DNA of 34,512 nucleotides from an uncultured bacterium (GTDB lineage Bacteria > Oederibacteriota > PGYV01 > Palsa-1178): assembly GCA_937889595.1 (NCBI GenBank), contig CALAOR010000033.1:1-34512 (forward strand). Direction: 5' to 3'. Each line of letters begins with the position of its first letter. The stretch's first letter is position 1. The notes beneath the pieces are model-generated. The model did not search any database. It worked only from the letters and a program-made list of their open reading frames with translations, and had not been told where the DNA came from. Positions 1 to 34,512 of the stretch are shown here, piece after piece. A program made the translations under genes and the position numbers.

Positions 1-55
1 TTCGCAGTAGCTCAGGTACATGACACGGTTCGCAGTAGCTCAGGTACATGGCATG
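1..55. repeat. two copies of a dispersed hairpin repeat at the contig edge
   Basis: A 22-base unit starting TTCGCAGTAGCTCAGG and ending TACATG occurs exactly at 1-22 and again at 29-50. The same unit recurs at 28338-28359 and, with one extra base, at 28376-28398, where it is the loop and right arm of a hairpin. The left edge of the window falls inside this repeat, which suggests that assembly stopped there because the repeat is multicopy (inference). Confidence 0.85.
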
Positions 56-1201
56 CTATTTCATTTCATCAAAAACCCTGTCATATATCCCCGTCCATGA
101 AAGTCCTGCCGCGAATTCAAGCGAATTTTCAAGGCATAACCTGTAAAAATCATCGTCCTTGAGCATCTTAACACATGCCGCCACAAGCGACGCGCGCTCG
201 TATTTGCACACGATGCCCATGGGCCTTTTAGCGACTTCTTCGGCTATCCACGGCACATCAGTAATTACCAGAGGCAGGCCGCACCCTAAATACTCTTTGG
301 GCTTTGTAGGGTCGGCATACCATGAATAATTATTCGCGTCGTTTATATAGGGCGCCATGCCTATCCTGTGGTGGGGTATGAATTTAAAAAGCGAATCATG
401 ATCCATGAGGCCCAGAAACTTCACGCTTTTTTCAAGTTTTAAGTTTTTTGCCTGTTCTTTTAAATCCGGTTCATACGGACCCGTGCCTATTATCAGAAGC
501 TCCGCGTCCGGCACTTCCTTAATGATATCCTGCATGGAATCTATCAAAAGCTGCACGCCTTTGGTTTCATCAAGCATGGACATAAGGATCATGGTTTTTT
601 TCTCTGTCTTTTCTTCAACCGTAAATTTGTCAACCTTGTCAAGTTCAACTCCCACGGGTACCACGAGATTATTGGCGGCTTTAAGCTTGAATTTGGCGTT
701 TTTAGCATCGGCAATCCTTTTTGAAAGCGACCAGATATAGTCGCTGTTTTTGCAGGCAAAGCCGTCTATGGACTCATAAAACCAGTTAAAAACCGGGTTC
801 TTAAAGCGCCTCGGCGTGTGATCTATTATATAGTAGGCCACTTTATCAACTTTGCCCAGCCATTTCAGTATTATGGCTGTCATGGCATTCAGATTATCTA
901 TGGCAACAAATATATTGGTCTTCGTTTTTAAACCAAAAACTAATGTCAGGTTGAATATCATGTCTTTTACCCACTGTATCGGCTGGTTTGACCCGCGTTT
1001 GTGGCCCTTTACGGTCCTTTCAACTTTCCCATTTTCGTAAAATTCAGCGGCGCTGCCTTCCAGTTTTGAATACGAAAATGGATGCGTTATGTATATCAGA
1101 TCCCCTGTCCTTTTTACCAGGTAGTTGCGCAGGGCCTGTACAGGACCGTATACTTCGGTCACGTGCCCGGCCACTATCACCTGTTTTCCCTTTAATTCCA
1201 T
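56..1201 (-). CDS. GT4-type glycosyltransferase (group 1)
   Basis: This 381-residue protein looks like a retaining GT-B glycosyltransferase of the group 1/GT4 type, which would transfer a sugar from a nucleotide-sugar donor in the cytoplasm. The C-terminal half has the usual pattern: a strand with MSMLDETKGVQLLIDS (about 207-222), then LLIIGTGP (about 235-242), VKFLGLMDHDSLF (about 259-271), and the donor-side segment PTKPKEYLGCGLPLVITDV (about 299-317), where the glutamate of the family's E-x7-E motif would lie. There is no signal peptide. The start ATG has GGAG a few bases upstream, and the gene follows the ABC permease by 2 bases, so it is probably the last gene of that operon. The acceptor is unknown; an envelope glycan or lipid exported by the neighbouring transporter is possible but unproven. 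Confidence 0.8.
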   Translation of the reverse strand: MELKGKQVIVAGHVTEVYGPVQALRNYLVKRTGDLIYITHPFSYSKLEGSAAEFYENGKVERTVKGHKRGSNQPIQWVKDMIFNLTLVFGLKTKTNIFVAIDNLNAMTAIILKWLGKVDKVAYYIIDHTPRRFKNPVFNWFYESIDGFACKNSDYIWSLSKRIADAKNAKFKLKAANNLVVPVGVELDKVDKFTVEEKTEKKTMILMSMLDETKGVQLLIDSMQDIIKEVPDAELLIIGTGPYEPDLKEQAKNLKLEKSVKFLGLMDHDSLFKFIPHHRIGMAPYINDANNYSWYADPTKPKEYLGCGLPLVITDVPWIAEEVAKRPMGIVCKYERASLVAACVKMLKDDDFYRLCLENSLEFAAGLSWTGIYDRVFDEMK

Positions 1202-1203
1202 TT

Positions 1204-2853
1204 TTAGTTCTCCATTGTTTTAAGTTTATTCATGCCGGAGAGCAAACACGGCACTGATATGACAAGCGCGGATACCATAATAAGTATATAATTGAAGACG
1301 TATTTTGACGGCGTAAAAACCATGGCTTTTACTATCTGCGCCATGTAATAATCCTTTACTATGCCGGCTTCTATAAAAAGCACAAACGCGACATACATAA
1401 ATGACAAGAACATATAAGCCAACCCGGCCACCCCGGTGATCAGGTCCTCGGGGTTTTTTATGTTGAAATCCGCGAAATACGCGCCGAACCCTATGCCGAC
1501 CGAGGCAATAACCAGCGTAATGAAAAAAGTGGAATACATTGTCAGATAATTGACGAATTCCCCGGGCTTTAGGATGTTAATCGATATTATCGCCACAAAC
1601 TGTCCGGTTAAGATGAGCGGCACGCTGTATACCAGGAATTTATACATCACGTAACGAGGCATGGTAACCGGCGCCGTCTTGAATATCCAGAAACCTTTCC
1701 CCTCGGTTGATATGACAGGCAAAACAAACCTGGAACCCACTGCGGCCAAAACCATACCTATGAACCCTATGTTAAGGAAGAATATGAAATCGCGCAAACC
1801 GAAAAGTTCCGCGGGCAGTTTGTACAGGTTGAAAAGATATATAAAAACTATGCCGGCCAAAAAAACAACCTGTATCCACTGCGACGTGTCCCTGAGCAGG
1901 TACCTGGCGTCCTTTAATGACTGGGCCGTGAAAATAAACCGTTTTGTATAACTGTAGCTTAAAGAGAGCGGCTTTTCCTTCCTCCTGGCCCCTTTTTTGC
2001 CGTAACCCTCAAAATACAGGTACTTTGAGACTACGATGACCGAAGAGAGGACAAGAAGGCTTGCCGACATGAAGTAAAAGAAACCAGAAAGCCCCCCGAA
2101 AATACCGTACGCAGTAACCTTGTGCACTATGTTTACGAAATAAGCGTGGGGCATCCACATCGCGTCCGGCGTACGCAGGTTTTTTATAAAATCGCTTACC
2201 TGGTCGATGCCCGCGCCTGTCAATTTTTCAGGCTGCAGCATCCTGAAATATATTATTAAAATCACCGCGAATATGCCGCTTAAGGCTATGGCCATGTTCC
2301 TCACGTTTTCAGCGGGAAAAAACCTGACTAAGAGCACGGTGACCAGGATGCCCGCGGACGAGAGTATTATGAAAAAAGGCACGTGACAAAGCAGTATAAA
2401 AAGATACTGTGCGGCTGTGATCTTCAGAACCGACATGTACGCGCCGAATATGGGTATTCCCATGAGTATTATCATCCAGCTCGCGCCCGCCGTTATCTTG
2501 ACGCATTGCGTGGAAAATATGGTTTCTGTTTTTAAGGGCGACGAAAACAGGAAATCCATGTCATGGCTCAAATACAATACGGGTATGGCCGCGACTATGG
2601 CGGATAATAATATCATGACCGAAAATGTCAGGAAAAAAGTGTTGAGCAGCTTGTTTACCAGCAATCCGCCTACTATTGGCACGGAATAAAAATGCTTGAA
2701 TATAAAGTAAAAAAGCTGGTAAACAATAGGAAAAAACATAGCGGCAAACACGAGAACGAGCAGACTCTTTATGATGTTTTCTTTTGTGGGATTCAGCATT
2801 TTATTTTTGAACTGGATCAGGTAAAACGAAACAAGCCAGGCTAGATCCTTCAT
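1204..2853 (-). CDS. large ABC-2-like exporter permease
   Basis: This 549-residue integral membrane protein has about 12 hydrophobic segments, for example near residues 28-50, 73-96, 118-137, 145-173, 187-203 and 246-272, with six more between 325 and the C-terminus. A charged cytoplasmic stretch (EGYGKKGARRKEK) sits in the middle. Its size and layout match the large two-halves permeases of ABC exporters rather than the usual 250-residue ABC-2 subunit. Its ATG overlaps the stop of the ATPase gene as ATGA, so the two are almost certainly translated together and form one transporter. The substrate cannot be read from the sequence. The glycosyltransferase 2 bases downstream hints at an envelope component, but that is only context. 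Confidence 0.8.
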   Translation of the reverse strand: MKDLAWLVSFYLIQFKNKMLNPTKENIIKSLLVLVFAAMFFPIVYQLFYFIFKHFYSVPIVGGLLVNKLLNTFFLTFSVMILLSAIVAAIPVLYLSHDMDFLFSSPLKTETIFSTQCVKITAGASWMIILMGIPIFGAYMSVLKITAAQYLFILLCHVPFFIILSSAGILVTVLLVRFFPAENVRNMAIALSGIFAVILIIYFRMLQPEKLTGAGIDQVSDFIKNLRTPDAMWMPHAYFVNIVHKVTAYGIFGGLSGFFYFMSASLLVLSSVIVVSKYLYFEGYGKKGARRKEKPLSLSYSYTKRFIFTAQSLKDARYLLRDTSQWIQVVFLAGIVFIYLFNLYKLPAELFGLRDFIFFLNIGFIGMVLAAVGSRFVLPVISTEGKGFWIFKTAPVTMPRYVMYKFLVYSVPLILTGQFVAIISINILKPGEFVNYLTMYSTFFITLVIASVGIGFGAYFADFNIKNPEDLITGVAGLAYMFLSFMYVAFVLFIEAGIVKDYYMAQIVKAMVFTPSKYVFNYILIMVSALVISVPCLLSGMNKLKTMEN

Positions 2854-3575
2854 TTCTCAACCGGCTCTGTGAGCTCGAAGAAAAGGTCCTCAAGCTTTTT
2901 ATTTTTCCTCTTCTTTTTTATCACCTTTAAATTCCCCGACTCAAGTATATTCCCGTGGTCTATGATGCCGACGGTGGTGCATACCTCCTCGGCTGTGTCC
3001 AGGGAGTGCGTTGACATGAATACGGTCATGCCCTCTTTTGAGAGTTTTTTGAACTCGTCGCGGAGCACTTTCATGGAGCGGGGGTCAAGCCCCACCATGG
3101 GCTCGTCAAGGATGAAAACCTTCGGGGAGTGTATGAGGGAGGCGACTATCAGCAGCTTCTGGCTCATGCCGTGCGAGTAGCTTTCTATAAAGTCATTGAT
3201 GTACTCATCCACCCCGAACCTGGGCGCGTATTTGGCGAGGATCCTATTAAAACTTTCCTTTTCAACCCCGTACAGGTTGCCTATGAATTCCACGTACTCT
3301 ATCCCGCGAAGTTTTTCAAATATATAAGGCTTGTCCGGAATAAGCGCGAACTGTTTTTTATAAGCCACCGGGTCTTTTTTTATGCTTATCCCGTCAATTT
3401 CCGCGTCCCCGGAAGTAATTGATGTCAGGCCGCACATCATCTTTATGGTGGAAGTCTTACCCGCGCCATTGGGGCCTAAAAACCCGAACACTTCACCTTT
3501 TCCTATTTCCAGGTTTATCTCTTTTACGGCGGTAAAAGTCCCATAATTTTTTTTCAGGTTTGTTAGTTTTATCAT
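2850..3575 (-). CDS. ABC transporter ATP-binding protein
   Basis: This is a complete 241-residue nucleotide-binding subunit. Walker A is GPNGAGKTS (34-42), the ABC signature is the SHGMSQK segment (about 134-141), Walker B is VFILDEP with the following D-loop VGLDPRS, and the switch histidine is in MSTHSLD. The class resembles exporter ATPases of the CcmA/NatA/drug type, with a short C-terminal extension rich in lysine (about 222-230). It overlaps the permease gene by 4 bases. The TVP38-like gene lies 40 bases upstream. ATP hydrolysis on the cytoplasmic face would drive the adjacent 12-segment permease. Confidence 0.92.
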   Translation of the reverse strand: MIKLTNLKKNYGTFTAVKEINLEIGKGEVFGFLGPNGAGKTSTIKMMCGLTSITSGDAEIDGISIKKDPVAYKKQFALIPDKPYIFEKLRGIEYVEFIGNLYGVEKESFNRILAKYAPRFGVDEYINDFIESYSHGMSQKLLIVASLIHSPKVFILDEPMVGLDPRSMKVLRDEFKKLSKEGMTVFMSTHSLDTAEEVCTTVGIIDHGNILESGNLKVIKKKRKNKKLEDLFFELTEPVEK

Positions 3576-3615
3576 TGGGCCCCGTTTCCAAATTTTATTT
3601 CCGCCTGCATCAGCC

Positions 3616-4347
3616 TTACAGCGTTTCGGTTTCTTTCTCTATTTCTTTTGATATATTAAACTTCTTCTTATAGTGTTTCATTATGACAGGGATGAAGAAC
3701 GAAAATATAAAAAGACACACGGGAAAAATAATATTAAATCTCAACAGATCCACCGGAGTTTTATATGTGAGCAGCAGTTCCTTAATGGCTGTTATAAAAA
3801 ATGTGACCACGGCAAGGCCTGGTATGACCCCCGTCAGCGTGCCCCAGAAAAACTGGCTAAAACGTATCTTTGACAGGCCGGATGCAAAACTTAAATAGGT
3901 AAACGGCACAAACAAAAGCCTCAGATAAACCATGATTGAAAATCCGTGTTCCTCGACCTTATCATCCAATGTCTTGAAGTGCCCGACGGTAAGAAGTTTT
4001 ATGGCGAAATCCCTGAGCAGGTATCTGGCAAGCAAAAACGACATTGTCCCGCCTATCATGGCTCCGATAAGGTTAAACAGCAGCCCGAACCATTCGCCAA
4101 AAACAAGCCCGCCGATCGACGTCGGGATGCTGGCGGGAATAAAAAAAAGCAGGCACACGGCGTAGAAACCGATGAAAATCAACGGAGCCAAGGCCCCCAT
4201 CTGAAGCATGTACACCTCAAACCTTTCCACAAACACATTCCTTCCATGGCCGTCAAATATATAATAAGCCATGGGTGAGAATTTAAGCACATATATTACC
4301 GCGGCTAAAAAACAAACGGCAAAAAAATACCGTATTATTTTTTTCAT
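3616..4347 (-). CDS. TVP38/TMEM64 (DedA-like) membrane protein
   Basis: This 243-residue inner-membrane protein belongs to the TVP38/TMEM64 branch of the DedA/VTT superfamily. The diagnostic region is the reentrant segment around residues 72-115: FIPASIPTSIGG, then VFGEWFGLLFNLIGAMIGG and SFLLARYLLRD. Hydrophobic segments lie near 4-22, 50-72, 80-108, 140-160, 167-187 and 203-222. Superfamily members are implicated in lipid flipping or proton-coupled transport; the role of this branch in bacteria is poorly known. The gene begins 4 bases after the rubredoxin stop codon, so they probably share a transcript. Its ATG is preceded only by the end of that gene. Confidence 0.85.
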   Translation of the reverse strand: MKKIIRYFFAVCFLAAVIYVLKFSPMAYYIFDGHGRNVFVERFEVYMLQMGALAPLIFIGFYAVCLLFFIPASIPTSIGGLVFGEWFGLLFNLIGAMIGGTMSFLLARYLLRDFAIKLLTVGHFKTLDDKVEEHGFSIMVYLRLLFVPFTYLSFASGLSKIRFSQFFWGTLTGVIPGLAVVTFFITAIKELLLTYKTPVDLLRFNIIFPVCLFIFSFFIPVIMKHYKKKFNISKEIEKETETL

Positions 4348-4351
4348 GCAG

Positions 4352-4513
4352 TTACTTTAATTCTTTGAAATCAGCCTTTGAAGCTCCGCACTCGGGGCAA
4401 ACCCAGGCAGCAGGCAGTTTGTCAAAAGGCGTGCCCGGCGCAACTTTGCCGTCAGGATCCCCTTTCGCGGGGTCATAAATATAACCGCAAACCGAACATT
4501 CCCATTTATTCAT
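4352..4513 (-). CDS. rubredoxin
   Basis: A 53-residue protein with the full rubredoxin pattern: C6-x2-C9-G-Y-I-Y-D near the N-terminus and C39-P-E-C42-G near the C-terminus. These four cysteines bind one iron. The aromatic core residues W4, Y11, Y13 and W37 are present. The length is typical for the family. Rubredoxins are soluble one-electron carriers, used in anaerobes for oxygen or superoxide reduction. A strong AAAGGAGG site lies 7 bases before the ATG. It is the first gene of the minus-strand cluster running towards the left end. No obvious redox partner is next to it in this window, and the co-transcription with a membrane protein and an ABC exporter looks incidental. Confidence 0.96.
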
Positions 4514-4540
4514 CTTAAATCCTCCTTTATGTTTTCATTA

Positions 4541-4569
4541 ATAATAACATAGGAATTTGTAATGAACAA
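4541..4569 (-). promoter_or_regulatory. candidate sigma70 promoter for the rubredoxin cluster
   Basis: On the minus strand TTGTTC (4564-4569) is followed after 17 bases by TATTAT (4541-4546). The -10 matches 5 of 6 consensus bases; the -35 is weak. It sits about 30 bases before the rubredoxin ATG, with AAAGGAGG between. Confidence 0.4.
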
Positions 4570-4721
4570 GTAAAACAATGCCACAGACTGCGCAATGCGG
4601 AGTCGCGTTCTGCCTTCCGTGTTTTTCACGTTTCAACGATCCCCTTGATCTGCCTGTTTTTTTTATATTAATTAATTCCTTTATATATTATAATGTTGAA
4701 AATTCCATAAGGAGGTTTTAC

Positions 4722-5825
4722 ATGAGCGAATTAAAAGTGGCTTTTTTGGGCGCGGGCGAGATTTCAGACAGGTTTATAATAATGGCGCAGAAACTTGAGG
4801 CGCTTCACCTGTGCGGTATTTATTCCAGGCATAAAAAGAACGCAGAAGCAAAAGCCGAAAAACACGGCATACAGCGTTTCTATGATGATTACAATATGAT
4901 GCTCAGGACAGAAAAACCCGACTGTGTGGTCATAACCACGCCACACTCGCTTCACGCCGAACACGCGATAGCGTGCATGAAAGCCGGGGCGCATGTGCTC
5001 GTGGAAAAACCCGTGGCGACCAGCTTCACGGAGGCAAAAAAAATGGCGAAAGCCGCAAAAAAATACAAAAAACTCATGATGGGGCTCCCTTTTGACCATT
5101 ATCCGAATTATACCAGGGCGCTGGATTTTGTAAGGGAAAAATACATAGGCAAGATAACCTCGGCCCACTCAGAACTTTCATTTCCCGGGCCGCCGAGAAA
5201 TAACTGGTATTATGATAAAAAAATCGCAAAAGGCGGCGCCATACTTGACGTGGGATGTTATGCGCTGTCACGTTTGATTTCCATAATGGGCCCGGTCAGG
5301 AAGGTATCGGCTTTTGTGAATATACTTCTTTCAAAAAGGACCCTGGTAAACGGAGATAAGATAAGACCCGGCGTGGATGATAATGCAGTAATGATACTTG
5401 AGTTTGAAGGAGGTGTTTTCGCCACGGTAAAAGCTTCCTGGTGCCACCCTTACGTGGAAAACCATACTGTAATTTACGGCCGCAAAGGCGCGGTTTACAT
5501 AAACGCCGACAATAACCCCCTGGTAGTTAAAACCAATGCCGCAATTTCCGGCAAAAAAACGCCTTTCAGGAACCTTGAAGGCTGCGTGGCTCCGGATAAG
5601 TTCCCCAAATTTGAGGCTGAAGACGATATCATGGGAAAATTCATAGGCTGGGTGCGTACAGGAACACAACCCGTATATAACGCTGAACAGAGCCTCCATA
5701 TAATGGAAGTCATGGATAAGGCTTATTTGTCCTCAAAAACAGGAAAAGCGCAGAAAATCACAACACCGTTCAAGGTATGGTGGAAAAAGGAAAAAGGAAT
5801 CCAGAAGTTTGGGGAGTACGTGTAA
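4722..5825 (+). CDS. Gfo/Idh/MocA family oxidoreductase
   Basis: This 367-residue NAD(P)-dependent sugar or cyclitol dehydrogenase-like enzyme has an N-terminal Rossmann fold with GAGEIS (10-15), the EKP signature (95-97), whose lysine contacts cofactor and substrate, and the C-terminal alpha/beta domain with GGAILDVGCYAL (171-182). I place the start at the ATG at 4722 because AAGGAGG lies 7 bases upstream and the Rossmann strand begins at residue 5. The frame stays open further upstream, but that part reads like non-coding sequence. A TATAAT-like -10 is present at 4689-4694 without a clear -35. It is one of only two plus-strand genes, divergent from the rubredoxin cluster. The substrate is unknown. 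Confidence 0.9.
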   Translation: MSELKVAFLGAGEISDRFIIMAQKLEALHLCGIYSRHKKNAEAKAEKHGIQRFYDDYNMMLRTEKPDCVVITTPHSLHAEHAIACMKAGAHVLVEKPVATSFTEAKKMAKAAKKYKKLMMGLPFDHYPNYTRALDFVREKYIGKITSAHSELSFPGPPRNNWYYDKKIAKGGAILDVGCYALSRLISIMGPVRKVSAFVNILLSKRTLVNGDKIRPGVDDNAVMILEFEGGVFATVKASWCHPYVENHTVIYGRKGAVYINADNNPLVVKTNAAISGKKTPFRNLEGCVAPDKFPKFEAEDDIMGKFIGWVRTGTQPVYNAEQSLHIMEVMDKAYLSSKTGKAQKITTPFKVWWKKEKGIQKFGEYV

Positions 5826-5867
5826 AAGGCGGTCACAAACCCCAAAACATGGGTTCTGCGGTTTATT

Positions 5868-6227
5868 TTACCGCGTTATAAGCCAGTCAAATGCTTCTGA
5901 TTTTGTATTGAACATCTTAAGTTCCCTGCCCGTGGGCGCTACAACCGCCTGGAACATGGCTGCCTGCATTTTCGGCAAACCGCAGACAACCGAGGCTTTT
6001 ATGAACGGTTGGTTCAACCTTAAATACTCCATGAACATATCTTTATTTGTAAATATCGGCGTGCCCTGCCCGCCGGAAACAAGGGATAAAACGGAATTTG
6101 GCGTTTCTTTCCTTATCATAACCGCTGAATCAAACAATAATTTTTCAAATTCTTCAATGGAACAATTATCTATATCCATCATGATTATTTTTTTTCCATT
6201 GTATTCCATGAAATTCACTCTGCTCAT
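5868..6227 (-). CDS. SpoIIAA/STAS-like small protein of unknown role
   Basis: A 119-residue soluble protein. It starts with a short strand and turn (MEYNGKKIIMMDI), then a helix (EEFEKLLFDSAVMI), TPNSVLSLVSG, and near the end KASVVCGLPKMQ and the final helix with MFNTKSEAFDWL. This order matches from memory a widespread family of uncharacterised proteins with a SpoIIAA/STAS-like fold, in which the last helix contains the same EA-x-DWL pattern. No enzymatic residues stand out. GGAG lies 5 bases before the ATG. The gene is convergent with the Gfo/Idh/MocA gene, 42 bases away, and is not obviously part of an operon. A regulatory or binding role is only a guess. Confidence 0.65.
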   Translation of the reverse strand: MSRVNFMEYNGKKIIMMDIDNCSIEEFEKLLFDSAVMIRKETPNSVLSLVSGGQGTPIFTNKDMFMEYLRLNQPFIKASVVCGLPKMQAAMFQAVVAPTGRELKMFNTKSEAFDWLITR

Positions 6228-6369
6228 GCCGGCTCCGTATGTTTTAGTAGTCAGTGCATAGCGAGTATATCATTTTTTCCGATAAAGTCAATTTGAATGA
6301 CATAAGGCGCACTGCCGGGTGCGGACTGCAGTACCTAAAATTCGTCACCCACATTCGGCCTTGATCTTA

Positions 6370-7542
6370 CTAAAACGCGCCCTTAAAAATCTGCACCAGC
6401 CTTGGCCTGTCAAGTTTCCACGGCAAGCCGCCGACCTCAATGACTTTGTCAGCGAACTTTTCCATATTTTCCATTCCTATGTTCAAATCCTTAAAATTAT
6501 CCGAGAGTCCTATATCGGTTATAAACTTCCTGAAGTTCTCGATACAAAACGCGATTTTCAATTCTCCTTTAACATCTTTTGGCGCGTCAAAGAGCCTGTC
6601 AGCCAACTGGTGCACTTTATCCGGCTTAACCTCGCCCAAGTATTTCAGGTATGACGGGAGTATGGCGGCGATTCCCGCGCCGTGCGCTATGTTGTCAAAA
6701 TAAGCGGTAACAGCGTGTTCCAGCGGGTGCACAACCCAGGCGCCTGCCCTGCCTGAATTCGGAAGTCCCTGCAGGGCGACCGTGCTTGATAACGCTATCT
6801 GCGCCCTTGCGTGTTTGTCCCCGGGATTTTTCATGACACGCCTGCCTTCTTCCATACATGTCAATATGATACCCTCAGTAAACCTGTCCTGCATGTCGCA
6901 GTCGGTTTCTCCGGTTAAATATTCCTCAAGGACATGCATGATCACATCTATGATGCCTTCAGCTGTCTGTTTAGGCGGCACGCTTAAAGTCAGGTCAGGG
7001 TCAACAATGGAAATTGCAGGAAAAATTTTGTCCGGATTATATATGGCGGCTTTCTGGTTCAGTACCGGGTTTGAAAATACAGCCGCGGGATTTCCTTCCG
7101 ACCCGGTCGCCGAGAGCGTGGGTATGAGCATAATAGGCAGGGATTTTCCGATGTCTTTTGGTTTTTTTCCCGGCAGCCCTATATAGTCCCATAATTTTCC
7201 GCCGCTTCCAGCCACGACTGCCACTCCCTTTGCCGCGTCCATCGCGGAACCGCCGCCCAGGCCTATGACAAAATCACAGCCTTCCTTAACCGCGAGCGCG
7301 GAAGCTTCTTCAACTTCGGTATTTTTAGGGTTAGGGGTAATACCGGCATAAACAACCGATTTGACGCCTTCTTTTTCAAGAAGTTTTATGGTCCTGTCCA
7401 ATAACCCGGTTTTCTTAGTGGAATTTTTGCCTGTTACTATCACGGCTTTTTTACCGAGGGTTTTTGCCAGACGCCCGGCATTCTCGATCTCCCCGGCTCC
7501 GAAATGTATCTTTACAGGATTGTAGATCATCAGGTTTTTCAT
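6370..7542 (-). CDS. iron-containing alcohol dehydrogenase (BdhA/YqhD-like)
   Basis: This 390-residue group III alcohol dehydrogenase would reduce aldehydes to alcohols with NAD(P)H in the cytoplasm. The N-terminus YNPVKIHFGAG is typical of the butanol dehydrogenase/YqhD branch. The dinucleotide site is GGGSAMDAAKG (96-106). The expected metal ligands are D199, H203, H272 and H287, with H276 between them, in VHPLEH and NIAHGAG. I set the start at 7542, where AAAGGAG lies 6 bases upstream and homology to the family begins; the longer open frame to 7704 encodes a lysine- and phenylalanine-rich stretch with no family match. A 162-base gap with an AT-rich inverted repeat separates it from feoB. 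NADPH preference is likely for this branch but is not proven here. Confidence 0.93.
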   Translation of the reverse strand: MKNLMIYNPVKIHFGAGEIENAGRLAKTLGKKAVIVTGKNSTKKTGLLDRTIKLLEKEGVKSVVYAGITPNPKNTEVEEASALAVKEGCDFVIGLGGGSAMDAAKGVAVVAGSGGKLWDYIGLPGKKPKDIGKSLPIMLIPTLSATGSEGNPAAVFSNPVLNQKAAIYNPDKIFPAISIVDPDLTLSVPPKQTAEGIIDVIMHVLEEYLTGETDCDMQDRFTEGIILTCMEEGRRVMKNPGDKHARAQIALSSTVALQGLPNSGRAGAWVVHPLEHAVTAYFDNIAHGAGIAAILPSYLKYLGEVKPDKVHQLADRLFDAPKDVKGELKIAFCIENFRKFITDIGLSDNFKDLNIGMENMEKFADKVIEVGGLPWKLDRPRLVQIFKGAF

Positions 7543-7630
7543 AGTTTCTCCTTTAATATTTTTTATTTCATTTTTGATAATATAACACAACAGGCCGGTA
7601 AAAAAAAGGTTTGTTTGGTTTATCATACGC

Positions 7631-7657
7631 TTTTCTATTTTACGTAAAAATAGAAAA
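7631..7657. promoter_or_regulatory. AT-rich inverted repeat between feoB and the alcohol dehydrogenase
   Basis: Two perfect 11-base arms (TTTTCTATTTT at 7631-7641 and its complement at 7647-7657) flank ACGTA. No T-run follows on the minus strand, so it is not a good terminator. It lies about 90 bases before the dehydrogenase ATG and could be an operator or an attenuating hairpin for that gene. Confidence 0.4.
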
Positions 7658-7704
7658 TTGTTTTTCGCCTTCATTAAAAACATGTTTTTTGGCCTATGAG
7701 CCAA

Positions 7705-9849
7705 CTATCTCACAAACAACAACGCCGCCCTATAGACCACAAACGCCATCACCCAGGCAGTACCCATAGCATAGGCTATATAAAACAGCGTCATCTTCAG
7801 TTCCCCTGCTTCCTTATGAAATACAGCCGTTGCCGCGAGGCAGGGCACATATAGCAGGACAAATACTATGAGCGCAAGCGCGACCGCAGGATTATAAGCC
7901 TTGTCATTTCTCAATTGTGCTGCCAGCCCTCCTGTTTCATGACCTATCGCACCCATGGAATAAATAGTGCCCATCGTGGATACCACTATTTCTTTGGCGG
8001 CCAATCCGGATAATAGGGCTGTCCCGATGCGCCAGTCAAAACCAAGAGGCTTTAAAACAGGTTCTATAGCCTTGCCTATCCTGCCCGCGAAAGAATATTC
8101 AAGGTGCCTGGCTGCGTATTCATTTTTAATATTTTGGACAATGACAATCTTTTCCTGCGGACCTAAACCCGCGCTTAAAGCCGCTATCTTTGCATTTAAT
8201 CCGTTTTCCAGTTCCCTGTTCTGGGGATAATTGGCCGCAAACCAGATTATCAATGAAGCGGCAAGGATCGTAGTGCCGGCTTTTTTAATGTACATCCACG
8301 CCTTTAACCACATCTGCATTAGTACGGATTTAAAAGACGGCATCCTGTACACAGGCAGTTCCATGACAAAAGGTTCCGACTGCCCCTTGAATATGGTTGA
8401 TTTGAAAAGTTTTGCCGAAAGAACAGCCACCAGTATGCCGAATAAATACACGCCGAACAGGATGTTGCCCGCTGCCTTTTCCGGGAAAAAAGCCCCTATC
8501 AGCAGCACATAAACCGGCAGTTTCGCGCCGCAGCTCATGAAAGGTATGACCATCATGGTGGCCAGTCTGTCGCTCCTGTTCTTTAAGGTCCTGCATGCCA
8601 TGAATGCGGGTACAGAACACCCGAAGCCCGTCACCATGGGGATGAAGGATTTTCCGTGCAGGCCCATCTTGTGGAACACTTTATCCACCACAAAAGCCGC
8701 GCGCGCCATGTATCCGGTCGCTTCAAGAAAGGACAATCCCAAAAACAGCAGCATGATATTTGGTATGAATACAACCACTCCCCCGACTCCGGCAATAACA
8801 CCGTCAACCACTATGGACCGTATATTGCCCTCGGGCAGGAAAATCGAGGCCTTAAGGCCCGCATAATTAAAAAGGGATGCGATCCACCCCATGGGGATTT
8901 TTCCCAGGACAAACGTCATCTGGAATATGAGCCACATTATCAAAAGGAATATCGGCAGGCCCAGATATTTCCCTATAAGCACGGAATCAATTTTATCGGT
9001 CAGGGTTTCCCTGCCTTCATTGGGTGCCTTTACTGTTTCCTTCACAGCTCCCCTGACAAAAGCATACCTGTCCTCGAGGATTTTTTCAGGTATCTTGCCC
9101 TGTATTTTGCTTTCCAGTTCCGCAAGGATCAGCCCCAGACTCCCCTCGAGCCTGACCCAAACCGGTTTTTCCTTGAGCATCCTGTATACTGCCTCGTCGT
9201 TTTCAAATAGTTTCACGGCCAGCCATCTGGCGCCGTAAGCCAGGGTAAGGGCGGTATCAGTTTCTATCAGGGCCTTAAGCTTTGCCAGCGACTCTTCCAC
9301 TTCTTCGCTGTAAAAGATCTTGTTCTTTGCTATTGGTATTTTCTTTTCATATACCCTGACAACGTGGTCAAGCAGGGAATCTATCCCCTTTTTCGTCACG
9401 GCGCTGACCGGAACTATGTGGCAGCCCAGGAGTTTCTGCAAATACTTAAAATCAATTGTTATGCCGTTTTTGATCACTTCATCGTACATGTTAAGCGCTA
9501 TCACCATCTCAGGCTCCAGTTCCATGAGCTGGTGGGTCAGATACAGGTTCCTTTCAAGGTTGCTTCCGTCAACCACGTTTATTACTATATCAGCCTTTTT
9601 TCCGGCTATAAAATCCCTGGCCACAGTTTCTTCAGGGGAATACGCGTTCAGGGAATAAGTACCCGGCAGATCAACCAGCTTTATCCTGTATCCCTTGTAA
9701 TTAACGTATCCTTCGTATCTTTCAACTGTTACCCCTGGCCAGTTGCCGACTTTTAGGTTTGTTCCGGCAATGGCGTTAAAAAGCGACGTCTTTCCGGAAT
9801 TTGGATTTCCCGCCAGGGCTATTGTCAAAGGCTTTAAATTTTTAACCAT
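7705..9849 (-). CDS. feoB: ferrous iron transport protein B
   Basis: A 714-residue FeoB, the inner-membrane Fe2+ uptake channel with a cytosolic G domain. G1 is GNPNSGKTS (14-22), the switch I threonine lies in NWPGVTVE (36-43), G3 is DLPG (60-63) and G4 is NMYD (120-123). A helical domain (about 170-270) follows, then the polytopic part (about 285-714) with the family's Gate motifs, for example VTGFGCSVPAFMACRTL and FMSCGAKLPVY. The length is typical and nothing is missing. It starts 1 base after the feoA stop codon. No feoC is seen. The operon is preceded by a Fur-type regulator gene and a Fur-box-like site, so repression under iron-replete conditions is expected. Confidence 0.97.
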   Translation of the reverse strand: MVKNLKPLTIALAGNPNSGKTSLFNAIAGTNLKVGNWPGVTVERYEGYVNYKGYRIKLVDLPGTYSLNAYSPEETVARDFIAGKKADIVINVVDGSNLERNLYLTHQLMELEPEMVIALNMYDEVIKNGITIDFKYLQKLLGCHIVPVSAVTKKGIDSLLDHVVRVYEKKIPIAKNKIFYSEEVEESLAKLKALIETDTALTLAYGARWLAVKLFENDEAVYRMLKEKPVWVRLEGSLGLILAELESKIQGKIPEKILEDRYAFVRGAVKETVKAPNEGRETLTDKIDSVLIGKYLGLPIFLLIMWLIFQMTFVLGKIPMGWIASLFNYAGLKASIFLPEGNIRSIVVDGVIAGVGGVVVFIPNIMLLFLGLSFLEATGYMARAAFVVDKVFHKMGLHGKSFIPMVTGFGCSVPAFMACRTLKNRSDRLATMMVIPFMSCGAKLPVYVLLIGAFFPEKAAGNILFGVYLFGILVAVLSAKLFKSTIFKGQSEPFVMELPVYRMPSFKSVLMQMWLKAWMYIKKAGTTILAASLIIWFAANYPQNRELENGLNAKIAALSAGLGPQEKIVIVQNIKNEYAARHLEYSFAGRIGKAIEPVLKPLGFDWRIGTALLSGLAAKEIVVSTMGTIYSMGAIGHETGGLAAQLRNDKAYNPAVALALIVFVLLYVPCLAATAVFHKEAGELKMTLFYIAYAMGTAWVMAFVVYRAALLFVR

Positions 9850-9850
9850 G

Positions 9851-10096
9851 TTATTTCCCCTTTCCCGAAGGGCTGTCTTTTTCCACGCTTACATTCTCAG
9901 CTTCCTTCATCCTTAAGGCAAGCAGGGTTCCCCTTAATTTGATTTCCATGGGGTCTCCCAGCGGTGCTTTACGCACGACCTTAAAAGACGCCCCTTTGTG
10001 GAGCCCTAAGTCCATGAGCCGCCTTGTTACTTCACCTGTATATTCGACTTTTGTAACAACACCCCTGTCTCCGGGTTTCAAATCCGACATTTTCAT
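9851..10096 (-). CDS. feoA: ferrous iron transport protein A
   Basis: An 81-residue FeoA, a small cytosolic SH3-like protein that supports FeoB. The family pattern is clear: LKPGDRGVVTKV (6-17), RRLMDLGLHKGASFKVV (26-42), APLGDPMEIKLRGTLLALR (45-63) and the final VSVE strand. A short charged tail (SGKGK) ends the protein. The start is preceded by AAAGGAGCC. It lies between fur and feoB in the same direction, 19 bases after fur, which makes a compact three-gene unit. Confidence 0.96.
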   Translation of the reverse strand: MKMSDLKPGDRGVVTKVEYTGEVTRRLMDLGLHKGASFKVVRKAPLGDPMEIKLRGTLLALRMKEAENVSVEKDSPSGKGK

Positions 10097-10115
10097 AAAT
10101 GGCTCCTTTGTGACG

Positions 10116-10538
10116 CTATCTGCACGAACTGCATATGCCCTTTATTTCCAGTTTGTGTCCGGTCATTTGAAATTTGTGTCTTTTGCATATCGACCGCTGG
10201 TGTTTTTCTATCATGGTGTCGCTGAACTCGATCAATCTGCCGCACTTTTCGCATATCATGTGGTCGTGATGCGTTTTTTCAGGCCCGTATTCGTATACTT
10301 TCCTGCCGCCGCGCAGCAATGATTCTTTTATGATGCCGGCCTCAACGAACAGGTTTATGGTGCGGTACGCGGAAGCGCGGGATATTTTCGAATTACGTTT
10401 ATTTGCCTGAGAAAGCAGGCCTTCCGCGTCAAAGTGCCCCTGTATTTTTTTTATAACATCAAGCACCACGGACCGCTCAGCCGTCTTTTTAAGGCCTTTT
10501 TTTTCTATGTAGCTTTTTAACATCCCAGAAGAATCCAT
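10116..10538 (-). CDS. Fur-family transcriptional regulator
   Basis: A 140-residue regulator with an N-terminal winged helix (about 1-80; SRASAYRTINLFVEAGIIKE is the recognition region) and a C-terminal dimerisation and metal domain. HHDHMICEKCGRLIEFSD carries the regulatory histidines and the first CxxC. The final CSSC gives the second, completing the structural zinc site. The HDH and IEF features and the linkage to feoAB favour Fur over Zur or PerR. AAAGGAGG lies 5 bases before the ATG at 10538. The frame continues upstream to 10580 but would run through this ribosome-binding site. A Fur-box-like 19-mer overlaps its promoter region, which predicts autoregulation together with feoAB. Confidence 0.92.
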   Translation of the reverse strand: MDSSGMLKSYIEKKGLKKTAERSVVLDVIKKIQGHFDAEGLLSQANKRNSKISRASAYRTINLFVEAGIIKESLLRGGRKVYEYGPEKTHHDHMICEKCGRLIEFSDTMIEKHQRSICKRHKFQMTGHKLEIKGICSSCR

Positions 10539-10552
10539 AAAGCCTCCTTTTT

Positions 10553-10571
10553 GATACTGAATCTCAATATC
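10553..10571. promoter_or_regulatory. Fur-box-like operator
   Basis: GATACTGAATCTCAATATC matches the classic 19-base Fur box GATAATGATAATCATTATC at 14 of 19 positions and is a near-perfect inverted repeat. It lies immediately downstream of the predicted -10 box and upstream of the fur ribosome-binding site, which is the right place for repression of fur-feoA-feoB. Confidence 0.7.
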
Positions 10572-10600
10572 AACATACAATATAATACGGCATTTGTCAA
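10572..10600 (-). promoter_or_regulatory. sigma70-type promoter of fur-feoA-feoB
   Basis: On the minus strand a perfect TTGACA (10595-10600) is followed after 17 bases by TATGTT (10572-10577, 4 of 6). The predicted transcription start falls within the adjacent Fur-box-like site. Confidence 0.65.
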
Positions 10601-10621
10601 GCTTGTTTTGGAGGATTAAAT

Positions 10622-10671
10622 GATACTGGCGGAAAACCCTATAAAACCATGAAATTCTTTATCGTGTCCGG
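10622..10671. repeat. 50-base dispersed repeat, copy A
   Basis: This stretch matches 22208-22257 at 45 of 50 positions without gaps; the identical core runs through ACCATGAAATTCTTTATC and GTGTCCGG. Its last ten bases begin the left arm of the adjacent 33-base inverted repeat. Confidence 0.85.
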
Positions 10672-10765
10672 TACGAACTTTAATTTTTCTATGGCCTTTG
10701 CGCGATTCCCCTATATAATATAAGCGCAAAATCCATAGAAAAATTAAAGTTCGTACCGGACACGA
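10662..10765. repeat. long perfect inverted repeat
   Basis: Arms of 33 bases (10662-10694 and 10733-10765) are perfectly complementary. After a two-base mismatch on each side the pairing resumes for 7 more bases (TTTGCGC at 10697-10703 with 10724-10730). The loop is about 20 bases and AT-rich. The arm contains CGTGTCCGGTAC, a motif recurring elsewhere in the window. It lies between the fur operon and a convergent lipoprotein gene end, in a 281-base stretch without genes. No T-run follows on either strand, so a mobile or REP-like palindrome is more likely than a terminator. Confidence 0.9.
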
Positions 10766-10819
10766 CCTATCATAAAAGCTTTTTGGACAGTCTCTAAATG
10801 CGGACGTTTCTTATTTGCC

Positions 10820-11590
10820 TTATTTGCCCTCAAAAACCCCGGCCTTACCCGCCTCAAGCAGGCATTTCAGCTCTATCTTATCCGGCCTTGTGTTTTTCTT
10901 AAGTTCCCCTCCGCCTTCGGACTTGAAAAGAGTTTTCTTCAAAGTTATCTTTTCTCCGGTTTTTATCAGTTCGGCCCTGCCTTCATATTTTTTTGTTTCA
11001 AAAAGTGAAGTATAAGTCAGTGTTATGTTTACATTTTTCCAGTCAAATACATCCCCGTTATTTACGGAAAGCCCGAGACTGTCATCCCAGGCAATATCAG
11101 CTGTCAATTTTACAGTGCCAGTTTCCACGGCATTTGCAGAGGAGAGTACCGGCAGTTCCCCTGTTTTTTGCGGACTTTTTTCATTTGTACCCGCCCCGAC
11201 TGTGGAATTTATTACCTGCGTTTCAAGTCTTTTGTCCCTGTCAAACCGTCCATAAAAAAAATCCGTCCTCTGGACCAGATCTTCAAGCCTGTTGCCGGAC
11301 ATACTGCATGTAGCTTCATTCGCGGAAAGCAGGGTCTTTCCCTGGCCCTTGGCCAGCACTATGGATATCAATGATGAATATAGGATTGCATTATCCTGTC
11401 CTTTTATGACACCGTCCTCTTTTGAGTGTTCAAGTATGGTAAAATTCTTGTCATTAACGGCAAGAAGCACCGAGGAATACAGCCGGTCATAGTCGTAGGT
11501 TTTGTCAAATTCGTGCCTTAACATGTTCCTCGTTGCGCACCCGGTTAAAAGCAGCGCGAAAACAGCGGTAATAATGATTGTTTTTTTCAT
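10820..11590 (-). CDS. exported lipoprotein of unknown function
   Basis: A 256-residue lipoprotein precursor. The N-terminus MKKTIIITAVFALLLTGC has a lysine start, a hydrophobic core and the lipobox LLTG-C18, so the mature protein should be lipid-anchored in the envelope. The first half (DYDRLYSSVLLAVNDKNFTILEHSKEDGVIKG) resembles the small alpha/beta units of envelope lipoproteins that handle one residue pattern per strand, but I recognise no named family. The start at 11590 has AAAGGAGA 5 bases upstream; the open frame continues to 11617 through that site. It follows the SGNH hydrolase gene by 23 bases and is probably co-transcribed with it. Confidence 0.7.
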   Translation of the reverse strand: MKKTIIITAVFALLLTGCATRNMLRHEFDKTYDYDRLYSSVLLAVNDKNFTILEHSKEDGVIKGQDNAILYSSLISIVLAKGQGKTLLSANEATCSMSGNRLEDLVQRTDFFYGRFDRDKRLETQVINSTVGAGTNEKSPQKTGELPVLSSANAVETGTVKLTADIAWDDSLGLSVNNGDVFDWKNVNITLTYTSLFETKKYEGRAELIKTGEKITLKKTLFKSEGGGELKKNTRPDKIELKCLLEAGKAGVFEGK

Positions 11591-11613
11591 GTTCTCTCCT
11601 TTGTTATTTTGGA

Positions 11614-12822
11614 TCAATTCCCATAAACGTTTTTAATCGCGGTATCCGCCCACATCTTCCTGTACATGAAAAGCCCGTCCGGCCATGAAGGATGAACGCC
11701 GTCCTGTGAGATCATTTTCGGGTTTTTCCTGTAGTATTCCCTGAAATCAGGCCCCACAATTATCGCGGGGTATGCCTTGAAAAGTTTTTGTATCTCGGCA
11801 TCAAGCCCTGCGCCGCAGGCCCGGATCTTTTCCTGGCTTGACGACCACGGTATGCTCCTGGGAATAAGCGGGACCTTCCCGGCCTTTAAGACCGCCTTTA
11901 CCATTATCTCATAATTATTGTAAAATTCCTTAGGATCCATGCAGTTCCACGCGTCATTTGTGCCGTAACTTAGCCCCACAAATTTCCCTGGGAATATTGC
12001 CAGCCATTTTTCGATATGTTTCGCCCCGTCAGCGCTTGTCATGTAGCCCGTGCCGCCGTTTTCCTGCGCGGGAAAATATTTTTTATTGCGGTTGTTTATG
12101 AGTTCCGCGAATGTCCCTTTACCAAGGGGGTTTTCAAACGTATTGTGGTTCATTGCCATCTGGGTTATGGAGTCGCCTATGAATATCCAGTCATCCCCGG
12201 TTCCTTTGGACGCATCATATATGTCCATATTTATGGCAATACCTTCGTTATCTTTTGTCCCGTCGGATTTGTCGGCTGTAAATCTTATCCAGTTATAGCC
12301 CGCCATCTTTATCCTGTGCTGGCCCGAATGAATGGTATTGTTGCCCGTGCTTATAAACTTCAGCCATCCCTTTTCCGGAACCGCTCCTCCCGGCGCCGCG
12401 TTCAATTCTATAAAATAATCCCCGGGGTTGTTGTAACCGGGATTTTTAACGGCCGTGATAAGCGTATGGTCATAAGGCGATGTATCCTCGTTATACCACA
12501 CAAGCAGTATGTCCGCGCGTTTTTCCGGCGGCACGCCTGAGAGGTCATAAGCCAGCCATAACGGCTTTTTGGGGGAAGGTTTTGCGCAGCCGCGCCACTT
12601 GCCCTCATAATCCGAATCATTAGCCATGGCTGCAGGCGTTTTTCCGCCGCAGTCGTCGTTTGTATAAGCCGGAATATTCCTGCTTATCAGTTCCAAAGGA
12701 TCAATCCGGGATCCGCCCAGGATCATCCTGACTTTATCAAAGAAGCTTTTACCGTCCCCGTTCCCCGCCGTTAAAAAAAATGGCAAAACCATTAATGCCA
12801 ATATCGCCGATATTTTTTTCAT
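11614..12822 (-). CDS. secreted SGNH/GDSL hydrolase
   Basis: A 402-residue exported esterase-like enzyme with a signal peptide (about 1-19). An N-terminal beta-rich domain (about 85-205) comes next and could bind carbohydrate. The C-terminal SGNH domain shows all four blocks: FIGDSIT with nucleophile S218, a glycine block GGTGYM (256-261), SYGTNDAW with N289, and DGVHPSW with D374 and H377. Related enzymes remove acyl groups from carbohydrates or lipids; the substrate here is not readable. A strong AGGAGG precedes the ATG. The lipoprotein gene follows after 23 bases. The lead architecture (beta domain before the hydrolase) is known in carbohydrate esterases, which makes a polysaccharide substrate a reasonable guess. 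Confidence 0.85.
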   Translation of the reverse strand: MKKISAILALMVLPFFLTAGNGDGKSFFDKVRMILGGSRIDPLELISRNIPAYTNDDCGGKTPAAMANDSDYEGKWRGCAKPSPKKPLWLAYDLSGVPPEKRADILLVWYNEDTSPYDHTLITAVKNPGYNNPGDYFIELNAAPGGAVPEKGWLKFISTGNNTIHSGQHRIKMAGYNWIRFTADKSDGTKDNEGIAINMDIYDASKGTGDDWIFIGDSITQMAMNHNTFENPLGKGTFAELINNRNKKYFPAQENGGTGYMTSADGAKHIEKWLAIFPGKFVGLSYGTNDAWNCMDPKEFYNNYEIMVKAVLKAGKVPLIPRSIPWSSSQEKIRACGAGLDAEIQKLFKAYPAIIVGPDFREYYRKNPKMISQDGVHPSWPDGLFMYRKMWADTAIKNVYGN

Positions 12823-12880
12823 GAATCCTCCTGTTAAATAAGTTTTTTTATGCGCCGCCCTGTCATTTTGATTTTATCAA

Positions 12881-13050
12881 GTATCAGGTCAGGGCCTGTC
12901 CATCGAACTTATAAGATAATGTTATTTTACCATAATATTATATTTTGTGGAATTCCTTTGAATGGAAAAACAAAGAGTCAACCATGCTGCGTTAATTCCG
13001 GCAATATACTGATTTCGTCGCGTATCAGGTAAAGGCCAGGCCATCGACTT
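12881..13050. repeat. pair of imperfect 30-base direct repeats
   Basis: GTATCAGGTCAGGGCC followed by TGTCCATCGAACTT (12881-12910) recurs at 13022-13050 as GTATCAGGTAAAGGCC followed by AGGCCATCGACTT. About 23 positions agree with one single-base gap. The purpose is unknown; degraded copies of a mobile repeat are likely. Confidence 0.65.
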
Positions 13051-13219
13051 CAATTTTCTACCACCTTCGAATGCGCCGGAACCGTGCCTCGACATTAGAA
13101 GGAACTCCAGTGTCAGACTATCTTCCTTCGCTGAAGCTCCGGCTGACGAGCGCTTTTAATCTTGATAACCAGGCTTAAAACATCTTCTCCATCTCTCTGC
13201 GGGCGATAGTGTTTAGTAT

Positions 13220-13317
13220 TTCGTAGAGAGGGGGCTTGCTCCCTCTCACCGCCGGCTTTAGGGCCATCGGTATTTTCCCCATCCCTGCTTAGAAGGGGCA
13301 AGCCCCCTCTCTACGAA
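13220..13317. repeat. separated inverted repeat of the GTAGAGAGGGGGC family
   Basis: TTCGTAGAGAGGGGGCTTGC (13220-13239) is perfectly complementary to 13298-13317. The 58 bases between the arms are C-rich. The same arm recurs in part at 14637-14657 next to the HTH-nucleotidyltransferase gene, so this is a dispersed palindromic repeat rather than a gene-specific terminator. Confidence 0.8.
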
Positions 13318-13478
13318 GTCTAAAGCGACTTCAGTCCTTCTATAATACCTACCAAGCTTAGTTAACACGCCGGATCAGTCTTATAGAGAAAGATGGTACC
13401 AGCCCTCGAGTTAATAGTTGATATATTACACCTAAGTCCAAATCCAAATAATTAAAATTCAAAATTTAGAATTGCCCT

Positions 13479-13892
13479 TTATTCTTTTGGCAGAAACAAC
13501 TCCGCAAATTTGCAGATTTCTTCCGCGTCTGCGGCAAGTTTTTGAGCGTCCTTTTGGCCCAAAACCCTCTCTTCATAGGATGCCATATTTTTTGCCTTAA
13601 GTATCCTTATGAGTTTCGGCCTTACTTTTTCAAGTTCCTGCCTCTTTATGCCTTCAATAGACATAAACAGGCCTATAGATTCCTCGTGGTTTGTTCCTGC
13701 GTGCCTTTTTTGCAGGTAATAGACACAGACCGCGTCTATTGCCGCTACCGCTGAAAAGACAGCGTTTAAAGACGCAGCGGCGTAAATCGAGTCATCCATG
13801 CATCTTTTGGCCGATTTAAGCAGTTCCCTGGACCGCCTGAGGTAATTCACATACAGGTATTTTTCCACATCCCTTGTTTTTATGTCTTTCAT
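13479..13892 (-). CDS. HEPN-domain protein (partner of the nucleotidyltransferase)
   Basis: A 137-residue all-helical protein. The N-terminal helix YVNYLRRSRELLKSAKRCM, the helix YAAASLNAVFSAVAAIDAVCVYYL, and the end (SYEERVLGQKDAQKLAADAEEICKFA) match the HEPN pattern. R63-x5-H69 (in KRHAGTNH) fits the loose RX4-6H motif of HEPN RNases, but its location is earlier than in classic toxins and the RX4HXY form of HepT is absent. The gene starts 20 bases after the stop codon of an HTH-nucleotidyltransferase gene. HEPN/MNT pairs are usually toxin-antitoxin or defence modules; here the toxin activity is uncertain. Confidence 0.75.
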   Translation of the reverse strand: MKDIKTRDVEKYLYVNYLRRSRELLKSAKRCMDDSIYAAASLNAVFSAVAAIDAVCVYYLQKRHAGTNHEESIGLFMSIEGIKRQELEKVRPKLIRILKAKNMASYEERVLGQKDAQKLAADAEEICKFAELFLPKE

Positions 13893-13912
13893 CTTTCCCC
13901 CTTAGATTTTAC

Positions 13913-14503
13913 CTATATGAGCTTTATACCTTCTTTTGCTATGTTCTTCATTACAGCCAGTTTTTTCTTCCTTTGAAATTCCGCTTTGGTATTAACGTAG
14001 CAGGCCAGGTGCCTGCCGAAGAGGCCATATATGGTGTCTCTTAATTTGTCATCATGTTTTTCAAAATTCTTTTTATCCTCCATGGAATCTACAACGACTA
14101 AAAGATCGATGTCGCTGTTCTCGTCATAATCGCCCCTTGCCATTGAACCGAATAGCTTGGCCTCTAAAACCATGCGTTTTTGGAGATCTTCCTTTATGAC
14201 TTCTTTCATCTTATCAAGGGCCACAGGGGCTTTAAACAGCGTTTTATATAATGGAGCCAGTGCTTTATACGCGTAACCGTCCTCATTTAAGGACCATTCT
14301 ATGCTGTTGCCTACATCGCGGCTTTTAACAAGCCCCGCGTCCTCATACGAGCGCAAAACCCTGTGCGCCGTCATGAGAGGTACCCGGGCCAGCTGCGACA
14401 CCCCTTTTGCAGTATCCTTAAAACCGGGAAATAATACAAATTTAAGCACGCTCTGTTTCGCCCTGGAGTTAAGCAGATCCGCGGGCCTTAACGACATGTC
14501 CAT
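13913..14503 (-). CDS. winged-helix + MNT-type nucleotidyltransferase protein
   Basis: A 196-residue fusion. Residues about 14-75 form a winged helix (SQLARVPLMTAHRVLRSYEDAGLV). The nucleotidyltransferase begins with AKLFGSMARGDYDENSDIDLLVV, an exact GSX10DXD motif (G119, S120, D131, D133). A third catalytic aspartate is not evident: the matching strand reads HLACYV. MNT proteins in HEPN pairs act as antitoxins, in some cases by adenylylating the toxin. Fusion to a DNA-binding domain suggests that this protein also represses its own operon. GAGGTG lies 4 bases before the ATG. Two tandem 16-base palindromes span the promoter. It is first in the operon, with the HEPN gene second, the usual antitoxin-first order. 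Confidence 0.85.
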   Translation of the reverse strand: MDMSLRPADLLNSRAKQSVLKFVLFPGFKDTAKGVSQLARVPLMTAHRVLRSYEDAGLVKSRDVGNSIEWSLNEDGYAYKALAPLYKTLFKAPVALDKMKEVIKEDLQKRMVLEAKLFGSMARGDYDENSDIDLLVVVDSMEDKKNFEKHDDKLRDTIYGLFGRHLACYVNTKAEFQRKKKLAVMKNIAKEGIKLI

Positions 14504-14514
14504 GAATCACCTCG

Positions 14515-14550
14515 ATAACATATTTGTTATAAGTATAACATATATGTTAT
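14515..14550. promoter_or_regulatory. two tandem 16-base palindromic operators
   Basis: ATAACATATTTGTTAT (14515-14530) and ATAACATATATGTTAT (14535-14550) are near-identical; the second is a perfect palindrome and the first deviates at one central base. Their centres are 20 bases apart, about two helical turns, so two dimers would bind the same face. One lies in the promoter spacer, the other between the -10 and the ribosome-binding site. Confidence 0.85.
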
Positions 14551-14559
14551 AAAAAGCAA
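14532..14559 (-). promoter_or_regulatory. promoter of the HTH-nucleotidyltransferase/HEPN pair
   Basis: On the minus strand TTGCTT (14554-14559) is followed after 16 bases by TATACT (14532-14537, 5 of 6). The palindromic operators overlap the spacer and the initially transcribed region, which fits autorepression. Confidence 0.5.
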
Positions 14560-14634
14560 ACTAAAAAATAGTCAGACCTTTTCCTGATACCTGACAACGC
14601 CGCAGATCCTTCCTTATCCGCCCTTCCCGGTTTA

Positions 14635-14657
14635 GAGGGGGCAAGCCCCCTCTCTAC
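14635..14657. repeat. palindromic repeat, GAGGGGG/CCCCCTC
   Basis: GAGGGGGCAAGCCCCCTC (14635-14652) is a compact hairpin; with the next bases TCTAC it matches the arm of the repeat at 13298-13317. It lies in the 172 bases between the HTH-nucleotidyltransferase promoter and the protease gene. No T-run follows. Confidence 0.75.
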
Positions 14658-14722
14658 AAGTTCTAATGCGGTAAAGACGGCGGAACTAAAAAAGTGTGTC
14701 TGGCACGCGACCTCGAATTGTA

Positions 14723-15514
14723 CTACCGCAGCTGCCTTTGCGCGAACTTTAATACCTTTTCCACGGTCATGGGATCTGCGTCTATTATATCCACGGAACT
14801 CCACGCGTCCATCATGTATTTTTGTATATAGGCGTACGGCAGATAACCATATCCTTTGTCTCCCCACTGCGCAGTCCAGGAATTCTTGAACTTGATAAGT
14901 TTTTTGGCGTCGTCATACCCAACCGCACATATGGCATGCCCGCCCAGGGTCTGCTCGCCTGTCTTTGGCATGGGTACTTTCCCTGTTTTCGTATCCATCA
15001 TACCCTGGTACACTTCCACGCCGATAACGCAAGGCCCTTTTTGCGCGATTGACATGCGCAGTTCGTTGAGGTCAAGTATCCTTGCGTATGAAAGTTCCCT
15101 GAACTTTGTAGCATCGGCTTTTGCGCCGGATTTCGGTTTGTCATCCTGATGTGGCTGATACGGCCAGAAGCTTTCCATGCATGTGCCGAGGACTTTGAGC
15201 ACTTTCATGGCAAACCTGATGTTTGTGCCTTCGGAGTTTGGGTAGCCGTCGATCTTTTTGCATTCCGAATACAGAAATCTCGGGGATAATTCCATATATT
15301 TTTTCCAGTCAACCTGTTCCTGATACTCTTTCATGCCCGCCACGGTTGAAAAAGCCACGCAGGTTCCTTCATCGCCCTGGTCGCGCACAGGCGTCATGGC
15401 GGATGCGTAGTCTACTTTCGCCGGAATTTTACTTACAGGCAGATAAGCGCGCATAAGGTAGTCACGGTTATCTTTTTTGTCCCGTTTACATCCAAGCTTG
15501 TATTTTTTGTTCAT
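14723..15514 (-). CDS. papain-like (C1 family) cysteine peptidase
   Basis: A 263-residue peptidase with the complete catalytic set: oxyanion-hole Q46 and nucleophile C52 in RDQGDEGTCVAFS, H193 in LGGHAICAVGYDD, and N211 in FKNSWTAQWGDKGYGYLPY. The N-terminus (KDNRDYLMRAYLP) replaces a propeptide and matches the short form found in bacterial and viral C1 peptidases. There is no signal peptide or membrane segment, so it is either cytosolic or exported by another route. An SD-like GAGGGGTGG precedes the ATG, and a candidate promoter lies about 85 bases upstream. It stands alone, between a repeat and the barrel operon. Its target is unknown. Confidence 0.88.
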   Translation of the reverse strand: MNKKYKLGCKRDKKDNRDYLMRAYLPVSKIPAKVDYASAMTPVRDQGDEGTCVAFSTVAGMKEYQEQVDWKKYMELSPRFLYSECKKIDGYPNSEGTNIRFAMKVLKVLGTCMESFWPYQPHQDDKPKSGAKADATKFRELSYARILDLNELRMSIAQKGPCVIGVEVYQGMMDTKTGKVPMPKTGEQTLGGHAICAVGYDDAKKLIKFKNSWTAQWGDKGYGYLPYAYIQKYMMDAWSSVDIIDADPMTVEKVLKFAQRQLR

Positions 15515-15597
15515 GTTCCACCCCTCATTTTTTCACGTAAGGCATACAAACACCGGCGGCATTATGACGGTATTGTATTTTTCCTTATATCGGATTG

Positions 15598-15626
15598 ATA
15601 ATACCATTTTGTGTTTTGCCATGCAA
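15598..15626 (-). promoter_or_regulatory. candidate promoter of the C1 peptidase
   Basis: On the minus strand TTGCAT (15621-15626) and TATTAT (15598-15603, 5 of 6) are separated by 17 bases. It sits between the end of the barrel operon and the peptidase start. Confidence 0.35.
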
Positions 15627-15653
15627 GATGAAAAACATGGAATATTATATGAC

Positions 15654-18164
15654 TTACTTGGATTCTTCCTTGACTTCAACCTGCGTCGCCGCAGATACCG
15701 GCGTATTTACTGCTTCTTCTCTTTGATTCATGACCGGAGTTTCAGTCGCAGCCGGTGTGGCCGCAATGGTTGAAACAGGCAACGGCGTTGGCGTTACTGC
15801 GGCCTCCTGTGTGTTTTTTGCGGAGCCATAGAACATTACTCCCATGCCTAAACGGTATAAAAACTCGTTTTGCATAGAAGGGATGTTGAATGGGTTGGAA
15901 CCGTGATACCCGACTCTATTATGCACATAATATGAAGCGCCAATGTCAAGAACGAACCAGTTCATAAGCATTCTTATCCCGGCTTCGCCGCCGCCGGTCA
16001 GCGACACAAATATTTCGGTCTCATTAGGGGGGGTATTCTGTTGATACATATTGAAATTTGCGCCGATAACAGGCCCCAGGTAAAATCTTGACGGTGACCT
16101 CCCGCCGGGATAGAAATCAAAAGCAATATCCAACCCCGCCAAATACCGTTTAATTCCGGTCTCGTTGCCATTCTCGTACTTCCCGCCCAGGATAAAACTC
16201 ATGCCAAAAATACCATCATCGCCGAACCCAAGCCTCAGGCCTGATCCCTTCGTGCCATCCCGGACAAATCTTACGATGTCAGCCAGATCGACCTCAAGAA
16301 ATGTGCCGTCAGTTGTGCCGCTATTTTTGGGATCATTCCGGACCCCGTCTTTTTTATTTTCCGGCGCATTCCCATCCTGTTTTTCTCCGGGCCGCACAGG
16401 TTCAGCGCCGTAAAACATAACGCCCAGGCTGACATGCGGCATAATGGCACCCGTGGGAAGTTTCGGAATATACTGATACGGATTGGTCTCCACCATAACG
16501 CTGCTGTTGCCGGTCATATTATGGTCTATCCTATAGTCAACCCCTATATCAAGTACAAACGCGTTCATAAGGAACCTGACCCCCGCTTCGCCTCCTGCAG
16601 TCAGATCAAAACCCAATTCTTTATCGCCGCCAGCCGGTTTATATGAAAAATACCGTGCTCCTATCAAAGGCCCTATATAAATACCTGACGGTGAGCGGCC
16701 AAGGGGATAAAAATCAAATGCCACATTCAGCGAACCGTCAAAAATTTCGCTGAATGCGGGATTATTTGCTTCAGTCAGTATTTCCGGGATAAAGCTCATG
16801 CCGAAAATACCGTCATCGCCAAAACCAAACCTGCCGCCGCCGCCCATCCAGCTGTTTGAAACTGCCCTGTAAATACTGATACCGTCTGCTTCAATAAAAA
16901 ACCCAGCAGTTGTCCCTTTTTCATCCGCACCGGTTTTGGGATTTTCCGGGTTCCGTTCATTTTTAAGTTCTTCAAGTATTTCCTTTCTAAGCCTTGCTTT
17001 CATTTCTTCTTCGGTTTCTTTTTTGACTTCTTCTTTCGTAACATCTGGCCCGGGGGTATATGCCGCCACTGCGTTCCGGGATATGGCCGTATTTTCAGCT
17101 GCGGCCGGCGTAAGCCCCATATTTGTGACTGTGGGTGTTTGAATATAATTTGCTTCATTACTATGCGTCACAGCAGGAATTTCAGCCGTTGTTTCCGCTG
17201 GTGTCACGGTTAAAACCGGTAACGGAGTTGATGTTGGCCAGGGTGTGGGTGCGGGCCGCGGCGTATCGGTTGATTCGGGCGTGTCGGTTGGTTCGGACGT
17301 ATCAGCCCGCGCCGGGGTGTTTACAGTCCTGATGTATTCTGTTTTATTGCCGGCGCCGCGGTTTTTTACGGGTGCGGGTTCCGCGGGTTCATTATACATA
17401 CCTGTCCTGCCGTCAAGATAATACGTCACACCGGTCCCGATAGTAACAATACCCGACGTTTCTATACTGAGCGTTATATCAAGGCTGCTTCTGTAGGACA
17501 GGAAATAACTGGCTCCTCCAAGCAGCGCAAAATCAAAGGTCCCGCCCCCGGCCGAATAGTTTAACTGCGCGCCAAAATTAATGTCCCATTTTGGATCGAT
17601 CAAATAATGGTACCTCCCGCTCAGGCCGAAAGAAACACCACTGCCGGAAATGGAACAATTTATAGCGCTGTCCAGCACATTCTGCAAAAAATACGACCCT
17701 ATGGTTCCGTTTAATGACGGAGTGCCGGCAAAATCCCCGCTTAACGCCAAAGACATAAAAATATTCCTGCCGGTTTCCGCCTTGATTTCCGGCCCCCACT
17801 GCTCGATTAAAACCGCTGAATCCGCGCCTTCGGATTTCCATAACGCGGTCCTTTTTTCGCCTTCACGTATCTCCACAAATACGGCCCTGCCCGTTATTTT
17901 TGAGATTTTTTTCCAGGTATTGGCTGCTGTAACCGAGAAATCATTTTTTTTCCCCTGGTCAGCATCCATGAATTTTTCAGAGGCTTTAAGGACGAGGTTC
18001 CCCTGGTCTGACACAAACGCGTCGTCAAATAATTTTTCATTTATATAAAATCCTGTTTTTTTGAACTCCAGCGCTAGAGCCTGGTCCTTGACCGCGCCGT
18101 GCACGGTTGCGGTTAACACCAGCAATATCAAAGCGGCCCCGGTAAATATTATATTTTTTTTCAT
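15654..18164 (-). CDS. exported multi-barrel protein with duplicated domain
   Basis: An 836-residue protein of no family I know. It has a signal peptide (about 1-24), an N-terminal globular part, and a first strand-rich module (about 135-252). A proline/threonine-rich linker with TDTPESTDTPRP-type repeats (about 283-330) and a charged helix (377-405) come next. Then come two copies of one beta-barrel-like domain (417-586 and 617-780). Both copies contain GFGDDGIFGMSFI, AFDFYP-x-GRSPS, GGEAG-x-R and a final GVMFYG. The tail is again P/T-rich. I take the ATG at 18164, whose A overlaps the TGA of the gene before it (TGATG); a GTG one codon earlier is also possible. The linker suggests an extended, perhaps wall-spanning or surface part. 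It is the last gene of a four-gene operon. Confidence 0.75.
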   Translation of the reverse strand: MKKNIIFTGAALILLVLTATVHGAVKDQALALEFKKTGFYINEKLFDDAFVSDQGNLVLKASEKFMDADQGKKNDFSVTAANTWKKISKITGRAVFVEIREGEKRTALWKSEGADSAVLIEQWGPEIKAETGRNIFMSLALSGDFAGTPSLNGTIGSYFLQNVLDSAINCSISGSGVSFGLSGRYHYLIDPKWDINFGAQLNYSAGGGTFDFALLGGASYFLSYRSSLDITLSIETSGIVTIGTGVTYYLDGRTGMYNEPAEPAPVKNRGAGNKTEYIRTVNTPARADTSEPTDTPESTDTPRPAPTPWPTSTPLPVLTVTPAETTAEIPAVTHSNEANYIQTPTVTNMGLTPAAAENTAISRNAVAAYTPGPDVTKEEVKKETEEEMKARLRKEILEELKNERNPENPKTGADEKGTTAGFFIEADGISIYRAVSNSWMGGGGRFGFGDDGIFGMSFIPEILTEANNPAFSEIFDGSLNVAFDFYPLGRSPSGIYIGPLIGARYFSYKPAGGDKELGFDLTAGGEAGVRFLMNAFVLDIGVDYRIDHNMTGNSSVMVETNPYQYIPKLPTGAIMPHVSLGVMFYGAEPVRPGEKQDGNAPENKKDGVRNDPKNSGTTDGTFLEVDLADIVRFVRDGTKGSGLRLGFGDDGIFGMSFILGGKYENGNETGIKRYLAGLDIAFDFYPGGRSPSRFYLGPVIGANFNMYQQNTPPNETEIFVSLTGGGEAGIRMLMNWFVLDIGASYYVHNRVGYHGSNPFNIPSMQNEFLYRLGMGVMFYGSAKNTQEAAVTPTPLPVSTIAATPAATETPVMNQREEAVNTPVSAATQVEVKEESK

Positions 18165-19735
18165 CACATATACCTCGTGACGCCTATGTAAATGGAACCC
18201 GACGGCGCGCTGTCGCTTCCAGGGCTTACCTGTATATTCAGCATGGTATCAAGGCTGCTGCTTTTTTTACTGTCTAAGTACCATGAAATACCCCCGAGAA
18301 GTCCTCCTGAAAGAGCTGGCCCTGCGGTATTAAATGAGATAGACCCTCCATAATTTAAACTGAACGAATCGCCCATAAAATAACGCTGGATAGCGTTAAC
18401 GCCGATACTCACGCCGCTGGAAGTGTCCAGGCTTAAATTCAGCGATACGTCAATCCCTGAATCCAGAATAACCCCAAACCTCCCGCTGAGCGACGCCCTT
18501 AAACCGCTGCTCCCGCCGATAATCAGCCTGGCTCCGCCGAATCCTATGGAAAATTGGGCGGGTTTTTCGGCAAAAGTCTTTACTGTTTGTTCCTGCCGCC
18601 AGTTGTCCTGGTCCGACACCGGCATGTTTTTTAACTGTTTCAGCTTGTCTTTCAGCTGGGCCTTTGCTTCCTTATTTTTTTCCGCGGCTATAATAGCCTG
18701 TTCCACGGCTTTCTGGCCGCACTGGAAAGCCCCGGCTTTTTCAAGCGCAAGAGCATACCCGAGATACGGCAGGACCCAATCCGGATAATCCTCTATAAGC
18801 CCCCTGAAAATTAAAATGGCGGCGAAATACTTTTTTTCCACAAACATTGACAATGCCCTTGCAAGCCTGGTTTTCGCTTTTTCCGGCGGCGCCATACTGC
18901 TACTTTTCATGCTTGGCAGGCCCTGTGCATCATCCCCTGAATTGACTTTAACTTTTAAATCCCGTTTGAGCCCTTTGCGCCACACAATTATGTCCAGCTC
19001 GCCGCCAATTGGTTTGTTCTTTATGATATCTTCCAGGTCCCGGATATCCCCGATTGTTTTACCGTCTATTTTCATTATCACGTCATTCTGGGACAATTCA
19101 GTCCTTAACTTTTCCGGCCCTGGATAAACAGTAAGCACAACCACGCCGTCGCTCACCGGGCAATCCAGTTCCTTTATGAAATCCCTGTCCAAACCCGCAT
19201 AAGACAATACCCCTATATTTTTTTTCCTGCCTGTATCTGAAGCCATATTCGAAAAAAAGTCGTTGTTTCCCCGGGCTATTTTCCAGAAATTCCCGGCAAT
19301 ATCCCCGTACCCGGCAAACATAAATACCATGCCCGCATAGTAATACGGCTGTGTACCCGAAGGATCCGTCATATGCGCGCTGTCAAGATACAGCATCGCA
19401 GGTTCGTAATAACCGCCCAAAGACAGGGCATAAGCGTATTCAGACTCCAGTTTTTCTCCTGAGCCGCCTGCTATAAGCGATTTATAGCAGTCAAGCGATT
19501 CAGGTATATATCCCAGTACCAGGTAGCCCCTGGCCGCGTTGATTAATTCATCGGAAATCCAGGGTTTATCTGCTTCGGGGCCGCGGAATTTTATGTCTTT
19601 GCTTTTGTAGGCCCGGGGGTTAAACGCGGGAAGGCCGTCTTCGGCAGGCGCTGTCAAAGGCAACGCCATGGAAAAAAATACAATCAAAACGGCGGTTATT
19701 GCATTTTTTATCCCGGACGTTTTATTTTTAGCCAC
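18164..19735 (-). CDS. exported TPR-PDZ-beta-barrel protein
   Basis: A 523-residue protein with an unusual architecture. A signal peptide (about 1-31) is followed by TPR-like helices (about 60-160), a PDZ domain (about 180-265, with LRTELSQNDVIMKIDGKTIGDI as the typical PDZ core), and a second TPR-like segment (290-370). The C-terminal strand-rich module (395-523) ends in RYM. That last module resembles residues 135-252 of the protein encoded next: both have LLGG-x-S, SSLD and a closing SG-x-x-x-IG strand. The start is GTG, without a strong SD, 3 bases after the preceding stop codon, so translational coupling is likely. The PDZ and TPR parts would bind periplasmic partners while the barrel sits in the outer membrane (inference). 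Confidence 0.75.
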   Translation of the reverse strand: MAKNKTSGIKNAITAVLIVFFSMALPLTAPAEDGLPAFNPRAYKSKDIKFRGPEADKPWISDELINAARGYLVLGYIPESLDCYKSLIAGGSGEKLESEYAYALSLGGYYEPAMLYLDSAHMTDPSGTQPYYYAGMVFMFAGYGDIAGNFWKIARGNNDFFSNMASDTGRKKNIGVLSYAGLDRDFIKELDCPVSDGVVVLTVYPGPEKLRTELSQNDVIMKIDGKTIGDIRDLEDIIKNKPIGGELDIIVWRKGLKRDLKVKVNSGDDAQGLPSMKSSSMAPPEKAKTRLARALSMFVEKKYFAAILIFRGLIEDYPDWVLPYLGYALALEKAGAFQCGQKAVEQAIIAAEKNKEAKAQLKDKLKQLKNMPVSDQDNWRQEQTVKTFAEKPAQFSIGFGGARLIIGGSSGLRASLSGRFGVILDSGIDVSLNLSLDTSSGVSIGVNAIQRYFMGDSFSLNYGGSISFNTAGPALSGGLLGGISWYLDSKKSSSLDTMLNIQVSPGSDSAPSGSIYIGVTRYM

Positions 19736-19738
19736 GTT

Positions 19739-20728
19739 TTATTTTTCAGCCCCGCTTTTTTTCTTAGAATTAAAATTATAATTTTTTAGGTCATCGACAT
19801 TGCTTATTTTAAGGACCCCGTAGTTATCGGGCATGAAAACATACAATATATTCTTTTGCATCAGGATACGCGGATTTGAGGCCTTCATGAAATCTATGCA
19901 TCCGTTGCCCTCCGCATATCCTATGTACGATGCCGTAGAGTAAAAAATCCCTGCTTTCCCGCTGTATACTATGCCGGTTATGTCTTCTGAAGGATGGACA
20001 AAAAAACCTTTAACACCGTCTTTGCCGTTCGTTATTTCCACGATCATACGGCCCATCGCGATATATGTTTTTTTACCGTTCCCAGCCACGGCTGTTATGG
20101 GTTTTTTGACTGAAAAAATATGTTTATAACACAAAGCAGACCCTTTATCACCGGTTTTTACCGTGCTTCCTTTCCCTCCAAACGTATAAACATTGCTATC
20201 CCCGCTTTCATTATCGTAACCTTTTAAATACAGTATATTTCCTTCTCCCGGGAACATAGAGCAGCCGGGGACAGGCAGGCTGGCTAAAGGCTGAAAAGAC
20301 GCGGATATTATCCCATTTTTATCCGCTTCCGCTTTTTTTCCGATCTCAGCTATAAATCCAAGGTATTTATCAGTCGATATATACATTACCCCACTGTCAA
20401 GAAAAGCGAATTCCCTGTACGGAACATCCATCTTTAATACGAAATTCTTCCCGAAATTCGCGAGCATATTATTATCACGGCCAAACCACAGGTTTCCTTT
20501 TGTATCAACGGAAAATTGCGCGTTGTTTTCCGCTGCGGGTTTTAATCCGTTCCTGTCCCGGGGCGGCAAAAGCCATTCAAATATCATTTTTGTTTTTGCC
20601 GGTAATATCACGAACGTGTCCGGTACATATTTAATTTTTCCTTTATTCCCGGTATCAGCGGTAATCCCGGCCGCGGCAATGTTAAAACAAAATACCGTAA
20701 GCGCAAAAAATTTCAGGTTGTTTTTCAT
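19739..20728 (-). CDS. exported protein, beta-propeller-like
   Basis: A 329-residue exported protein with a signal peptide (about 1-24, ending AAAGITA). The rest is a succession of short strands with patterns such as AQFSVDTKGNLWFGRDN, GVMYISTDKYLGFIAEI and NILYVFMPDNYGVLKISNVDD, which look like propeller blades that end in aspartate or asparagine loops. No catalytic motif is visible. The ATG at 20728 overlaps the stop codon of the gene before it as TGATG. Residues just after the signal peptide (KIKYVPDTF) are encoded by DNA that resembles the dispersed GTGTCCGGTAC repeat arm. The function is unknown; operon context suggests an envelope assembly or sensing role. Confidence 0.65.
   Translation of the reverse strand: MKNNLKFFALTVFCFNIAAAGITADTGNKGKIKYVPDTFVILPAKTKMIFEWLLPPRDRNGLKPAAENNAQFSVDTKGNLWFGRDNNMLANFGKNFVLKMDVPYREFAFLDSGVMYISTDKYLGFIAEIGKKAEADKNGIISASFQPLASLPVPGCSMFPGEGNILYLKGYDNESGDSNVYTFGGKGSTVKTGDKGSALCYKHIFSVKKPITAVAGNGKKTYIAMGRMIVEITNGKDGVKGFFVHPSEDITGIVYSGKAGIFYSTASYIGYAEGNGCIDFMKASNPRILMQKNILYVFMPDNYGVLKISNVDDLKNYNFNSKKKSGAEK
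20615..20640. repeat. repeat-arm-like sequence inside a coding region
   Basis: CGTGTCCGGTAC plus TTTAATTTTTC, separated by three bases, match the arm of the inverted repeat at 10663-10689, where four bases separate the same two blocks. Here the stretch lies in frame in the mature N-terminus of the exported protein. Confidence 0.5.
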
Positions 20729-22050
20729 CAATAGGTACCGTCCAGATTTTTTCCTTCAAAGACAAAAGCTTTTAATCTGCCCAGGTTTTCATGTATTGTT
20801 TCATTGGCTGTTTCACTGAAAGATTTTCCACCCGTAACATCCACATTCCTTCCTATAAGGGTGGATGCCGCATCATTTGTGCTCTCCACAGCACGGTCCC
20901 CGACCTTACCGGCAAAATATGTATAAACCGCTCCGCCGGTAACAGCCACACCGCCTGTACCAGCCAGACCCTCCGGTAATAAAGCCACAACTCCCCCCGG
21001 CATTTCGCTTAACGCGCCGACCACATCGCCTTTGGCCAAGTCCTTGCCGATCGTGTAAATACTCATCAATATACCGGCTATGCTGCCTGCCGTTTCTCCC
21101 GCCTCCTCGCTAATCCCGAACTCAGCGACCAGTTTTTTCCTGCTTTCTTCGGCATAATAATCTTTCCCCGGTTCAACAGCAATACCTAACCCTTCGGAAA
21201 GGACGGCTATCAGCGCATTTGATTTTTCCTGTTTTCCGGAAGTTTCATCCTGCACGCCTTGAATTATACCGGCATCCATATTTACGAGCCTGTTTTGGTC
21301 CACAACAGAATTTAACCGTAATCGTTCCCTTTCTTCCACTGTCATATCATTATTGGTACGCAGTAATTGGGGGACAGTTCCCGATCCTATATACACCCCT
21401 CCGGTATCATTTCCAACAGGCAAATTTGGATTTGGAGTCTTGCCAGCCGCCGGGGTTGGTTCCTCATTTTTTACAGGACTTTTATTTTTGTCGTATCCCT
21501 TGTAAAAAGTGGCATTCGGTATTTCCGAGTCATCGCGTACCAGCCTCGTGTCATTGTTATTAATGTATTTCATTATTTCCCTGATGGCAAAATCATTAAA
21601 CGGCATGCCGCCCGAGGCGGCCCTCAATAAGGCATCAAGATTTGGATACCCGTTTTGCAGCGCCCTGGCCTGAAAAGCATCCCACTTTTGGCTGTTATTC
21701 TTTGCCCAGTCCTGTAATTCTGTTATCTGGTTGGGCGTGAAAAAAGCCTGCCCCGTGGTGTCACTGCCAAAATTCGCTTTTCCGCTTGATCCGCTTGACC
21801 CGCCGCCGGCGCTGGATACGGCCACACACTCATAAGGATTAGAGTTGTTCCCGCAATTACAGGTACAGTGATATGCCACCCCGTTGTAAACATCATCCCA
21901 GGATCCGCCGCAGGGAATCAACACATGTTTGGAAGTTACGCAGTTTTCAACACCAGGGGGTGATGCCGGGGGAAACGCGAGGACCGGGTGTGTATTGCCG
22001 ATGCATAAAAATGATAAAATGGCGGATATTATTATTAAAAAATTTTTCAT
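20728..22050 (-). CDS. exported protein with Cys-rich head and Gly/Ala-rich segment
   Basis: A 440-residue exported protein, first in the operon. The signal peptide covers about 1-25. A cysteine-rich head follows with six cysteines (C37, C47, C62, C64, C66, C75; note HCTCNCG), then a glycine/serine linker (81-90). Helical parts run through 106-165. A Gly/Ala-rich, mildly hydrophobic region (about 316-388: AGSIAGILMSIYTIGKDLAKG, then GGVVALLPEGLAG) recalls the pre-toxin or pore-like segments of polymorphic toxins and glycine-zipper proteins. The C-terminal 50 residues are polar with no recognised toxin motif. GGAGG precedes the ATG, and a near-consensus promoter lies upstream. I do not recognise the whole protein; a secreted structural or effector role is possible. 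Confidence 0.65.
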   Translation of the reverse strand: MKNFLIIISAILSFLCIGNTHPVLAFPPASPPGVENCVTSKHVLIPCGGSWDDVYNGVAYHCTCNCGNNSNPYECVAVSSAGGGSSGSSGKANFGSDTTGQAFFTPNQITELQDWAKNNSQKWDAFQARALQNGYPNLDALLRAASGGMPFNDFAIREIMKYINNNDTRLVRDDSEIPNATFYKGYDKNKSPVKNEEPTPAAGKTPNPNLPVGNDTGGVYIGSGTVPQLLRTNNDMTVEERERLRLNSVVDQNRLVNMDAGIIQGVQDETSGKQEKSNALIAVLSEGLGIAVEPGKDYYAEESRKKLVAEFGISEEAGETAGSIAGILMSIYTIGKDLAKGDVVGALSEMPGGVVALLPEGLAGTGGVAVTGGAVYTYFAGKVGDRAVESTNDAASTLIGRNVDVTGGKSFSETANETIHENLGRLKAFVFEGKNLDGTY

Positions 22051-22084
22051 TGAATGCCCTCCAAATATATCTCATTCTTATATA

Positions 22085-22117
22085 TGCGAATTATCGCATT
22101 GTTATATATTTTGTCAA
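22085..22117 (-). promoter_or_regulatory. strong promoter of the four-gene exported-protein operon
   Basis: On the minus strand a perfect TTGACA (22112-22117) and GATAAT (22090-22095, 5 of 6) are 16 bases apart. A small inverted repeat, TGCGA-ATTA-TCGCA (22085-22098), covers the -10 box and could be an operator. Confidence 0.7.
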
Positions 22118-22207
22118 TATTTATTTTTACAAATAATTATTAACCGTTGAAAACAAAGGAAAATAAAGGAAAAATGTGATGGCCTTATCTTACTCTAAAA
22201 CATATTT

Positions 22208-22257
22208 GATGCGGTCGAAAAACCCTATTAAACCATGAAATTCTTTATCGTGTCCGG
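22208..22257. repeat. 50-base dispersed repeat, copy B
   Basis: This copy matches 10622-10671 at 45 of 50 positions. It lies in the 242-base stretch between the four-gene operon promoter and the first barrel paralogue. Unlike copy A, the inverted-repeat arm stops after GTGTCCGG. Confidence 0.85.
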
Positions 22258-22292
22258 CATTATCATTTAAACCTTAAACCCCGGTGTTTGCA

Positions 22293-23108
22293 TTAAAATC
22301 CCAGGCTGATCCCTATGCCTATGTTTATTCCGGAAAAATCAAAAGGCACGTCCGTATTGCTGGCGTCTTTCATGGTTTCGCCTTTATTCCCGACAGTGTA
22401 TATTACGCTGTTCAGGGAATAATCCACGTTTTCGGATTGTTTAACATTAATAATGTTTGCCAGCCTGTATCCGGCATTTACGTTAAAATCCACATTTTTA
22501 GCGATCTTTATTTCCACAGCTGCGTTTATTTCACCGCAAAAACCAAGCCCGTCATACGGCTGCACATAACTTGACGTCTGGCTCCCTGCATTTATGACAT
22601 CAACATTATTTACCACATGCGCGAACCCTACTCCACCGAACGCTCCTGCACTTAGTGAAATAGCCGTTCCCGGCAGGCCAAACCTCAAAGTTGCTCCGGC
22701 TTCCACCGGTATAAGCGATACATCCATGGATGTCTTTGTATTTAAAGGACCCGGAAGTACATGCTCGGACGTTGCCGGAAAGCAGTACAAATACCCGGCT
22801 CTGGGGCCTAACATTAAAAACGGATAAACCGCGATTTCTATATCAAAAGTGCCGATAACTCCCGCACCAAGTTTCGTGACAGCATAATCATCGTTCATTG
22901 CGTCGTTTGCCTGTTTCATACTTACCGTGGTAAAATCCACATTAAGCGTCAGCCTTAATGACTGTGAAGCCGCGTCATTCTGGGATTCATCCGCCAGCGG
23001 TATCTGCACTGCCGCCTGTCCTGATTCTCCCGGCTGCTTTGTTTCTTCCGCAATTAAGCCAAACGGAATCAGACAAATAATTAAAGCAAATACCTGTAAT
23101 TTTTTCAT
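22293..23108 (-). CDS. outer-membrane beta-barrel protein, paralogue 1
   Basis: A 271-residue exported protein with a signal peptide (about 1-20, ending LIAEE). The rest shows alternating hydrophobic strands such as AVYPFLMLGPRAGYLYCF, AISLSAGAFGGVGFAHVV and VDFNVNAGYRLANIINV, and ends in IGIGISLGF with the terminal phenylalanine expected of BAM substrates. It is similar to the next gene upstream: both end with DFSGINIG-x-GI-x-L-x-F and share NAGYR or NGGYR with AN-x-IN. The porin or adhesin role is unknown. A strong AGGAGG precedes the ATG. A TATAAT-like -10 lies at 23166-23171 without a clear -35. Confidence 0.8.
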   Translation of the reverse strand: MKKLQVFALIICLIPFGLIAEETKQPGESGQAAVQIPLADESQNDAASQSLRLTLNVDFTTVSMKQANDAMNDDYAVTKLGAGVIGTFDIEIAVYPFLMLGPRAGYLYCFPATSEHVLPGPLNTKTSMDVSLIPVEAGATLRFGLPGTAISLSAGAFGGVGFAHVVNNVDVINAGSQTSSYVQPYDGLGFCGEINAAVEIKIAKNVDFNVNAGYRLANIINVKQSENVDYSLNSVIYTVGNKGETMKDASNTDVPFDFSGINIGIGISLGF

Positions 23109-23214
23109 ATTTCCTCCTGCGGGGTAAAATTTGTTGCCCTATTGAATATACTCCGCCGGAATCGCATTATAAAGAATATTATTCCGCTTTTAATCGACTT
23201 TTTTCCAAGTCAAA

Positions 23215-23250
23215 GCAAAAAGCCCCGCGCTTGCGCGCGGGGCTTTTTGC
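23215..23250. terminator. bidirectional-looking GC-rich terminator
   Basis: A perfect 16-base stem (23215-23230 with 23235-23250) with a TTGC loop and A-run/T-run flanks built into the stem. It lies 22 bases after the stop codon of barrel paralogue 2 on the minus strand and would separate its transcript from paralogue 1. Confidence 0.85.
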
Positions 23251-23272
23251 TTTTAATCAGGACAGCAAAACA

Positions 23273-24043
23273 TCAGAACCTTAGATCAATCCCCACTCCG
23301 ATGTTTATGCCGGAGAAATCAACCGCAACAGGCTTGCCATTGTTGTCGTTGAACGGGTCATTGGTCGGTATTGTGATAAGTCCAAAACCGGGCACATTAC
23401 CGCTTACTTTATTGATGTTCTTGTAATTTATCATGTTCGCGTACCTGTAGCCGCCATTGATGCTTACGGCCAAAAACGGCAGCAGCTTCACTTCAACCGC
23501 CGCTGTAAAATCGGCCACGAAACCGTTTGTCCCGTAAAGAGCAAGCAAAGGCTCGCTTCCGTTATACTTCGTGGTCTGTGAGCAGTATGCCAGGCCCCAG
23601 CCCGCGTAACCGCCCAGATTAATGGCTATCGCTGAATCTTCCATTGGAAAATATAGATTGATGCCGGCCAGAACTGGAATAAGATAATTTGCAATTGAGG
23701 TGTCCGTAGACATCCATGTCAAGGGCGGTATATTAACCAGCCTGAAACCGGAATAAGTGGAAGGAAATATATATTGCAATCCCGACCTTACCCCGATCAG
23801 TATATTTTTGTCCAGATTGACGCTCAAATCCACGTTCCCAAACACTCCGTTCCCATACCCCTTCCAGTTGGCCGAAGACGTCGTGGTATAAGCCGCAGCA
23901 TCGGTTTTAACCTTTTCCCAATAACTGTTCAGGCTGGCAAGCGAAGAATAGGAATACCCTCCGCTTACACTGATGTCAACTGCTGCAAAAGACGGTACAA
24001 CAACGGATAAAACCATTACGGCTAAAAATAGTAATTTGCGCAT
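23273..24043 (-). CDS. outer-membrane beta-barrel protein, paralogue 2
   Basis: A 256-residue exported protein. The signal peptide (about 1-20, ending PSFAA) is followed by strand-rich sequence (VDISVSGGYSYSSL, GNVDLSVNLDKNILIGVRSGLQY, AIAINLGGYAGWGLAYC) and the C-terminal FSGINIGVGIDLRF, with a terminal phenylalanine. It is a tandem paralogue of the gene at 22293-23108, although a terminator between them implies separate transcripts. The GGGAGG site precedes the ATG. Likely an outer-membrane protein of about 8-10 strands; the ligand is unknown. Confidence 0.8.
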   Translation of the reverse strand: MRKLLFLAVMVLSVVVPSFAAVDISVSGGYSYSSLASLNSYWEKVKTDAAAYTTTSSANWKGYGNGVFGNVDLSVNLDKNILIGVRSGLQYIFPSTYSGFRLVNIPPLTWMSTDTSIANYLIPVLAGINLYFPMEDSAIAINLGGYAGWGLAYCSQTTKYNGSEPLLALYGTNGFVADFTAAVEVKLLPFLAVSINGGYRYANMINYKNINKVSGNVPGFGLITIPTNDPFNDNNGKPVAVDFSGINIGVGIDLRF

Positions 24044-24095
24044 AAAACCTCCCTTTTAATATAGATTTTTTTATTCCTTTTTCTATATGCTTGAT

Positions 24096-24263
24096 CTAAA
24101 ACAAATGCCAGTAATATCTGCAAACATAAAACCCTACATACACCCATCCAAGAAAGGCCCCAAGTATGCACCAAAGTATTGAATGATGCACCTGCCATAT
24201 CAAAATAATGGCGATTATGCTCCCAACGCCTATCCCTCCAACTGCCGCGCCTGAATTATTCAT
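24096..24263 (-). CDS. small two-helix membrane protein
   Basis: A 55-residue protein with a glycine-rich start (GAAVGGIGVGS), then a hydrophobic helix (SIIAIILIWQV) and a second (ILWCILGAFLGWVYVGFYV), ending in aromatic and basic residues (CRYYWHLF). AAAGGAGGG lies 7 bases before the ATG, strong support for translation. The frame continues upstream to 24296 but through the ribosome-binding site. It resembles no family I can name. It sits 52 bases upstream of barrel paralogue 2 on the same strand and may share its transcript. Confidence 0.65.
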   Translation of the reverse strand: MNNSGAAVGGIGVGSIIAIILIWQVHHSILWCILGAFLGWVYVGFYVCRYYWHLF

Positions 24264-24590
24264 TTTAACGCCCTCCTTTTTTGTTGCTGTATACATTACA
24301 GGAAAATATTACACCGTAAATATATTTTTCGGTATGCCGGCAATCCGCTTTTTATGGACTTTTTTCGGCCTATTGCATTTCAGCCCGGATGACTTTCATA
24401 TAATAGAAACTGCCTGAGCACCGATTCCTGGGGAAGAGCCTGCTGAAAATGCGGGGAATACAGGGGTTAGGGAGGGGGTGGTATAAATCAGGCGGTTATT
24501 CAACAGATTTGTTGCCGAAAAAAACTCCAAAATTGTCAATGCCGATTACCATCCGTTTAACCGGGGTAAAACCCTTTTCACGAATGTTTC
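24264..24590. other. 327-base stretch without a gene
   Basis: Only the ribosome-binding site and presumed promoter of the 55-residue membrane protein can be placed here. No open frame has a ribosome-binding site or a family match; the middle is G-rich on the plus strand without clear structure. Confidence 0.5.
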
Positions 24591-24779
24591 TTAATATGCT
24601 AAATTGCTTAAAGGGTTTTGTCTCACTCTTCTGTCGCCGCCCATCCTGCGCTCCATTCTCCGCTTTCCCGTCGCCGGATGTTCATATTCATGTTCCACAA
24701 ATTCCCTGAAACTTCCGAGCCAGCGGCGGTCACCCTCACGGCGATCCTTTCCTGACCTTCTGTCATTGTAAGCGGACAT
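24591..24779 (-). CDS. small arginine-rich protein with DRR motifs
   Basis: A 62-residue basic protein with NDRRSGKDRREGDRRW near the start and RRMERRMGGDRRV near the end. Such DRR-x-G-x-DRR motifs occur in short bacterial proteins and in front of PilZ or response-regulator domains, but no such domain follows here. Its start has an SD-like AAGGCGGTGAG upstream, and a good promoter lies about 40 bases before the ATG. The central part (LGSFREFVEHEYEHPATG) may form a helix. The function is unknown; nucleic-acid binding is conceivable only from its charge. Confidence 0.55.
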   Translation of the reverse strand: MSAYNDRRSGKDRREGDRRWLGSFREFVEHEYEHPATGKRRMERRMGGDRRVRQNPLSNLAY

Positions 24780-24819
24780 TTTACTCACCGCCTTTCTTCT
24801 TCCTTGTTCTCTCACTATA

Positions 24820-24849
24820 AGTATACACAACCGAAAAGGGTTTTGTCAA
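24820..24849 (-). promoter_or_regulatory. sigma70-type promoter of the DRR-motif gene
   Basis: On the minus strand a perfect TTGACA (24844-24849) and TATACT (24820-24825, 5 of 6) are 18 bases apart. The predicted start lies about 30 bases before the ribosome-binding site. Confidence 0.6.
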
Positions 24850-25041
24850 ATATGCCAATATATCTACGGTTGTTTACTATAATAATCTTCCAAACTTTGT
24901 TGATCAAATCTCGATTTCTTTTTGATTCTGAAAAATTTAACCCGCAACGTTTCCACTCTCCCGGCGTTCTGTATTTACCGGTTTCTGTTACAACCATTTT
25001 ATGTTAAACTAATGCCTACAAATACTTTCCAAGGAGCTTAA

Positions 25042-26496
25042 ATGACAAACTCTATACGCAAAATTATTTCTGTTTTGGCCTTTCTCGCAATTATCCCGGC
25101 AATTGCCTCCCCCGTTCGCGCCGCAACCGCTGACGTCACCAGCCCGGCTTACTGGCAGTCGCAGGCAATAAACGACCTAATACCTTTCTGGGAAAAAACC
25201 ATGGATAAGGAAAACGGCGGATTTTTTACCGACGTGGAGGAAGACGGGACAGTCTCGCCGTCAAGCAATAAGTACACCCGCATGAACTCGCGGGTGGTTT
25301 ACGGCTTTTGCGCTGCTTATATGCTTTCCGGCGATGATAAATACCTTGAATACGCGTCGCACGGCATGGACTTTCTGGCCTCGTATTGCTGGGACAAACA
25401 AAACAGCGGCTGGCATACTAACGTTGATAAAAGCAATGAACCTGACTCTGGATATAAAAATTTATTCGACGAGACCTACGGCAACCTGGGTCCGGTATTT
25501 TATTATTTTGTGACCCACGATAAGGCCGCCCTTTCTTTTGTAAAAAAAACCCATGACTTGATGCAGACAAAAGCATGGGATCCTGATTACGGCGGGTATT
25601 ATGCCATGGTCGGCAACGCATGGGAAAAAGTCACAACCACAAAATCTTTCAACTCGATGATAGATACTTTTACCGCTTACCTTCTATATTACTATATGGC
25701 CACAAAGGACCCCACAATACTTTCCGATTTAAAAATAGCCTCCGACGCCGTAATAGCGCACATGGTTGACCCCAAAACCGCCTTTGTAGGTGAGAAATTC
25801 GCGCAGGACTGGACTTTGACCGAGCAAAATCTCTGGGCGGGCCACAACCTGAAAACCGGCTGGATCCTGACGCGCATGTATAACTTAACCGGGGATAAGA
25901 AATACCTGGACACAGCCGACAGGATCGCGGCGGCACAGATGAAATACCTGTGGGACGGCAAATACGGCGGGTGGTTTTTCAGGTTTATGGCCGATGACCC
26001 GAAAAATTTCGAGGACCAGAAAGACTGGTGGACGCAGGAAGAAGGCAATATGCTGATGCTGAACATGTATAATAAAACCGGAAAAAAGGATTACCTGGAA
26101 AAATTCAGGAAATGCGCCCTGTTCTGGGACAAGAACTTTCTGGACAAAAAGAACGGCGAATGCTACGGCGAGCTTTTGCGCAGCGGCGAGCCCATGTCAA
26201 GAAAAAAAGCCGACCTCTTCAAATCCGCCTACCACTCCATGGAACAGTGCCTGTTCTCGTACCTGTACTTAAGCCTGTACGTAAACAAAGCAGAAGCGAC
26301 ATTATACTTCAACCCCAGCGCGGAAGCGGCGGGCGAAAAAATGTATGTAAACATCCTTGAAGACAAGACAGTAATTATAAATAGTGTGGAAATAGACGGC
26401 AAAGACTGGAAGGAATTCAACGCAGAAGAAGGCTATATAACCCTTCCCATCGGAAAAAAGATGAAGGTCAAAGTGGTTTATGGGGTGAAAAAGTGA
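25042..26496 (+). CDS. exported AGE-family sugar 2-epimerase-like protein
   Basis: A 484-residue member of the N-acylglucosamine/cellobiose 2-epimerase superfamily, with the (alpha/alpha)6-barrel pattern, for example W48-x-FWE-like and R80/R83-YGF motifs near the N-terminus. The expected catalytic histidines are H268 (LWAGHNLKTGWIL) and H398 (KSAYHSMEQCLFSY). Two features are unusual: an N-terminal signal peptide (about 1-27, ending SPVRA) in a normally cytosolic family, and an added beta-rich tail (about 418-484). AAGGAG lies 5 bases before the ATG. It is one of two plus-strand genes and has no partner. It could act on oligosaccharides or glycans in the periplasm or outside the cell. Confidence 0.85.
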   Translation: MTNSIRKIISVLAFLAIIPAIASPVRAATADVTSPAYWQSQAINDLIPFWEKTMDKENGGFFTDVEEDGTVSPSSNKYTRMNSRVVYGFCAAYMLSGDDKYLEYASHGMDFLASYCWDKQNSGWHTNVDKSNEPDSGYKNLFDETYGNLGPVFYYFVTHDKAALSFVKKTHDLMQTKAWDPDYGGYYAMVGNAWEKVTTTKSFNSMIDTFTAYLLYYYMATKDPTILSDLKIASDAVIAHMVDPKTAFVGEKFAQDWTLTEQNLWAGHNLKTGWILTRMYNLTGDKKYLDTADRIAAAQMKYLWDGKYGGWFFRFMADDPKNFEDQKDWWTQEEGNMLMLNMYNKTGKKDYLEKFRKCALFWDKNFLDKKNGECYGELLRSGEPMSRKKADLFKSAYHSMEQCLFSYLYLSLYVNKAEATLYFNPSAEAAGEKMYVNILEDKTVIINSVEIDGKDWKEFNAEEGYITLPIGKKMKVKVVYGVKK

Positions 26497-26532
26497 CGCT
26501 GTAGGGAACTCACAAATGCGTTCCCTACAGCG
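26497..26532. terminator. hairpin directly after the epimerase stop codon
   Basis: CGCTGTAGGGAAC (26497-26509) and its exact complement (26520-26532) flank a 10-base loop immediately after the stop codon. No U-tract follows, so it may protect the 3' end or be a dispersed palindrome rather than an intrinsic terminator. Confidence 0.5.
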
Positions 26533-26705
26533 GGCATTTGGAAACTTTAGTCGCGGGCCGATGAATCACAACCCACGCTGCTACAAAATCGTTTTATAGT
26601 TATTCACACCACGTTTTCGCAGCCATACCATCTGTGGTCCAACGGAATGTACATGTGGAAAATAAACCAGCATGCATCAAGCCGCAGGAAGTTGCAGGCT
26701 TAAAC

Positions 26706-27038
26706 TTATTTTATAACTTCGACATCAATTGTGCTGACGGAAATTGTTACAATTCCAAGCACACAGTCTATCAAATAATCGATAAAACTCGAATATGTCT
26801 TAACCCTGACAATTTCTTTGGGTCTTATCATGTCTCCGGTGGAATTGTCGGTTAAAGGCACCAGACCAAAAAGAATGTAAAATACCATTTTAGACCTGAC
26901 TGTTTTGGCTTTCGGTGCCCCATTGTTATCAGGCGCCAGATAGGCATAACCATTTTTGCATTCAATCTTTATTGTAGAACATGAAACCATGACAAAAGCA
27001 AAACAAATAATGACCAGAACCGCTACAAACTTTTTCAT
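26706..27038 (-). CDS. small exported lipoprotein (Bor-like in outline)
   Basis: A 110-residue lipoprotein precursor: MKKFVAVLVIICFAFVMVSC with lipobox MVS-C20. The mature part has VFYILFGLVPLTDNSTGD in the middle and T-x-x-x-FIDYLIDCVLGIVTIS near the end. This outline (a GLVPL strand, then a hydrophobic C-terminal segment) recalls small lipoproteins such as Bor, but similarity is weak and I do not assign it. GGGGGT precedes the ATG. It lies 27 bases downstream of the TPR-barrel gene stop and may be its operon partner. Confidence 0.65.
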   Translation of the reverse strand: MKKFVAVLVIICFAFVMVSCSTIKIECKNGYAYLAPDNNGAPKAKTVRSKMVFYILFGLVPLTDNSTGDMIRPKEIVRVKTYSSFIDYLIDCVLGIVTISVSTIDVEVIK

Positions 27039-27065
27039 GCGAAACCCCCTGTTGTTTTTTTTATT

Positions 27066-27890
27066 TTAAAAAGCGTACCCGACATTTGTCCCAAGCGACG
27101 GCAGTATGATGGCAAACTTCAGAGTGTTAGTGCTTCCGCCAAGATTGATTGACGCGCTTGATATGTATATAAGAGCCAGTATGGCGTCTATTGATAACCC
27201 GCCGTCAAATATCATTCTGTAACCAAAATGCGCCCCTGTTGTAAATACGCCAAAATTTATTTTTGATTCCGTTGTTCTCCCGTAGATATCCTGTGATTTT
27301 GATGAAACATTAATACCATAATAATAAAATTCCGGGCCGGCAAAAAGACCCGTAAGGGCTTTTCCTTCAAAAAACCAATTGAGTTTGGAACCCACCATAT
27401 AACCCACGCCGGAGATGTTTGACCCTCCGCCGCTGGCCAGCGACATCAGTGACATAGACCAGAAATAACCCACATCCACTCCAAGGCTCAGCCTGTCTAA
27501 AAAACGCCTTTCGTAATAGATGTTAAAAATCCCTGCTGTCAGGATTGAAACATTGTTGGCCAAAAGATTTGACCTGCCAAGGGCTTCTTTTTCTTTTTTA
27601 TCATTATAATCTTCCTGTGGAACTCCGCCAAGCTTGTCTGCGTAATCGTAGTAAAGCATGGCTTTTTCAATCTGCCCCAGCTGTTTATAACAATCGGCTA
27701 CAGCTGAGTAATATTTCGGATTTCTTACGTCCTTTTTTATCGCGGCATTATAATACTTTATTGCGTCTGCGTAATTCCCGGCAAGATACAATTTAGTGCC
27801 GCTATTAAAATAATCCTGACCTGTGTAACAAAATATGAAAGAAGAAAACAAAAAAAATAAAAAAAATATCGCTGTTTTTTTTAAGATCAT
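27066..27890 (-). CDS. exported TPR + beta-barrel protein
   Basis: A 274-residue protein with a phenylalanine-rich signal peptide (about 1-22), TPR repeats (about 26-92: YFNSGTKLYLAGNYADAIKYYNAAI, then YYSAVADCYKQLGQIEKAMLYYD), and a C-terminal strand-rich barrel-like part (about 110-274) ending in VGYAF. The short TPR-barrel layout echoes the longer TPR-PDZ-barrel protein at 18164-19735, although the sequences differ. The SD is weak (AGGG, 9 bases from the ATG). The lipoprotein gene follows after 27 bases. Outer-membrane location is likely; the role is unknown. Confidence 0.75.
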   Translation of the reverse strand: MILKKTAIFFLFFLFSSFIFCYTGQDYFNSGTKLYLAGNYADAIKYYNAAIKKDVRNPKYYSAVADCYKQLGQIEKAMLYYDYADKLGGVPQEDYNDKKEKEALGRSNLLANNVSILTAGIFNIYYERRFLDRLSLGVDVGYFWSMSLMSLASGGGSNISGVGYMVGSKLNWFFEGKALTGLFAGPEFYYYGINVSSKSQDIYGRTTESKINFGVFTTGAHFGYRMIFDGGLSIDAILALIYISSASINLGGSTNTLKFAIILPSLGTNVGYAF

Positions 27891-28283
27891 TTATTTTTTT
27901 TCCCTAATTTTTTTATAGTCATATTTTATTATATTATCATAAACGGTATATAAATCAAGTGTTTTAAATATTTATATATATTTTGTATGCAACAAACATC
28001 TTTCAGCCTGTCTAATTTGCACAAACTATTATCTGAAAGCAGAGTATGGCTGGCCCCAGACTTATATTATACGGGGTTGGAAAATAACGATGATTTAAGT
28101 CCTATAGAGAGACTGCTGAAACATGAACTTGTCGAATGTTGCCGCCTCTCTGACGCCGGCTCTACAAACGTTGAAACCTGTTTTACAGCCTGCGATGAGC
28201 GGCAGCAAACAGCCGCTCTACTTGTTTTTTTAATACCTATTCCCCACCGACCACCCTTTGCCGAATCTTTGCGAAGGCGGATT

Positions 28284-28422
28284 CATAGAAAAATTTCATC
28301 CGTGCCGGACGTGGCCTATCATTAAGGCCATGTACCATTCGCAGTAGCTCAGGTACATGGCATGCCCGTGTACCATTCGCAGTAGCTTAAGGTACATGAC
28401 ATGCTTTTCCGACAGTCTCTAA
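28284..28422. repeat. composite dispersed repeat related to 10734-10797
   Basis: The left part (28284-28326) matches 10734-10777: CATAGAAAAATT, then GTGCCGGAC against GTACCGGAC, then CCTATCAT. The right part (28403-28422) matches 10778-10797 at 18 of 20 positions (GCTTTT...GACAGTCTCTAA). Between them this copy holds 76 bases made of two hairpin repeat units, which the other copy lacks. Confidence 0.8.
28327..28402. repeat. two tandem hairpin repeat units
   Basis: Unit one has perfect 10-base arms GCCATGTACC (28327-28336) and GGTACATGGC (28352-28361) around the loop ATTCGCAGTAGCTCA. Unit two has arms 28367-28374 and 28391-28398 with one G-T pair and a 16-base loop of nearly the same sequence. 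The loop and right arm recur twice at the left contig end. Confidence 0.9.
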
Positions 28423-28497
28423 TTATTGTCTGACTTGTCAATTATCTTAATTCTATCGGATTGCCTTCGGGGCTCAGTCAGGACTTTTATTCCCGTT

Positions 28498-29100
28498 CTA
28501 TTTTTCCCCTATCATCAGAAATACCGGGTATTCCATTTTTTCCTTTGGTATTTTATATGCTGTTGAAAACCTTATATTTTTAAACCCCGCGCCTTTAAAA
28601 TCCTTTTCAAGCCCGGCCCTGTCAAACCCATTGTGCATAACGCCGCCGGGGTTTTCGCCGTGAAACGATCCGTCTTCCTTTTCCAGGTCGGCTATCGCCA
28701 TACGCCCCCCGGGTTTTAGCATCTTATAGACTTTTAAAGCAAAAACAGAGGTGTCTTTGACATGGTGCATTGACATGGAACTTACCACTATGTCCGCCGG
28801 TTCCTCCGCTGGGGAATCCTTTTCAGCGTCAAATATTCCGGTCTTTATATTTTCAATATTATTGGATTGTATTTTTTCCCTGAGCACGGCAAGCATGCCT
28901 TCCGAAGAATCCAGGGCAACAACGCTCTTCACGAGCTTTGCCAGCTCTATGGTTACAAGTCCGGTTCCGGCGCCTATATCTATAGCCGTCATTTTTTTGT
29001 CCGGATTCAGGATCCCCGTCATGCACATGGAAATCGCGCTCGCCAGTTTTATCCTGTCGGGTTTATCCCACTCCTTTGCCCTGCTGTCAAATATGCCCAT
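28498..29100 (-). CDS. class I SAM-dependent methyltransferase
   Basis: A 200-residue methyltransferase of the UbiE/methyltransferase-11/12 type. Motif I is AIDIGAGTGLVTIELA (about 36-51), motif II is VALDSSEGML, then IVVSSMSMHHVKD (motif post-II/III region) and PGGRMAIADLEKEDGSFH. The start at 29100 has GGAGGAATAATT before it; the longer frame to 29184 has no such site and overlaps the neighbouring gene. The gene is last of a series in the same direction, 49 bases after the 98-residue protein gene. The substrate is not predictable. Confidence 0.85.
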   Translation of the reverse strand: MGIFDSRAKEWDKPDRIKLASAISMCMTGILNPDKKMTAIDIGAGTGLVTIELAKLVKSVVALDSSEGMLAVLREKIQSNNIENIKTGIFDAEKDSPAEEPADIVVSSMSMHHVKDTSVFALKVYKMLKPGGRMAIADLEKEDGSFHGENPGGVMHNGFDRAGLEKDFKGAGFKNIRFSTAYKIPKEKMEYPVFLMIGEK

Positions 29101-29149
29101 AATTATTCCTCCTCCGGTTGTGCGTATTTGCGTTTCGGCGCTTTCAATG

Positions 29150-29446
29150 CTAATCCTTCGTATGCTGCCTTTTCTGGTAAACATAGAACCCGAGGCCGTT
29201 ATAACTTTTCGGCGCTTCGCCGTCGTAACCCATCATAAGCAGCTTATCCATGGCCCGTCCAAGTTCCTGCGTGTCCACGCCAAAATCGTATACCCAGAAA
29301 TCCGTATCTTTTATGACGCCGTGGTCCTTAAACAGGTCCTTTTTCGGGTCCTTTGCCGCGCCCACATACCATGTGCCTTTGGCGCCGCCCTTATGCGCGG
29401 TGTACTTTACGATCATTTCAACTATTTCCTTTTCATCTTTTGCCAT
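29150..29446 (-). CDS. 98-residue protein, possible GIY-YIG-like outline
   Basis: A 98-residue soluble protein with TWYVGAAKDPKKDLFKDHGV (25-44), WVYDFGVDTQELGRAMDKLLMMGYDG (51-76) and a basic end. The order of W/Y-V-G, D-P-x-x-x-L-F, and an aspartate-rich helix recalls short proteins annotated as GIY-YIG-like, although the tyrosine/arginine catalytic pair of true nucleases is not clear. An AGGAGG site precedes the ATG. It lies 26 bases after pgl and 49 bases before the methyltransferase gene. Confidence 0.55.
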   Translation of the reverse strand: MAKDEKEIVEMIVKYTAHKGGAKGTWYVGAAKDPKKDLFKDHGVIKDTDFWVYDFGVDTQELGRAMDKLLMMGYDGEAPKSYNGLGFYVYQKRQHTKD

Positions 29447-29472
29447 TACATGCCTCCTGTCATATTATCAAC

Positions 29473-30192
29473 CTATGCCCGCGAGATCATCCAGGTCAGT
29501 TCCTGCTTTGATTTTAACAGGGCTGCCGGGTATTTCTTATTTCCTTTTAAGACCCGGCTCAATACCGCCTCCCTGCCTTTTTCTTCCGTCAAAAACAGGA
29601 TATTTTTTGCGTTGTTCATGAGAGTCAGCGTCATGGTGATTCTTTCTTTAACCGCTGCGTACTCCGGCGCCTTAACGGCCATTATGAGTTTCTTTTTTTC
29701 TTTCAGGGCCTTTTTGTCCCCCGGAAACAGCGACGCAGTATGGCCGTCGTCCCCCATGCCGGCGATTATAAGGTCGATGGACGGTATTTTATTCCCCGGC
29801 TTCAGGTGTTTGAATAACTGCCTGACGATCATCTCATAAACCCGGGCTGCGTAAGACACAGGCGCGGTGGTACCGGGGGCCGGGGCCGGATAAACCTTTC
29901 CGAACGGTATTTTAGCCGCTGATATCAGGTTGTCGTACACAAGCTTTACATTGCTGTCTTTGTCGCTGTATTTCACAAACCTGTCATCCTGCCATAAAAT
30001 ATATGTCTTATCCCATGGCATTTTTTCTTTCGCAAGTCTTTTATAAAAGGGGATGACGGTTTTACCGCCTGATAAGGCAATGGTGAAATACCCCTTTTTC
30101 ATGACCTCAACTTCGGCAAGCGAAGCGGTATATTTAACCGCGGCCGTGCTTAATGCATTCAGGTCCTTGAATTTTTTTACTGTTTTTTTCAT
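29473..30192 (-). CDS. pgl: 6-phosphogluconolactonase
   Basis: A 239-residue cytosolic enzyme that hydrolyses 6-phosphogluconolactone in the oxidative pentose phosphate pathway. The family motifs are complete: ALSGGKT near residue 39, WQDDRFV near 67, SNVKLVYDNLI, and DLIIAGMGDDGHTASLFPG (about 139-157). The length is typical. No zwf or gnd gene is in this window. It lies 20 bases after the CopA-type ATPase gene and is probably in the same transcript, an unusual partner for copper transport. Confidence 0.93.
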   Translation of the reverse strand: MKKTVKKFKDLNALSTAAVKYTASLAEVEVMKKGYFTIALSGGKTVIPFYKRLAKEKMPWDKTYILWQDDRFVKYSDKDSNVKLVYDNLISAAKIPFGKVYPAPAPGTTAPVSYAARVYEMIVRQLFKHLKPGNKIPSIDLIIAGMGDDGHTASLFPGDKKALKEKKKLIMAVKAPEYAAVKERITMTLTLMNNAKNILFLTEEKGREAVLSRVLKGNKKYPAALLKSKQELTWMISRA

Positions 30193-30212
30193 TAAATCCC
30201 CGCATTCCCTCT

Positions 30213-32348
30213 CTACAACTTTTTATTCCTCAATAATAACGAATTCGTCACCACACTCACGGATGACAGCGCCATTGCCGTTCCCGCCATCATCGGGTTC
30301 AACAACCCGAACGCAGCCAGCGGTATCCCTATTATATTATAAAAAAACGCCCAAAACAAATTTTGTTTTATCTTATTCATCGTATATTTGCTCAAATTAT
30401 ACGCTTTTACAACAAGCATGAGGTCGTTTTTCATCAGCACTATGTCCCCTGATTCCATTGCCACATCCGTGCCCGTGAACAGCGCTATGCCTATATCAGC
30501 CTGCGCCAGAGCAGGTGCGTCATTTATTCCGTCTCCCACCATGACCGTTATTCCGTCTGTCTGGAGATTTTTTATCTGGGCCAGCTTTTCTCCTGGCAAC
30601 AGCCCTGCTTTTACAACGGGAATATCCAGCTTATCCGCGATATATTGTGCCGCCAGGATGTTATCGCCCGTCATCATTAAAATTTTAATGCCGTTATTTT
30701 TCAGTTCGTCAAGCGCTGCTTCCGCGTCCGCTTTTACCGGATCCTGTGACGCTATCAGCCCGCTTAAGTTCCCGTTTTTTGAAAGCAGCATGACTGTCTT
30801 ACCTTCCATCTGGAATGCCTCAATTTCCTTTTCAAGCGCGCTGTGCTCCACTCCCGAGTCATCCATCATGGACGTATTGCCTAACATGTATTTAACGCCG
30901 TCAATGGATCCTGAAATCCCCTTGCCGGGTACAGCCTTGAAATCCCTGACCGGCTCTTTTGATACACCGCGGTCATTTGCTTTTTGTATTATGGCTTCAG
31001 CAAGCGGATGTTCGGAATTTTTTTCAAGCGCATATGCCGCGCCGAGTATTTCATCATCAGAACCGTCAAGGGCGATTATATCGGATACTTCCGGTTTGCC
31101 TGCAGACAGCGTTCCTGTCTTGTCAAAAATAAAATATTTTGCCCTTCCCAGTTTTTCAAAAGCGCCCGCATTTTTAATAAGTATGCCATTTTTCGCCCCT
31201 ATGCCCGACCCTACCATAATGGCCGCAGGCGTTGCAAGCCCGAGCGCGCATGGACAGGCGATCACAAGCACAGCAACGGCAGAACTTAAAGCTAAAGCAA
31301 ACTCTTTGCCCGCAAGCATCCATGCCGAAAATGTAATTATGGATATAACTATGACAATCGGCACAAAAACAGAAGCCACAGAGTCAGCCAGCCTTTGAAC
31401 AGGCGCTTTTGAACCCTGGGCATCTTCTATTAGTTTGATAATTTTGGCAAGGGTTGTTTCGTCCCCGACCTTTTCCGCCTTAAACCTGAATGCGCCGTTC
31501 TTGTTTATAGTCCCGCTTTTGACAAGATCACCGGCATTTTTTTCAACGGGATTTGCCTCGCCCGTTATCATTGACTCGTCAACGGACGAAGTGCCTTCTA
31601 TTATAGAGCCGTCAACAGGTATGATTCCGCCCGGTTTGATCATAATTACATCGCCTTTGATTATTTCATTGGTAATGATCTCAGCCTCTTTGCCATCCCT
31701 GATAACAATTGCCTTTTTGGGGGCGAGATTCATAAGTTTTTTGATGGCATCGGACGCGTTAAGTTTGGCCCTTGCCTCAAGGTATCTGCCGAGCAGTATG
31801 ACGGTTATAAGCACTGCTGATGTTTCAAAGTAGGTATGCCCCCTGTGGCCTTTGATCATGAGGTAAACAGAATAAAAATACGCGGCTGATGTGCCTAATG
31901 CCACCAGGGTATCCATGCCCGTATCAAATGATCTTAAAGAAACAAAAGTGTTCCTGTAAAACTCCCAACCCAGGACAAACTGAACTATGGTTGCCGACCC
32001 GAATATGATGTATTCCTGCCCGCCAAAGGTTCCGGGTTTGATGAACATGCTTAATATAAACACCGGCAGGGTAAAGATGGCGCTGGCCAGCAGTTTTAAT
32101 CCTATTTTACCCACTTCCTTTTCCCGGTTGTACTCGGCTTCTTTTACGACCTTATAACCTTTGCTTTCAATCGCCTTTACAAGGTCTGAATCCTTTATGA
32201 TCTGTGGGTCGTAAGAAACTGTGGCAAATTCAGTGGTAAGGTTTACCACAGCGTCGGAAACGCCGGGCTTTTTTTTAAGTGTGCGCTCGATGAGCAAAAC
32301 ACAGCTCTCGCAGTGCATGCCTTTTACCTTAAAATTCTGTTTTAGCAT
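30213..32348 (-). CDS. copA: copper-translocating P1B-type ATPase
   Basis: A 711-residue P-type ATPase with one N-terminal metal-binding domain (GMHCESC, 10-16), the transmembrane CPC motif (365-367, ACPCALGLATP), the phosphorylation site D409KTGT, the HP motif in SEHPLA (446-451), and GDGINDAP (605-612). The CPC motif and the final M7/M8 segments indicate Cu(I) or Ag(I) export (P1B-1). It is full length and has a CopZ-like chaperone gene 15 bases upstream. Copper pumped out would reach the periplasm, where the MsrB lipoprotein of the same cluster acts. No CsoR or CueR regulator gene is in the window. Confidence 0.93.
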   Translation of the reverse strand: MLKQNFKVKGMHCESCVLLIERTLKKKPGVSDAVVNLTTEFATVSYDPQIIKDSDLVKAIESKGYKVVKEAEYNREKEVGKIGLKLLASAIFTLPVFILSMFIKPGTFGGQEYIIFGSATIVQFVLGWEFYRNTFVSLRSFDTGMDTLVALGTSAAYFYSVYLMIKGHRGHTYFETSAVLITVILLGRYLEARAKLNASDAIKKLMNLAPKKAIVIRDGKEAEIITNEIIKGDVIMIKPGGIIPVDGSIIEGTSSVDESMITGEANPVEKNAGDLVKSGTINKNGAFRFKAEKVGDETTLAKIIKLIEDAQGSKAPVQRLADSVASVFVPIVIVISIITFSAWMLAGKEFALALSSAVAVLVIACPCALGLATPAAIMVGSGIGAKNGILIKNAGAFEKLGRAKYFIFDKTGTLSAGKPEVSDIIALDGSDDEILGAAYALEKNSEHPLAEAIIQKANDRGVSKEPVRDFKAVPGKGISGSIDGVKYMLGNTSMMDDSGVEHSALEKEIEAFQMEGKTVMLLSKNGNLSGLIASQDPVKADAEAALDELKNNGIKILMMTGDNILAAQYIADKLDIPVVKAGLLPGEKLAQIKNLQTDGITVMVGDGINDAPALAQADIGIALFTGTDVAMESGDIVLMKNDLMLVVKAYNLSKYTMNKIKQNLFWAFFYNIIGIPLAAFGLLNPMMAGTAMALSSVSVVTNSLLLRNKKL

Positions 32349-32363
32349 TGTATTGTCCTTTTT

Positions 32364-32570
32364 TTACTGCGGCTTATATCCCGCTTCCGCGATCTTCGCT
32401 TTAATCGCGTCAAGCGTTGTTTTCTTCTCATCAAACTCCACTTTGACTTCCCCGTTCTTAAAATTCGCTTTTACCTTTTTTACCCCGTCAAGTTCCGACA
32501 CAAATTCCTGAGCGTTCATCTCACACCCGTTGCAGTGCATGCCTGTAGCCTTTAGTGTTGCTGTTTTCAT
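32364..32570 (-). CDS. CopZ-like copper chaperone
   Basis: A 68-residue ferredoxin-like HMA domain with the metal site GMHCNGC (10-16) and the pattern LDGVKKVKANFKNGEVKVEFDEKKT. Such proteins hand Cu(I) to CopA-type ATPases. GGAG lies 6 bases before the ATG. It sits between msrB and copA in the same direction. Confidence 0.92.
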   Translation of the reverse strand: MKTATLKATGMHCNGCEMNAQEFVSELDGVKKVKANFKNGEVKVEFDEKKTTLDAIKAKIAEAGYKPQ

Positions 32571-32605
32571 GGTATTCTCCTTTTTTTGTCACTGGATCTG
32601 CTTTT

Positions 32606-33175
32606 CTACTTCACTCCCTCAAACTTAAGCGCAGCCGAGTTCAGGCAGTACCGCAGCCCTGTCGGCTTTGGACCGTCGTCAAAGACATGCCCCAGATGCG
32701 AGCCGCAGCGCGCGCACAGGATCTCAGTTCTTATCATACCACCGCTTGTGTCTGTTTTCTCAATTATGTTCAGCTCTGATACGGGTTTGAAAAAACTCGG
32801 CCATCCAGTGCCTGACTCAAACTTGGTTTCCGACAGGAACAGATCCGTCCCGCAGACAACGCATTTGTAAACCCCTTTACTGTGATTATTAAGAAGCTTG
32901 CCTGTAAAAGGCGCTTCAGTGCCTCCCTTGCGCACTATGACACAGACATCGGCAGGGAGCTGTTTCTTGTACTCTTCCTCGCTTTGTATGACTTTATCAA
33001 CCTCTTCCTCTTTGCCGGATTTATACTCAAATATCTTTACCTTGCCGGGCTTGGCTATAAACCCGCCTGGTTGTTCATTACCGATATTTTTCATATTAGA
33101 TCCCTCCTGTGAACATCCGTAATATCCAGCTGCTAAAATCAATGCAGTCAATACCAAAATGTTTTTTAGTTTCAC
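32606..33175 (-). CDS. msrB: lipoprotein peptide-methionine (R)-S-oxide reductase
   Basis: A 189-residue MsrB with a lipoprotein-type N-terminus ([22 protein letters not shown]21 as the probable lipid site with an unusual YYG-C lipobox). The MsrB domain (about 62-189) is complete: the zinc site C105/C108 and C154/C157, the GTGWPSF segment, HVFDDGP, and the catalytic C177 in RYCLNS. It reduces methionine-R-sulfoxide in proteins, here likely outside the inner membrane. The start is GTG with GGAGG 6 bases upstream. It is followed by copper genes, so repair of oxidative damage caused by copper is a reasonable reading. Confidence 0.9.
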
Positions 33176-33354
33176 GACTTGCCTCCATATTAAATATACC
33201 GATAATACATTATGTTATTATAACAAACATCGTCAGCTTTTTGGCCAGATTGTATAAGCGCAAGAAAATGCAGATTTTCCGTTAAATATGGAATTTATTC
33301 TTCTGTTTAATTATACCAATATTTTATGATAAAACAAACTTAATAAAGTCTTTA

Positions 33355-33819
33355 TTATGTGAGGGTTGCAGTGTACGCTGAACCTGCGGCCCCGCCGGAC
33401 ACAGTGCCGTTGCTTGTGCCTGCTGCGGCGGGCATGGTCACGGAACCTGTTGCGTTCCCTGATGATGATGTGATGTTCATATTAACTACGGTACCAGCCG
33501 GATTTGCGGCCGGACCCATTGTTATATATTGTCCGGTGCCGGGACTGATTTCCGGAACCAACACTCCGTTAATCGTAACAGATGCCCCTGATACTGCCGC
33601 GCCGGACACGGAACCCTTTGTTAATATCACCATATATGTTGCAATGCCCGAAGGCGAGTCGTAATTCGCGCTTGCCGCGACAAAAAGGGGTGCGGCAGGA
33701 ACCGGCGTAAAAGTCGGTATGGTCCATATATCCGAATTACCATAGTCGCGGCCGCAGCCATAAGTAAAAAATGAAACCAATACTACCGCAAAAATAAGGA
33801 ACAACCCGGATTTTTTCAT
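33355..33819 (-). CDS. small Ala/Gly/Thr-rich lipoprotein
   Basis: A 154-residue lipoprotein precursor, MKKSGLFLIFAVVLVSFFTYGC, with C22 as the lipid site in an unusual TYG-C lipobox. The mature part is poor in charges. It looks like one Ig-like or carboxypeptidase-regulatory beta-sandwich (ATYMVILTKGSVSGAAVSGA, SVTINGVLVPEISPGTGQYI, TVVNMNITSSSGN) followed by a glycine/serine/threonine-rich end. GGAG lies 8 bases before the ATG at 33819; the longer frame upstream passes through it. The function is unknown, and it is the only gene between msrB and the helicase. Confidence 0.65.
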   Translation of the reverse strand: MKKSGLFLIFAVVLVSFFTYGCGRDYGNSDIWTIPTFTPVPAAPLFVAASANYDSPSGIATYMVILTKGSVSGAAVSGASVTINGVLVPEISPGTGQYITMGPAANPAGTVVNMNITSSSGNATGSVTMPAAAGTSNGTVSGGAAGSAYTATLT

Positions 33820-34008
33820 GATTAATCTCCACTTTTTTGTACTGCGGCTGATGCCGGCAGCAAAGTTTAAGTCCCTTTTAAAAACAAAATCCAAAGACAC
33901 GAAAACACGCTGTGCCATTTATCCCCGTTGCTGTTTAAAGTATAGCCAATGGGACTTTTAATGTCAATTGCAATTTTTGCGGTATGTATAAATGACGTAA
34001 ACCGTCTG

Positions 34009-34483
34009 CTATTTCCACTTATCATCCCTGTCATGCCTGCTTTTTCTTTTCCCCCTGTGCCCTGCATTATCCGGCACATAAGTATCTATGATCTCACGGT
34101 TTACCATGGCTGGATTGACCAGCGGGGAATTAAAAGGTATGGCCGAGAATTCTTCGTTTTCAACTTTATGGTGTTTTGACACCGGTATGACCGTCCTGAT
34201 TGCTTTTTCTATGTTCTTCACTTCAGCCGCCTGTTCCGGCGTGGCCAGAGATATGGCATGGCCGATCATGCCTGCCCGGCCCGTGCGGCCGATGCGGTGG
34301 ACGTAATTGCCAGGTTCATCGGGCAGATCATAGTTTATCACAAGTTCTATCCCTGTTACGTCTATCCCCCGCGCTGCTATGTCCGTGGCCACCAGTATCC
34401 TGTGTTTCCCGGATTTAAATCCGGCAAGCGCTTCCCTGCGTTCGTTTTGCGACCTGTCGGAATGTATCTCAGCCGCGGAAAAT
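34009..34483 (-). CDS. DEAD-box RNA helicase, C-terminal fragment (5' end missing)
   Basis: A truncated RhlE-like ATP-dependent RNA helicase. Only the second RecA-like domain is present: [19 protein letters not shown] (motif IV region), [12 protein letters not shown] (motif V) and [10 protein letters not shown] (motif VI), followed by a basic tail ([16 protein letters not shown]). Walker A and the DEAD motif lie beyond the window. The open frame continues into the last 29 bases, but these are sequencing adapter, so the residues CSSDL at the apparent N-terminus are artificial. True gene sequence ends at about 34483. Confidence 0.92.
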
Positions 34484-34512
34484 AGATCGGAAGAGCACAC
34501 GTCTGAACTCCA
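34484..34512. other. Illumina TruSeq adapter, assembly artefact
   Basis: The final 29 bases begin AGATCGGAAGAGCACACG and continue as the standard Illumina TruSeq read-1 adapter to the end of the window. This is not biological sequence. Confidence 0.98.

Follow-up and report, generated by a model that had tools for sequence, protein, structure and literature searches.

A lineage-restricted four-gene envelope unit with predicted multi-barrel and TPR/PDZ-barrel proteins in the uncultured phylum FCPU426

Bacterial envelope machines with outer-membrane barrels include the T9SS (PorE, PorP/SprF), an assembly that also contains a propeller and TPR domains, and the outer-membrane gliding module Glt of Myxococcus (GltA/B/H, GltC, GltK), whose gene cluster encodes barrels paralogous to one another alongside a lipoprotein and a TPR protein. 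In barrels of eight strands, such as those of OmpA, OmpX and NspA, both termini face the periplasm and an open channel is normally absent, and PDZ domains of the HtrA-type bind the C-termini of proteins. Multi-barrel outer-membrane proteins were reportedly a subject of Solan et al. in 2021 (cited in PMC11494523), and two copies of OmpX, an 8-stranded barrel, engineered in tandem are reported to form a pore (Arnold et al. 2007, cited in PMC4827864). In GfcD, a multi-barrel outer-membrane protein, the barrels consist of 12 and 13 strands (PMC11494523), and chains with 'two or even three' pore domains are on record (PMC4827864). Multi-barrel outer-membrane proteins are already known; the combination of four proteins encoded by the cassette investigated in this study was not found as part of a known system in searches of Pfam, NCBIfam, PDB and PADLOC.

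The window, by which we denote the whole analyzed stretch of 34,512 nucleotides, comprises bases 1-34512 of contig C33 in a genome of 3.4 Mb. It contains four co-oriented open reading frames on the minus strand, the strand of all cassette features described below, which extend from 22050 to 15654 and encode the proteins P1 (20728..22050, 440 residues), P2 (19739..20731, about 330 residues), P3 (18164..19735, 523 residues) and P4 (15654..18167, 837 residues). The genes are tightly joined, with a TGATG junction between P1 and P2 (overlap 1), a gap of 3 bases and a GTG start between P2 and P3, and a TGATG overlap between P3 and P4. They are preceded by a promoter TTGACA-16-GATAAT (22090..22117), located 40 bases before P1, whose 11/12 match is the top-scoring of a region where 9/12 matches are at chance level, and a similar TTGA...G[AG]TAAT element, read by eye, is found 5' of P1 in all five genomes that carry the genes. 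With reading frames, junctions and promoter all in place, the original prediction of a four-gene operon is borne out and, judged from the sequence, the genes form one transcription unit. All four N-termini resemble signal peptides when inspected by eye, in line with the claim that each of the proteins is exported. Evidence that the genes are real comes from their orthologues, which five genomes carry in an identical order, and from the purifying selection acting on them (dN/dS 0.12-0.25 within family f3).

These five genomes (G000, G003, G005, G010 and G013) represent three genera and two families (f1 and f3) of a single order of the uncultured phylum FCPU426. Across 45 genomes of the phylum, the cassette is distributed in an all-or-none manner and is absent from 40. 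Profile searches of the same 45 genomes detected P2 and full-length P4 in the five carriers only, whereas P1 is confined to them among 289 searched genomes and full-length P3 among 338, with the remaining P3 matches limited to an isolated TPR or PDZ-like segment. In a naive estimate that ignores the kinship of the genomes, the probability that P1 to P4 would co-occur in this way by chance is negligible. The prediction of a dedicated envelope unit of unfamiliar kind had been exposed to refutation by scattered genes or a recognized system; since the gene order is conserved in relatives and no library recognizes a system, it has withstood this trial, and we conclude that the cassette is a real, lineage-restricted and undescribed envelope unit.

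The accessory nature of the unit is illustrated in a sister species (G001), whose flanking genes are collinear with the window. Homology extends up to 22287 and is found again from 15633, and the intervening 6,653 bp (15634..22286) are represented by 128 bp in the sister species, which implies that the unit and its promoter were gained or lost as a whole. The segment is not bracketed by repeats of at least 14 nt, no integrase or recombinase was seen at it, and its composition is not atypical (GC 0.466 vs 0.452), resembling the rest of the window. A plasmid origin was rejected since P2 has no matches in plasmids, as was a viral origin since P3 has none in viral contigs, and a role in anti-phage defence was dismissed in light of the absence of PADLOC matches for any of the four proteins. 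The neighbors of the operon differ among genera, with other genes flanking it in G003 and in f3. In the window, a HEPN and MNT nucleotidyltransferase pair (13479-14503), toxin-antitoxin-like and with PADLOC candidate matches, is missing at the same place in the sister species. Two adjoining exported barrel-like genes (22293-24043) both match one gene located at this site in the sister species (54% and 30%), which suggests a tandem duplication, and at 26706-27890 a lambda Bor-like protein adjoins a TPR protein. A papain-type (C1) peptidase (14723-15514), which carries no obvious signal peptide, is conserved across much of the order; because this conservation is independent of the operon, we have rejected the downstream gene as its partner.

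P3 is the only protein of the cassette that matches known families and is organized as TPR, PDZ and TPR regions followed by a C-terminal barrel. Its TPR-like region 1 (19241..19573, approximate limits) is conserved in all five orthologues and shows a profile match to the TPR protein YrrB (3e-5). The HtrA-like PDZ domain (residues 195-264, 18944..19153; PDZ_2 8.7e-8) exceeds the curated cut-off with 32.8 bits vs 27. A match of residues 173-272 to a DegP/HtrA model (3e-11) covers the PDZ stretch only and lies far below the family cut-off, and in contrast to HtrA/DegP proteases, P3 contains no trypsin-like protease domain and instead has its PDZ joined to TPRs and a barrel. Since the domain is gapped out of the alignment in the three orthologues of the second family, f3, we regard it as accessory. 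The barrel (residues 395-523, 18167..18553), which ends on ...TRY(M/F) and has a beta-moment with a z of 3.7, is homologous to barrel A of P4 (tblastn 8.8e-7; hhalign 94%, 9e-8). Searches of PDB sequences with P3 returned TPR proteins only. The initially claimed union of TPR and PDZ domains with a barrel in a single chain holds for P3.

In P4, an alpha/beta N-terminal domain (residues 30-121, 17805..18080) is followed by barrel A (residues 135-251, 17415..17765), a Thr/Pro-rich linker, and the barrels B1 (residues 421-590, 16398..16907) and B2 (residues 618-785, 15813..16316). The N-terminal domain is the only part modelled confidently (pLDDT 66-82), and the three barrel regions, each of eight antiparallel strands, have a pLDDT of about 40-60 in a model based on an alignment of three sequences. 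The model of barrel A aligns with a designed 8-stranded transmembrane barrel at a TM score of 0.89 and with OmpA at 0.66 (both normalized by target). Barrel A is beta-amphipathic, as is the barrel of P3, and the beta-amphipathicity of B2 is not significant (z 1.1). No sequence family in Pfam matches barrel A, and searches of PDB sequences with P4 yielded only a weak match to NspA. The model predicts a protein with three 8-stranded, OmpA-type outer-membrane barrels in one chain; the barrels originally suggested for this protein are retained as predictions, but their predicted number is three instead of two. In the presence of several predicted barrels per chain P4 resembles known multi-barrel proteins, although its three 8-stranded barrels are of two kinds, A and B, unrelated by profile comparison, and contrast with the 12 and 13 strands of GfcD. 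Unlike in proteins of the OmpA/OmpX/NspA-type, the barrel is repeated within the P4 chain and fused to TPR and PDZ regions in P3. B2 is a tandem copy of B1 (hhalign 3e-34; 48% identity), from which it is separated by a spacer of ~28 residues. The B barrel is single in f3 and double in f1, and since B1 of G000 groups with B1 of G003 in a tree (97/97), its duplication probably predates the split between the two.

The two remaining proteins are less defined. P1 consists of a signal peptide, a Cys-rich N-terminus and a helical remainder, and its AF2 model has a pLDDT of only 32. Four cysteines align in all five orthologues. The proposed Gly-zipper was not upheld, since the Gly-rich stretch is not conserved among them. 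No Pfam or NCBIfam family matches P1. The exported P2 is well conserved among orthologues and appears beta-rich by eye; its assignment as a propeller is unproven, with no match to a propeller family, no internal repeat detected by profile and a weak signal in a leave-one-out blade test. The likeness to the T9SS resides in TPR and barrel parts, and none of the four operon proteins, to which this search was directed, matches a T9SS family in Pfam or NCBIfam. The likeness to the Glt module is similarly one of parts, with a single match of the Thr/Pro linker of P4 to GltJ (E 0.006), which was dismissed as sub-threshold together with a match to DUF3575.

We tentatively favor, at slightly less than an even chance, a role of the cassette as an outer-membrane-anchored complex for the anchoring or surface display of proteins. 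In such a complex, the C-terminal 8-stranded barrel would place P3 in the outer membrane and keep its TPR(-PDZ)-TPR scaffold underneath in the periplasm. P4 would act as hub, with several OmpA-type barrels on flexible periplasmic linkers and possibly with barrel A, the paralogue of the P3 barrel, packed against P3. Adaptor roles would fall to P2 and to the N-terminal domain of P4, and P1, which is Cys-rich and the most divergent across families, would be the displayed or client part. This divergence (23-26% identity between families vs 33-38% for P2, P3 and P4) may be a weak sign of surface exposure. We infer membrane insertion, topology, complex formation and a display role for the products of the four genes. 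An outer membrane able to insert barrels exists, as the genome encodes Omp85-type insertases, and the normally closed nature of 8-stranded barrels favors anchoring or display over a secretion pore.

The operons of f3 have a fifth gene, likewise overlapping, whose product is a lipoprotein by its N-terminus (P5; L046:12328-12903, L047:7554-8132, L048:7868-8443) and would be part of the complex; the absence of this gene from the f1 operons was counted against the display model. The operon copy has no Pfam match. Matches to its domain occur in 21 of the 45 genomes of the phylum, frequently within open frames 500-3,600 codons long and in places several times per large frame, a recurrence that was counted for the display model. 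A mini-cluster on another contig of the genome that contains the window (L049:9899-12629, C73 of G000) resembles the operon combination in small, with overlapping genes for a lipoprotein with TPRs, a barrel of the B-type and a P5-like protein, and was also counted for the display model.

The best rival to this display role, although in our view improbable, is a transport or secretion pore, where the tandem of B1 and B2 would form a single channel of 16 strands and P3 would recruit a client, for example P1, for export. It would be in accord with the adjacency of the two 8-stranded copies, with the engineered OmpX tandem as analogous precedent and with the binding of protein C-termini by HtrA-type PDZ domains. 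Since the same operon in f3 contains a single B barrel, such a pore cannot be its basic function, and the length of the spacer between B1 and B2 and the absence of an energy source in the operon are further arguments against it. The secretion device envisaged in the original prediction is not supported: the predicted barrels are all 8-stranded, a size that is normally closed, and the operon encodes neither an ATPase nor a POTRA, a secretin or another protein known from secretion systems.

Less probable still is that a lineage-specific complex in the outer membrane takes up or senses a specific substrate, which P2 would bind in the periplasm. This would fit the patchy, accessory distribution and the export and conservation of P2, but is at odds with variable flanks among genera and with the lack, in the operon or conserved beside it, of any gene linked to a substrate or encoding an ABC transporter or a TonB-dependent receptor. 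The proximity of the P3 PDZ to DegP/HtrA and its combination of TPR and barrel in one chain could also reflect a module for envelope quality control or stress, in which P3 would be chaperone-like for outer-membrane proteins, with P4 and P1 as partners. We consider this the unlikeliest of the readings, since the protease domain is absent, three of the five genomes lack the PDZ, and the unit is dispensable, as illustrated by the sister species and the 40 phylum genomes without it.

The cassette provides a defined and testable set of four genes from a phylum that is still uncultured, and it illustrates how synteny and an empty site can reveal an envelope complex whose proteins lack known families. 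The duplication of barrels is a proposed step in the evolution of outer-membrane proteins that has so far been mimicked by engineering, and the single and doubled B barrels provide a natural before/after pair for this process. It is conceivable, although doubtful, that FCPU426 bacteria contain an undescribed outer-membrane apparatus in which several OmpA-type barrels, partly within one chain, and a TPR/PDZ scaffold form a surface platform, and that the tandem duplication of its 8-stranded B barrel may show a step from 8 to 16 strands.
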